Assembly: GCA_902790215.1 (NCBI GenBank)
Contig: CADAQX010000026.1
Location: 1 to 51,899 of the forward strand
Length of the DNA: 51,899 nucleotides
Direction of reading: 5' to 3'
Origin: an uncultured Bacteroidota bacterium
GTDB lineage: Bacteria; Bacteroidota; Bacteroidia; Bacteroidales; P3
A program made the translations under genes and the position numbers. The notes below the pieces were generated by a model. That model saw nothing but the letters and a program-made list of their open reading frames with translations, was not told where the DNA came from and did not search any database. This document shows positions 1 through 51,899 of the stretch, piece by piece. Numbering within the stretch: the first letter of the stretch is position 1; every line of letters starts with the position of its first letter.

Positions 1-3000
1 GGACATAGATGTCGTAGGCCGTCTCGCCTGTGAGGCCGGTGAGGGTGTAGGGATGGTGGTCGGTGTAGCTTGTGATGCCGTAGCCTTGTGTGAAGCCTAT
101 GGGGCCGAACTGCACTTCCCATTGCGTCACCTCGGGGTCGCACTGCCAGTCGAGCACCACACTGTTGCCCTGCAGGTCGCTGTAGGTGAGGTCGGTGACT
201 TCGGGGCACACGGGGGTGGTGAAGGTGATGGTGTCGCTCCAGTCGCCCGGATGGTTGTCCGGGGAGCAGTGGGCTCGGACTGCGGCGTGGAAAGTCAGCC
301 CTGCCGGAAGTCCGCTGATTGAGGCGCGGGCAATGATAGAGGTGACAGTGGTGTCGAAGGCTGTATTGAAAATGTGCAGGGTGTAGGTGGTGTTGTTTTC
401 GTCGGGCGTCCAGCGGAACGAGGCTTTCTTGTGTGTGAGTTCAGTGATGTGCATGTTTTCGGGGAAGGCGCAGTCGTGGGGCGATGTGCGGAAGGTGCCG
501 TATACCCAGTTGGGGCGGGTGTTGCCGGGGCAGTCAACGCTTACGCAGTAGAGGTATTCGTTGTCGGGGTAGATGTTGTCGATGTTGAGCAGGGTGTCGG
601 TGGTGGCGGCGCTGTCCCATATTGTGCGGGTGTTGAGGAGGTATTTTACTTTGTAGGTTGCAGGGCTGTGGCCACCGTCCACGCTGTGCCATCGGAGTGT
701 GACGCGGCTGTAGCGCAGGTTGGGACGCATGAGCCTGACTTTGGGGCAGGGGTTGGCAGGGCAGAAGTCGAAGACGGCCTGGCTGAGGCAGTTGGTGAGG
801 GCGACATCGCTGCTGTCGGCAGCAAGGGTCTCGGCAGTGGTGGGGTCTATGCTGCTCTCTCGGTGGACTATGATGCCCAATGGTCTGTCGTGGATGCAGA
901 CGTGGTAGTATTTGGCTTTGTAGGAGTTGTTGTTATTGAGTATGGCCAGCACGAGGTTGCTCTCGCCGTCGTATTCGAAGGGGGAGTTGAGGATGATTCG
1001 GTGCCAACCGGATGTGGCGGGCATGGGGCCGGCATAGACCAGCTGCAGGGTGGAGGGGTCGATGAAGTCGTCGGTGGTGTAGAATTCGCTGCGGGAGGTA
1101 TGTCCGAGGTATATGCGCGATTCGTTGCGGGAGGAGGTGGAGTTTACGGGTCCGAAGTTCATGCTGAGGGCTTGTATGGTGCCGTGTCCCGAGAAATAGG
1201 AGGCATCGAATATCTGCTGTGAGTAGGAGCAGCGGTCGTGCCAGGCGACGGGCAGAATGGTGGAGGTGTCGGTGCTGCCCATGGCACACGTCATGGCGGT
1301 GTCGCTGCGGAGGCTGTGGCATATCGGGGTTGTGAACTGCAGGGGGGTGGACGGGGAGGAGAACGTGCTGTCGCTGCATATTTGCCTTACGGTTACGGTG
1401 TACTGCGTGGTGGGGACGAGGCCGGTGATCAGGATTTGGTTGGTGACGGCGGTGATGGCGAGTGTGTCGCGGGTGTTGACGGCAAGGCAGGTCACTTTGT
1501 ATCGGGCGGCAGGGTCGCCGTGCCAGGAGAGTAGGGCGGAGGTGTCGCTGAGACTGTCGGCTGCGAGATTGAGCGGTTTGGGGCATGCGGGGTGGACGAC
1601 CTGCACGTTGTCGATGCATAGCGGGGTGCCGGGGGTGTTGTCGTAGGCACCGCCTGTAAGGAAGAAGACCAGGCGGTGGATACCGTGGATGGTGTCGAAG
1701 AAGATGGTGTCGGTCGTCCAACTGTCGCGAGTGTGCGGGGGAGTGGCTATGACGTGCAGGTTCCCGACGGGACCCCACGGCGAGGTGTTGCGGGAGTCGG
1801 TGTGGTGCAGGGGCAGGGTGGGGTCGGCGAGGCACACGTAGAGCTGGAGGCTGTTGAAGGTGTGTTCGGTTTTGTAGCGGTAGGTGATGACGGTGCTGCT
1901 GTCGTAGCCTGTGGCCGGTGCGGTGCCGAAGTCGATGTCACGGTAGAGCACGGTGTTCACCGGCACGTTGCCCGTGTGGTTGAGCGCACCCGTCACAAAG
2001 TCGAAACGGTAGCCGTGACGGGAGAGTTCGGCAGGCATTGCGTTGTAGGTCCAGCAGTAGGCCATGTTGCTGCCTGTCTGCCACAGCAGAGCCTCGGCGG
2101 TGTCCTCGAAGTCACAACGGTAAGGAATACGGGCAGGGTTCTGCATGGTGGATACGGACAGTGGGTTGATTGTCCATTCCGAGGTGTCGAAGAGTGAGAC
2201 GGCTCCGGCCGAGGGGCAGATGCTGCGCAGGTATATGTCGTAGTTGGTGCCGGGCTGCAGGCCGGTAAGGTGGCAGATGCCTGTGGTGGAGTTGATGACG
2301 GTGTCGCCGGTGCCGGGGGTGAATCCTTGCGGACCGTAGGTCAGCTGCCACAGGGCGGTTGTGGAGGCGGGATACCAGGATACTGTCGCCGCGGTGGAGT
2401 CGACATGGGTTGCGGCGACGCTGTCGGGATACAGGCAGGAGGGGATATAGTCGATTACTACATCTTCGAAATAGGCATAGTCCGACAGCCGTTCGACTTT
2501 GATGGTAATGTATTCGCCGGTGTCGGTGTAGGTGTCGAAGTATGTCTCGTAGCGTGTGGGTATGTGTGTCAGGTGAATGGTGTCGAGAGGGGTGAAGGCA
2601 TGGCTGTAGTCGGTGGAATTTTCCACGCCAGTTATTATGGCGGCCGCGGTGCTTTGAGACAGCCATGCCGTGAACTGCAGCCTTGTGTTACGAATGGGAA
2701 TCCGGCCTCTGGGCATGTGGGGCAGGATGATGTACATGCCGCCGTTGTGTACCCGCAGGCAGTTGGATGCCGGTCTGTTTGGCAATATGGTGTACTCGTC
2801 GATGTAGTCATAGCGGTAGTTCCAGCATGGAGGCCGCGAGATGTGCTCCTGATTGGAGGGATCCAGTTGGTCGAAGTTCTCTATGTAGGGCAGGGTGTCT
2901 ATGTCGCCACAGAGGGTGGTGAAGGTGACGGGCAGGGACCATTCGGAGGTGTCGCCTGTGCAGACGGTGCGCATGTAGAGGTCGTAGCGTGTGGAGTGAT

Positions 3001-4048
3001 GCAGCCCGGTGAGCCTGACGCTGTCGGCGAAGATTCTCAGTGTTGTGCCTTGGCCGTGGGCAAAGCCGTGCAGACCGTATACCACTTCGTAGTCTTGGGT
3101 GCCTGTGTGGTCGCTCCAGTGCAGGGTGACGGTGCTGAGGGCGTTGCGGGTGGCTGTGATGCCAAAGGGCTCTTGACAGGCGGGGATAGGGGCTACTTGG
3201 ATGTTGTCGATTTTGGTGTTGCCTGTGCCCTTCCAGAATGCGATGCGGCCGTCGGGACCTGTGTAGTTTTGGAAGGAGACAAGGAAGTGTGTCCAGTATT
3301 GCGAGGGTTGTGGGGAAATCGTGTCGATGGGGATATAGACGGTGTCGCCACTGCCTGAGGGCATCACGCCCACCACAAGGGTGCCTTCTCGTATGAGACC
3401 GGAAATGCGAGTGGTGGTGACGGGTTGGTCGAAGAGGGGCAGTGCATAGCGTATGTCGGAGCCGGTCAAAAGGTATCGGGTCAGGCCGTCGTGGTGTGTA
3501 GTGGTTACGTTTGGGCGGGTGATGTGCCAGCAGGTTTGGTTGAACAGTTCAAAGTCTTCGTAGTACGGAAGCGTCGGGGTGGTGCAGTGTGTGGAGACGA
3601 CGGTGTCGTCGTATAGGATGGGGTAGCAGGTGGGTCGGACTATGAAGCGGTATGTGTTGCCGGGCTCAAGGTTGGTGAGGGTGCAGACAGTGTCGGTGTA
3701 GTTGCTGTCCACCACTATCATGTCACCCGAGGTGTTGGACGCTCGGCTGTAGACGGCATAGGACACTATCCAGCGTGAGGTTGAGTGGTATGGCCATGAG
3801 GGTGTATGTCGGGTCCAGGTCAGTGTGATGCTTGTGGTGTCGCATGTGGCCGAGATGATAGTTGGTGGGGCGCAGGTGTCCCACCAGTCGTCTTGAAGAA
3901 ATGGTTGATAGTTGATAGTTGAAAGATGAGAATTGGCTGACGCACCCGGATGATTTTCAATTTTCAACTTTCCACTTTCAATTTCCTTTGCTTCGTGGGC
4001 TGATGCGGCACCTGATATCACGAGCAGGAGTAGTATCAACTTTCTCAT
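1..4048 (-). CDS. Large secreted FN3/cleaved-adhesin surface protein, C-terminus beyond window edge
   Basis: The frame is open from an ATG at 4048 to the left edge, about 1,349 codons, so the stop is missing only because the window ends. The N-terminus MRKLILLLLVISGAASA is a typical signal peptide. Next comes a stretch encoded by a short-tandem-repeat element (residues ~19-50, see 3903-3992). The rest alternates jelly-roll segments of the cleaved-adhesin/MAM type (patterns such as LPYYEDFELFNQTCW and LPYIENFDQLDPS) with fibronectin type III modules ending in phrases like YDIYVRS. It is a paralogue of the next gene, which ends about 130 residues further on in a type A T9SS sorting domain, so I infer the same end and export here. 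Probable role: adhesin or surface matrix protein; substrate unknown. The gap to the upstream paralogue is only ~20 bp, so the two may be co-transcribed. Confidence 0.85.
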   Translation of the reverse strand, partial: MRKLILLLLVISGAASAHEAKEIESGKLKIENHPGASANSHLSTINYQPFLQDDWWDTCAPPTIISATCDTTSITLTWTRHTPSWPYHSTSRWIVSYAVYSRASNTSGDMIVVDSNYTDTVCTLTNLEPGNTYRFIVRPTCYPILYDDTVVSTHCTTPTLPYYEDFELFNQTCWHITRPNVTTTHHDGLTRYLLTGSDIRYALPLFDQPVTTTRISGLIREGTLVVGVMPSGSGDTVYIPIDTISPQPSQYWTHFLVSFQNYTGPDGRIAFWKGTGNTKIDNIQVAPIPACQEPFGITATRNALSTVTLHWSDHTGTQDYEVVYGLHGFAHGQGTTLRIFADSVRLTGLHHSTRYDLYMRTVCTGDTSEWSLPVTFTTLCGDIDTLPYIENFDQLDPSNQEHISRPPCWNYRYDYIDEYTILPNRPASNCLRVHNGGMYIILPHMPRGRIPIRNTRLQFTAWLSQSTAAAIITGVENSTDYSHAFTPLDTIHLTHIPTRYETYFDTYTDTGEYITIKVERLSDYAYFEDVVIDYIPSCLYPDSVAATHVDSTAATVSWYPASTTALWQLTYGPQGFTPGTGDTVINSTTGICHLTGLQPGTNYDIYLRSICPSAGAVSLFDTSEWTINPLSVSTMQNPARIPYRCDFEDTAEALLWQTGSNMAYCWTYNAMPAELSRHGYRFDFVTGALNHTGNVPVNTVLYRDIDFGTAPATGYDSSTVITYRYKTEHTFNSLQLYVCLADPTLPLHHTDSRNTSPWGPVGNLHVIATPPHTRDSWTTDTIFFDTIHGIHRLVFFLTGGAYDNTPGTPLCIDNVQVVHPACPKPLNLAADSLSDTSALLSWHGDPAARYKVTCLAVNTRDTLAITAVTNQILITGLVPTTQYTVTVRQICSDSTFSSPSTPLQFTTPICHSLRSDTAMTCAMGSTDTSTILPVAWHDRCSYSQQIFDASYFSGHGTIQALSMNFGPVNSTSSRNESRIYLGHTSRSEFYTTDDFIDPSTLQLVYAGPMPATSGWHRIILNSPFEYDGESNLVLAILNNNNSYKAKYYHVCIHDRPLGIIVHRESSIDPTTAETLAADSSDVALTNCLSQAVFDFCPANPCPKVRLMRPNLRYSRVTLRWHSVDGGHSPATYKVKYLLNTRTIWDSAATTDTLLNIDNIYPDNEYLYCVSVDCPGNTRPNWVYGTFRTSPHDCAFPENMHITELTHKKASFRWTPDENNTTYTLHIFNTAFDTTVTSIIARASISGLPAGLTFHAAVRAHCSPDNHPGDWSDTITFTTPVCPEVTDLTYSDLQGNSVVLDWQCDPEVTQWEVQFGPIGFTQGYGITSYTDHHPYTLTGLTGETAYDIYV
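3903..3992. repeat. Heptad-arm repeat with CACCCGGAT core, read as coding sequence
   Basis: The left arm (3903-3935) is made of ~7-bp units of the gttgata/gttgaaa type. A core containing cgcacccggatg lies at 3936-3952. The right arm (3953-3990) has the opposed units ttttcaa/ctttcaa. The same arms and core recur in intergenic DNA at 46596-46698 and 50657-50729. Here the element lies in frame just after the signal peptide of the surface protein and adds about 30 residues without a stop. Confidence 0.75.
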
Positions 4049-4069
4049 GGCATTCTTTGTATTTTTGTG

Positions 4070-7000
4070 TTATCGTTGTATGACGAGTTTGCGGGTGGCG
4101 GTGTCTTGCGGGGTGACGAGGGTGACGTAGTAGACGCCCGCGGGAAGTGGGGGAATTGAGAATTGAGAATTGAGAATTGAGAGTTGGGTGTTGAGGAGTT
4201 CGCGTCCGGTGGCGTCGCGGAGTACTATTGAGAGTTGAGAGTTAAGAGTTAAGAGTTGAGAGTTGACTGTAATCGATACGCTGCCCGTGGCGGGGTTGGG
4301 GGAGAGGGTGAAGAGCGGCGATGCGCTGCCGGGGTCGGCTATGGCGCTGTAGGGGGTGGTGACGGTGACGGGGTTGGACCAGTGTTCGCTGAACCAGTCG
4401 TCGTCGCACACGGAGCGGACATAGATGTCGTAGGCCGTCTCGCCTGTGAGGCCTGTGAGGGTGTAGGGATGGTGGTCGGTGTAGCTTGTGATGCCGTAGC
4501 CTTGTGTGAAGCCTATGGGGCCGAACTGCACTTCCCATTGCGTTACATCAGGGTCGCACTGCCAGTCGAGCACCACGCTGTTGCCCTGCAGGTCGCTGTA
4601 GGTGAGGTCGGTGACTTCGGGGCACACGGGGGTGGTGAAGGTGATGGTGTCGCTCCAGTTGCCCGGATGGTTGTCCGGGGAGCACTTGGCCTGGACCGCG
4701 GCGTGGAAAGTCAGCCCTGCGGGAAGTCCGCTGATTGAGGCGCGGGCAATGATAGAGGTGACAGTGGTGTCGAAGGCTGTATTGAAAATGTGCAGGGTGT
4801 AGGAGGTGTTGTTCTCGTCGGGAGTCCAGCGGAAAGAGGCTTTCTTGTGGGTGAGGCCGGTGATGTGCATGTCTTCGGGGAAGGCGCAGTCGTGGGGTGA
4901 GGTGCGGAAGGTGCCGTAGCTCCACACAGGGGTGCCTTCGTCTGTGCAGACTTTCCTCACCCGGTAGAGGTATTCATGGTTGGTGAATACATTGTCGATT
5001 GTGAGGAGTGTGTCGGTGGTGAATACGGTGTCCCACTGGTTGCGTGATAGCAGGCGGTAGTTGACCTCGTAGAGCGAGGCAGTGTCGCCTTGCCAGCGCA
5101 GGTTTACGCGGCTGTAGCGCAGGTTGGGACGTTTGAGACGCACTTGCGGGCAGGAACCGGGCGGGCAGAAGTCGAACACCGCCTGGTTGGTGCAGTGGAC
5201 AAGGGTCTTGTCGCCGGTGTAGCTGTCGAGGGTCTCAACGGTGTAGGGGTCAACGGCGTTGTGGCCATGGACGACTATGCCGGTCGCCTCGCTGGCGGGG
5301 CATATCATGTAGTGTTGGGGCTTGATGGGGTTGCCGTTGTTGAGGACGGCAAGCACGAGGTTGCTCATGCCGTCGTATTCAAAGGGCGACTGCAGTACAA
5401 TTCTGTTCCATCCTGGGCGCACGGGCATGGGTCCGATGTAGACCAGTTGCAGGGAGGAGGGGTCGATAAAGTCGGACGGGGTGTTGAACCGGCTGTGCCA
5501 GGTGTGACCAAGATATATGCGCGACTCGTTCCGTGAGGAGTAGAATTCAGATGGAGGCCCCAGGTTGAGGTTGATGGCCTGGATGGTGCCGGGACCCGAC
5601 AACCGGGAGGATTCGTAGATTTGCTGCGAATAGGAGTAGTCGTCATAGGATACAACAGGAAGCAGGCGGGAGATGCTGTCGTATGTCCCAGGGACGATGC
5701 AGTTTGCCAGGGTGTCGCTCCGGAGGTCGGCGCACAGAAGGGTGTTGAATGTGTAGCTTTCGGAGGGAGAGGAAAGGCTGCTGTCGCCGCACACGAGCTG
5801 CACACTTGCAGTGTAGGTGGATGCCGGGGTGAGGCCGGTGAGCAGGATATGGTTGGAATAGGCAGTGTCGGTAAATGTGTAGGAGGGAGTCTCGTAGGTG
5901 GTCTCGCTCGTGCAGGTGACTATATAGGTGGCCGCGCTGTCGCCATACCAGGAGAGCGTGGCCTCGGTGTCGCCGATGCTGTCGGCCGAAACGTTGAAAG
6001 GACGTGGGCAGGGCGTGTGGAAAAAGTTCACCTCGTCGATGCTGACGAGTGTGCCGGTATAGTCGTCCCAGGACAAGCCGGTCTGGTAAATGGCTATGCG
6101 ACGGATTCCGTGGAGGGTGTCGAGTTCCACGGTGTCGGTCTGCCAGCCTGTCCGCATGGGTATCTCGGCTATGATGTCGAGATCCGATATCATCCCCCAG
6201 GGGGAGACTTCATGTCTGCTGGAGTGAACGACCGGCTGGGCAGGATTGACCATGCACACCACCAGTCTGGCCGAGGTGAGGAGAGTGGCGGGGATGTTGA
6301 GTATGCGGTAGGAGAAAGCGACACTGCTGTCCAGTGTGCCGGCCGGGGAGGCTGTGCCGAAATCAATGTCGCGATACATGACCATGTTGACGGGGACAGT
6401 GCTGCTATGGCGGTTGAGCTCTCCTTCCACGGTGTTGAACAGGTAGCCGTGGTGGCTTGTGTCGGCAGGAATGGCGCCGTATCGCCAATGGTATGCCATG
6501 TTGCTGCCTTCCTGCCACCGCCGTGCCTCCGTGCTGTCCTCAAAGTCGCAGTAGTATGGCACATGGGCGGGGCTCTGAGTGGTGGCAAACGTCAGCGGCG
6601 AATAGGTCCATCCCGAAGTGTCGCCTGTCATCGACACACTGTCGACGGAGCAGATGCTGCGAATATAGACATCGTATTCAGTTGCAGGCATCAGTCCGCT
6701 CAACAGCAGCGAGTCAACCGGGACCGTGGCAAAGAAACCGCCCGTGTCGGGGTCGAAGCCCTGACGGCCGTAGGCTATCTGCCATTGGTCGGCAATGCCA
6801 TTCGGATGCCATGAGATCAATGCGTGGGTCGAATCAACCTGCGTCGCGGCAAGGTGGTCTGGACGGGGGCAGGATGGCAAATAGTCAACCACAATGTCGT
6901 CCAAATAGATGTTTTCACCTTGGGTCTTGAATACGATAAATTCACCTGTACCGGAATAGTGGTCGAAAAAGACTTCGTAGTAGGTGGGAATTTCCGTAGG

Positions 7001-9274
7001 GTACACTGTGTCGATAGGGGTGAAGGAGTTATGGCTCATAGTGTCCGTGTCCACCCCGACTATCAGATAGGGAGACATTCCACCAGTTTTCCACGCCTTG
7101 AAACAGATCTCCGTCCCCTCCAACGCCACACGCTCCCGACGGATTCTCGGCAGATGCATGGTGGCAATAGCCTCCGAGTGGTTGCCCAGACAATTTGATA
7201 ATCCACCCGATTCTGTTGTATACCGTTCAATATAGATGCAAAAGAAATAGGGTGTACTGCAGCGGGATGAGAATGCCCAGCACGGGGGCAGCGACACATA
7301 ATTGCGACCCGATGGCTCCCATTGGTCGAAGTTTTCGACATAGGGCAGTTGGTTGATGTCGCCGCAGGGGGTGGTGAACGACACAGGGAACGACCAGACG
7401 GAGGTGTCGCCCGGGCAGTGGGAGCGGATGTAGACGTCGTAGTTGCACGAATGCTGCAGCCCTGTCAGCACAACACTGTCGGTAAAAACACCCAGCGTTG
7501 TGCCTTCGCCGTGGGCAAAGCCGTGCGGGCCGTACTCAACCTCGTAGTTGCCGGCGTTGCCCCCGTCCCTCCAGTGCACCGTGGCCGTACTGAATGATGC
7601 GATGGAAACCGTCACACTGTCGGGCTCGGGGCATTGCGACTCCCGCTCCACCAGTATATCGTCTATGAACATATACGAAAAAGACATGGGTGCCCACAGC
7701 GCAATGCGGCCATCGGGACCCGTGTAGTCTCTAAAGTGCACAGTGAAATGTTCCCACCTGTTGTTGTATGACGTGCGGATTGTGTCGTGGGGGATAAAAG
7801 TGGGCGCTGCGCTGTCGTATGCCATCACACCGGCCACGACAAAACCCTGCGTGTGACTGTTTGGATTCGGGTGGCGAGTGGCCATTTTCCCCGACAGACG
7901 GACATTGTGTGCCTCCACCTCCAACTCGGGGAGGACATGGAATATGTCGTCCCCCATATTGACACATAAGCCCTGTACACTGGGCTCGTAGTCCATGTCA
8001 AGGTTAACCCGACCTAAAGGGAAAAAGTTCCAGCACGTGGGATTGAAATTCTCAAAGTCCTCATAAAAAGGGAGCTGGCGAGCCAGGCAGGCTGTTGCCA
8101 CAGTGCAACGGGCCGCCATACGGCTGTCGCAGACCGGACGAAGCGTCACAGCGTAAGTCGTGCCGGGCAGTAGGCCGCTGATAGTGTAGCAAGAGTCGGT
8201 GCAGGCATCCGCTGCCACCGAGACTGGGCCGGAAGATAAATTTGCTGTTCGGTAGGAAATCTCCCAGGCTGTGGCAACGGCGGTGTTGGGAATCCACTCC
8301 AGGGCAATGCTGCCCGAGTCGCCTTCGGCATAGACAATTGTCGGGGCTGAGCACGAGTCTGTCCCCAACAGAGTGCGCAGAGTCACCGCCGCCCACTGCT
8401 GCGGAGCCCCACCGGTCACGCACTCTGCGGCCGAAACCACAATGCTGTAGGTTGTGTTGGGAAGCAGATGGCGCACCACTGCGTGCCGTTCGTGGGTGAC
8501 AAAGGATTGCAGGGCGGCCGAGTCCGGCGGCAATGCCGCGCCGTTGAAAGCGGGGTAAACCCTTACCACATACGACAGACTGTCACTTACAGTGCCGGGG
8601 TGGAAATCCCAGGTTACGCCCGCACCGCGCCGGGCAGTGGCCGCGCAGTTCAGGTTGCATACGCTCCCGCACACGGGTGTGCGCTCAACGGTAACCTTGT
8701 CGACAAAAAGAGAATAATTTGTGTATATTTTAAACAACAGTGCCGTATGCGCGCCCGACGGGGGCAGTCCCGCCAGCGGAAACAGCAGCTCATAGGGCTG
8801 AGTGGCATTCGTCAGAGGATACCGGCACAGCGTCGTAAACGTCGAAGTGTCGGACGGATTGGTCATAAACCCTGCGCGGACCTCTATCGGTAAATTCATC
8901 AGAATACGAGAAGTGGGGATAATGCGCACCCGCAGCTGCAGCGCACCCCCGGAACACAGCGCGCTGTCCACCCGTGGCAGCACAACGCAGGCATATGATG
9001 TGTTCGTAATCTTGATGCCTTTGCACTCCTCTGTATTCTCCTCCACAGCCACGCCGGGAGTGGAGATATAAATGCAGCTGGTAGGATTGGCCGTCGAGCC
9101 CATGCGGTGCCAGCAAGGCACAAACACCGAGTCCGCCCCCTGCGACACAATCGTGTACTCCTCGAAGTCCTGCACATAAGGCAGCGATGTGATGACGCAG
9201 CTGTCGGCCGGGGACTGGGCACGGACAATGTTCGGAAGTATGAATATAAGAAGCAGAAGTATAGTGTGTTTCAT
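4070..9274 (-). CDS. Giant secreted FN3/cleaved-adhesin protein with T9SS type A sorting domain
   Basis: This is a 1,734-residue protein. Its signal peptide MKHTILLLLIFILPNIVRAQ is followed by repeated jelly-roll segments of the cleaved-adhesin/MAM type (patterns LPYYEDFENFNPTCW, LPYVENFDQWEPS, VPYYCDFEDS) alternating with fibronectin type III modules (phrases YDVYIRSHC, YDIYVRSIC, YDIYVRSVC). The last ~95 residues form a type A T9SS C-terminal domain: LSPNPATGSVSI, then RDATGREL, then LPAGVYYVTL and a basic end RKLVIQR. It should cross the outer membrane through T9SS and be anchored on or released from the surface. Its 3' part is nearly identical in DNA to the start of the window. The sorting domain carries in-frame heptad repeats. 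Role: adhesion or scaffolding; ligand unknown. Confidence 0.9.
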   Translation of the reverse strand: MKHTILLLLIFILPNIVRAQSPADSCVITSLPYVQDFEEYTIVSQGADSVFVPCWHRMGSTANPTSCIYISTPGVAVEENTEECKGIKITNTSYACVVLPRVDSALCSGGALQLRVRIIPTSRILMNLPIEVRAGFMTNPSDTSTFTTLCRYPLTNATQPYELLFPLAGLPPSGAHTALLFKIYTNYSLFVDKVTVERTPVCGSVCNLNCAATARRGAGVTWDFHPGTVSDSLSYVVRVYPAFNGAALPPDSAALQSFVTHERHAVVRHLLPNTTYSIVVSAAECVTGGAPQQWAAVTLRTLLGTDSCSAPTIVYAEGDSGSIALEWIPNTAVATAWEISYRTANLSSGPVSVAADACTDSCYTISGLLPGTTYAVTLRPVCDSRMAARCTVATACLARQLPFYEDFENFNPTCWNFFPLGRVNLDMDYEPSVQGLCVNMGDDIFHVLPELEVEAHNVRLSGKMATRHPNPNSHTQGFVVAGVMAYDSAAPTFIPHDTIRTSYNNRWEHFTVHFRDYTGPDGRIALWAPMSFSYMFIDDILVERESQCPEPDSVTVSIASFSTATVHWRDGGNAGNYEVEYGPHGFAHGEGTTLGVFTDSVVLTGLQHSCNYDVYIRSHCPGDTSVWSFPVSFTTPCGDINQLPYVENFDQWEPSGRNYVSLPPCWAFSSRCSTPYFFCIYIERYTTESGGLSNCLGNHSEAIATMHLPRIRRERVALEGTEICFKAWKTGGMSPYLIVGVDTDTMSHNSFTPIDTVYPTEIPTYYEVFFDHYSGTGEFIVFKTQGENIYLDDIVVDYLPSCPRPDHLAATQVDSTHALISWHPNGIADQWQIAYGRQGFDPDTGGFFATVPVDSLLLSGLMPATEYDVYIRSICSVDSVSMTGDTSGWTYSPLTFATTQSPAHVPYYCDFEDSTEARRWQEGSNMAYHWRYGAIPADTSHHGYLFNTVEGELNRHSSTVPVNMVMYRDIDFGTASPAGTLDSSVAFSYRILNIPATLLTSARLVVCMVNPAQPVVHSSRHEVSPWGMISDLDIIAEIPMRTGWQTDTVELDTLHGIRRIAIYQTGLSWDDYTGTLVSIDEVNFFHTPCPRPFNVSADSIGDTEATLSWYGDSAATYIVTCTSETTYETPSYTFTDTAYSNHILLTGLTPASTYTASVQLVCGDSSLSSPSESYTFNTLLCADLRSDTLANCIVPGTYDSISRLLPVVSYDDYSYSQQIYESSRLSGPGTIQAINLNLGPPSEFYSSRNESRIYLGHTWHSRFNTPSDFIDPSSLQLVYIGPMPVRPGWNRIVLQSPFEYDGMSNLVLAVLNNGNPIKPQHYMICPASEATGIVVHGHNAVDPYTVETLDSYTGDKTLVHCTNQAVFDFCPPGSCPQVRLKRPNLRYSRVNLRWQGDTASLYEVNYRLLSRNQWDTVFTTDTLLTIDNVFTNHEYLYRVRKVCTDEGTPVWSYGTFRTSPHDCAFPEDMHITGLTHKKASFRWTPDENNTSYTLHIFNTAFDTTVTSIIARASISGLPAGLTFHAAVQAKCSPDNHPGNWSDTITFTTPVCPEVTDLTYSDLQGNSVVLDWQCDPDVTQWEVQFGPIGFTQGYGITSYTDHHPYTLTGLTGETAYDIYVRSVCDDDWFSEHWSNPVTVTTPYSAIADPGSASPLFTLSPNPATGSVSITVNSQLLTLNSQLSIVLRDATGRELLNTQLSILNSQFSIPPLPAGVYYVTLVTPQDTATRKLVIQR
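4152..4268. repeat. Heptad short tandem repeats inside the T9SS sorting domain
   Basis: Two runs of ~7-bp units (gagaatt, gagagtt, aagagtt) lie at 4152-4196 and 4227-4268, on either side of the codons for the conserved RDATGREL segment. Translated on the minus strand they give repeated NSQLS/LNSQFS motifs. No CACCCGGAT core is present, and both runs have the same orientation. The unit matches the arms of the elements at 3903, 46596 and 50657. Confidence 0.75.
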
Positions 9275-9300
9275 GTCTTAAGTGTGTTTATTTCTGTTTA

Positions 9301-9308
9301 CAAATATA
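9301..9308 (-). promoter_or_regulatory. Putative -7 box of the giant surface-protein gene
   Basis: Read on the minus strand this is TATATTTG, fitting the Bacteroidota -7 consensus TAnnTTTG, 27 bp ahead of the ATG at 9274. No clear -33 TTTG is seen about 19 bp upstream. Confidence 0.45.
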
Positions 9309-9322
9309 CATTTTTTTTGCGA

Positions 9323-9508
9323 ATGTTTTTTTTCTTCACTATATATTAGACGTAAAAAAGGCTAAAAAGTGACATACGACCCTATATTTTAACATTTTTT
9401 AACCATCTACAAATATTCAATTTTTGTGCGAAAATTTTTTTTCACTATATATTAGTCGTAAAAAAGGCTAAAAAGTAACACTCGACCCCAAACTTTAACA
9501 TTTTTTAA
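9323..9508. repeat. Two-copy direct repeat (~76 bp, period 106) upstream of the surface gene
   Basis: Copy 1 is about 9323-9403 and copy 2 about 9433-9508. Both contain cactatatattag, then cgtaaaaaaggctaaaaagt, then a variable stretch, then tttaacattttttaac. Differences are concentrated between the blocks. The position ahead of a secreted-protein gene suggests a duplicated regulatory segment; no factor is recognised. Confidence 0.75.
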
Positions 9509-9545
9509 CTATAAATGTAAGTCAGGACACACTTTCAACGTAGTA

Positions 9546-9613
9546 ACGTCGTCATTTATTCGATTTGTATTCGATTCATATTCGATCGTTTTCCCTTTTA
9601 AAAGGGAAAAAAT
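9546..9613 (-). repeat. Inverted remnant of the 245-bp dispersed repeat
   Basis: Read on the minus strand it contains tcatttttt, ccctttt, gggaaaacgatcgaat and cgaataaatgacgacg in the same order as the 3' ends of the copies at 22956-23196 and 46703-46953. A short insertion with an extra cgaat lies inside. Only the last ~70 bp of the repeat survive. Confidence 0.6.
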
Positions 9614-9717
9614 GACGAACAAGGAAAGGAGACAGATTGGATAAGGAAGGTCGTTAGAAGGGAGAATAGAGGGGGGAGAATGGTGAAAAGCGGATTTTGT
9701 CGGGCAAGGGGGACGGT

Positions 9718-10548
9718 TTAGTCGCAGAGGACGTAGATGTCGTCGCGCGGGTTGATAAACAGGACGGGCAGCCGGTGGGGGTTGCGCACGGTGCGGTCTT
9801 CCTGCACTCCGGCAAACCATTCCACTACATCGCGGCTGCGGGTGTCGGTGGTGACGGAGATGAGCAGTCCGTGTCCCGCCTGGGCGGCGGCGGTGCATAC
9901 AAGGGTTTCGGGGAAGAGGGCGCGGCCTTCTACCGGGAGGCTGTCGTAGGTGATGCCGAGGTTGCGGAAGAATTTGTCCATGAAGAGGACGTTGTTGCTC
10001 CATTTTTTGTTCAGGCCGGTGTCGCTGTAGCGGAAGTGGAGCATGTGGAGGCGGCTGTGGTTGAAACGTGCAAAGTAGCTTGCCCATATCAGTTTCTCTT
10101 TGCTCTCTTTGTGGAAATCGATGCTGTAGGCCACATGGCTGTAGGCCTCGGGCGAGGCGAGCGGTTGCTGCACGGTGAGGTAGGCTATCTTGCACTGGGC
10201 AAAGTTGTGTATCACTTTGCGCGGATGGACTGGACTGCCGAGGCGCGCTTTGGGGTTGACACCGGCCACGGCCACCACCCCGTTGAGCAGTGTGGGCAGA
10301 GCGTTGATTATTTCGCGTGTGTTGCCCTTTATTGCCACGTGGGCAGGGTGTACCTCGGGATGGGCTTTTTCGAGCCTCAGAAGGGCGGATTCCGTCTCGT
10401 CGGTGGAGGGCAGGTGGTATCGCGGGTCTTGGATATAGAGAAAGATGAGCCCTTTGTTGAGCATGCGGGCAAGGTGGCAGGCATGGCTGACAACGGCTTG
10501 CTCCATGCTGAGGTCGGCAAGATAGGCTATGACGAACTGGTCTTTCAT
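9718..10548 (-). CDS. Universal stress protein family (tandem UspA-like)
   Basis: This 276-residue cytoplasmic protein begins MKDQFVIAYLADLSMEQAVV and has two UspA-like alpha/beta halves. The second half begins around AYSIDFHKESKEKLIWAS. Its length and layout match the other stress protein at 23625. I chose the ATG at 10548 because it overlaps the stop of the upstream T9SS gene (shared ATGA, 4 bp), which indicates translational coupling. Longer upstream frames belong to the shadow of that gene. A cytoplasmic stress protein coupled to an exported surface protein is unusual. Its function is unknown beyond family level (nucleotide-binding stress response). Confidence 0.75.
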   Translation of the reverse strand: MKDQFVIAYLADLSMEQAVVSHACHLARMLNKGLIFLYIQDPRYHLPSTDETESALLRLEKAHPEVHPAHVAIKGNTREIINALPTLLNGVVAVAGVNPKARLGSPVHPRKVIHNFAQCKIAYLTVQQPLASPEAYSHVAYSIDFHKESKEKLIWASYFARFNHSRLHMLHFRYSDTGLNKKWSNNVLFMDKFFRNLGITYDSLPVEGRALFPETLVCTAAAQAGHGLLISVTTDTRSRDVVEWFAGVQEDRTVRNPHRLPVLFINPRDDIYVLCD

Positions 10549-13500
10549 CGGATGAGTGTGATGTCGCCTTTGAGGAGATTTTCTAGCCCTGCCTCGCATT
10601 GGATGCGGCAGGTGTAGGTATAGACGCCGGGCATGCACCAGTTGTCGTTGTAGCGGCCGTCCCAGCAGTCGTTGATGTCGTGGCTTTCGTATACCTTTTC
10701 GCCCCAGCGGGTGTAGATGGCTATGTAGAAGCCGGTGATGAAGTCGCCACTGAAACAGAGCCGGTCGTTGATGCCGTCGCCGTTGGGCGAGAATGTGTTT
10801 GGAATGGATACATTGGGGCGCCCGCAGATGACTTCGGTGCAATAGAGGGGCAGCTGTCCCGTCCAGGTGCAGCCCAGGGAGTCGGTGACGGTCACGCTGT
10901 AGACGGTGAGGGTGTCGGTAGGGGTGGCCACAGGATTGGGCGATGTGGGATGGTCGAGGGTGTTGGAGGGTATCCAGTTGTAGCGAGCGCCAGGCACTGT
11001 GGTGACGTGCAGACGGGTGCTTTCGGTGAGGTAGAGGTGGGTGTTGTCGGCCCATACACTCATGTGGTAAAGTGAGGTGTCGCGGGTGATGACGGTGGTG
11101 TCGTAATAGGGACATCCGGCTGTGTCGTGCAGGAGGATTATGTAGGTGCCTTCGCAGAGGCTGTCGATGAGGGTGTCGCCTACAGCGTAGTTGAGAATGT
11201 TGTAGCGTAGCTGTATAGAGCCCTCGCATGCTTCGGTGCACAGCAGGTCGTGGACATGCTTCTCGATTTTCATGACGGGCGGATCCTGGACAGTGAAGGT
11301 GCGCTCGATACGGCAGTCGTGGTGGATGATTACGAGGGTGTGGGAACGATTGCCGGCACTGAGACCCGACAGGATGGAGTCGCCCGGTACGCCGTCCCAG
11401 TAGAAAAGTGTTGTACTGTCCGTCTCGTCAGTGAGGCGGGCTATGGCACGTCCGTCACTGCCTCCCGGACAGGTGGGGGGAATGACGATAAGGGTGTCGA
11501 GGGGGTTGATGAACTGGACGATGAATGTGTCGGTTTCGTGGCATCCGTCGAGGGTGGTTATCTGCAGTATATAGGTGCCGGTTTCGGAGACGTAGGGGTT
11601 GGCGATGCTGCTGTCGGACACATTGCCCTGTATCCATTGGTAGGAACAACCCAGCATGGGTTGGGACCCTATCTGCAGGGATGAGCCGTTGCAAGGCATT
11701 TGGGTTATGGTGTGGTGTCCGTGGTCGGCAAGTACCCGCACGATATAGTCTGTGGTGTCGGAAGTGGCGCAGCCGTTATCGAGGTAGGCAATGAGGCGTA
11801 TGCGGTAGCTGCCGGACTGGGTATAGGTGTGCTGTGGGTTGCGGGCAGTGGAGGTGGTGCCGTCGCCGAAGTCCCAAAGGAATGAGGTGCCGCGGCCGGT
11901 GTTGGTGATATTGACGGTGTAGGGTGCACATCCGGCGGGAGGTGCCACGAAGTCGGCTACGGCAAAGTCGTCGTGTATGTTGAGGCGGAAAAGGGCGTTG
12001 TTGCAGTTGTGGCTGTTGTTGTGGTTCGACCATGCCCCGTTTGTAGTGGGGAATTCGTCGTTCCCGTAGCAGCTGGCGCAGACGCTTTGGTAGAGGGTGG
12101 CCATTTTGTCAAAACGGCTGGTGCCGCCGTCCACATGGTCGTAGCCGCCGTTAGAGCCTGAGCCGTGCAGTTCGCCAAAGAAGGTGGCATAGTCGAGGCT
12201 GGAGGCATCGGCGGACATGCTCATGATGTAAAAGTCCTGTCCGTCGGTGGTGCTCTGGACGGCGTCGGTGGTGATTTCCATGTCGTATGTGCCGGCCTGG
12301 TTCCAGTTGATGCCGCCGCTACCGATGAAGTCGCGTCCCCATCCGGCGGCATAGATACGGTTGCAGATGTCGGCGGCAAAGGCGGTGGGGGAGAGGTTGG
12401 GACGCCCTAAGGGGGTTCCAAAGACGGTGGACCATTCAATGGTGTCGAGGTTTGGACGCAGGCGTGCCAAAAGCATTCCGCTGCCCGGGACATTGTAGGC
12501 GGCATTGTATATCAAGGTGCTGCCCTGGGCTTTGGTTTGACCGAAGATGAAGACTTCGTTGTGTTTGCCGCTGCGCACGAAGTATATCTGGTCGTATTGG
12601 GGTGAGCCAAAGAATGAGCTGGCAATAATGCGGTCGCCGTTGTATGAGATTTTGGTGATGAATCCGTCGGCTGAGCCTCCACCGTAAGCTGGCTGGTAGC
12701 TGCCTGGGGTGGTGGGGAAGTTGGGCGAGTTGGTGCCGCCGCACACCAGCAGGTTGTATGAACTGTCGACATCGATGGAGTAGACAGCATCGTCGAAGTT
12801 TCCTCCCAGGTAGGTAGACCATATCATGTTGCGCAGGTTGTAGTCTATCTTGAAGACGATGCCGTTTTGCCTCATGAAGGCTAACGGGGCAACACTTCCG
12901 GCTGTGGTGGGGAAGTTGGTGGAGAAGGTGGTGCTGCCGACATAGATGTTGTTGAGGTCGTCGGTAATGAGCTCTCCGCGTGCACCGTCGCCGTAGTTGA
13001 AATAGAGCGAGTCGTTGCCCAGCATGATTGTCCGGCTGTTGTGGTTGAAGTGTGCGCTGTAGTTGAGGCCGTCGTTTCCGCTGCCTCCGACATAGGTGGA
13101 AGCCTGCAGCTGTGTGCCGTCGCTGCTGAATCGGCTGACAAAGATGTCGCTGCCGTTGGGGAAGTTGATGGTTGAGGTGCCTTCAAAGGCAAGGCTGGTG
13201 CCGCCGTTGAATGAGGTGTCGAATGCTCCCTGGGTGACGGGGAAATCGGATGAGCCTGTGGTTCCGAAGATGACCAGCTCGTCGAAAGTGTTTACATACA
13301 TGCTGTGGGGCATGTCGGCCTGGCTTCCGCCGAGATAGGTGGCAAAAATCTGTTGGCTGCCAGAGGTGTCGAATTTAAAGATTCCTATATCGGCGTTTCC
13401 GTTGGAAGAGATGTCGTAAGCACCCGTTGATACGGGATAGCCTATGCCGAATACAAGCCCTGATGTATAGGTGTTTTTGTGAGCGTCGTAGGTGGCAGTG

Positions 13501-14333
13501 GTGCCCCAGTTGTCGGCAGTGGAGCCAGTGTAGGTGGAGAAGTGCAGCACGGGGTCGATGACTAACGGCAGCTGGGTGTTGTATTCGCCAAGTGAGAAGC
13601 GTACCTCGTTGTTGTGTACCACATACCGGGCGGGGATTTCGCACCGGCCTGTGTCGGTGAGCTGATAGGCATAGGGCCGAAGTTCAACGATTTCTCCAAC
13701 AGAGGTTCGCAGCACTAGGTTGCCGCTGCTGAGGTAGAGCTTGTCAATGCCTTCGTAGACCATGACAATGTTGCCTGGATTTGCGCCGGGGGCAAGGTAG
13801 AAGTTGGTCTTGAGAGCGTGCTGTGCCGCCTGGATGTCCATGTCGATGCCATCATAGAGTCCGTTGTAGTAAACGGTCATATAGTGGCTGAGGCGCGACA
13901 CCCAGCGGTCGGAATTGTGCCCGTAGTAGTAGTTGTCGTAGCCGCCGTTGGGGTCAGGGTCCTGCCCAGTGACACTGACCGATGAGTTAGAGTTGATAAA
14001 GTAAACTTTGTAGGCATGCATGTGGGGGCTCATGGCATGGTGGAAATGCCCCTCTTCATGGTGCGGGGTGATTTCGCGCAAGGCTATGGTGAGGCAGTTG
14101 CTCTCGGCAAAGAGGGCGGCATTGTTCATCTGTGCCTTGTAGAGGAAGGGCGCATCCCATTGGCCGAGATTGGCGATGAAATGAGTGCGGCTGCCGGTGC
14201 CGAGCGTGTCGCGCTGGCGTGCCATGGCAGGCGAAAGGTTAGTCAACAGCAAGAAAAGCAGCAAAAGGGTGCCCGTCAGGACACCCTTGTTTTGTATATC
14301 TGCAGTTCTTCTATTTGAGTACCTCGACAACAC
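10545..14333 (-). CDS. Secreted SBBP-repeat/PKD protein with T9SS type B sorting domain
   Basis: This is a 1,262-residue protein. A hydrophobic export segment is at residues ~18-38 (VLTGTLLLLFLLLTNLSPAM). A DUF7948-like N-terminal region follows (FIANLGQWDAPFLYKAQM). Then come SBBP-type beta-propeller repeats (ATYLGGSQAD, STYVGGSGNDGLNY, STYLGGNFDDAVY) over residues ~280-780, a PKD domain (FLWDFGDGTTSTARNPQHTY) near 810-900, and a CHU_C/type B T9SS domain at the end (PNTFSPNGDGINDRLCF, then YTRWGEKVYES). The ATG at 14333 overlaps the upstream gene by 23 bp; a start nearer the hydrophobic segment is possible. Probably a cell-surface or secreted structural protein, in one operon with its neighbours. 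Confidence 0.85.
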   Translation of the reverse strand: MLSRYSNRRTADIQNKGVLTGTLLLLFLLLTNLSPAMARQRDTLGTGSRTHFIANLGQWDAPFLYKAQMNNAALFAESNCLTIALREITPHHEEGHFHHAMSPHMHAYKVYFINSNSSVSVTGQDPDPNGGYDNYYYGHNSDRWVSRLSHYMTVYYNGLYDGIDMDIQAAQHALKTNFYLAPGANPGNIVMVYEGIDKLYLSSGNLVLRTSVGEIVELRPYAYQLTDTGRCEIPARYVVHNNEVRFSLGEYNTQLPLVIDPVLHFSTYTGSTADNWGTTATYDAHKNTYTSGLVFGIGYPVSTGAYDISSNGNADIGIFKFDTSGSQQIFATYLGGSQADMPHSMYVNTFDELVIFGTTGSSDFPVTQGAFDTSFNGGTSLAFEGTSTINFPNGSDIFVSRFSSDGTQLQASTYVGGSGNDGLNYSAHFNHNSRTIMLGNDSLYFNYGDGARGELITDDLNNIYVGSTTFSTNFPTTAGSVAPLAFMRQNGIVFKIDYNLRNMIWSTYLGGNFDDAVYSIDVDSSYNLLVCGGTNSPNFPTTPGSYQPAYGGGSADGFITKISYNGDRIIASSFFGSPQYDQIYFVRSGKHNEVFIFGQTKAQGSTLIYNAAYNVPGSGMLLARLRPNLDTIEWSTVFGTPLGRPNLSPTAFAADICNRIYAAGWGRDFIGSGGINWNQAGTYDMEITTDAVQSTTDGQDFYIMSMSADASSLDYATFFGELHGSGSNGGYDHVDGGTSRFDKMATLYQSVCASCYGNDEFPTTNGAWSNHNNSHNCNNALFRLNIHDDFAVADFVAPPAGCAPYTVNITNTGRGTSFLWDFGDGTTSTARNPQHTYTQSGSYRIRLIAYLDNGCATSDTTDYIVRVLADHGHHTITQMPCNGSSLQIGSQPMLGCSYQWIQGNVSDSSIANPYVSETGTYILQITTLDGCHETDTFIVQFINPLDTLIVIPPTCPGGSDGRAIARLTDETDSTTLFYWDGVPGDSILSGLSAGNRSHTLVIIHHDCRIERTFTVQDPPVMKIEKHVHDLLCTEACEGSIQLRYNILNYAVGDTLIDSLCEGTYIILLHDTAGCPYYDTTVITRDTSLYHMSVWADNTHLYLTESTRLHVTTVPGARYNWIPSNTLDHPTSPNPVATPTDTLTVYSVTVTDSLGCTWTGQLPLYCTEVICGRPNVSIPNTFSPNGDGINDRLCFSGDFITGFYIAIYTRWGEKVYESHDINDCWDGRYNDNWCMPGVYTYTCRIQCEAGLENLLKGDITLIR

Positions 14334-17300
14334 CGTTATGTTCTATATTGCCTTGATATCCTTTGCCGGAAAATCTGTAGAAGTAGGTGCCGGACGGGAC
14401 ATTGCTCTTGGAGGGATCCCAGAACTGGTCGTCGCGGCTGATGTTGGTGGCATGGAATACCCGCGATCCCCATTTGTCATAGATGTCAAGTGTGTTGATG
14501 GGGTAGGCGAGACCCTCTACAAGATTGAGGATGACAAAGCGGTCGTTGATGCCGTCGCCGTTGGGTGTTACGACTGTCGGGAACTGGAGCATATCGTTGA
14601 TGATGATGATGGTGTTCTCGACCGTGTCGCCACAGGCTATATTCAGTCCACTGGGTCCCTTCTCGTCGTTGCGGGCAATCAGACGTATGGTGTAGTTGCC
14701 GGATACATCGCCGCCGCCTTTGGGTGCATCCCATTCGAAAGTGGGATTGACGTCGAGCATGGTTTGGAATGAATTGGGATGGTCTTTGTCATACTGGATT
14801 TCCCAGAAGTATTTGACACTGCCATTGTCAGGTGCTGTGTTGTTCTTGAGGGTGATGGAGGGATGCTGCACCGTGGGGAAGACAGGCTCCCAGGAGAAAG
14901 AGGCCTTGGGGCTGGAGTGCACGGTGATGAGGTCGGTGTAGATAAGGGAGTCTTTACAGCCCTTATCGCTTTCGACGTAGTATTTCAGGTCGTAGGTGCC
15001 TGCAGCATAGGAGTGGCTGGGGTTTCTGAGGGTGGAGTAGGTGCCGTCGCCGAATACCCAGCGGTATTTGTAGCCATAGTCAGTGGTGTTGTCAATATTG
15101 ATGGTGAAGGGTTCGCATCCTTCAAGAGGATAGACACCGGGGTCGAAACTGGGAATCGGTTGGGGATTAACCGATACGTTGATGGTGTCACGTCCACGAC
15201 AGGCAAGCTCTTTGTCAAGGTTGATGACTTCCACTACATATCGAGTGTCCTTATAAATGCCTGACAGGGTCTCGATGGTAGGTGTTGACTCTCCTGTGGG
15301 CTCCCACATGTATGTGTAATTGGATTTTGCAGTATACTTGTCTGTGGCGTCAAGTGTGATGGTGTTGACTCCGCAGATGATTGTGTCGTTGCCAAGGTTG
15401 GGCGTGGGTGAATATACAGAAGAGATATGTGTCAGTGTATCCCAGCGGCATCCGAATTCGTCATAGATTGACAGGAGGATGTTGAAGTCTCCAGCCGTGT
15501 CGGGCGACATAATATAGGAGATGGAGGCGTCGCCGGGTTTTTTGTGGATTTGAAGACCACGGTATATACCGTCGCGGAAGTCGGTGGCATAATTGGTGTC
15601 AGGACGCCATACAACAGAGTCGATACCTACTTGGTATTCGCATCCGCCGCCGGCGCTGATACCGCAGATGTCCATTCCCCAGCTGAACACCCAGCCGTTG
15701 TCGATTGGCCAATAGTCACACAGTTCAATACTCCATGTTCCGTTGAGGGGGCAGCCTATCAGCTGAGAGAAGTCTTGTGCGGGCAGGTAATAGTTGATCT
15801 GCTCTTCGTGGTTGCTCGAGTCCTTGGTATCATGTGTGACGGGCCCGCCATACTGGCCGGCATGGTCGTATCCCGGAGGTATGGGAGCCTGATTGTAGGT
15901 GAAGGATGATCTGTACATCGGTGAGGCGATGCCTGCATTTTCGGGGTAGGGAGTGATATCGCAGGGGTCACCGGTGACAAATTTATAGTCGCCGTTGCGT
16001 GAGAAGCAATAGTTGAAGCCGAGGCCATAGGGATTCTTCAAGGTGTCGCACTTGTTGGGGATACCTGTTCCGTCGATATCTTGATGGTTGTCGTTACCGT
16101 TAACCAAATAGGGCATTCCAGTGAAACATCCACCGCCGGCAGCTGTGTATGGAGGAACAACCTCACCTACGGGTGCAGAACTTACATCTTTCCATTTGAG
16201 GATGGCTCTTCCCTGAGGTCCTGCTTGTTCGTCATAGGTGGGACAGCAGATGGCCAGAGAATAGTCTCCCATGAATGAGTGCTCATAGTTTATACAAATT
16301 GAGCAGATGTCTTTTGGTGACGTCACCTTCTTTCCGCTAGGGAATTCGTTGAAGGTTACGGGTGTCTCATAGCAAGAACCACCACCGCATCCTTGGCCGT
16401 CGGGAATAAATGACCTTACTTTGTTGACTTTTGAAGTCATCTTCTTGAAGGATATTTCTTTCAGGGTCAGAGTGCCGTTGTCACCGTCATAACCCACATT
16501 CACCATTTGGGAGTCTGCGCTGCATACGGGCACCAGGTCATAGATTGTTTTAATTGGGTTTTGAGCCAATCGTACTTGGATCTTCCGGAAGTCTCTGGTT
16601 ACACATCCATGTTCGTCCGTGAGGCTTAGTGTCACTTCATAGCAGTCGACATCTTTATATTTCGTATATAGTGGTGCGTTGGCTCCAATTTCCGATAGGG
16701 TGTCTTGTGTACCAAAGGTCCAGTTGAACATAGTTGTCGAGTCGGTTGGATAATACCATCCAGTAGTGTGGGTGTATTCGCCGTGACCGTGGAATATAAT
16801 GCCTTGTCCTTGGCAAAGCATGGCACCGTCTACCCAACCGATTGTATCCACACTGATGATGCTGTCCGTTTTGAAAATGCTGTCTTCCGTATACGTGTTG
16901 ACGACAAAAGTGACACTGTCTTGCCATACGGTATCATGGCGTGTAACTGATACCGTATCCATTACAAATGTGGTGTCGAATGACTCCGGGAAGGTGACGA
17001 ATTCGTGACGCGACAGGACATTGCCGTACTTGTCTGTGCGCTCATAGATGGAGTCAATATAGGTATATACCATCTCGCATGCACGGGCACAGGTGAACTC
17101 AAGGAAGAAACCTGTTGCGGTAAATGTGCTGTCATGCAATTTTGTACGGAAACGTACCGTTATCAAGTGTTCGGTGTTGTTGGGAGAAATGGTGAACAGC
17201 AGTCCCTCACGTGACGTGTAACAGTTGTTCATTTTCACCAGCAACGGGGCACTGGGGCTGCCGCCATCGTAAATATACAATGTATCTTGGCAGTCGATGT

Positions 17301-17571
17301 CAAAACTGTGGATTAATACGCTCAAGTGGGCATTAGTGTCCATAGAGTCGCATACGCCGCCTGATACAATGTAGTAGTCGTGGCCGCCAACGTAAGGATT
17401 GGCGTTGTTTCCACTCTCGTCATAGAGGTATGTGGGAGCGGAAATACCGTCAATGGTATCGCCGTTGGTGTTGGCATCGAGCGTGATTTCCGTGACACCG
17501 CTGATTTGTGCATGAAGACTCATGCCCCCTATCATGAACAAAAGTGCCACAAATAATGCTAACTTTTTCAT
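14311..17571 (-). CDS. Secreted CUB/P-domain/PKD protein with T9SS type B sorting domain
   Basis: This is a 1,086-residue protein with signal peptide MKKLALFVALLFMIGGMSLHAQ. Residues ~65-165 resemble a CUB domain (DTLYIYDGGSPSAPLL, then GFFLEFTC). Around residues 395-690 the pattern of a proprotein-convertase P domain appears (ICINYEHSFMGDYSLAICCP, later LNGTWSIELCDYWPIDNGW), interrupted by a long cysteine-containing insert. A PKD domain follows (YRWVFGDGTYSTLRNPSHSY), and the end is a type B T9SS domain (TPNGDGINDRFVI, DKWGSRVFH, GTYFYRFSGKG). No protease catalytic domain is visible, so the P domain probably serves binding. It lies 53 bp downstream of the small secreted protein gene and overlaps the next gene, which suggests one operon. 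Confidence 0.85.
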   Translation of the reverse strand: MKKLALFVALLFMIGGMSLHAQISGVTEITLDANTNGDTIDGISAPTYLYDESGNNANPYVGGHDYYIVSGGVCDSMDTNAHLSVLIHSFDIDCQDTLYIYDGGSPSAPLLVKMNNCYTSREGLLFTISPNNTEHLITVRFRTKLHDSTFTATGFFLEFTCARACEMVYTYIDSIYERTDKYGNVLSRHEFVTFPESFDTTFVMDTVSVTRHDTVWQDSVTFVVNTYTEDSIFKTDSIISVDTIGWVDGAMLCQGQGIIFHGHGEYTHTTGWYYPTDSTTMFNWTFGTQDTLSEIGANAPLYTKYKDVDCYEVTLSLTDEHGCVTRDFRKIQVRLAQNPIKTIYDLVPVCSADSQMVNVGYDGDNGTLTLKEISFKKMTSKVNKVRSFIPDGQGCGGGSCYETPVTFNEFPSGKKVTSPKDICSICINYEHSFMGDYSLAICCPTYDEQAGPQGRAILKWKDVSSAPVGEVVPPYTAAGGGCFTGMPYLVNGNDNHQDIDGTGIPNKCDTLKNPYGLGFNYCFSRNGDYKFVTGDPCDITPYPENAGIASPMYRSSFTYNQAPIPPGYDHAGQYGGPVTHDTKDSSNHEEQINYYLPAQDFSQLIGCPLNGTWSIELCDYWPIDNGWVFSWGMDICGISAGGGCEYQVGIDSVVWRPDTNYATDFRDGIYRGLQIHKKPGDASISYIMSPDTAGDFNILLSIYDEFGCRWDTLTHISSVYSPTPNLGNDTIICGVNTITLDATDKYTAKSNYTYMWEPTGESTPTIETLSGIYKDTRYVVEVINLDKELACRGRDTINVSVNPQPIPSFDPGVYPLEGCEPFTINIDNTTDYGYKYRWVFGDGTYSTLRNPSHSYAAGTYDLKYYVESDKGCKDSLIYTDLITVHSSPKASFSWEPVFPTVQHPSITLKNNTAPDNGSVKYFWEIQYDKDHPNSFQTMLDVNPTFEWDAPKGGGDVSGNYTIRLIARNDEKGPSGLNIACGDTVENTIIIINDMLQFPTVVTPNGDGINDRFVILNLVEGLAYPINTLDIYDKWGSRVFHATNISRDDQFWDPSKSNVPSGTYFYRFSGKGYQGNIEHNGVVEVLK

Positions 17572-17624
17572 ATTGCTTACTTTTTTAAATTATCTAACCA
17601 ATGTCATGCCTTGTCCAGTAAGAG

Positions 17625-18071
17625 CTACTGTTTATAATGTTCAGGGTTATCGGTACGGTCGGCCATCTCAATTCTTGTGCGGACTGCAAGGTATTTCCTC
17701 GGACCATTCTGTAGTCTGAAGTAAATGGTGTAGTCGTAGTGCTTGAATTGAAAATCCTGGAAATCGTACTCCCAATAGCTGAGATGATTCAGATCCACAA
17801 CAAAGTCGGCGCTGGGATGCTGTTTTGTCACCAAGTTGGTGAGCTCAGTGAAATTATATACAATGGCGTTCTCGGGGATCTTGTCCACCATATAGAATGC
17901 ATTGCGGGAGTAGTGGCAACGCCATTCAAACTTTCCTTCGGGATACTCGTTAGAGTCTATCTGGTTGATAAGGAAGTAAGGGCGTACAATCTCGTTGCAG
18001 TCCTGTGCTTTCAGGCTGCCCCACAGTCCCATTGCCATGCATGCCATCGCAAATAAAACAATCTTCTTCAT
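17625..18071 (-). CDS. Small secreted protein, unknown function
   Basis: This 148-residue protein has a clear signal peptide (MKKIVLFAMACMAMGLWGSLKAQ). The mature part is rich in aromatic and charged residues (YWEYDFQDFQFKHYDYTIYF) and has two cysteines. I recognise no family. It is the first gene of the minus-strand run leading into two T9SS type B proteins and a stress protein, so it is probably exported to the periplasm or surface with them. No TAnnTTTG box is obvious in the 105 bp upstream. Confidence 0.7.
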   Translation of the reverse strand: MKKIVLFAMACMAMGLWGSLKAQDCNEIVRPYFLINQIDSNEYPEGKFEWRCHYSRNAFYMVDKIPENAIVYNFTELTNLVTKQHPSADFVVDLNHLSYWEYDFQDFQFKHYDYTIYFRLQNGPRKYLAVRTRIEMADRTDNPEHYKQ

Positions 18072-18175
18072 AACAATTAATTTTAGTTGTTAAACTTTGA
18101 ATTTTTTCGCCTTTTACTATATAGAGTCGTTGGGTGCGTTTTGGATACCCCCCTACCCCTATTATTTAACTTTTT

Positions 18176-18763
18176 TTATGACTTTTTCTGCAGTTTCTTC
18201 ACCAATGCCATCAAATATCCCAGAACAATGAAGCCTCCGGGGGCAAGGATGAAGAGCAGCATGCCGTCGTTGCCACCGATGATGCTGTGGCCGAAAACAG
18301 CGCCGGCACCCAGCAACTCGCGCACAAGGCCGATCAGTGTCAGTGCCCAGGTGAAGCCCAGACCCATAAACAGGCCGTCGAGCAGCGAATGCCACACATT
18401 GTTCTTCGAGGCGAAGGCCTCGGCGCGTCCCAGCACGATGCAGTTCACCACAATCAGCGGGATAAACAGACCCAGGGTTTCGTACATGTCTGGCATGTAT
18501 GCCTGCATCACCATCTGCACAATGGTCACAAAGGTGGCGATAACCACGATAAAGGCCGGGATACGCACTTTGTCGGGTATCATCGATTTAAGCAGCGAGA
18601 TGACAATGTTCGACATCAGCAGGACAAACGTCGTTGCCAGTCCCATCATCATGCCGTTCACGGCCGATGTGGTGGTGGCCAGTGTGGGGCACATTCCCAG
18701 CACCAGTACCCATGTCGGGTTTTCTTTGATAAGGCCGTTTTTAATAATATCTGAAGCTTTCAT
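18176..18763 (-). CDS. rnfE: Rnf complex subunit RnfE
   Basis: This 195-residue polytopic inner-membrane protein belongs to the NqrD/RnfE family. LGMCPTLATTTSAVNGMMMG near the N-terminus and IFIPLIV-type text followed by NCIVLGRAEAFA match RnfE rather than RnfA. It is part of the Rnf ferredoxin:NAD+ oxidoreductase, which pumps Na+ or H+. The start ATG overlaps the rnfG stop by one base (TAATG), showing tight coupling. It is the last Rnf gene here: rnfA, which normally follows, is absent, and only ~105 bp separates it from the next gene. Confidence 0.93.
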   Translation of the reverse strand: MKASDIIKNGLIKENPTWVLVLGMCPTLATTTSAVNGMMMGLATTFVLLMSNIVISLLKSMIPDKVRIPAFIVVIATFVTIVQMVMQAYMPDMYETLGLFIPLIVVNCIVLGRAEAFASKNNVWHSLLDGLFMGLGFTWALTLIGLVRELLGAGAVFGHSIIGGNDGMLLFILAPGGFIVLGYLMALVKKLQKKS

Positions 18764-19332
18764 TATTCAGTGCCTCCTTTCTGGAATATTTCGTAAGCGT
18801 TGTTAATCAGTTCGCAGAAGGCGCGCGAGGTGATGGTGGAACCGCTGATGGCGTCCACTTCGCCGCCGTCCTTTTTCACTTTCAACCCAGTCGAGGGGTT
18901 CTTGCCTATGACATCGCCTTTGTTACCCTTCTGGAACCATTCCCCGGCTTTGGCTCCAAGGCCGGGAGTCTCGGCGGTTTCCAGAATCTGGTAGCCGGAG
19001 ATATTGCCTTCGGCGTCAAATCCAACCATGGCACCCAGGTGTCCGCCGAAGCCCTTTTCCGTGCTGGCCTCGATGGCCATGCCCACCAGGTTGCCGTCGG
19101 CGCCGTAGGCTTTGGTGCATGCCGTGCCGTCCACAACGGCTTCTTCCAGTCTGTCAAAAGCGGGCAGCACAGCCTTCACGGCTGCCTCTTTCTTGGCTTT
19201 CTGTGCCTGCGCAATGGGTTCTGCCGTCACATAGCTGACAAAGGCCAGTGCGGCTGCCGCCACCACTGCAATAACCGTCAGCGACAGCAGCATATTGATG
19301 AGTGAAGATTGAGCTTTCTTTGCCATAATCAT
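18763..19332 (-). CDS. rnfG: Rnf complex FMN-binding subunit RnfG
   Basis: This 189-residue protein has one N-terminal membrane helix (residues ~12-35) and a periplasmic FMN-binding domain. Near the C-terminus DAISGSTITSRAF carries the S-G-x-T motif whose threonine (T166 in this numbering) takes a phosphoester-linked FMN in the family. Upstream GFGGHLGAMVGFD and ETPGLGAK are typical. A second ATG two codons downstream (MAKKAQ) is an equally likely start. It sits between rnfD (15-bp gap) and rnfE (1-bp overlap). Confidence 0.93.
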   Translation of the reverse strand: MIMAKKAQSSLINMLLSLTVIAVVAAAALAFVSYVTAEPIAQAQKAKKEAAVKAVLPAFDRLEEAVVDGTACTKAYGADGNLVGMAIEASTEKGFGGHLGAMVGFDAEGNISGYQILETAETPGLGAKAGEWFQKGNKGDVIGKNPSTGLKVKKDGGEVDAISGSTITSRAFCELINNAYEIFQKGGTE

Positions 19333-19347
19333 TCAGTTTTTACAGGT

Positions 19348-20340
19348 TTAACATGCAAAGCGTGCAGGTTTGCACCAGCGGTTGATGAGCGGGGTGACAC
19401 TGTTCATCAGCAGTATGGCAAACGAAACACCTTCGGGGTAGGCACCCCAGTTGCGGATAATGATTGTCAGCAGGCCGCATCCCACGCCGAAAATCAGCTG
19501 GCCGCTCTTGGCCATGGGCGACGTCACCATATCGGTGGCCATGAAGCAGGCGCCGAGCATGATGCCGCCGGTGAGGATGGTGGTCACGGGGTCGATAAAC
19601 TGGGTGGGGTCAGCCAGCCACAGGATACCGCTGAGGATAAAGGCCGAGCCGATAAAGGCCACTGGGATGTGCCAGGTAATCACCTTGCGGCACAGCAGGT
19701 AGATGGCACCTATCAGGATGGCTATGGCGCTTACTTCGCCGAGCGAACCGCCCATGTGTCCCAGGAATATGTCGCACAGCGAGGGCATATCGGGTGAGGC
19801 AAGCACTTCGCTAATGCTCTGCCCGCCTTTGACGCCCTCTTTAATCAGTCCCAGCGGGGTGGCACCGCTGACGGTGTCGAATCCCATCGGGAACCATTTG
19901 CCCACCGTGGGCCATGTGGTCATCTGCACGGGGAAGGAGATAAGCATAAACACACGGCCGACAAGAGCGGGGTTGAAGGGGTTCTTGCCCAGTCCGCCAA
20001 AGCTCATCTTGCCAACGCCTATGGCTACCAGGGCGCCGATGGCCACCAGCCATATCATGTCGGCAGTGGCGGGCACGTTAAAGGCCAGCAACAGGCCGGT
20101 GACAATGGCCGAACCGTCGCATACAGTCGAGGGCACTTTCAGTATAAACTTCTCTATCAGCCATTGGAACAGGCAGCAGCATGCCACCGACACGATGCTG
20201 ATAAGCAGCGCGTTCAAGCCGAAATAGGCAATGCCGGTAAGCAGCATCGGCACCAATGCCAGATTGACGCGCCACATGATTTTCTTGGTCGATTCGTCGC
20301 TGTGGACGTGCGGTGAACCGGATATCTTTAATAAATTCAT
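19348..20340 (-). CDS. rnfD: Rnf complex FMN-binding membrane subunit RnfD
   Basis: This 330-residue integral membrane protein is of the NqrB/RnfD family. DTVSGATPLG holds the S-G-A-T motif with the likely covalent FMN threonine T161. Several hydrophobic helices flank it, and KNPFNPALVGR is a conserved loop. It works with RnfG in passing electrons across the membrane during ferredoxin:NAD+ oxidoreduction. The start MNLLKISGSPHVHSDEST is usual for Bacteroidota RnfD. It is 26 bp downstream of rnfC. Confidence 0.93.
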   Translation of the reverse strand: MNLLKISGSPHVHSDESTKKIMWRVNLALVPMLLTGIAYFGLNALLISIVSVACCCLFQWLIEKFILKVPSTVCDGSAIVTGLLLAFNVPATADMIWLVAIGALVAIGVGKMSFGGLGKNPFNPALVGRVFMLISFPVQMTTWPTVGKWFPMGFDTVSGATPLGLIKEGVKGGQSISEVLASPDMPSLCDIFLGHMGGSLGEVSAIAILIGAIYLLCRKVITWHIPVAFIGSAFILSGILWLADPTQFIDPVTTILTGGIMLGACFMATDMVTSPMAKSGQLIFGVGCGLLTIIIRNWGAYPEGVSFAILLMNSVTPLINRWCKPARFAC

Positions 20341-20366
20341 ACCTTATATTATTATGTTCAATACCT

Positions 20367-21695
20367 TTATTTCTTGGCGGCCATCATGGCGCGCACTTTG
20401 TTCTTGCCTAAGCGTATCTCGTCGGTCAGCGGTTTGTTGGCGGGGCAGCTGAAGAAACAGCAGCCGCACTCGATGCAGTCCAGGATATTGTGAGCTTGGG
20501 CCTCCTCGATGCGGTCGTTCTTCACCAATGCCGAGAAGAGATAGGGCTCCAGTCCCATCGGGCATGCGTTGATGCATTTGCCGCAGCGTATGCAGTTGCT
20601 CTCCGGGCGGCGCCGAGCCTCGTTCTCGTCCATCACCAGCACACTGCTTGCGCCCTTCGTGGTGGGGGCGTCGAGGTTGCTGATGGCCTTGCCCATCATG
20701 GTGCCGCCGCTGATAACCTTGCCGGTTGTTTCCGGCAGCTGGCCCAGGGCGTGCTTGATGATGTCGTTGTAGGTGATGCCGATGCGGCACTGGTAGTTGT
20801 GCTGGCTCGGAAGCTTCTTGCCCGTCACGGTAAGTATGTTCTCGATAAGGGGCTTATTCTTTTGCACGGCTTCGTACACGGCAAAGGTTGTTCCGATATT
20901 GCTCACCACGCAGCCCACGTCGATAGGCAGCTTGCCGCTGGGAACCTTGCGTCCGGTGATGGAGTTGATAAGCTGTTTCTCGGCGCCCTGCGGGTATTTC
21001 ACCACCAGCGGCTCGACAATGATGCCTTCAAACGTCCGGGCCATCTCGGTCATCACCCGTATGGGCTCAGGCTTGTTGCTCTCGATGCCGATGTAGGCAT
21101 TGGGTACGCCCAGGGCCTTGCGCAGGATGCTCACACCGATGCAAATCTCTTCGGCGTGCTCCATCATCACACGGTGGTCGGAGGTGAGGTAGGGCTCGCA
21201 CTCGGCGGCGTTGATGATGAGGTATTCGGCCTTCTTGCCCTCGGGCACACTATATTTAATGTGGGCGGGGAAAGTGGCGCCGCCAAGACCCACAATGCCC
21301 ATCTCTTTCAGCTTGGCAACAATCTCCTTGGGTTCAAGGGTGCACTCGCGCTTGATGTCGGGCGTGCGGTCGATACTCTCCATCCATTCATCGCCTTCCA
21401 CGTCGATGTAAATGGCGGTCTTGGGCAGCCCCACCATGTCCTTGCAGGTGTCGATCTTGTTCACCGTGCCGCTCACGGGCGAATGGATGTTGGCGCACAT
21501 AAATGCCTGCGCCTCGGCAATCAGCTGGCCAACTTTCACCTTGTCGCCCTTGGCCACGATAGGTGTTGCCGGGGCTCCCAGGTGCTGGTTCATCAGCACA
21601 GCCACCTGTTTTGGCAGGGGCATCTGCTCAATGACGGCGTTGGTCGATATCTTGTTCTCTTCGGGGTGGACACCACCCATTCTGAATGTCTTCAT
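20367..21695 (-). CDS. rnfC: Rnf complex NADH-interacting subunit RnfC
   Basis: This 442-residue cytoplasmic/peripheral subunit has the typical N-terminus FRMGGVHPEENK, a nucleotide-binding glycine-rich stretch GLGGATFPAHIKYS, and two 4Fe-4S motifs (CIRCGKCINACP and CIECGCCFFSCP) near the C-terminus. It links the complex to NAD(H). Length is normal for the short Bacteroidota form without the long C-terminal extension seen in some Proteobacteria. Gaps to rnfB and rnfD are 39 and 26 bp. Confidence 0.95.
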   Translation of the reverse strand: MKTFRMGGVHPEENKISTNAVIEQMPLPKQVAVLMNQHLGAPATPIVAKGDKVKVGQLIAEAQAFMCANIHSPVSGTVNKIDTCKDMVGLPKTAIYIDVEGDEWMESIDRTPDIKRECTLEPKEIVAKLKEMGIVGLGGATFPAHIKYSVPEGKKAEYLIINAAECEPYLTSDHRVMMEHAEEICIGVSILRKALGVPNAYIGIESNKPEPIRVMTEMARTFEGIIVEPLVVKYPQGAEKQLINSITGRKVPSGKLPIDVGCVVSNIGTTFAVYEAVQKNKPLIENILTVTGKKLPSQHNYQCRIGITYNDIIKHALGQLPETTGKVISGGTMMGKAISNLDAPTTKGASSVLVMDENEARRRPESNCIRCGKCINACPMGLEPYLFSALVKNDRIEEAQAHNILDCIECGCCFFSCPANKPLTDEIRLGKNKVRAMMAAKK

Positions 21696-21734
21696 CTTGT
21701 GAATTGTATTGAAAACTGGAGTGAAGTACTCTTG

Positions 21735-22673
21735 TTAATAGGTAGGATTGTTTTGTACAGGTGCCTTTTCAGGTTCCGGTGCCGGTGCGGCGGCTTCAAC
21801 CTTCTCTTTGGCGGGGGCTGCGTCGGCAGCCGGAGCCTCTTTCTTCGGGGGCAGGGGAGGGAAGTTGACCGCATGGATGGCGCCCGTGGGGCACTCTGCC
21901 ACGCATTTGCGGCACAGACGGCACAGGTTGAAGTCGATGTAGGCCAGGTTGTTCTCGACCTTGATGGCGCCGAAGGGGCAGGTCTTCTCGCACTTGCCGC
22001 AGCCGATGCAGGCGGCTGTGCACCATTTGCGTGCCACGGCGCCTTTCTCCTTGTTGCGGCAGGCGACATACACGCGGCGGTTCTTCACGCCTTTCTTGCG
22101 CAGTTCTATGATGCCGCGCGGGCAGGCCTTGACGCAGGCTCCGCACGCCGTGCACTTCTCTTCGTCAACTACGGGCAGCCCGGTCTCGGGATCCATGCTT
22201 AAAGCCCCGAACTGGCAAGCCTTGGCGCAGTTGCCCAGACCCAGGCAGCCGAAAGCGCATCCGCTCTCGCCTACATAGACGCTGTTGGCAAAGGCGCAGT
22301 CGGCCAAGCCGTCGTAGTTGTTTTTAGCCGTTGCATTGCCGCAGCTGCCGTTGCAGCGCACCACCGCCACCATGGGGTCGGAAATCTCGGGGGTGCAACC
22401 GAGCAACTCGGCCACTTTGCGGGCCACCTCTTCTCCACCGGCGGGGCATTTCAGTCCGTCCATGTTACCCTGCTTGACGAATGCCTCGGCCATGGCGCGG
22501 CAGCCGGCCTTTCCGCATCCGCCGCAGTTGGCTCCAGGAAGCACCTCGGCAATCTCGTCAATGAGCGGGTCTTCTAAAACTTTGAACTTTTGGGCGACAA
22601 AATACAGCACTATGGCAAAGAAGATACCTATCAATCCCAGCACCAGTACTGCAGTCAAAATCATGTTAGTCAT
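21735..22673 (-). CDS. rnfB: Rnf complex polyferredoxin subunit RnfB
   Basis: This 312-residue protein has an N-terminal membrane helix (residues ~5-27), a 4Fe-4S segment with C50, C53, C58 and C76 (NCGGCGKAGC then KCP), and several ferredoxin-type motifs (CTACGACVKACP, CIGCGKCEKTCP, CRLCRKCVAECP). It accepts electrons from reduced ferredoxin. The last ~40 residues are a low-complexity Ala/Pro/Glu/Lys tail. It is the first gene of the rnfB-C-D-G-E operon. Confidence 0.95.
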   Translation of the reverse strand: MTNMILTAVLVLGLIGIFFAIVLYFVAQKFKVLEDPLIDEIAEVLPGANCGGCGKAGCRAMAEAFVKQGNMDGLKCPAGGEEVARKVAELLGCTPEISDPMVAVVRCNGSCGNATAKNNYDGLADCAFANSVYVGESGCAFGCLGLGNCAKACQFGALSMDPETGLPVVDEEKCTACGACVKACPRGIIELRKKGVKNRRVYVACRNKEKGAVARKWCTAACIGCGKCEKTCPFGAIKVENNLAYIDFNLCRLCRKCVAECPTGAIHAVNFPPLPPKKEAPAADAAPAKEKVEAAAPAPEPEKAPVQNNPTY

Positions 22674-22722
22674 TGTTTTATCAGTGTTTTGTTGTTTTCG
22701 TTAGTATATTATTATTAAATTG

Positions 22723-22753
22723 CAAATTTACGTTTTTTTTTGAAGATAGCAAC
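22723..22753 (-). promoter_or_regulatory. Putative promoter of the rnf operon
   Basis: Read on the minus strand, TAAATTTG (22723-22730) fits the -7 consensus TAnnTTTG. GTTG (22750-22753) lies 19 bp upstream at the -33 position. The ATG of rnfB is 50 bp downstream. Confidence 0.55.
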
Positions 22754-22955
22754 TCTTATATGCAAATTTTTGCAAAAAAGATTTCAACCGCCATTGTTGA
22801 CATTCCCTTACGGGCCTGATTTGAGGACGTTGTCGGGACTCTCTTTCGTCGTTATTTATTGGTATGTCTTCGATTGTTAATTGTTGTAAATAGTATTCTA
22901 AAAATTACATCCCTTATTGCTGTCCAATACAGCTGGCGATTGTTGCGCTGACGCG

Positions 22956-23196
22956 GTGAGGCGCTTGCCGCTTCGCGCGGAAGTTACAATTTATTCTTTG
23001 AGGGATTGCGCCAATGTTCGTCAACGTTCCGATAGTGTCGCATATTTGTACCCAACGTTCCTCAGTGTGCCTTCCGGGCTCGATGTTGCGTCGTTCCTTG
23101 TCATATCGTTTTTCGATATGTTTCCCTCATTTTTCCCTTTGTGAAACGGAGAACGAGTGGAAAGCGATCGAATAACGAGCGAATAAATGACGACGC
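22956..23196 (+). repeat. Dispersed ~245-bp repeat, copy A
   Basis: It aligns along its length with 46703-46953. Shared blocks include gttccgatagtgtcgcat, atttgtacccaacgttcctc, gggctcgatgttgcgtcgtt and cgaataaatgacgacgc. It contains a perfect hairpin, catatcg - ttttt - cgatatg (23102-23120), conserved in both copies. Open frames differ between the copies, so it is not a protein gene. Function unknown; it could be a non-autonomous mobile repeat or an RNA-encoding unit. Confidence 0.8.
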
Positions 23197-23554
23197 ATCA
23201 ACGGCAGCTCATACAAGTTTCTTCCCGGAAAGAGGAGAGAGGACGACGATGCGAGAATGTGCCATGAGGGTAGGCCTGGTTTTTCCGGGTTTCGATGTTC
23301 CGGCATGTCGATGCAGAGGGATGTCTCGGCAATGGCGGGTTGCGCCGGGAGTATTATTCTTTTTGCGGAAAAACTGTCTGTCGGCGGCCTGTTTTCCTTT
23401 CTGCCGTGCATGGAGAAAACAATTTTTATGGATTGACTTAACGAGAGTGGGAGTGCGGTTTTTAATTGGTTGATAAATAGTGGTATGCGGTATTTCCTTT
23501 TGGCGGGGAGCGCAATCTTGTGGGCTTTCTTTTTGCTGTTTTGGGTGAGAAAAG

Positions 23555-23585
23555 TTTGTTTTATTAAAAAAAATGTGTAATTTTG
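23555..23585 (+). promoter_or_regulatory. Promoter of the universal stress protein gene
   Basis: TTTG (23555-23558) and TAATTTTG (23578-23585) are separated by exactly 19 bp, an excellent match to the Bacteroidota sigma-ABfr promoter (TTTG-N19-TAnnTTTG). The start codon is 39 bp downstream. Confidence 0.7.
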
Positions 23586-23624
23586 TACCGTGAAATATTA
23601 TGAACATTTAAATTGGAAAATATT

Positions 23625-24437
23625 ATGAGTAAAGTAATTGTTGGATTCGATTTTTCAAAGGGTTCGGCCTATGCTGTTGATTTTGCAATAGACGTTGCCA
23701 ATCGTTTCCAGCGCGATCTGTGCCTCGTGTATGTGAAAGAGAAAGACCAGGATGAAGGTCCTATCCGCGAAGAGATTGAACGGCGCAACGCAGGTGTGGC
23801 CCATTTGCTGAAAGGCATCAAGATGGACTATGTCATCCGCGAAGGCAAGGTGTCGCGCGAGCTGTGCGAACAGGCCAAGGAGGACGGCGCGTTCCTGATT
23901 GTTGTGGGCACCCATGGCATGTCGGGTTTTGAAAAGAACTGGATTGGCCGCAACACATACCGCACCATTGCTGAAGCCCCGTCTCCGGTATTGACAATCA
24001 GAGAGGATTTCAATTTCCACAAGTCGCTGGACCGCATTGTAGTGCCTATCGATAACTCGCCCGACACCCGCCAGAAGCTGGCTGCCGCAGCCAATTTTGC
24101 CAAGGCATTTGGTTCCGAGCTGCATATTCTCGGTCTTTATACGTCGGAGAACAAGTCGATTAGGGCTATTGTCGATGCCTATGTCAATCAGGTGGACAAA
24201 TACCTTGAGAAGGCCGATGTAAAGCATGTGGTGAAGTTTGTCGATGTGCCGAAAAACCTGACGGTCACCACCCTTGAGTATGCCGACGAGATTGACGCCG
24301 ACCTGATAGTCATCATGACTGAGCAGGAGTCGTCGCTGACCAGTTTCCTGCTTGGTAACTATGCCCAGCAGATGCTTACCCTCTCAAGCCGTCCGGTGCT
24401 GTCGGTGAGGCCCGAGGAGGTGAACAAGCTGAGGTAG
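23625..24437 (+). CDS. Universal stress protein (tandem UspA domains)
   Basis: This 270-residue cytoplasmic protein has two UspA domains. The first begins MSKVIVGFDFSKGSAYAVDF and carries the region IVVGTHGMSGFEKNWIGRN. The second begins around RIVVPIDNSPDTRQKLAA and ends PVLSVRPEE. The glycine-rich ATP-site pattern G-x2-G-x9-G is present in the first half, though GRN replaces the usual GS/GT. I took the ATG at 23625, since the longer frame would need a TTG. It has its own promoter. Confidence 0.88.
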   Translation: MSKVIVGFDFSKGSAYAVDFAIDVANRFQRDLCLVYVKEKDQDEGPIREEIERRNAGVAHLLKGIKMDYVIREGKVSRELCEQAKEDGAFLIVVGTHGMSGFEKNWIGRNTYRTIAEAPSPVLTIREDFNFHKSLDRIVVPIDNSPDTRQKLAAAANFAKAFGSELHILGLYTSENKSIRAIVDAYVNQVDKYLEKADVKHVVKFVDVPKNLTVTTLEYADEIDADLIVIMTEQESSLTSFLLGNYAQQMLTLSSRPVLSVRPEEVNKLR

Positions 24438-24527
24438 TCGAGCCGGGCGTGCGCTCCGCCGTTTGAATGCCCCTTTCTGTGCTTATGGCCTGAAAGGGAG
24501 TGAGTTTCAATTAATTGTTCTCGTTTT

Positions 24528-24998
24528 ATGAATAAGATTTTTCTATTTGCGATAGTGTTGGTCTGTGGACTGTCAACGGTCTGCCAGGCACAGACATATC
24601 GTTCTTACGGTGGCAACCGTAGCAAGGGTCATATAGAGATCAAGGGCGATGTGGCGGTGTCGCAGCTGGTGCAGAAGCATATTGAGCTGAATGAACGAGT
24701 ACGCACCATACCCGGCTACCGCATCCAGGTAGCATCGTTGTCGGGCACAGCATCGAAAAACCGTGCCTTCGAGATGCGCGACCGGCTGCGCGAGGCTTAT
24801 CCCGGAGTGGAGGCCTACGTGGTGTTTGACGAGCCCAATTTCAAGGTGAAGGTGGGCGATTTCCGCACGCGGCTTGACGCCTATGTGTTCCTGCAGCGTA
24901 TCCGCGGCGATTTCCCCGGCACGATTATACGCGACAACATCCTCCCCACACAGATTAATTGGGATGAGATGGTGCCGGAGTCGGAGGACGATATCTGA
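24528..24998 (+). CDS. Secreted SPOR-domain protein
   Basis: This 156-residue protein has signal peptide MNKIFLFAIVLVCGLSTVCQAQ. The C-terminal two thirds matches a SPOR-like fold (IPGYRIQVASLSGTASKNRA, then EPNFKVKVGDFRTRLDAYVFLQRI). Such domains bind denuded peptidoglycan glycans, so a periplasmic cell-wall-linked role is likely. There is no lipobox cysteine. It sits 90 bp after the stress protein gene and is followed by a strong terminator hairpin. Confidence 0.8.
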   Translation: MNKIFLFAIVLVCGLSTVCQAQTYRSYGGNRSKGHIEIKGDVAVSQLVQKHIELNERVRTIPGYRIQVASLSGTASKNRAFEMRDRLREAYPGVEAYVVFDEPNFKVKVGDFRTRLDAYVFLQRIRGDFPGTIIRDNILPTQINWDEMVPESEDDI

Positions 24999-25073
24999 GA
25001 ACATGTAAGGTATGTGCCGGGGTCGATGCTGTCGGCCGTCGCACATCCTTCTTTTCACATCAATTGTATAGAA

Positions 25074-25118
25074 CATAAAAGAAAAAGTCTCGGCAGTGTC
25101 GAGACTTTTTCTTTTATG
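25074..25118. terminator. Strong bidirectional hairpin terminator
   Basis: The arms 25074-25092 and 25100-25118 pair perfectly (19 bp) around a 7-nt loop. The stem contains agtctcg/cgagact and is flanked by A and T runs on the two sides, so it can end transcription of both the plus-strand SPOR gene and the minus-strand tRNA, whose last base is next to it. Confidence 0.8.
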
Positions 25119-25192
25119 TAGCGGGAATCAGACTTGAACTGATGACCTCCGGGTTATGAATCCAGCGCTCTAACCAGCTGAGCTATCCCGCC
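25119..25192 (-). tRNA. tRNA-Met (CAT anticodon)
   Basis: It folds as a 74-nt cloverleaf with acceptor GGCGGGA pairing with TCCCGCT (one G-T end pair) and discriminator A. The D arm is AGCTCAGCTGGTTAGAGC, the anticodon loop TTCATAA (CAT), and the T arm CAGTTCAAGTCTG. No CCA is encoded, as is common in Bacteroidota; the cca gene at 39293 would add it. The pattern resembles elongator tRNA-Met of Bacteroides. A lysidine-modified tRNA-Ile2 cannot be fully excluded from the anticodon alone. Confidence 0.9.
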
Positions 25193-25335
25193 ATTTTTGA
25201 ACCTGCTTTTTCTTTCAAAGCGGTTGCAAAAGTACTAACTTTTTGCGACATGACAAAATTTTTATGAAAAATATTTTTTGATATACTAAAAATGAATTTT
25301 TTACGTTTTGAAGACGTAACATAATTGCTACTAAA

Positions 25336-26436
25336 ATGACTGCCGAAGACAAGAAATTATACAGTAATTTTGACTATGAGACTGCCTTGAGTGTGCAGGA
25401 TGGTGTGCAACAACCTGAACAGGTGAGTAATAGCTATCTCGAAAGGATGCGGGCGCGCAAGCGAGAGGAGATTTCTGTTGAGGAGCTGGTGAGCGGTATA
25501 TTGCACGGCGACCGTACCATGCTGAGCCGTGCCATCACACTGGTTGAAAGCTCGCTCCATGTTCATCAGCAGAAAGCCCAGCAGGTGATAGAACGCTGTC
25601 TGCCCTATTCGGGGAAGTCGGTGCGGCTGGGCATCACGGGTGTGCCTGGTGCGGGAAAGAGCACCATTATCGAGGCTCTGGGGAAATACCTCACGGGTCA
25701 TAACCACAAGGTGGCCGTGCTTGCCATCGACCCCAGCAGCGAGCGCAGCAAAGGCAGCATATTGGGCGACAAGACCCGTATGGAGGAGTTGTCGGTTGAC
25801 CCCAATGCCTTTATCCGGCCTTCCCCCTCGGCCGGTTCGCTTGGCGGCGTGGCACGCAAGACACGTGAAATTATAGTGCTGTGCGAGGCAGCGGGTTTTG
25901 ATGTGGTTATTGTGGAGACGGTTGGCGTGGGGCAGTCGGAAGTGGCGGCGCACTCCATGGTGGACTTCTTCCTGTTGCTTCAGCTGGCCAATACAGGCGA
26001 CGAGCTGCAGGGCATCAAGCGCGGTATCATGGAGATGGCTGACATGATTGCCATCAACAAGTGCGACATCGACCCTGTGAAGGCAGGGCTTGCCGCCACG
26101 CAATTCCGCAACGCATTGCATCTGTTTCCCATGCCCGACTCGCAGTGGACGGTGAAAGTGCAGCTCTGTTCGGCCTATACCCATGAGGGTGTGCAGGATT
26201 TGTGGAACAATGTGATGGAGTATGTGGCGTTTACCAAGGCCAACGGCTACTTCTATCACAAGCGTCAGCAGCAGAATCTGCGCATACTCAACGAGACGAT
26301 TGAGAACGGCCTGCGCGACCGTTTCTATAATGCCCCCGGCATGGAGGAGCGTCTGGCACAGGTCAGCCGTGAGATATTGGAGAACAAGATAAGCGCGTAC
26401 GCTGCGGCGGATATGCTGTTGGACAGCATCAAATAG
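25336..26436 (+). CDS. meaB: Methylmalonyl-CoA mutase-associated GTPase MeaB
   Basis: This 366-residue G3E-family GTPase has P-loop GVPGAGKST at residues 102-110, switch region text EVAAHSMVDFFLLLQLANTG and the base-recognition motif NKCD. It is the chaperone that gates B12 loading and protects methylmalonyl-CoA mutase (succinate-propionate pathway). The mutase genes are not in this window. hemW follows 4 bp downstream in the same direction, a probable two-gene operon. Confidence 0.93.
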   Translation: MTAEDKKLYSNFDYETALSVQDGVQQPEQVSNSYLERMRARKREEISVEELVSGILHGDRTMLSRAITLVESSLHVHQQKAQQVIERCLPYSGKSVRLGITGVPGAGKSTIIEALGKYLTGHNHKVAVLAIDPSSERSKGSILGDKTRMEELSVDPNAFIRPSPSAGSLGGVARKTREIIVLCEAAGFDVVIVETVGVGQSEVAAHSMVDFFLLLQLANTGDELQGIKRGIMEMADMIAINKCDIDPVKAGLAATQFRNALHLFPMPDSQWTVKVQLCSAYTHEGVQDLWNNVMEYVAFTKANGYFYHKRQQQNLRILNETIENGLRDRFYNAPGMEERLAQVSREILENKISAYAAADMLLDSIK

Positions 26437-26440
26437 CCTC

Positions 26441-27550
26441 ATGGTCTATCTGCACATCCCATTCTGCCACCGCAAGTGTACCTATTGTGCGTTCTATTCG
26501 GTGGTCACCGCTGCCGACAAACAGGCGTATGTGGCGGCTCTGTGCAGGGAGTTGGCGATGCGAAGCCATGAGGTGGAACATCCGGTACACACAGTCTACT
26601 TCGGCGGAGGAACGCCTACGATTCTCACGGCCAGCCAACTTGGACAGGTGGTGGAAGCGCTGCATGCCCACTACGATATGTCGGAGGTGGAAGAGGTGAC
26701 CATCGAGGCAAACCCCGAGGATTTGACTCCGGAGTATTTAGACGGGCTGAGGGGATTGGGATTCTTTAACCGTATCAGTATCGGTGTGCAGTCGTTCCGC
26801 GACGGAGACCTGAAGATGCTTAACAGGCGGCATGACGCCGCACAGGCGGTGTGTGCAGTGAACAATGCCCATGCCGCCGGGTTCGGCAATATCAGCATTG
26901 ACCTTATCTACGGTCTGCCGCAGCAGAGCCTTGCCGACTGGCAGGAGAATCTTGCGATGGCCGCACGGCTGCCCGTCGCACACCTCTCAGCCTATTCCCT
27001 GACAGTGGAGAGTGGCACAATGCTTGCCAAGCAGACAGAGCAGGGCAGAGTGTCCATGCCGTCGGATGAGGATGTCGTCTCCCACTATGGTGTGCTGGTG
27101 GAATGGGCTGAGAATAACGGGTTTGAGCAGTATGAAATTTCGAATTTCTGCCGTCCGGGGATGCGGTCGCGGCACAACAGCCGCTATTGGAACCGCACTC
27201 CTTACCTTGGGGTGGGTGCCGCAGCCCACTCTTTCGATGGCGAGCATCGCCGCTGGAATGTGGCCGATGCGAGCCAGTATGTGGCCAGTGTGTCGGCAGG
27301 ACACATTGCCCACGAGGAAGAGAGCCTGGGTTTGAAGGATGCCTTTAATGAGTATGTAATGACTTCGTTACGCACGGTGGAGGGCATAGACAAAAGCATG
27401 GTGCAAGCCCCTTTTAGGGACAGGTTGGCCAAGGGGGTGCGGCGTTTTGTCGATAACGGCATGATTGTGGAAACCCCAACGCACTATCAGCCCACCCCTG
27501 AAGGGTTGCTGCATGCCGACGGCATAGCCGCAGAGCTCTTTATCGGTTGA
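26441..27550 (+). CDS. hemW: Radical SAM heme chaperone HemW
   Basis: This 369-residue protein opens MVYLHIPFCHRKCTYCAFYS, with the radical-SAM CX3CX2C cysteines C9, C13 and C16. GGGTPT and the HemN-like text NRISIGVQSF, LIYGLP and YEISNFCRPG follow. The family is often annotated as coproporphyrinogen III oxidase, but proteins with this short N-terminus belong to HemW, which delivers heme to respiratory proteins. The last 11 bp overlap convergently with anmK. Confidence 0.93.
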   Translation: MVYLHIPFCHRKCTYCAFYSVVTAADKQAYVAALCRELAMRSHEVEHPVHTVYFGGGTPTILTASQLGQVVEALHAHYDMSEVEEVTIEANPEDLTPEYLDGLRGLGFFNRISIGVQSFRDGDLKMLNRRHDAAQAVCAVNNAHAAGFGNISIDLIYGLPQQSLADWQENLAMAARLPVAHLSAYSLTVESGTMLAKQTEQGRVSMPSDEDVVSHYGVLVEWAENNGFEQYEISNFCRPGMRSRHNSRYWNRTPYLGVGAAAHSFDGEHRRWNVADASQYVASVSAGHIAHEEESLGLKDAFNEYVMTSLRTVEGIDKSMVQAPFRDRLAKGVRRFVDNGMIVETPTHYQPTPEGLLHADGIAAELFIG

Positions 27551-28598
27551 CTGTTACAAGTCCTGCGATGTCGCCGCCGCAGTTGTCCTGCCGGGCTCCG
27601 GTAACACTGCTCAGGCAGTTGCTCTTCCGGTTCAGGCGCAAGTATCCCAGCAAAGCAAAGATGATGGCCTCTTTATAGTCGATGATATCATCCGACGGGA
27701 TGGTGATTTTGCAGCCGGGAATCTGCGATTGTAGCCGTGCGATGAGGAACTTGTTCTTGGCACCGCCTCCTGTTACCAGCATAGTGTTGATACTATGACC
27801 TTTAGTGGCCCACGCTATCTGCCGTGCTATATGTTCAACCGTGGTGCGCAGCAGGTCTTTTGGCTCGGCTTTCTCCGCATTCAGCAGGGGCAGGAAATCA
27901 GAGACAAACCACTCTTTTCCAAGTGATTTAGGGAGAGGCATGCGGTAATAGTCCAGTGCGTCCATTTGGGACAGCAGATGGTTGTTGATAGTGCCGCTCC
28001 GTGCTATGAGTCCGTTCTGGTCGTAGGGCTTGCCGGTGCGTTGTGCCAACAAGTTCATGGCCATGTTGCAGGGGCAGATGTCAAAAGCTACACGACTTTT
28101 GTCTGGAGTTTCATAGGATATGTTGCAGAATCCGCCCAGATTCAGGCAGGCATCGTACTCGCCGAAGAGAATCTGGTCGCCTATCGGCACCAAAGGGGCT
28201 CCCTGTCCGCCCATTGCCACGTCGAGGTTGCGGAAGTTGAAGACCACGGGGAGTCCGGTCTCTGCCGCTATTGCATCCCCGTCGCCTATCTGTGTGGTCA
28301 GCCTCAGTTTCGGCTGGTGGAAAATGGTGTGTCCGTGTGAGGCCACAGCATCGCATGGGCCGGGATGCTCGAGGCGGAAACGGTTCACCATCTGCCCCAG
28401 ATAGTGCCCCAGCCGTACATCGACCAGTGCGTACTCGTAGGCCGAGGCTTTCTCGAGCGAGGAGAGCACCTTGACCCAGTCGGCGCTGTAGGGGTAGGTT
28501 TCGGCGGCCAACAATTTGAAGCCGTTTTCGTTTATCTCGCAATAGGCAACGTCTAATCCATCAAGGGAGGTGCCCGACATGAGTCCTATTATGTACAT
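27540..28598 (-). CDS. anmK: Anhydro-N-acetylmuramic acid kinase AnmK
   Basis: This 352-residue cytoplasmic enzyme converts 1,6-anhydroMurNAc and ATP to MurNAc-6-phosphate in peptidoglycan recycling. The signature MYIIGLMSGTSLDGLDVAYC starts the protein. Further family motifs are ASHGHTIFHQP, GDGDAIAAETGLPVVFNFR, and MLVTGGGAKNKFLI near the C-terminus. Length is normal. It overlaps the 3' end of hemW by 11 bp. Confidence 0.95.
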   Translation of the reverse strand: MYIIGLMSGTSLDGLDVAYCEINENGFKLLAAETYPYSADWVKVLSSLEKASAYEYALVDVRLGHYLGQMVNRFRLEHPGPCDAVASHGHTIFHQPKLRLTTQIGDGDAIAAETGLPVVFNFRNLDVAMGGQGAPLVPIGDQILFGEYDACLNLGGFCNISYETPDKSRVAFDICPCNMAMNLLAQRTGKPYDQNGLIARSGTINNHLLSQMDALDYYRMPLPKSLGKEWFVSDFLPLLNAEKAEPKDLLRTTVEHIARQIAWATKGHSINTMLVTGGGAKNKFLIARLQSQIPGCKITIPSDDIIDYKEAIIFALLGYLRLNRKSNCLSSVTGARQDNCGGDIAGLVTVNR

Positions 28599-28635
28599 GA
28601 GCTTATGTGATTAAGGATTATGAATAGGGGGGTGT

Positions 28636-29568
28636 TTATCTATCTTGTTCTATGGTATTTAGTGCTGCTTTCAGGTCGGTGATGAAGTCCTCGTTGAAGA
28701 GCTTTATTCCCGGCAAGTAGAGGTGATTGCTGTTGCAGAAATGCACGCGGTCGTCCATGGGCAGGATTTTGTAGCGGTAGGGTCCAAGCGCACGCATCTG
28801 CGCCTCGAACCAGTCGTGGTTTTTGAAGGAGGAGCGCAGTTGCTCGGCGTCCTGCACCTCTACCAGCATATAGGGTATGCCCCTTTCCTTGAGCATGGAG
28901 AGGCAGTCCTTCAGCGCAGCCATCTGCTCGGGTTGGATAGTCAGGTCTTTGCGTGGATAGCGCTTCACCTCAAAGGACTTTTTCCGAATCTCTACATATC
29001 CGCCCGGGATGTAGGCGGCATCGTCCATTATGCTGTCTTCGGTGAAGTGTTCCAGCCGGTGGCATATCTTCTGATTGTATATGGCATAGAGCCAGGTGTT
29101 TATTGCTTTCATGTTGCCGGACTTCCAGGCCATCCGTGTGGCCTCGCAAGTGAGTGGCATGTTGATCAGCAGGTCTACGGCACTCTCTATCCCGTCCTGA
29201 TCCATGATGTCGGGATGCACCTCGAAGACTACGTAGCGGGGTGAAAGACTGTCTAAATAGGCATTCAGCAGAACGCGGGTTTGGACAGGTGTCTGGTTTG
29301 ACGAGCCCAGGTTGAAGCAGCTGATGCCATGCGAGCGGTAGAAACGGGTGTCGAAGGTGCGGTAGCAGTGCGACGAGCCGAGAAAGAGAACATCCACATC
29401 GTGGTAGTTGGCGATGTCCTTGATGCGGGTGTTGAGGAATCCGCGAGAGGCCATTTCCGTGCGTGCCGTGCGCACCCATCCCATATCGCCCAGCAGCCAC
29501 ATCAGCAGCACGTAGGGTACGGCGGCTGTAAGCAGGAAGAGCACGGAGAGTTTGATGAATCGTTTCAT
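28636..29568 (-). CDS. Membrane-anchored SGNH-like protein partnered with an MBOAT acyltransferase
   Basis: This 310-residue protein has an N-terminal membrane anchor (FIKLSVLFLLTAAVPYVLLMWLLG). The motif DVLFLGSSHCYRTFD carries a serine in an SGNH-like first block, and VHFCNSNHLYLPGIKLFNEDF near the end has a late NHL motif like the SGNH block V histidine. It lies 6 bp downstream of the MBOAT gene, the usual pairing in extracytoplasmic O-acetylation systems of the AlgI/AlgX or DltB/DltD kind. It probably helps transfer acetyl groups to a cell-surface glycan. The substrate is unknown. Confidence 0.75.
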   Translation of the reverse strand: MKRFIKLSVLFLLTAAVPYVLLMWLLGDMGWVRTARTEMASRGFLNTRIKDIANYHDVDVLFLGSSHCYRTFDTRFYRSHGISCFNLGSSNQTPVQTRVLLNAYLDSLSPRYVVFEVHPDIMDQDGIESAVDLLINMPLTCEATRMAWKSGNMKAINTWLYAIYNQKICHRLEHFTEDSIMDDAAYIPGGYVEIRKKSFEVKRYPRKDLTIQPEQMAALKDCLSMLKERGIPYMLVEVQDAEQLRSSFKNHDWFEAQMRALGPYRYKILPMDDRVHFCNSNHLYLPGIKLFNEDFITDLKAALNTIEQDR

Positions 29569-29574
29569 GGGCTT

Positions 29575-31017
29575 TCAGAATTGGAAATAGATAAAGGGCA
29601 TCTCGTTGGTAACCATGTATGCACCAATCATGAACAGCAGAGCAGTGTAGCCTGCCCAGCGCATCCAGCGGTGCCTGGGCTGGCGGAAGAACTCGTGCGG
29701 GCAGTCCCTGTTCACCCACTCGACTACGGTCATCACGGCCACGGCCACAGAGATAATCCAGGCATCCTTTGAAGAGGTCAGGGTGGGTGCTCCGTCGAAG
29801 AGCGTTGAGAACATGTGCACACAGTACTGCCAGGCCTCGGCAATGCTGTCGGCGCGGAACAATATCCACCCCATGACGGCGAGGAAGAAGGTGAGCAGCA
29901 TCTGTCCCAGCTCGCGCCATGATGGCAGGCTGCGCCCGGCGGACACGACATCGCGGTATTTCCGGTTTTTCCCTAAAAGGATAAGCGGCAGGAAGAGCAA
30001 TGCATGGTAGGCACCCCAGGCCACATATGTCCAGTTGGCGCCATGCCACAGTCCGCTTACCAAGAAGATTACCAGCGTGTTCAGCACAATGCGCCCCTTG
30101 GGCACGCGGCTGCCGCCCATGGGGATGTAGATGTAGTCGCGGAACCAGGTGGTCAGGGATATGTGCCAGCGACGCCAGAACTCGGCTATGTCGCGGCTGA
30201 AATACGGCACATTGAAATTGCGCCGCAAGCTGATTCCAAAGAGTTTGGCACAGCCAATGGCAATGTCGCTGTAGCCGGAGAAATCACCATAAATCTGGAT
30301 GGTAAACAGCACGGCGGCCAGCAGGAGCGAGGCTCCGTTGAACCAGTCGGGATGCTCGAAGATATTGTCGACATAAACGGCACAGCTGTCTGCCACCACC
30401 ATCTTTTTGAAAAACCCCCACAGCATCTGCCTCATGCCGTCGACGGCTGTGCGGTAGTCAAACCGACGAGCCTGCTCAAATTGAGGCAGCAGGCTTGTGG
30501 CGCGCTCGATGGGGCCGGCCACCAACTGGGGGAAGAAACTGACGTAGGCAAAGAACGCCAGCAGGTCATGTGTGGGTTTTATTGTGCCGCGGTACACGTC
30601 GATGCTGTAGCTCAGGGCCTGGAAGGTGTAGAACGAGATGCCCACAGGCAGTACCAAGTGTAGCAGCAGATGGTCGGCATGTCCGCCCAGGAATGCATCG
30701 GCAAACGACTGGGCAAAGAAGTCATAGTATTTGAACACCCCCAGAATAAGGAGATTGATAATGATGTTTCCCCAAAGAAATAGTTTGCGGGAGGTGGCTG
30801 AGTTGCTGCCGGTGGAGGCAATCTGACGTCCTGAAATGTAGCTGCACAGGGTGGTGAAGGCAATAAGAAGCAGAAAACGCCAGTCCCACCATCCGTAAAA
30901 GAGGTACGAAGCCGCAACCACAAAAGCGTTCTGCCACCGCAGATGCTTGTGCAACAGCCAATAGACGGAAAAGACTATTGGCAGGAATATCAGGAATTCT
31001 ATCGAATTAAACAGCAT
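29575..31017 (-). CDS. MBOAT family O-acyltransferase (AlgI-like)
   Basis: This 480-residue polytopic membrane protein begins MLFNSIEFLIFLPIVFSVYW, the classic start of Bacteroidota AlgI-like MBOATs; I chose this ATG over one 17 codons upstream for that reason. Motifs include YSIDVYRG, FFPQLVAGPIERA, EFWRRWHISLTTWFRDYIYI and the catalytic histidine in SGLWHGANWTYVAWG. It moves acyl groups, probably acetyl, across the membrane for glycan modification, with the SGNH-like protein just downstream. Confidence 0.92.
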   Translation of the reverse strand: MLFNSIEFLIFLPIVFSVYWLLHKHLRWQNAFVVAASYLFYGWWDWRFLLLIAFTTLCSYISGRQIASTGSNSATSRKLFLWGNIIINLLILGVFKYYDFFAQSFADAFLGGHADHLLLHLVLPVGISFYTFQALSYSIDVYRGTIKPTHDLLAFFAYVSFFPQLVAGPIERATSLLPQFEQARRFDYRTAVDGMRQMLWGFFKKMVVADSCAVYVDNIFEHPDWFNGASLLLAAVLFTIQIYGDFSGYSDIAIGCAKLFGISLRRNFNVPYFSRDIAEFWRRWHISLTTWFRDYIYIPMGGSRVPKGRIVLNTLVIFLVSGLWHGANWTYVAWGAYHALLFLPLILLGKNRKYRDVVSAGRSLPSWRELGQMLLTFFLAVMGWILFRADSIAEAWQYCVHMFSTLFDGAPTLTSSKDAWIISVAVAVMTVVEWVNRDCPHEFFRQPRHRWMRWAGYTALLFMIGAYMVTNEMPFIYFQF

Positions 31018-31153
31018 AAAACGGTTGCAAAAGTACAAAAAAAAGTTGGAATAACACCTTTTGGGCATGCAATCACTGGTCTTTGAGGAGGTGTTTTGCG
31101 TCCGTTTTTAGAATGCTGTATACATAAAATCATAGATTTTGTGTATTTTTCTT

Positions 31154-31184
31154 ATTGCCATTTGAAAAAAAATTGCTATCTTTG
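31154..31184 (+). promoter_or_regulatory. Promoter of the ridA-acd-etfBA run
   Basis: ATTG (31154-31157) and TATCTTTG (31177-31184) are separated by 19 bp, matching the Bacteroidota -33/-7 pattern. The ridA start is 66 bp downstream. Confidence 0.6.
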
Positions 31185-31250
31185 CAAATCGAATTTGGTG
31201 TGTTCTTGCACCTCTTAGAGTGTTAAAATAAGTAAAATCAACATAGTACT

Positions 31251-31625
31251 ATGAAGAAGATTATCAACACCCCCAAGGCTCCGGCAGCTATCGGGCCTTA
31301 CAGCCAGGCCGTGTTGGCCGGCAACACGCTTTACATTTCGGGACAAATTCCCATCAATCCCGCCACCAAAGAGGTGCCCGAAGGCATCACAGCCCAGACC
31401 GAGCAGGTGATGCAGAACATCAAGGCCATCCTCGACGAGGCCGGTTTCACTTTCCAGGATGTGGTGAAATCCACCTGTCTGCTGGCCGACATGGAGTATT
31501 TCAAACCCATGAACGAGGTCTACGCCAAGTATTACAGCACTGATTGTCCCGCTCGTGCCGCCTTCGCCGTGAAGGGTCTGCCTATGGGCGTGCTGGTGGA
31601 AATAGAGACTATCGCTGTCAAATAA
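31251..31625 (+). CDS. ridA: RidA family enamine/imine deaminase
   Basis: This 124-residue protein contains the RidA signature from IGPYSQAVLAGNTLYISGQI through DVVKSTCLLADMEYFKPMNEVY to CPARAAFAVKGLPMGVLVEIE. The conserved arginine of PARAAF is present. RidA hydrolyses reactive 2-aminoacrylate and related enamines formed by PLP enzymes. It is the first gene of the run with the acyl-CoA dehydrogenase and ETF, 28 bp before it. Confidence 0.93.
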   Translation: MKKIINTPKAPAAIGPYSQAVLAGNTLYISGQIPINPATKEVPEGITAQTEQVMQNIKAILDEAGFTFQDVVKSTCLLADMEYFKPMNEVYAKYYSTDCPARAAFAVKGLPMGVLVEIETIAVK

Positions 31626-31653
31626 TTGTTAAACGAAATAGACACAAATCAAT

Positions 31654-32793
31654 ATGGATTTCAGTTTCACTAAACAAGAACAACTCTTCCTGCAGATGAT
31701 TCGCGAATTTGCAGAGAAAGAGGTAAAGCCATTGGCTGCCGAAGTCGATGAAGAGGAGCGTTTCCCCATGGAGACGGTAGAAAAGATGGCCAAAATCGGC
31801 CTTATGGGCATCCCCATTCCTACACAGTATGGCGGTGCCGGTGGCACGAATATCATGTATGGCATGGCCGTCGAGGAACTTTCTCGCGTGTGCGCCACCA
31901 CGGGCGTTATCCTTTCCGCCCACACCAGCCTCTGCTGCGCCCCCATCTTGGAGGCCGGTACTGAGGAGCAGAAGATGAAATACCTGCCCAAGCTGGCTTC
32001 CGGCGAATGGATTGGAGCCTTCGGCCTGACTGAGCCCAATGCCGGTACCGATGCTGCAGGTCAGCAGACCACCGCTGTGCTGGAAGGCGATGAGTGGGTG
32101 CTCAATGGCAGCAAGATTTTCATCACCAATGGCAGCTATGCCAACGTGTTCATCATTATTGCCATGACCGACAAGAGCCTTGGTACCAAGGGTATCAGTG
32201 CCTTTATCGTCGAGAAGACCGACCCCGGTTTCAGCATCGGCAAGAAAGAAAAGAAGATGGGTATCCGCGGAAGCGCTACCACCGAGCTTATCTTCGAGGA
32301 CTGCCGCATACCCAAGGATCGTCAGTTGGGTCAGCTGGGCAAAGGCTTCGGCCTGGCCATGAAGACCCTCGACGGCGGCCGTATCGGTATCGCCTGCCAG
32401 GCTCTCGGCATTGCCCAGGGTGCTATGGACGAAACCGTTCGTTACACCAAAGAGCGTAAGCAGTTTGGCCGCAGCATCAGCCAGTTCCAGAACACCCAGT
32501 TCCAGATGGCCGACCTCGAGACCAAGGTGCAGGCTGCCCGTCTGCTCTGCCGTTCGGCTCACTACAAGAAAGATAACGGCCTGCCTTATTCCGCCGATGC
32601 CGCTATGGCCAAGCTCTTTGCTGCCGAAACGGCTATGGAGGTGACCACCAAGGCTGTCCAGTTCCACGGCGGCTATGGATACACACGCGAGTACCCCGTC
32701 GAGCGCATGATGCGCGATGCCAAGATTACCGAAATCTATGAGGGCACCAGCGAAGTCCAGCGCATGGTAATTGCCGGTAAATTGTTTAAATAA
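31654..32793 (+). CDS. Acyl-CoA dehydrogenase, short-chain (butyryl-CoA type)
   Basis: This 379-residue flavoprotein shows WIGAFGLTEPNAGTDA (FAD/substrate loop), FITNGSYANVFIIIAMTD, the C-terminal QFHGGYGYTREYPVERMMRDA, and the catalytic glutamate E363 in IYEGTSEVQRMVI. Length and motifs fit short-chain enzymes such as butyryl-CoA dehydrogenase. With ETF genes downstream it probably interconverts crotonyl-CoA and butyryl-CoA or a similar short acyl-CoA, passing electrons to ETF. Exact substrate specificity cannot be read from the sequence. Confidence 0.93.
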   Translation: MDFSFTKQEQLFLQMIREFAEKEVKPLAAEVDEEERFPMETVEKMAKIGLMGIPIPTQYGGAGGTNIMYGMAVEELSRVCATTGVILSAHTSLCCAPILEAGTEEQKMKYLPKLASGEWIGAFGLTEPNAGTDAAGQQTTAVLEGDEWVLNGSKIFITNGSYANVFIIIAMTDKSLGTKGISAFIVEKTDPGFSIGKKEKKMGIRGSATTELIFEDCRIPKDRQLGQLGKGFGLAMKTLDGGRIGIACQALGIAQGAMDETVRYTKERKQFGRSISQFQNTQFQMADLETKVQAARLLCRSAHYKKDNGLPYSADAAMAKLFAAETAMEVTTKAVQFHGGYGYTREYPVERMMRDAKITEIYEGTSEVQRMVIAGKLFK

Positions 32794-32796
32794 TAA

Positions 32797-32868
32797 TCAG
32801 AATATTCGGAGTATTCAGAGTATTCTGAATTCTCAGAATAGTCAGAATAATTAGAGTAATCAGAAGAA
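32797..32868. repeat. 9-bp tandem repeat between acyl-CoA dehydrogenase and etfB
   Basis: Eight imperfect 9-bp units with consensus tcagaatat/tcagagtaa fill the whole gap, ending one base before the etfB ATG. It forms an AT-rich spacer in the ribosome-binding region of etfB, so unit-number changes could alter translation. Confidence 0.8.
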
Positions 32869-32869
32869 T

Positions 32870-33655
32870 ATGAATATAGTAGTTTGCATAAAACAAGTGC
32901 CGGACACTACCGAGGTGAAAATCAACCCCCAGACCGGTACATTAATCCGCGAAGGCGTGCCCAGCATCATGAACCCCGACGACAAGGGTGGCTTGGAGTT
33001 TGCCCTTCAGCTGAAAGATAAATACGGTGCACACGTCACTGTTATCACCATGGGTCTGCCCCAGGCCGAAGCCATCCTGCGCGAGGCTTTAGCCATGGGC
33101 GTTGACCGTGCCATCCTGCTCACCGACCGCAAACTGGGTGGTGCCGATACCCTGGCTACTTCCAGTGCCATTGCCGGTGCTCTGCGCACGATGGACTTTG
33201 ACCTGATTATCACTGGTCGTCAGGCTATCGACGGCGACACCGCTCAGGTGGGTCCTCAGATTGCCGAACATCTCGACCTGCCGCAGGTCTCCTACATGGA
33301 AGACCTCCAGTACGACGAGGCTACCAAGACTTTCACTGTCCGCAAGCAGATGGAAGACGGCTATCAGATTCTCCAGATGCAGGCTCCTTGTGTCGTGACC
33401 GCTTTGGCAAGTGCTGTGCAGCCCCGCTACATGACTGTTAGCGGCATCGTGAATGCCTTCGACAAGGAAGTCGAGGTATGGGGTGCCGACCGCATCAATG
33501 TCCCCGAGGACCGTATTGGTAAAGCCGGTTCGCCCACGAGCGTGTTCAAGTCGTTCCCCAAGCAGCTGAAGCCTGCCGGCCAGACCTTCGAGGTTACACC
33601 CGAAGAGGCTGTGGAGCTCATCGTTAATAAACTGAAAGAAAAACATATTATCTAA
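32870..33655 (+). CDS. etfB: Electron transfer flavoprotein beta subunit
   Basis: This 261-residue protein begins MNIVVCIKQVPDTTEVKINP, with DKGGLEFALQLKDKYGAHVT and the nucleotide-binding segment IDGDTAQVGPQIAEHLDLP. It forms a heterodimer with EtfA and takes electrons from the acyl-CoA dehydrogenase. The order acd-etfB-etfA is typical of clostridial-type Bcd/Etf clusters, where the ETF may bifurcate electrons from NADH to crotonyl-CoA and ferredoxin. Whether this one bifurcates is only inferred from context. Confidence 0.94.
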   Translation: MNIVVCIKQVPDTTEVKINPQTGTLIREGVPSIMNPDDKGGLEFALQLKDKYGAHVTVITMGLPQAEAILREALAMGVDRAILLTDRKLGGADTLATSSAIAGALRTMDFDLIITGRQAIDGDTAQVGPQIAEHLDLPQVSYMEDLQYDEATKTFTVRKQMEDGYQILQMQAPCVVTALASAVQPRYMTVSGIVNAFDKEVEVWGADRINVPEDRIGKAGSPTSVFKSFPKQLKPAGQTFEVTPEEAVELIVNKLKEKHII

Positions 33656-33660
33656 TAGCC

Positions 33661-34643
33661 ATGAATTTACAAGATTATAAAGACGTATACGTATTTGCCG
33701 AACAGCGTGACGGCGTCATCCAGAATGTAGCTCGGCCGATGCCAACAACGAGAAGGTTGTTGCCATCCTCTTAGGAAAAGACATCAAGGGGAAAGCCCAG
33801 GAACTTATTGCCTCCGGTGCTGACAAAGTGTTGGTTGTTGACCACGACCTGCTGGCCACCTATCTCACCGAGCCCTATACCCAGGCCATTACCCAGATTA
33901 TCAAAGAGCAGAAGCCCAGCATCCTGCTCATTGGTGCCACCACCATCGGCCGTGACCTCGGCCCCCGTGTCTCCGCACGCAATGTCACCGGTCTTACCGC
34001 AGATGCCACCAAGCTGGAGATTAGCGACGACGAGGCTCACGAGTTCCGTATGACCCGTCCGGCTTTCGGTGGTAACCTGATGGCTACCATTCTCTGCAAA
34101 CAGCACCGTCCGCAGATGTCTACTGTCCGCCCCGGTGTCATGCAGAAGATGCCTGCCGATCCCAGCCGCAAGGGTGAGATTGTGGACTATAAAGTCCAAT
34201 TCGACGAGCAGAAAATCAACCGTGTGAGGATTATCAAGACCGTCAAGGAAGAGAAGGTTATCACCGACATCAGCCAGGCCAAAATCCTGGTCAGCGGTGG
34301 CCGCGGTGTGGGTACCAAGGACGGCTTCTCCAAGCTTGAGGCCCTTGCCAAGGAGCTGAAAGGCGAAGTGTCCAGCAGCCGTGCTATGGTTGATGCCGGT
34401 GTCATGGATCAGAGCCGTCAGGTGGGACAGACAGGTAAGACCGTGCGTCCCAACCTCTATCTTGCCTGCGGTATCAGCGGTGCCATTCAGCACCTTGCCG
34501 GTATGGAAGAGAGCGAGCTGATCATTGCCATCAACAAGGACAAGTTTGCCCCCATCTTCAGCGTTGCCGACCTCGGCATTGTGGGTGACCTCCACAAGAT
34601 TGTCCCCATGCTTACCGAGCGCCTCAAATCGAGGCAGAAGTAA
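33661..34643 (+). pseudogene. etfA: Electron transfer flavoprotein alpha subunit, frameshifted near 5' end
   Basis: The ATG at 33661, 5 bp after etfB, starts a normal EtfA N-terminus (NLQDYKDVYVFAEQRDGVIQ). After NVA (~33732) the frame changes and meets a TAG at 33772. The other frame continues as ADANNEKVVAILLGKD and runs intact to 34643, with the FAD-binding text GQTGKTVRPNLYLACGISG. About ten residues expected in the family between these parts are missing. The shift fits a net loss of 3n+1 bases, such as 28 or 31. An in-frame ATG at 33828 could give only an N-terminally truncated protein. It is either a recent deletion mutant or an assembly error, since the rest shows no decay. Confidence 0.88.
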
Positions 34644-34769
34644 CATCACTTCATAAACAATTAGAGACATCCCAAGCCGGATGTCTCTTTTTTTTGAAAT
34701 TATACCATTTGGCATTATGCTAAAAGGTATAATTGTTATATGCTCATAATTAATGATATATAGTGGTGT
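34604..34769 (+). repeat. Direct repeat, left copy (etfA 3' end, terminator and palindrome)
   Basis: It starts in the last 13 codons of etfA (PMLTERLK...QK) and continues through the terminator hairpin and an AT-rich palindrome to tatatagtggtgt. It matches 36138-36302 with a few differences. Between the two copies lies the ATPase gene. Confidence 0.88.
34663..34695 (+). terminator. Terminator after etfA
   Basis: The 10-bp stem agagacatcc/ggatgtctct, with loop caagcc, is followed by a run of eight T. It ends the ridA-acd-etfBA transcript. Confidence 0.85.
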
Positions 34770-34805
34770 AAGAAAATTTATTATGTTTAATTGAAAAAAA
34801 AAAGG

Positions 34806-34813
34806 TATCTTTG
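34806..34813 (+). promoter_or_regulatory. Putative -7 box of the ATPase gene
   Basis: TATCTTTG fits TAnnTTTG and lies 20 bp before the ATG at 34834. No convincing -33 TTTG is present at the normal distance. Confidence 0.5.
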
Positions 34814-34833
34814 CAAAACAAATACAAAAAGGT

Positions 34834-35949
34834 ATGAATCCATTTAGTTACGGTACCATAGTCCGTGGAGACTCATTTTTCGACAGAAAGGAAGAGACGA
34901 AACTACTCATCGATACATTATCTGGCGGTAACAACGTAGTATTGTTTGCACCCCGTCGTTATGGGAAGACCTCTCTTGTCTTTCGGGTGATGGAACATTT
35001 AGAGGAACGGGGAATACCCTGTCTTTACATTGATTTGATGTCAGCTTTCTCTCTTGAACGTTTTGCAGAGTTGATTGTTGAGGCAGCAAGGAAAAAACAG
35101 AGCAAGCTTGAGGTTTTTGCTCAAGAATTGTCAGAGTGGGTAAAAAAAATACGCCCAACCATAGAATTTGGTCTTGATGGGTCACCAAAGTTTTCCATCG
35201 ATTTTTCCGAGCAGCACATTTCTCATTCTACGCTCACCCAGGTTTTCGAAATTCCACAACAACTCGCCAAGCAGTATGGACAAGTGGTTGTAGTATTTGA
35301 CGAGTTTCAAGAAATATCAAGATTCAACAATGATGGGGTAGAGGCTTTATTGCGTTCTGTCATACAGCAGCAACAAGGGGTCAGCTACCTTTTTCTCGGC
35401 AGCAAGACTCACATGATGTCGCAAATGTTTGAGAACAAGAAACGTCCTTTTTTCAATTCGGGAATTCATGTGCAGATTGGGGCGTTGCCAGAAGATGAAA
35501 CCATTGAGTTTCTGCAGAAGCAATTTGCTACAAATAACATCACTATTGGAGATGATGAGGCAAGGTATTTAATACAATGTGCAGCAAACATACCTTATTA
35601 TATCCAGCTTTTGGCCTCCTTTATCTGGCAACGCAAGGTGATGAATGGTGGTGAGATTGTCGTTGGCGACATCAATGATAGCGTACAGGATATCATTGTC
35701 TTAAAAGGTGATTTTTATCACGAACAGTTTAATCGGTATTCGATAGGACAAAAACAGCTATTACGTGCATTGTCTCGTGACGGGAGTCATATCTTCTCCG
35801 TTGATTACATACGTAGAAACAAACTAAATACATCTTCCACCGTTCAAAAAAACATCAAAATCTTATTAGAGGATGGAATAGCAGACAAAACAGGTGGTAC
35901 TTATTTCATCAGCGACCCATTTTTCCGCATATATTTGCAGGGAATATGA
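34834..35949 (+). CDS. AAA+ ATPase of the archaeal-type ATPase_2 family
   Basis: This 371-residue protein opens MNPFSYGTIVRGDSFFDRKE. It has Walker A APRRYGKTS (residues 39-47), Walker B VVVVFDEFQE (151-160), and a sensor-like segment FLGSKTHMMSQMF. A C-terminal winged-helix-like part follows (SVDYIRRNKLNTSSTVQKNI). This STAND/AAA family is amplified in Bacteroidota and archaea; cellular roles are mostly unknown. The gene is clearly more AT-rich than its neighbours, has its own promoter and lies between ~165-bp direct repeats, all signs of later acquisition. No partner gene accompanies it. Confidence 0.88.
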   Translation: MNPFSYGTIVRGDSFFDRKEETKLLIDTLSGGNNVVLFAPRRYGKTSLVFRVMEHLEERGIPCLYIDLMSAFSLERFAELIVEAARKKQSKLEVFAQELSEWVKKIRPTIEFGLDGSPKFSIDFSEQHISHSTLTQVFEIPQQLAKQYGQVVVVFDEFQEISRFNNDGVEALLRSVIQQQQGVSYLFLGSKTHMMSQMFENKKRPFFNSGIHVQIGALPEDETIEFLQKQFATNNITIGDDEARYLIQCAANIPYYIQLLASFIWQRKVMNGGEIVVGDINDSVQDIIVLKGDFYHEQFNRYSIGQKQLLRALSRDGSHIFSVDYIRRNKLNTSSTVQKNIKILLEDGIADKTGGTYFISDPFFRIYLQGI

Positions 35950-35972
35950 GAAAAACAAATATATGTACCGCG

Positions 35973-36000
35973 TTGTGGTACACCAATAGGTGTATCTTTG
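35973..36000 (+). promoter_or_regulatory. Orphan promoter-like sequence
   Basis: TTG (35973-35975) and TATCTTTG (35993-36000) with 17 bp between resemble a Bacteroidota promoter. The next frame downstream stops almost at once. The only coding trace before the next terminator is the etfA fragment, so this may be the promoter of a deleted gene or of a short RNA. Confidence 0.4.
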
Positions 36001-36138
36001 CATTTTGAAAATAACTAATAAACGGAGACAAGATTAGATAAAGATGGTCTGAAAGATTATTGAGATAGTGTTATTGTAAATGAAGAAATAGACTAGACAT
36101 AATAAAAAAAGATACGCACATCAGGCGGCTCTTACCGC

Positions 36139-36177
36139 CCCATGCTGACCGAGCGCCTGAAAACCATGCAGAAGTAA
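36139..36177 (+). pseudogene. etfA: 3' fragment of a second etfA
   Basis: The last 12 codons plus stop of an EtfA gene (PMLTERLKTMQK) stand alone without any upstream coding part. They are followed by the same terminator as the nearby etfA, as expected for a remnant of a duplicated or deleted etfA copy. Confidence 0.75.
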
Positions 36178-36196
36178 CAACACTTCATAAACAATT

Positions 36197-36228
36197 AGAG
36201 ACATCCCAAGCCGGATGTCTCTTTTTTT
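36197..36228 (+). terminator. Second copy of the etfA terminator
   Basis: The stem agagacatcc/ggatgtctct with loop caagcc and a T run is identical in stem and loop to the copy at 34663. Confidence 0.8.
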
Positions 36229-36230
36229 GT

Positions 36231-36267
36231 AATTATACCTTTTGGCATTATGCTAAAAGGTATAATT
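36231..36267. repeat. 37-bp palindrome in the right direct repeat
   Basis: The arms aattatacctttt (36231-36243) and aaaaggtataatt (36255-36267) pair perfectly. The loop ggcattatgct itself contains gcat-t-atgc, so the whole site is almost a continuous inverted repeat. The left copy (34698-34734) has one arm mismatch. Confidence 0.8.
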
Positions 36268-36486
36268 GTTATATGCTAATAATTAATGATATATAGTGGT
36301 GTGTGGTTAAAGACGATACTAATCGAGATGAGAAAACATTTGTTTTGTTATAAATATGTTGGTATATCGTTTTTTGACAGCTCCGGGAGGTGGTTGTCGG
36401 GACTGATTTTATTGGATGGAGGAAGTCTGCAGTTGTTAAATTAACGATTTTTTTTTTGCAAATAGTAATATTTAAATTTTTTTTAT

Positions 36487-36494
36487 TATTTTTG
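36487..36494 (+). promoter_or_regulatory. Putative -7 box of nagB
   Basis: TATTTTTG fits TAnnTTTG. It is followed by an ~87-bp leader before the ATG. No clear -33 element is seen. Confidence 0.4.
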
Positions 36495-36581
36495 CATCCC
36501 GTAAGTGTGTGTGGAATGGGTGTCTCAGGGCACTTTTTCTAAACACATGAGAAATGAAATCAATCACCAATTATTAATGTC

Positions 36582-37400
36582 ATGAGGGTAATCATTACAA
36601 AAGACTACACAGACATGTCTGTTTGGGCTGCCAACTATGTAGCCAAAAGAATCATCGATGCCAATCCTACACCCGAGAAGCCATTCGTATTGGGTTGTCC
36701 CACGGGCAGCTCCCCTTTAGGCCTCTACCAGCATCTGATTGAATTGAATAAAAGGGGTGTTATTAGTTTCAAGAACGTTATTACGTTCAACATGGATGAG
36801 TACGTGGGGCTGGATGTGAACCATCCCGAGAGCTACCACAGCTTTATGTGGACGAACTTCTTCAATCACATCGACATTAAGAAGGAGAATGTCCATATTC
36901 TCGACGGCAACGCTCCCGACTTGTTGGCCGAGTGCGCCCACTATGAGGAGATGATAGAGAAGGCTGGTGGCATCGACCTGTTTATGGGTGGAATCGGACC
37001 GGATGGCCATATCGCATTCAACGAGCCTGGCAGCAGCCTTTCGTCAAGAACGCGTATCAAGACACTCACCACCAACACCATCCAGGCTAACAGCCGTTTC
37101 TTCGACGATGACATCAACCAAGTGCCTAAACAGGCTCTGACTGTCGGTGTTGGAACCGTAATGGATGCCCGCGAGGTGCTCATCCTTTGCAACGGCCCCA
37201 AGAAAGCCCGTGCATTGCGCCACATGATTGAGGAAGGCGTAAGCCACATGTGGACTGCCAGTATGCTGCAGATGCACAGGCACGGCATGGTGGTGTGCGA
37301 CGAGGAGGCGTGCGAAGAGCTCAAAATCAGCACCTATAACTACTTTAAGGATAAACAGAAACTGGAGGGAGTTATTGACGAATATCTGCACCTCTTCTAA
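36582..37400 (+). CDS. nagB: Glucosamine-6-phosphate deaminase NagB
   Basis: This 272-residue cytoplasmic enzyme converts glucosamine-6-phosphate to fructose-6-phosphate and ammonia. Motifs: LGCPTGSSPLGLY (phosphate binding), MDEYVGL (residues 71-77) and GGIGPDGHIAFNEPG (136-150), with the catalytic Asp/His/Glu region of the family. It is a single gene between a promoter and a terminator. Together with AnmK it supports amino-sugar recycling. Confidence 0.96.
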   Translation: MRVIITKDYTDMSVWAANYVAKRIIDANPTPEKPFVLGCPTGSSPLGLYQHLIELNKRGVISFKNVITFNMDEYVGLDVNHPESYHSFMWTNFFNHIDIKKENVHILDGNAPDLLAECAHYEEMIEKAGGIDLFMGGIGPDGHIAFNEPGSSLSSRTRIKTLTTNTIQANSRFFDDDINQVPKQALTVGVGTVMDAREVLILCNGPKKARALRHMIEEGVSHMWTASMLQMHRHGMVVCDEEACEELKISTYNYFKDKQKLEGVIDEYLHLF

Positions 37401-37415
37401 TTGACTGTTTGGCAC

Positions 37416-37450
37416 AAAAAAAGAGAGGCCTGGTGGTCTCTCTTTTTATT
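37416..37450. terminator. Convergent terminator between nagB and the DUF4476 gene
   Basis: The arms aaaaaaagagaggcc and ggtctctcttttt pair around tggt with one G-T pair and are flanked by A and T runs, so it can act on both strands. It lies just after the nagB stop and 20 bp before the stop of the opposing gene. Confidence 0.8.
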
Positions 37451-37469
37451 TTGTGGCAATGTCTTCCTT

Positions 37470-38243
37470 TCAGCGGTTTATGGCTTCGAGCAGTTTGTTT
37501 CGGCTGCTGGAGAAAGTGAGGGCTTCGACGGCTTGGTAGTAGTTCTGCTGATCGGCACAGTAGTCAAAGGCATAGAGTAGAAACTCCAGACGCGATTCTT
37601 CGAATGTGATGGTTTTAGCCATTCGTATGGCTTGTGAGGTGAGCACTTGATGTTGTTTGACAAAAGTCTTGCCTAAAAGCAGTTTGTCTTTGTCGAAAGG
37701 TGAGTCGTTCATAAGTTGTACAATATCTCCAACAGCGGCTTCGGTAGCATGGGTGATAACAATTTGTGACGGAGGGGTAGGAGGTGTGGGTGGCACCGGG
37801 GGCGTTGGCGGAGTAGGCGGAGTAGGGGGCGTTGGCGGTGTGATGCCATATCCTTGCTCTGGTATAACGCTGAGTTTTTCTGAACGGCTGTCGTAGCTTA
37901 CGGAGAAATTGTTTTGCCGATGAACAAACTGCATGGATAGGGTGGCCACGCGGTCGGCTGGTCGAGCAAGACGGACGCAGATGTCGTGTTGTCCTGGCTC
38001 CACGTCGAGAGATGACACCTGGTGACGGGGTTGTTGGTTGAAAGGGACTCCGTCTATGTAGACGATGAATGTCTCGCCGTGGGTGCTAAGGAAGTTGAGG
38101 AATACCTTTTGGTTGGGATGTTGTCCGCGTGTGTCGGCAGGATGTTGGTTGCCGTGGGTGTGTTTTGTGTGTCGGTCATTGTTTTGTGCCGACACGGAGC
38201 AGAGCAATAGGCTGATTACTGTTGCAAGGAGAACTTTTTTCAT
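37470..38243 (-). CDS. Secreted DUF4476 protein with proline-threonine linker
   Basis: This 257-residue protein has signal peptide MKKVLLATVISLLLCSVSAQ. A His/Asn-rich stretch is followed by a beta-rich part (FLNFLSTHGETFIVYIDGVPF). A PPT-repeat linker lies at residues ~135-160 (encoded by simple repeats at ~37771-37840). The C-terminal DUF4476 helical domain ends FDYCADQQNYYQAVEALTFSSSRNKL. The domain is widespread in Bacteroidota, with unknown function. The linker length may vary by repeat slippage. Confidence 0.85.
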   Translation of the reverse strand: MKKVLLATVISLLLCSVSAQNNDRHTKHTHGNQHPADTRGQHPNQKVFLNFLSTHGETFIVYIDGVPFNQQPRHQVSSLDVEPGQHDICVRLARPADRVATLSMQFVHRQNNFSVSYDSRSEKLSVIPEQGYGITPPTPPTPPTPPTPPVPPTPPTPPSQIVITHATEAAVGDIVQLMNDSPFDKDKLLLGKTFVKQHQVLTSQAIRMAKTITFEESRLEFLLYAFDYCADQQNYYQAVEALTFSSSRNKLLEAINR

Positions 38244-38302
38244 GGTGATAGGTGCTTGTTTCTATGTTTGTTGTGTTAGTGAATTCAATAATGTTGTGTA
38301 TG

Positions 38303-38310
38303 CAAAGATA
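38303..38310 (-). promoter_or_regulatory. Putative -7 box of the DUF4476 gene
   Basis: TATCTTTG on the minus strand, 60 bp ahead of the start at 38243. This separates the gene from the miaA run upstream. Confidence 0.5.
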
Positions 38311-38345
38311 CAGCATTATCTTTAGGAAAAAACCTTGCCGTACCC

Positions 38346-39254
38346 CTATTTTTCTATATTGTGTGTATCGCCTGTGCTGTACAGGTTGTTTCCAAGACGG
38401 GGAGCATATTTCTTGAGCCATGTAAGCTGTTTCTTGGCATAGTGCCAAGTGTTGAGTCGTATGGCATCGGCCACTTGGGTGCGTTGGGATGCGTTGAGGG
38501 AGGTGGTGTTGCCGATAGTGTCCCACAGGGTGAAGAACTCTTTGTAGCCCACGGTATTGAGGGTGTTAAGGTGGCGCAAGGGGTAAAGCCTGCGGGCCTC
38601 GTCTTCCAGTCCCTGCGACATCATCAGATCTACGCGGCTGTCTATACGTTGCCTTAGCTCCTCGCGGCTGCGGTTTATGACGACGGTCTCGACTTGAAAT
38701 GAACGCGTTTTGCGAGGTTGCCGGATAACCTCGCTATAGGGTCGGCCGACAGTAAGGCTAACTTCGAGGGCACGCTGTATGCGCACTCCGTTGGCGAGGT
38801 CCACCTGCTGATAATATACAGGGTCGATGGTTCGGAGCATGGAGCGAAGGCTCTCGACTCCTTCATTGCGAAGCTTCTGTTGCAATTCTTCTCTTAGCGC
38901 GGGGTCGGGATCGGGTAATAGGGCGATGCCGTTGCACAGGGCTTCGATGTACAAACCGCTGCCGCCCACAGCGACGACGTGGTCATGTGATTGGAACAAA
39001 CGGTTGATGCAGGCGATGGCTTCCTGTTCGTAGGAAAAGACGTTGTAGGGGTCGGTGATAGAGCGGCAGGCGATGAAGTGGTGGGGTACGGCGGCCAGCT
39101 CGTCGGGGGTGGGACGTGCCACGCCTATGTCGAGTTCAGAGTAGAATTGGCGCGAGTCGCATGACACAATCTCGGTATGCAGCTGTTGGGCCAGCTGGAT
39201 GGCTCGGGCTGTTTTGCCCGAGGCGGTGGGTCCGAGTATGAGAATGAGTTTGAT
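38346..39254 (-). CDS. miaA: tRNA dimethylallyltransferase MiaA, with no canonical start codon
   Basis: This prenyltransferase modifies A37 of tRNAs reading UNN codons. The frame includes the P-loop LGPTASGKT, then IVSCDSRQFYSELDIG, VGGSGLYIEAL and later R-rich family motifs, about 302 residues, normal for MiaA. The expected start MKLILILGPTASGKT reads ATC-AAA-CTC, so the first codon is ATC at 39254. Between the in-frame stop at 39309-39311 and the P-loop there is no ATG, GTG or TTG. The first GTG (39167) lies after the P-loop and would remove it. Either a rare ATC/ATT/ATA start is used, or one base is mutated or misread. It follows cca within the same run. Confidence 0.85.
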   Translation of the reverse strand: MKLILILGPTASGKTARAIQLAQQLHTEIVSCDSRQFYSELDIGVARPTPDELAAVPHHFIACRSITDPYNVFSYEQEAIACINRLFQSHDHVVAVGGSGLYIEALCNGIALLPDPDPALREELQQKLRNEGVESLRSMLRTIDPVYYQQVDLANGVRIQRALEVSLTVGRPYSEVIRQPRKTRSFQVETVVINRSREELRQRIDSRVDLMMSQGLEDEARRLYPLRHLNTLNTVGYKEFFTLWDTIGNTTSLNASQRTQVADAIRLNTWHYAKKQLTWLKKYAPRLGNNLYSTGDTHNIEK

Positions 39255-39292
39255 GGCTGCGGAGGGTTGGAAGGTAAGTGGCGTGGTTGTGT

Positions 39293-40738
39293 TTATTGTG
39301 CCTTGCCGTCAGTGTTTTGGACTATGGGGTGCATGCCCAGCTCGGCGGCCTTGTCGAGCATCATCTGCCATGCTGCATTCCGGTCGTTGGGTATAAGTCC
39401 GTCGAGTATGGCGTCCTTGATGGCGTCCTTGATGGTGCCGATTTCACGGCAAGGGGGTATGCCGAAGGTTTTCATGATGTCCTCGCCGCTCACGGGGGGC
39501 TGGAAGTTGCGGATGCGGTCTTTCTCTTCCAGTTCGACGAGTTTGCGGCGCACCAGTTCGAAGTTCTTCATGTAACGGCGCACTTTGTCTTCGTTTTTGC
39601 TGGTGATGTCGGCTTCGCAGAGGGTCATGAGGTCGTCGATGTCGTCGCCGGCATCGAACAGGAGTCTCCGTACAGCGGAGTCGGTCACTTCGTCCTCGGC
39701 TAGAATGATGGGACGTAGATGGAGCAAGACGAGTTTTTCGACATATTTCATCTTGTTGTCGAGCGGGAGGCGCAAGCGGCCGAATATCTTCTTTACCATG
39801 CGGCTGCCGCGCACTTCGTGGCCATGGAATGTCCAGCCAATTTTCTCGTCGTAGCGCTTGGTGGCGGGCTTGCCGATGTCGTGCAGCACGGCGGCCCAGC
39901 GAAGCCACAGGTCGTCGCTTTTTGCAGCTACATGGTCAAGCACTTCGAGGGTGTGGTAGAAGTTGTCTTTGTGGCCGCGCTGCCCAACGGTTTCCACTCC
40001 TTTGAGGTTGCTGAATTCGGGGAAGATGATGGGCATGAGGCCTGTTTTTTGCAACAGTTTGAAACCGATGGAGGGAGTGGGGGAGAGGATGATTTTGTTG
40101 AGTTCGGTGGTGATGCGCTCGGCAGACACGATTTTGATGCGCTCGGCGTTGCGCTGGATGGCATCGAGGGTGGAGTCTTGTATGCGGAATCCCAGCTGTG
40201 CGGCAAAGCGTATGGCACGCATCATGCGCAGCGGGTCGTCGCTGAAGGTTATGTCGGGGTCGAGAGGGGTGCGGATGATGCCTTGGTCGAGGTCGTGAAT
40301 GCCGTTGAAAGGGTCGAGGAGCTGCCCGAATGTATCAACGTTCAGTGAGACTGCCATGGCGTTGATGGTAAAGTCGCGGCGATTCTGGTCGTCTTCGAGT
40401 GTGCCGCATTCCACCACAGGCTTGCGGCTGTCGTGACTGTAGCTTTCGCGGCGTGCCCCGACAAACTCTATCTGCCAGGTGATTCCCCTGTGGCGGTAGT
40501 GGAAGGAGGCGGTGCCGAAGTTTTTGAAGACGGAGACTTCCATGTCGGGGTTGATAGCCTGTGCGGTAGCCTGTGCCAATTCGATGCCGTTGCCTAGGCA
40601 CACGACGTCGATGTCGGTGCAGGGACGCTGCAAGAAGTAGTCGCGCACAACGCCCCCTACGGCGTATGCCTGTACACCCATGCGGTCGGCTGTGCGCCCT
40701 ATGATGAAGTATATCGGGTTCTCAAGGTTGACATCCAT
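39293..40738 (-). CDS. cca: CCA tRNA nucleotidyltransferase with HD domain
   Basis: This 481-residue protein has a nucleotidyltransferase head with YAVGGVVRDYFLQRPCTDIDVV (GGxVRD at residues ~28-33 and the metal DxD at 42-44), the neck region IQDSTLDAIQRNAERIKIVSAERI, and an HD domain (VLHDIGKPATKRY, then FHGHEVRGSRM). It adds or repairs the tRNA 3' CCA end, which the local tRNA-Met gene does not encode. It is co-oriented with der and miaA. Confidence 0.93.
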   Translation of the reverse strand: MDVNLENPIYFIIGRTADRMGVQAYAVGGVVRDYFLQRPCTDIDVVCLGNGIELAQATAQAINPDMEVSVFKNFGTASFHYRHRGITWQIEFVGARRESYSHDSRKPVVECGTLEDDQNRRDFTINAMAVSLNVDTFGQLLDPFNGIHDLDQGIIRTPLDPDITFSDDPLRMMRAIRFAAQLGFRIQDSTLDAIQRNAERIKIVSAERITTELNKIILSPTPSIGFKLLQKTGLMPIIFPEFSNLKGVETVGQRGHKDNFYHTLEVLDHVAAKSDDLWLRWAAVLHDIGKPATKRYDEKIGWTFHGHEVRGSRMVKKIFGRLRLPLDNKMKYVEKLVLLHLRPIILAEDEVTDSAVRRLLFDAGDDIDDLMTLCEADITSKNEDKVRRYMKNFELVRRKLVELEEKDRIRNFQPPVSGEDIMKTFGIPPCREIGTIKDAIKDAILDGLIPNDRNAAWQMMLDKAAELGMHPIVQNTDGKAQ

Positions 40739-40749
40739 GTCTTTCGGGG

Positions 40750-41484
40750 TCAGTTCTTGGAGTAGTCTGTGGTGTGGGTCAGTTCACCCTCTTTATCGTA
40801 GAATTCCCATATGCCAGTGCGCTTTCCGTGTTCGTAGTTGCCTTGGTAGAAGGGTATTCCGTTGTCGTGATACACAATGTAAGTGCCTTCCTCTACTCCG
40901 TCCACGAAGTTGGCCTCCACCTGTATGTGGCCGTTGGGAAAGTAAAAGTATACGCGGCCGTTGCGGAGGTTGTTGGTGAGGCGCTCGGTGCTGCGCACGG
41001 TGAAGTTGCTGTAGAACTGGATAACATCCTGGTGGATGCCGGAGCAGAAGACCACAGTACTCGGTGTGCCATACATGCCCAGGTCGTTGACATAGACAGA
41101 GTCGAGTTGCCCGTCGTAGTATGGGCCGCCGTTGCGGTTGTAGAATGCCCAGTTGCTACCGTATTCGTGATTGCGGGAGAAATCGCCGGTGGCAAAGAGT
41201 TGGCCGTTGTCGAAATAGTAGTTCCATGTGCCGTCGGGCATTTCTGGCTTGCCTGAGAAGGTTTTCTCGAACTGCAGTTGCCCGCTTTCATAGTACATTT
41301 TCTCACCCACACGGGTGGGGTCTTTCTTGTCGCCTTTCTCAAGGAACACGAGCATGGGCTTGCCGTTGGGATAGGTCTGTACGACACGTTCTCTTACGGG
41401 GTTACACGCTGCAGTGAGTATAGCTGTGGCGAGGGCAAGGGTCAGGAATGGTATGTGGATGGGGTTGAGTTTCTTTCTCTTCAT
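40750..41484 (-). CDS. YwqK-like MORN-variant repeat lipoprotein
   Basis: This 244-residue protein has a lipoprotein signal (LALATAILTAAC). The mature part has repeats of the MORN-variant/YwqK pattern: GEKMYYESGQLQFEKTF, GTWNYYFDNGQLFATGDF, GRVYFYFPNGHIQVEANF, GTYIVYHDNGIPFYQGNY and GIWEFYDKEGELTHTTDY. The family is often loosely named toxin-antitoxin YwqK antitoxin, without evidence for that role here. A surface or periplasmic lipoprotein of unknown function, 12 bp from cca and 21 bp from der. Confidence 0.85.
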   Translation of the reverse strand: MKRKKLNPIHIPFLTLALATAILTAACNPVRERVVQTYPNGKPMLVFLEKGDKKDPTRVGEKMYYESGQLQFEKTFSGKPEMPDGTWNYYFDNGQLFATGDFSRNHEYGSNWAFYNRNGGPYYDGQLDSVYVNDLGMYGTPSTVVFCSGIHQDVIQFYSNFTVRSTERLTNNLRNGRVYFYFPNGHIQVEANFVDGVEEGTYIVYHDNGIPFYQGNYEHGKRTGIWEFYDKEGELTHTTDYSKN

Positions 41485-41505
41485 GTTGTATATGTTTCGG
41501 GTTGA

Positions 41506-42813
41506 TTATTTTTCTCTGAAATAGATTGTCATGGGTACGCCGTGGAAGTCCCACATCTCTCGTATGCGGTTCTCGACAAAACGCTTGTAGGGGTCGCGGA
41601 TGTATTGCGGCAGGTTGCAGAAGAATACGAACTGGGGGTAGCGTGTCGGCAGTTGGGTAATATACTTGATTTTTATCCATTTCCCTTTGACCGAAGGGGG
41701 CGGGTTTTGCTCCTTGACAATGGGGAGCAGCATTTCGTTCAGTTCGCTTGTGGAGATGTGTCGGCTGCGCGACTCATACACCTGTTTGGCGGTTTCGAGC
41801 ACTTTAAAGACACGCTGTTTGTTGATGACGCTGGTGAAGATGATGGGTACGTCGTCGAAGGGGGCTATACGGCTGCGTATCAGTTCCTCAAATTCTTTGT
41901 GGGTGTTGTTGTCTTTCTCTACAAGATCCCATTTGTTCACCACAACAACAACGCCTTTGTAGTTGCGTTGTATCAGCGAGAAGATGTTGAGGTCTTGCTG
42001 TTCCAACCCCTGGCTGGCATCGAGCATGAGGATGCACACGTCGCTGTTCTCGATGGCACGGACGCTGCGCATGACCGAGTAGAACTCAATGTCTTCGTAG
42101 ACTTTGGATTTCTTGCGCAGTCCGGCAGTGTCGACAAAGTTGAAGTCGAATCCGAACATGTTGTAGCGTGTGAAAATGCTGTCGCGGGTGGTTCCGGCTA
42201 TGGGTGTTACAATGTTCCTTTCCTGGCCAGTGATGAGGTTGATAAAAGAACTCTTGCCCACGTTGGGACGGCCTACAACGGCAATGCGTGGCAGTCCTTC
42301 TGTCTCGTCCTCGTCGATGTCGTTGAAATCCTGCACCACGACATCCAGCAGGTCGCCGGTGCCGCTACCTGTCATGCCGGCAATGGGATGGGGTTCACCC
42401 AAGCCCAGGCTGTAGAACTCGGCGAGGTTGTTCATCTCTTTCGAATTATCCACCTTGTTGGCTACCAGCAGCACTTTCTTCTTGCTTTTGCGAAGCAGTG
42501 CTGCCACGTCCTCGTCCATCGGTGTGAGCCCGTCGCGTGCGTCGACAAGGAAAAGGATGACATCGGCTTCCTCGATGGCCAGCTGCACCTGTTTGCGTAT
42601 CTCCACTTCGAACTCATCGTCTCCGCCCATTACATATCCGCCTGTGTCGATGACTGAAAAGTTTTTCCCGTTCCAGTCAGACTTGCCGTATTGGCGGTCG
42701 CGGGTGACTCCCGAGGTCTCGTCGACAATGGCCTGTCGGCTTTCGGTAAGCCGGTTGAAGAGGGTGGATTTGCCCACATTGGGGCGACCTACGATTGCTA
42801 CTATATTGCTCAT
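41506..42813 (-). CDS. der: Ribosome biogenesis GTPase Der (EngA)
   Basis: This 435-residue protein has two GTPase domains in tandem, each with GRPNVGKS (residues 9-16 and 181-188). Base-recognition motifs are NKVD and NKWD, and a C-terminal KH-like domain follows ([20 protein letters not shown]). Der is needed for 50S ribosomal subunit maturation. Gaps to neighbours are 13 and 21 bp, suggesting co-transcription. Confidence 0.97.
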
Positions 42814-42826
42814 TGTGTGTTCTTGT

Positions 42827-44218
42827 TTATTTATGACCGTAAATGTTGATGCCGAAATAGGCGTGGGCTGCCCGCATCTCGGTGAGGTAGAAACTGCTTA
42901 TATAGTCCACGGCGGCATATATCTGGAAAGATTGAGCCAAGTTGATGCTAACGAACAGCCCGGGATTGAAGAAACTGAAACTCTCGCCGTCGTAGGATAG
43001 GGAGTTTGCGGCTGCCACCTCTATCCAGTCGAAGAGGCTGACGTGTGCCGACAGGGTATTGTTGCAACGGAAAAGGCCGGAGGCGTTGCGGTGGAACCAG
43101 CCGCCCTCCCATTCGCCATGGAACAGGTAGCCTACCCGCAGGGTGTTCAGAATGGTGTAGGACACACCCACGTAGGCCTTGGTCGGCGGTGCATAGGTGA
43201 ACGACTTGTCCTCGGCTTTGAAGTTAAGCCTGTTCAACAAACTGTCGGTATAGTTCTTAAAGTAGTCAGGGTCTTGGAATGATTCGACTTGGAAACCATC
43301 GAAGTCGAGTTCCACGCTTCCTTCTTTCGGGGTTATGGTGGTAGTGTTCTGGCTCCATGCGATGCCGGGGCCGAGGTCAAGAATGCTGGCACTGACATCG
43401 AGATTGGAGAAAGAAAACTTTGCTCCCAAATCGAATGTGAAGCCAAGATTCTTCGGGAAAACCATATCGGTGCCGAAAGTCGGGCGGTTGTTTGTGTCTA
43501 TAGCTACGTATGCCATGCCTGCCGAGTGCGCCATGTAGTCAATCATCAGGTGAAGGTTTGATGTGTCCTGTGCAGTGGTGAGGTCAATCTTGAGGTTGTC
43601 CACAGAGGCAACGGCTATTCCGTCAAGCACGTTCAAACGGCCGCCCAGCGTAAGGGGCAAGTCTGGGAATTGGTATGAAAGACCTGCCGACACATAGCCG
43701 TAGGCCATGGCATGGGCTATTGATGTGGTGCCCAATTCCAGATGTCGGTCGCCAGTAAGGTTCCCTTCGGTGAGCAGACGGGTCAGTTCAACCGGCAGGG
43801 TGACAATGCCGTTGGCTTTAACACCTGCATTCAGGGTGAGGTGGAAGCGTGAACCCAGCGAGAATCCCAGCCCCAGCACTTCGGCATCCGTATTAAAGCT
43901 GAAGCGGCATTTCCGCTCGTTCAGCAGGTTGAGCAAGTTGTTTACGTTGAAGATGGTTGCCTCCCTTTCGGCATCATAGTGCAGACCCAATTCCTTGTAT
44001 GAGAAGGGGAGAGAAAGGTCGGCATTGATGCGGGGAAGAGTCACGTACATCCTCGCTGTCTTGGGAAACATGGCCGGGTTGAGCGAGGTGCTCCACGGGG
44101 AAGCAAACGTGTGGTAGAAAATACCGTTGTCGCTGAGCGATTGGGCTTTCATATTTTTTCCGCATACAGTCATGGCCAGCAGAAAAATCAACGAGTATAT
44201 GGCTGTTCTTTGTTTCAT
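42827..44218 (-). CDS. DUF5723-like outer-membrane protein
   Basis: This 463-residue protein has a signal peptide ending near KAQ (~residue 25). [29 protein letters not shown]-type text after it and alternating short beta strands with glycine turns suggest a beta-barrel of the DUF5723 family found in Bacteroidota. It ends in hydrophobic-aromatic strands ([13 protein letters not shown]). It lies 7 bp downstream of the lipoprotein gene; the two may form a complex. Confidence 0.75.
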
Positions 44219-44225
44219 GGTGTGC

Positions 44226-45548
44226 TCATTTGATTATTTCGACAGGTTGGGTGGCAATATGGATATGCGGGGCCACAACTATATAGGCTTTCAATTCGAG
44301 CTTGTCAAACTCGCGGATGGAGATGGTTGGCCTATCCCCACCATTGTTGAGGGTTGATGAATTAAGTCCAATCAGATATCGGAGTTTGCGGGTCTTTCGC
44401 AGATTATGAAGCAACTGCATGTCGATGGGAACCACTATTCTTGATTTTGTGTAGCCGTTTGACACGTATGACGGAAGTATCTCGGACGGACAAATGGGCG
44501 CGCCGTACACAACGCTGTCTTTCTGCAGAATTTGTCTTGTCAATACGTTATTATTCGAATCAAGGAGCATGGCATTGATATGTACACTCATTGGGATATA
44601 GTTCTTGGCCTGAAGGACAATGCAACTTGTGGTGTCCAAGGTCATGTGGCGTTCCACTTCGTTCAGCACAGAATCGAAATCGTTCAAGTTCCACTCGATA
44701 TCCGCGGTGTCCATGTAAATCGCATCATCGCAATGCATCTGCAGGGGGAAGTCGGCATGGGCATGAATATCGGCTGTCACGCTGTCCACACCTATTTGAT
44801 TCAAATATTCAATGGGGTCGTCTGTCGTCCATTGCCCCACGGGGATGGCAATCCTCATGCGTATGGTGTAGCTGACATTCTCCGGGTGGCGGTTGACTAT
44901 CGGGCTGATGTCGAACTGGTCAAGAATTTCAAGTTTTTTGCCGTGCATCAGTTCGGTCTCGTCCACTGCACTGGGTGTGTTGGAGAATGGGATGACAGGA
45001 CTGAAGCCGTCCTGGCAGTCAATCTTCAGGGTAATAGAGTCGAAATACAACTTGATGCCATGGTTGAAGATAGACTGCATGGTATCAGTGGTATAGCCCT
45101 TCACAATCGAGGTGACGGTAAAGTACATCCCCTCCATGTGGATGTCATGATTTGTCGCAATCATCAGTTTCCTGAAGAAGGGAATATCAAGTGTACCCTC
45201 CAAGAGATGTGTCACCCACAGGGTATCGTTCTCTTCCGAAAGGGTGCGGGAGCCTGCCCTCCGCCCTTTCTGCACGGTGTAGTCAAATAATTCGTGCATA
45301 TAGTCTGAGTAACGAATTGAAACCAAGTCGTTAGAGTCAATGTACACGCTTGATGTCTCTGTCGAATCAAACAATTTTACAATGTCTCCCATATTGGCCG
45401 ACATCTTGGCAATTGGAATGCCTAAAACCGGGTCGAAGTCGCCCTCGAAAATAATCGGGTGCTTCAACTCGGAGAAATCGCCTTCCTTCATGCACGACGA
45501 CACAAGCAGGGTTGCAATAATCGCAAAGGTGATAGTTTTGAGTTTCAT
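44226..45548 (-). CDS. Lipoprotein of unknown function
   Basis: This 440-residue protein starts MKLKTITFAIIATLLVSSC, with a lipobox cysteine at residue 19. I preferred this ATG to one 5 codons upstream because it gives the standard signal. The rest is beta-rich without a family I can name; residues 26-75 (HPIIFEGDFDPVLGIPIAKM) recall N-termini of Bacteroidota lipoproteins paired with barrels. It is the first gene of the run leading to der, cca and miaA, under the promoter at 45578. Confidence 0.75.
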   Translation of the reverse strand: MKLKTITFAIIATLLVSSCMKEGDFSELKHPIIFEGDFDPVLGIPIAKMSANMGDIVKLFDSTETSSVYIDSNDLVSIRYSDYMHELFDYTVQKGRRAGSRTLSEENDTLWVTHLLEGTLDIPFFRKLMIATNHDIHMEGMYFTVTSIVKGYTTDTMQSIFNHGIKLYFDSITLKIDCQDGFSPVIPFSNTPSAVDETELMHGKKLEILDQFDISPIVNRHPENVSYTIRMRIAIPVGQWTTDDPIEYLNQIGVDSVTADIHAHADFPLQMHCDDAIYMDTADIEWNLNDFDSVLNEVERHMTLDTTSCIVLQAKNYIPMSVHINAMLLDSNNNVLTRQILQKDSVVYGAPICPSEILPSYVSNGYTKSRIVVPIDMQLLHNLRKTRKLRYLIGLNSSTLNNGGDRPTISIREFDKLELKAYIVVAPHIHIATQPVEIIK

Positions 45549-45577
45549 AAACAATCTTGCCATTTTAATTGAATTTG

Positions 45578-45606
45578 CAAAGATACGAAAAAAAATCGTA
45601 CTTTTG
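45578..45606. promoter_or_regulatory. Overlapping divergent promoters
   Basis: On the minus strand TATCTTTG (45578-45585) precedes the lipoprotein gene by 30 bp. On the plus strand TACTTTTG (45599-45606) precedes the hydrolase gene by 28 bp. The two -7 boxes are only 13 bp apart, so the polymerases should compete. Confidence 0.6.
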
Positions 45607-45634
45607 CAAATTCAACCCCATATCGTATTTTTTT

Positions 45635-46549
45635 ATGAAAAAGTGTCTCTTATTGGCTTTTATGCTCTTTATTCTGGCAGCGGTCAACGCCCAGCAGACC
45701 TACACCTTTGTGATGCGCGACACCCTGCCGTTGCAGATGGATGTCTACCAGCCTCAGTCGCCCCGGGCCGACCATGCCTGTGTAGTCTACATGTTCGGCG
45801 GCGGCTTTGTCGGCGGAGAACGGAATAACAAACTATCTATTGAATGCTGCAAACTGCTGTCGGAAAGGGGGTTCGTGGCCGTGGCAATCGATTACCGCCT
45901 CTACCTCAAAAACCCGCCTAAGATGAATATTTTCAATGCATATGCCGCATTCGACACGGCCATCCGCTACGCTGTCGAAGACTGCTCTGCGGCCATTGCC
46001 TACCTTTGCGCCCATGCCGATGAGTTGCATATCGACACCTCCCGCATCATCTTGACGGGCAGCAGTGCAGGAGCTATCTCCGTACTTCAGACCGACTACT
46101 GCCGGGCCAACCGTATGCCCGCGGCCGACGCTCTACCCGCTACTTTCCGTCCCGCCGCCGTGATACCCTATGCGGGTGGAATTTATTGCCAGGTGGGAAA
46201 TCTGTGCTATGCCACTCCGCCAGCTCCAACGTGCATGTTCCATGGTATTTGCGACCGTTTGGTGAACTACAACTCCTTCCGCGGCTCGCTCTGCACTGCC
46301 CTCTACGGCTCCAATCGCGTAGCCAAGGTCTTTAGGAAAAACGGCTACACCCACTGGGTGCTGCGCTATGAAGACCGCGGGCACGAGATTGCTGCGGCGC
46401 TTCCGCAAACCATCAACGAATTCTGCGCCTTTGCCGAATCCGCTTTGTCGGGGCGTGTCGTGATGTACGATGCCGTCTGCAACGACCCCGCCATTCTGCC
46501 CACCAAATGGGGCAAAGTGTCACTGATAGGGGCCTATTTCCATCATTAA
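45635..46549 (+). CDS. Secreted alpha/beta hydrolase (esterase-like)
   Basis: This 304-residue protein has a signal peptide ending VNAQ (~residue 20). YMFGGGFVGGER provides the oxyanion-hole glycines. The nucleophile S144 lies in TGSSAGAIS (G-x-S-x-G). The acid and histidine are probably in GICDRLVNYNS and RYEDRGHEIAAALP. It resembles carboxylesterases/acetyl xylan esterases of the HSL type. The substrate cannot be told. The ATG at 45635 fits the signal peptide; a longer frame starts earlier but lies over the promoter. Confidence 0.85.
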   Translation: MKKCLLLAFMLFILAAVNAQQTYTFVMRDTLPLQMDVYQPQSPRADHACVVYMFGGGFVGGERNNKLSIECCKLLSERGFVAVAIDYRLYLKNPPKMNIFNAYAAFDTAIRYAVEDCSAAIAYLCAHADELHIDTSRIILTGSSAGAISVLQTDYCRANRMPAADALPATFRPAAVIPYAGGIYCQVGNLCYATPPAPTCMFHGICDRLVNYNSFRGSLCTALYGSNRVAKVFRKNGYTHWVLRYEDRGHEIAAALPQTINEFCAFAESALSGRVVMYDAVCNDPAILPTKWGKVSLIGAYFHH

Positions 46550-46595
46550 CTTAGGTTTGGCAAGTTTCATCCCTTGTCTCCGTCATTTGTTGTCC

Positions 46596-46698
46596 GTTGA
46601 TAAGTTGAAGGTTGAAAATTGAAAGTTGAAAATTGAAAATTGAAAGTTGTTGCCGCACCCGGATAGTTCTCAACTCTCAACTTTCATCATATCAACAA
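46596..46698. repeat. Heptad-arm repeat with CACCCGGAT core
   Basis: The left arm 46596-46650 is built of gttgaaa/attgaaa-type 7-bp units. The core tgccgcacccggatag is at 46651-46666. The right arm 46667-46698 has opposed ctcaact/ctttcat units. The arms can pair imperfectly into a long stem with the core as loop. Confidence 0.8.
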
Positions 46699-46702
46699 TT
46701 CA

Positions 46703-46953
46703 GTGAGATGCTTGCATCTTTGCGCGGAATTTACTTTTTTTTCTGCGAGGGATTTCGCCACATTTCGCCATCTTTCGTCACCGTTCCGATAGTGTCGCAT
46801 ATTTGTACCCAACGTTCCTCTGCTTACCTTTCGGGCTCGATGTTGCGTCGTTCTTTATCATATCGTTTTTCGATATGTTTCCCTCATTTTTCCCTTTCTG
46901 AAACGGAAAACGATTGGAAAACGATCGAATAACGAACGAATAAATGACGACGC
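46703..46953 (+). repeat. Dispersed ~245-bp repeat, copy B
   Basis: The homologue of 22956-23196 in the same orientation, with the conserved hairpin catatcg-ttttt-cgatatg at 46859-46877 and the same 3' end cgaataaatgacgacgc. It begins 5 bp after the heptad element ends. Confidence 0.8.
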
Positions 46954-47081
46954 TTCAGTGACCGGATTTGGGGTGAACAGGTCGGCAAGGCATGGGCAGT
47001 GGCAATGTTTTCGTTAAGGAATAACAATGCCCTTTGCAAAGTGATGGTTTCCTGGAGTCGTACGATGACTTTGGGAAACCG

Positions 47082-48695
47082 TCATTGTTTTTGTTTGTCA
47101 ATGGTGACGTAGCGGAGGTCGAGGGCGTTCATGGCGTTGCTGCGCAGGCCGTGGACGTTCTTGTGGGTGAAGTGCAGCACTTGGTCGTAGTAAAGTACCA
47201 CGACGGGTGCATCCTCCATTATCATGCGGTCCATTTGTCGATAAAGGGCTATGCGTTCCTGATCGTTGGTGGCCTGTTTGGAACGGCGGTACAGCTTGTC
47301 GTATTTGGCGTTGCTGTAGCGAGTGTAGTTTGACCCGGCCGGGCAGCGGTTGGGACTGTAGAAAAGCATCAGATAGTTTTCGGGATCGGGATAGTCGGCT
47401 ATCCAGCTTTTGCGGAACCAGGCACATTTGCCTTCGGCCACCTGTTCTCGCAAGGCGGCAGGCGGGGTGACATCCACTTTAATGGTCAGCCCCAGCAGTC
47501 CTAATTGCTGTTGGATGTATTTGCAGAGGTCAAGGTAGTTAGATGTGGTAGAAAGGGTGATGGTGGGCAGCCCTTGCCCGTGCGGGTGTCCGGCTTCGGT
47601 AAGCAATTGGGCAGCGCGGGTGGGATTGTAGGTATAGCCGTAGTCGGCCACGGTGTCGAATCCGGGCAGTCCCGGCGGCACCATGCCGCCACATCCGGGA
47701 GCACCGATGCCATTGCGCAGGTATCGCATCATTTTCTCGCGGTCGAAGCCATAGTTGATGGCCTGGCGTATGCGGCGGTCGTTCAAGGGGGAAGAAGCTC
47801 CCTCAATGCGGAAACCGAGGTACTCGGTGTTGAGAAACGGAGTGCTGACCATGTCAATGCGGTTGGCGTATTTGGTTTCCAGTTGCCCTGTGCGGGTGAG
47901 CAGCTCGTCTTTGTATGAGGCGTCGAGAGAGTTGAGGAAGTCGAGGTTGCCTTTGACGAATTCTAAGAAATTGGTTTGCTTGTCCACAATGAAGGTGACG
48001 GCGACGGCGTCGAGATAGGGGAGACGATGTCCTGTGCTATCGTACTCAAAGTAAAGGGGGTTGCGTCGCATGACGAGTTTGACGTTTTCTTTCCACAGCT
48101 GCATGTAGAAGGGGCCGGTGCCGCAGGGGTGCTGCCGAAAGTCGGGACCGTAGTGCTCCACCACTTCGTGGGGCACCACACTGCAGTAGGCCATGCCCAA
48201 GAGGCTGAGGAAGGGGCTGAAGGGCTGGGTGAGACGGATGACGAAGGTGGTGTCGTCGGGTGCTTCAAAACCCTCCACATCGCTGAAAATCCAGCGGCCT
48301 GGCGAGTCGGAGTTGGGGTTGAAGATGCGGTTGAAGCTGTAGAGAAAGTCATCGGCGGTGACCGGACGGGTTGAGTCGGGGGTGTTGAACAGCGGGTTTT
48401 TGTGGAACAACACATCGCTCCGCAGGGTGAAAGTGTAGGTTTTGCCGTCGGGACTGATAGTCCAGCTGCGGGCAATACAGGGTTGCGGCTGAAGCTGTTC
48501 GTCAAGTCGCACGAGGCCGTTGTAGAGCTGTGTGCAGCCCCAGATGAGTGACTGGTCCTTGGCGTAGGCGGGGTCGAGGGTGGTAATGCCTGCCGACTCA
48601 TTGTAGCGAAATATCTGTTTATCGCTGTTGTCGGGCATCCTGCATCCTGCAAAGGCCAATACCAATATGATTGTTAGAATGTTTCTTCGTGTCAT
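47082..48695 (-). CDS. Oligopeptide/dipeptide-type ABC substrate-binding lipoprotein
   Basis: This 537-residue protein begins MTRRNILTIILVLAFAGC, a lipoprotein signal with cysteine at residue 18. SBP_bac_5 family motifs follow: TLDPAYAKDQSLIWGCTQLY, LRSDVLFHKNPLF, VTADDFLYSFNRI, GTGPFYMQLWKENVKLVMRR and NDRRIRQAINYGFDREKMM. The family captures peptides or other solutes for an ABC importer, but no permease or ATPase gene lies nearby. I chose the ATG at 48695 over one 5 codons upstream because it gives the tighter signal. Confidence 0.88.
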   Translation of the reverse strand: MTRRNILTIILVLAFAGCRMPDNSDKQIFRYNESAGITTLDPAYAKDQSLIWGCTQLYNGLVRLDEQLQPQPCIARSWTISPDGKTYTFTLRSDVLFHKNPLFNTPDSTRPVTADDFLYSFNRIFNPNSDSPGRWIFSDVEGFEAPDDTTFVIRLTQPFSPFLSLLGMAYCSVVPHEVVEHYGPDFRQHPCGTGPFYMQLWKENVKLVMRRNPLYFEYDSTGHRLPYLDAVAVTFIVDKQTNFLEFVKGNLDFLNSLDASYKDELLTRTGQLETKYANRIDMVSTPFLNTEYLGFRIEGASSPLNDRRIRQAINYGFDREKMMRYLRNGIGAPGCGGMVPPGLPGFDTVADYGYTYNPTRAAQLLTEAGHPHGQGLPTITLSTTSNYLDLCKYIQQQLGLLGLTIKVDVTPPAALREQVAEGKCAWFRKSWIADYPDPENYLMLFYSPNRCPAGSNYTRYSNAKYDKLYRRSKQATNDQERIALYRQMDRMIMEDAPVVVLYYDQVLHFTHKNVHGLRSNAMNALDLRYVTIDKQKQ

Positions 48696-48739
48696 GATTT
48701 CGGTTGGCAAAGGTTTTTGCCATATTGGGGGAAAGGATT

Positions 48740-49249
48740 CTATTTCAGTTCTCCATATTGTTTGTCATCAACGGGTTCCAGCCACTCGTTGCTGTTGCCG
48801 GGCTGGGCGTTGGCGTGATAGGTGAGGTGCTGCATCCAGCTGTCGGCAGCGGCGCCGTGCCAGTGTTTCACGCCCTCGGGGACGGCGATGACAACGCCGG
48901 GCTTCAACTCCACAGCGGGTTTGCCCCACTCTTGGTACCATCCACGGCCGCTTACGCATATTAGCATCTGGGTGGCGCCATGGTGTATGTGCCAGTTGTT
49001 GCGGCAGCCTGGCTCGAAAGTGACGTTGCAGAGGCCGCTTGTGGAGTCAAGCAAGGCCAGATAGCTTTGCCCGGTGAAGTACTGAGCGTATGCGTCGTTG
49101 GGCTCGCACTTTGGCCACACGGATGGTGGGTTGGTCGTCGACTCGTTGAGGCATACAGTGTCTGTTGTCTTTTCTGTGTCTGTTTTCGTGCCGCAACTGG
49201 CCAGCAGCATCAGTCCTGCGGCAACGGCAATAATCATGCGTTTGTCCAT
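48740..49249 (-). CDS. Cupin-domain lipoprotein
   Basis: This 169-residue protein has lipobox LLASC (cysteine 19). The cupin core CRNNWHIHHGATQMLICVSGRGWYQEW, with H87 and H89, and the second motif PEGVKHWHGA give the metal-binding histidines. Cytoplasmic cupins of this sort usually accompany carboxymuconolactone decarboxylase-like enzymes; here the protein is a lipoprotein. It follows the amidohydrolase gene by 13 bp, so the two exported proteins may act together. Confidence 0.85.
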   Translation of the reverse strand: MDKRMIIAVAAGLMLLASCGTKTDTEKTTDTVCLNESTTNPPSVWPKCEPNDAYAQYFTGQSYLALLDSTSGLCNVTFEPGCRNNWHIHHGATQMLICVSGRGWYQEWGKPAVELKPGVVIAVPEGVKHWHGAAADSWMQHLTYHANAQPGNSNEWLEPVDDKQYGELK

Positions 49250-49262
49250 ATTGTTTCTTTTT

Positions 49263-50597
49263 TTATTGTTTTCTTTCCCATTGTTTCATTCCCGCCATGG
49301 GGTTGGTGTCGATGAGTTTCAGGCTTTTCACCATTTGGGCAGTGCCTTCCTTGTATTTCTTAAAATGGGGGGTCTGGATGTGGCTTTGGTAGGCTTCGCG
49401 GTCGGCGTAGATTTCCAGGATGTAGATTTTGCAGGGGTTTTCTTTGCTCTGCATGGAGAAGAGGGTCAGCACGCCGGGCTCGACGCGTGTGGAGGTCTCG
49501 CCGACCTCTTTGGCAAAGGTGAGATACTCCTCGAGCAGAGTCGGCTCTACTTCAATCTCGGCAAGCCTGACTATCTTTTCGCCGTATTGCCGCAGGGGGA
49601 TGGCTTCGCCGAAGAGGCGTCGGGCATTGTCGGAGAAGATGTCCTGCGGGTTCAGCCCATGCGAGGCGAGGCGCTGTTGCAAGGCCTGCTTTCCGCTGAT
49701 GAGCACCGGCTCGGCCACGTAGGGGTAGTCGCTGCCGTAGAGGATGTGGTCGGGCGTGGTGATGGTAAGGAGTGCGTCGAGGACATCGTCGGTAGGCGCT
49801 CCGGCAAGGTCGTAGTAGAGGCGCGACAGGTTGGCGTCGATGTCCACAGGCTGCATGATGCCTTGCTTCACCATCACGGGCAGCAGCGAGCGGAAACGCG
49901 GCAGGGCGTTGGGCAGGAACGAACCGCAGTGTGGCACCACCACCTTCAGGTGCGGGTAGCGCACCAGCACGTTGTGGGCTATCATGTTGAGTATAGAGCG
50001 CGAAGTCTCTGCCAGATACTCATAACTTGCCAAGGGCACGTCGGCAATCAGCTGTGCGTTGAAGGCTGAGGGCTTGTGGGGGTGGAGTATGATGACGGCG
50101 TTCTGCTGGTCGAGGTAGGCCATGAGTGTGTCGAGGGCGGGGTCGCCGAGGTATTGCCCGTAGCTGTTCGTGGCCAGCTTGATGCCGTCGGCACCCAACA
50201 CTTCAAGGGCATAGCGTGCCTCCTCGAGGGCGTGCGGCACATCGGGCAGTGGCAGTGCGGCACAGAACAGGAAACGGCCAGGATAGCGTGCCTTCAGTGC
50301 GGCGCACTCCTCGTTGTATCGGCGGCACACAGCTGCTGAGGCCTCCGCATTGCCAAAGAATGGTTGCGGTGCCGGTATGGTGAGCACGGAGGTCTGGATG
50401 CCGGCCTTGTCCATAAAGGCGATGTGGCGTTCTGCATCCCAGCTCGGGATGGGAAAACCCTCGTCCATCTCGGCACCGTTGGCCTTGATGTAGTTGAGGT
50501 AGCCCTGCGTGATGGCGTGGCTGTGAAGGTCGATTTGTGCAATAGATGGCAATACAGAAAGGGTCATAAGTGCTAAAAATGTTAGGACTTTTTGCAT
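49263..50597 (-). CDS. Secreted amidohydrolase fused to an ABM-type domain
   Basis: This 444-residue protein has signal peptide MQKVLTFLALMTLSVLPSIAQ. The amidohydrolase/ACMSD-like barrel (residues ~22-330) carries metal ligands DLHSH (H25, H27), ILHPH, PHCGSFLPN and GSDYPY. The C-terminal ~100 residues (KIVRLAEIEVEPTLLEEYLTFAKEV, then EIYADREAYQSHIQTPHFKKY) match an antibiotic biosynthesis monooxygenase (ABM) domain. Fusion of the two, with export, is unusual. The reaction is unknown; decarboxylation or hydrolysis of an aromatic-type acid is typical of the barrel family. Confidence 0.85.
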   Translation of the reverse strand: MQKVLTFLALMTLSVLPSIAQIDLHSHAITQGYLNYIKANGAEMDEGFPIPSWDAERHIAFMDKAGIQTSVLTIPAPQPFFGNAEASAAVCRRYNEECAALKARYPGRFLFCAALPLPDVPHALEEARYALEVLGADGIKLATNSYGQYLGDPALDTLMAYLDQQNAVIILHPHKPSAFNAQLIADVPLASYEYLAETSRSILNMIAHNVLVRYPHLKVVVPHCGSFLPNALPRFRSLLPVMVKQGIMQPVDIDANLSRLYYDLAGAPTDDVLDALLTITTPDHILYGSDYPYVAEPVLISGKQALQQRLASHGLNPQDIFSDNARRLFGEAIPLRQYGEKIVRLAEIEVEPTLLEEYLTFAKEVGETSTRVEPGVLTLFSMQSKENPCKIYILEIYADREAYQSHIQTPHFKKYKEGTAQMVKSLKLIDTNPMAGMKQWERKQ

Positions 50598-50610
50598 GTG
50601 TTTTTATGAC

Positions 50611-50645
50611 AATGTGTTAATGTGGGAATGTGTTAATGTGTTAAT
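50611..50645. repeat. 8-bp tandem repeat upstream of the amidohydrolase gene
   Basis: Four units aatgtgtt/aatgtggg plus a partial unit lie 14 bp before the ATG at 50597. A related aatgtgttaatt stretch lies at 51486-51497. Confidence 0.75.
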
Positions 50646-50656
50646 CCTTGGTGCAT

Positions 50657-50729
50657 TTCAATTGAGAATTGAGAATAGGCTGCCGCACCTGGATATTTTT
50701 CAATTTTCAATTTTCACTTTTCAATTTTA
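50657..50729. repeat. Heptad-arm repeat with CACCTGGAT core
   Basis: The left arm 50657-50679 has gagaatt units. The core ctgccgcacctggata is at 50680-50695. The right arm 50696-50729 has opposed ttttcaa/tttcact units, and its last bases form the stop codon of the flavin reductase gene. Confidence 0.8.
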
Positions 50730-51263
50730 TAAGTTTTTTCCCATCTCGTAGGCTTCCTGGAGCTTGGAGTTGCCGGCTATCTCGTTGGGGGCACCCACGC
50801 CGCCACAGAAGAGATGACCTTTGAGTGCGGATTTGCCAAAGCAGGCTATCCAGCCTTGCAGTCCGCTTTCGGCACGTTTCGGCACGAAGTCTTCATTCTC
50901 GAAGGCGGTGGTGAGCAGATAGACTTCGCGGAAACGGTAGTCCTTTGGGAACATGGCGTTCATACGGTCGATGAGGGTCTTCATCTGACCGCTCATCTCG
51001 TAGTAGTAGATGGGCGTTGCCCAGCAAACCACATCGGCGTTGAGGACACTCTCCATAATGACGGGTACATCGTCCTTGAAGATGCAGGCTCCTGTTTGCT
51101 GGCACGACAGGCAGCCGACGCAATACTTTATTTCCTTGCCCCTTAGTGAGACAAACTCCACTTGATGCCCGGCGGCTTCTGCGCCTTTGGCAAACTGCTC
51201 CGCCATAGCGTGGCTGTTCGAGCCCGGACGGAGACTGGTTGATATAACGATTACTTTCTTCAT
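50727..51263 (-). CDS. Flavodoxin-like NAD(P)H-dependent FMN reductase
   Basis: This 178-residue protein begins MKKVIVISTSLRPGSNSHAM (FMN phosphate loop). The cysteine-rich segment KYCVGCLSCQQTGACIFKDD matches iron-sulfur-flavoprotein-like members of the family, and VVCWATPIYYYEMSGQMKTLIDR is the second FMN-binding loop. It probably acts as a quinone or flavin reductase in the cytoplasm. The ATG at 51263 starts the conserved domain; the longer frame runs through repeat DNA. The stop lies in the right arm of a heptad element. Confidence 0.88.
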   Translation of the reverse strand: MKKVIVISTSLRPGSNSHAMAEQFAKGAEAAGHQVEFVSLRGKEIKYCVGCLSCQQTGACIFKDDVPVIMESVLNADVVCWATPIYYYEMSGQMKTLIDRMNAMFPKDYRFREVYLLTTAFENEDFVPKRAESGLQGWIACFGKSALKGHLFCGGVGAPNEIAGNSKLQEAYEMGKNL

Positions 51264-51292
51264 ATTTTTATATCTTTGATTAATGACAAATC

Positions 51293-51412
51293 GATTGTTT
51301 GATTGTCTGATTGCTTGATTGTTTGAGTACAGGGTGAGAGCAGAGGGAGCATGCTCACTATGCCGAGCCAAAACAACGTCACGAAGTAACACAATCAAGC
51401 ATTCAAGCAATC
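51293..51412. repeat. 8-bp tandem-repeat arms, inverted, around a 66-bp core
   Basis: The left arm 51293-51324 is four units gattgttt/gattgtct/gattgctt/gattgttt. The core 51325-51390 is unrelated, non-repetitive sequence. The right arm 51391-51412 holds the reverse complement units (aatcaagc, attcaagc, aatc). The layout is the same as in the heptad elements, with a different unit and core. Confidence 0.75.
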
Positions 51413-51480
51413 TTTTCTATGTCCCAATCCCACCATTTCAATTCTAACAGATAGGCGAAGGGTCTGCCTGTTATATCCAT
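51403..51480 (-). pseudogene. 3' fragment of a CatB-like O-acetyltransferase
   Basis: A 25-residue frame beginning at an ATG (51480) and ending in the right arm of the octad element. It reads YLLELKWWDWDIEKIA near its end, like the C-terminus of xenobiotic/CatB hexapeptide acetyltransferases (WWDWP.EKI). No upstream coding part in this frame: a stop lies just before it. Confidence 0.5.
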
Positions 51481-51507
51481 GTGGCAATGTGTTAATTGTT
51501 ACCATCT

Positions 51508-51651
51508 TTATATCTTTATTAACGCCGAATACTCGTTTTTATTGCCCGCATAAAAATGAGCCCGTGCATCTCCCTGTACGGCTATTTCTTCTAGTTTCTT
51601 TATTGTTAACCTTGCATAGAACCCATTCTTCTCTTGAATATTAACCTCCAT
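51508..51651 (-). CDS. Small ORF, unknown
   Basis: A 47-residue frame, MEVNIQEKNGFYARLTIKKL and on to a TAA at 51508. Its ATG lies 5 bp after the stop of the deiminase fragment, as in an operon. No signal peptide, membrane segment or family is recognised. It could be the intact start of a truncated gene or chance. Confidence 0.3.
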   Translation of the reverse strand: MEVNIQEKNGFYARLTIKKLEEIAVQGDARAHFYAGNKNEYSALIKI

Positions 51652-51655
51652 AATT

Positions 51656-51820
51656 TTATACTTTTATATTCCACGATAAGCAGTTCAATGCTCCACCTCG
51701 TCTTACGGCTTCCAATGCTGGTATGCCTACTATTTCGCAATCGGGAAAGGCGCTGCTGATTTGTTCCAATGCCTGGTCATCTTCAGGTATTCCTAGTTGC
51801 CAATGTGTGGCTATGTCCGG
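51656..51820 (-). pseudogene. 3' fragment of an agmatine deiminase-type gene
   Basis: The frame from a stop at ~51823 to 51656 reads GIPEDDQALEQISSAFPDCE, then IVGIPALEAVRRGGALNCLS and ends NIKV. This is the C-terminal pattern of agmatine/peptidylarginine deiminases (FP..EIVGI, then GGALNC with the active-site cysteine region). Only about 50 residues remain; the family has ~340. The upstream sequence switches to another gene. Confidence 0.6.
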
Positions 51821-51899
51821 CTATACTCAGTATACCATGTTCTTCTACTAACCTTTCGAAGTTTTTCAGACCGACTTTATTCAGATTGTACACATGAGC
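51783..51899 (-). pseudogene. Partial calcineurin-like phosphoesterase fragment at window edge
   Basis: A frame open from the right edge reads GLKNFERLVEEHGILSIAGH followed by SHT, like the late metal-binding GHxH segment of calcineurin-like phosphoesterases, then ends at a TGA (51783-51785) after a few unrelated residues. It overlaps the deiminase fragment in a different frame, so the join between the two gene fragments lies at about 51805. More may exist outside the window. Confidence 0.4.

Follow-up and report, generated by a model that had tools for sequence, protein, structure and literature searches.

The window, the whole stretch of 51,899 nucleotides analysed here, is contig C26 of G000, a 40-contig, 2.98-Mb genome of an uncultured, rumen-type Bacteroidota bacterium. 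Between the housekeeping genes etfA and nagB, it probably carries the remains of an island that combined an ATPase_2 gene with a type I-C CRISPR-Cas system. The core of this island would be the ATPase gene and a 33-base palindromic site. The two direct repeats that surround the gene are most likely a recombination scar in the decaying island and not the footprint of a transposase, as far as sequence comparison can tell. The gene and the site occur together in many phyla, in bacteria and in archaea.

The ATPase locus and its direct repeats

The sequence-only reading had reported two direct repeats around the ATPase_2 gene, and both are present where it had placed them (Table 1). Over 166 alignment columns they are 94.0% identical, and one of the 10 differences is a gap. 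The E-value of the match (1.1e-69) excludes chance. With the right repeat as query, the window returned the two repeat places and otherwise only the reverse strands of palindromes. As that reading had described, each repeat contains the end of etfA, the terminator hairpin, a palindrome and the tail tatatagtggtgt. The etfA end amounts to 12 codons and the stop. The palindrome has 37 bases (34698-34734 in the left repeat, 36231-36267 in the right one). The reading had also held that the copies are too diverged for a simple recent target-site duplication. We agree, since the repeats are 165-166 bases long and differ by 6%.

Table 1. Features of the ATPase locus, in positions of the window
Feature	Position	Strand	Basis or remark
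etfA, downstream part of the frame	33828..34643	+	upstream part out of frame
Left repeat: etfA end (tail KSRQK), terminator, palindrome unit	34604..34769	+	repeat alignment
Left 33-base site, core of the 37-base palindrome	34700..34732	.	101 bases 5' of the ATPase ATG
TATCTTTG, which we take to resemble the Bacteroidota promoter -7 box, for the ATPase	34806..34813	+	read in the sequence
ATPase_2 gene, Orc1/Cdc6-like AAA+ ATPase with C-terminal winged-helix-like domain	34834..35949	+	
cas3 leader remnant of the G027 island, 93.8% over 65 bases	35951..36015	+	alignment to G027
Stretch without source in 120 genus genomes, one 23-base match apart	36016..36137	.	search
Right repeat: etfA tail of a different type (KTMQK), terminator, palindrome unit	36138..36302	+	
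Right 33-base site	36233..36265	.	
nagB (glucosamine isomerase family PF01182), right border of the island	36582..37400	+	

The ATPase gene is the sole coding-strand ORF of at least 80 aa between the repeats, and the other ORF, of 93 aa, runs antisense to it. The earlier statement that no transposase or integrase is seen therefore holds. The locus does not look like a transposon with a short target-site duplication, because neither a transposase ORF between the repeats nor a short identical duplication was found. Likewise, the lack of an integrase gene between the window repeats speaks against a tyrosine-recombinase integrative element. No nucleotide match of the region was found in plasmids. 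We dismissed the one Rfam match, BSnc119, which overlaps the etfA end and the terminator, as its 29.7 bits are far below the gathering score of 115 bits.

The etfA gene of the window lacks 28 bases near 33734, within 33662-33830, relative to G021 and G027, two relatives described below. This loss breaks the frame upstream of the ORF listed in Table 1, and may be true decay or an assembly fault. On contig C22, G000 has a second etfA paralog whose frame is open. It was rejected as the source of the right tail because its 3' end is different.

The two etfA tails of the window differ from each other (Table 1) and from the KSMQK of G021, G027, G062 and G110. Of the 20 relatives listed, 13 have Thr-Met at this position, as in the right tail. 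The form of the terminator is common to both window copies, unlike those of G027 and G021. These 36 coding bases are no more than suggestive: the right tail would fit an import from a related strain on loss of the CRISPR-Cas half.

The yabJ-acd-etfBA operon (31251-34643 in the window) is 86-97% similar in DNA between species, in several pairs, against 66-95% for neighbour genes. Codon bias or repeated recombination may account for this high similarity.

A probably eroded CRISPR-Cas island in related genomes

Four relatives (G027, G021, G062 and G110) hold etfA, the palindrome and nagB in this order. The closest ATPase to that of the window belongs to G027, which is RUG264 (ONFR01000023.1, uncultured Bacteroidales). 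It lies at the same place and has 94.4% DNA identity. The order in G027 is etfA, palindrome, ATPase, cas3, cas5c, cas8c, cas7, cas4, cas1c, cas2, array, second palindrome and nagB. Its type I-C CRISPR-Cas system is complete, with all seven Cas proteins over the NCBIfam cut-offs and an array of 14 repeats. The ORFs between its two palindrome units are the ATPase, the seven cas genes, and antisense or array frames.

The other three relatives have scraps of this island. G021 has no ATPase gene. It carries a palindrome unit and a second, partial unit about 0.84 kb further, and what is left of the ATPase is a 31-base piece spanning its 3' end (93.5%). G062 and G110 have one repeat copy and no ATPase. 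The former keeps 68 bases that resemble the lead-in to the first repeat of the G027 array (78%), and the latter a CRISPR-repeat-like stretch (83% over 41 bases). These scraps mean that the single-copy relatives are eroded sites and not naive ones. The simplest history is that an ATPase/type I-C CRISPR-Cas island was present in the common ancestor and was eroded separately in the lineages.

The window fits this history. Its locus has no cas genes; of the island it retains only the ATPase and a 65-base match to the ATPase-cas3 interval of G027. The only Cas1 found in G000 is 25% identical to the I-C Cas1 of G027. It lies on another contig (L094, G000:C10:64536-68288) with repeat-like sequence behind it, and by eye it belongs to another CRISPR type.

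A close ATPase copy is present in 8 of 120 genus genomes, at four different places according to the flank comparison. The ATPase is thus patchy. We compared synonymous divergence between G000 and G027. The ATPase has a dS of 0.22. The values are 0.39-0.56 for yabJ, acd, etfB and etfA and rise to 0.92-1.52 for nagB, miaA, cca, der and anmK (mboat was omitted, with 20 codons aligned only). The lower dS of the ATPase shows that it was exchanged after the two lineages split, and more recently than its neighbours. For the etf operon, the low dS may reflect codon bias, which we considered because other pairs show low divergence too. The dN/dS of the ATPase is about 0.10, so the gene was kept working.

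The idea of an insertion at this place thus survives in part. Single-copy relatives, a patchy ATPase and an ATPase younger than its neighbours agree with it, as do related ATPases at other places that are enclosed by two copies of a local sequence. A plain insertion into an empty etfA-nagB gap does not, and the expected empty site was found only as one repeat copy without ATPase in two genomes that keep CRISPR scraps. A tandem duplication of an acd-etfBA unit, the other origin offered before, is not needed, since the right copy holds the last etfA codons only and the preceding 122 bases have no source (Table 1). Recombination between related strains is retained as a proposal, in the form of an allele exchange during island decay. 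An island-bearing allele would have recombined with one from a related strain in which the island was already gone. At the join, the CRISPR-Cas half would have been replaced, and a second etfA tail would have come in along with its own site. Against this step, it relies on the coding bases of the tail, about 36, and on a 122-base join that it does not explain.

Alternatively, the right repeat could be an assembly artefact that joined two related strains in one contig. The division of the genome into 40 contigs, the different type of the right etfA tail and the join without match elsewhere would agree with it. However, the identity to G027 is 74 for anmK and 82 for mboat on the left, and 83 for nagB, 73 for miaA, 81 for cca and 81 for der on the right. 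Away from the etf operon, the two sides are diverged to a similarly high degree, so relatedness does not change in a step at the join. Moreover, two site units also bracket the island in G027 and G021. We regard an artefact as quite improbable.

The ATPase and its palindromic site

The ATPase has 371 aa and belongs to PF01637 (43.5 bits against a gathering cut-off of 33.2). The family was matched at E 0.01 in 48 of 48 aligned relatives. To our knowledge, there is no agreed function for ATPase_2 genes. The structure model (mean pLDDT 92.6) is closest to the solved structures 2qen and 2fna, both ATPase_2 (VIA-align 2). The next matches are Orc2, DNA-bound Orc1/Cdc6 over the whole chain, NLR resistosome proteins and TnsC. 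The protein is predicted to have an AAA+ domain followed by a winged helix, as the solved ATPase_2 members and the Orc1/Cdc6 initiators. Matches to MarR_2 in 2 and TrmB in 2 of the 48 relatives support the winged helix.

Related domains appear in several contexts. The nucleotide-binding domain of a plant NLR resembles DNA-binding Cdc6/Orc1, according to PMC4599002. In PMC5760070, the AAA+ domain of the mycobacterial regulator IniR is likened to SSO1545, and in PMC1913061, PF01637 is linked to the N-terminal part of DUF1703 nucleases. Known anti-phage defence proteins gave no strong match. The best PADLOC score was 24.4 bits (PDC-S01), and the NCBIfam defence model DS41_1 scored 24.7 bits against a cut-off of 370.

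G000 has five further ATPase_2 genes, with 25-31% identity. Among plasmids, 45 records match, all below 60% identity (best 27.3% among 15 listed). Among phages, 2 records match at 27-28%, and viral contigs gave no relative.

The site follows the pattern TTAYRY-N6-RYRTWAYRY-N6-RYRTAA, and its core consists of two overlapping TTAYRY-N6-RYRTAA dyads with a step of 15 bases. The 33-base core occurs 2 times in the window against 0.01 expected from shuffles. No third exact copy was found in G000. Given its five other ATPase_2 genes, this indicates that the site goes with one branch of the family. The arms of the site covary. Both the count of cells changed on both sides, 14, and the score exceeded those of all 500 shuffles, but 58 of the 500 reached the 5 covarying pairs that we counted.

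The exact site lies beside 40 of 74 related ATPases, against 12 of 366 other ORFs on the same loci and 0 of 222 shuffled flanks. These counts cover ORFs 230-520 aa long that have 450 flanking bases on each side, and an exact match has spacers of 4-7 bases and lies within 220 bases upstream or 150 downstream. At least 9 of the 12 sites beside other ORFs are the same sites viewed from a neighbouring or antisense ORF. One apparent control match, 'window 17185', is the left site viewed from an antisense ORF. The site-bearing ATPase genes are mostly 28-49% identical.

Across 80 loci the pattern gave 51 matches and its reversed form 0. After merging, 48 of 50 matches are at most 300 bases from an ATPase stretch; of the remaining two, one is the second unit of G027. 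Since the loci were chosen for their ATPase, these figures do not give a genome-wide rate. A blind pattern search of 395 phylum genomes was less specific, with 11 genomes matched (our own included) against 9 for the reversed control. Only the adjacency to an ATPase stands out: in 5 of the 10 other genomes, an ATPase with 25-30% identity lies about 60 bases or less from the site. The other 5 are at noise level, as the reversed control matched 9 genomes.

The exact site is present in 13 of the 120 genus genomes, namely 7 of the 8 ATPase carriers and 6 genomes without a close ATPase (G021, G062, G068, G110, G112 and G137). In the eighth carrier, the contig begins 35 bases before the gene. A protein search beside the solitary sites of G068, G112, G137 and G041 returned no convincing ATPase scraps. 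At one locus of G137 (L210; 440-1270, 1312-1344), the site is present where three other loci (L097, L098 and L100) hold the ATPase, but the gene is another one. By eye, it encodes an ATP-binding protein of the DUF4143 kind.

Among the 40 genes with an exact site, 31 have it upstream and 12 downstream, 3 of these on both sides. Many upstream sites are less than 40 bases from the ATG. Downstream-only sites lie at the stop or within about 50 bases of it, in whole branches of the tree. We built a quick tree of 70 ATPases, with one mismatch allowed for the site (4 of the 74, shorter than 320 aa, were left out). An upstream site was seen for 35 of them, a downstream one for 7 and sites on both sides for 6, and none was found for 22. 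On this tree the downstream state changes 7 times and the upstream state 11 times, and all 200 shuffles gave higher numbers (means 12.2 and 22.8). The position of the site therefore follows the gene tree. Downstream-site genes from Neomarinimicrobiota, Ignavibacteriales, Bacteroidales and Spirochaetes records form the grade that leads to the window's group. Some branches are long. The phylum labels show 28 changes for 21 phyla among 58 rows, which is near the minimum, so the tree by itself gives no sign of frequent transfer between phyla.

How the site would act could depend on where it lies. The winged helix may bind the 33-base site. Where the site overlaps the promoter, it would be an operator for the ATPase gene itself; where it is behind the gene or alone, it would mark the end or the former place of the module. 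The first role is suggested by 8 of 26 upstream sites that overlap the -10/+1 part of a sigma-70-like pair, a count without control.

It is quite possible that the site is an autoregulatory operator only, for an ordinary regulator-like ATPase that is shared horizontally, and that the repeats are an accident of island decay. The mostly upstream position of the sites, often so near the ATG, the overlap with promoter-like pairs and the winged helix of the fold all point this way. Sites that stand only behind the gene in whole branches, or in six genus genomes without a close ATPase, argue against an operator alone. In the window, moreover, the site is upstream of the promoter-like box, within the etfA terminator region. 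A module of gene and site, on the other hand, has to face the 22 of 70 ATPases without a site within one mismatch.

Repeats at other ATPases and known systems

Direct repeats flank other ATPases as well, and a scar in the window leaves them unexplained. Flanking repeats of at least 40 bits accompany 20 of 74 ATPases against 17 of 366 control ORFs. On the locus DNA examined, the repeats occur exactly twice, one per side, in the window, L096, L099, L212 (the same as L100) and L102. The ATPase of L102 is a 48% relative. The L102 repeat has 110 bases (9833-9942 and 11150-11259), is 99% identical and takes in the beginning of the next gene after the ATPase, which by eye encodes an ABC transporter ATP-binding protein. 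If any locus shows a recent insertion that duplicated its target, L102 is the best candidate.

The ATPase and its site could thus be a mobile single-gene element that inserts and leaves a long target duplication (66-192 bases where we saw one). A circle that carries a target copy could, for example, recombine in, and the window would be one such insertion. The excess of repeats at ATPases, the loci with exactly two copies and the nearly identical repeat of L102 favour this explanation. So do the four places in the genus and the position of the core: in the seven genus copies that include an upstream flank, it stops 101 or 102 bases short of the ATG, in different surroundings. Nevertheless, G027 and the scraps in G021, G110 and G062 indicate an older island at the window's place, and a naive empty site was not found among the relatives. 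The other flanking repeats are mixed: low-complexity (L103, L158), dispersed-looking (L114, L161) or gene-sized (L144). The L144 repeat has 441 bases and is 85% identical (551-991 and 2257-2688, on both sides of the ATPase); it reads as protein, presumably of the GxxExxY kind. Five independent loci have no repeat above 25 bits within the 317-360 bases of their downstream flank. The mixed types and these five loci led us to drop the idea that long target duplication is general in the family, and we consider a mobile element unlikely for the window.

A broader version of this idea would make the Orc-like ATPase and its own 33-base site a minimal self-spreading module without a transposase or integrase of its own, which seems doubtful to us. 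We are just as hesitant about the proposal that such a module settles between genes with long target duplications and shelters cargo such as CRISPR-Cas between two sites.

We return to the decaying island with its recombination scar. The lasting core would be an Orc1/Cdc6-like AAA+ ATPase with a winged helix and the 33-base palindromic site just outside its gene. The point of general interest is this module, a gene with what may be its own binding site. A DNA site that stays with an ATPase_2 gene across many phyla gives a testable handle on the function of the gene, and the locus illustrates the loss of CRISPR-Cas with the neighbouring ATPase retained. We found no description of such a site in open-access papers, and the available parts of PMC4599002, PMC5760070 and PMC1913061 do not mention one of this kind.

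Compared with known systems, the nearest relatives in fold are 2qen (PABY2304, Pyrococcus abyssi) and 2fna (SSO1545, Sulfolobus). They share the ATPase_2 fold at 17-20% identity, and no DNA site described for them was found in open-access papers. The archaeal Orc1/Cdc6 replication initiators also share the fold, at 13-15% identity, and nothing in our data points to the site as an origin of replication. The TnsC-type ATPases of Tn7-like transposons are not the best match, and the window has no transposase genes between its repeats. A type I-C CRISPR-Cas system stands complete directly behind the same ATPase in G027, whereas the window keeps 65 bases of the cas3 leader. Finally, integron gene cassettes may be a parallel to the ATPase module: they combine one gene with one palindromic site, solitary sites occur and their spread is patchy. 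They differ in that no integron integrase is seen at the window locus, and a recombination site is much shorter than the repeats that flank the ATPase.
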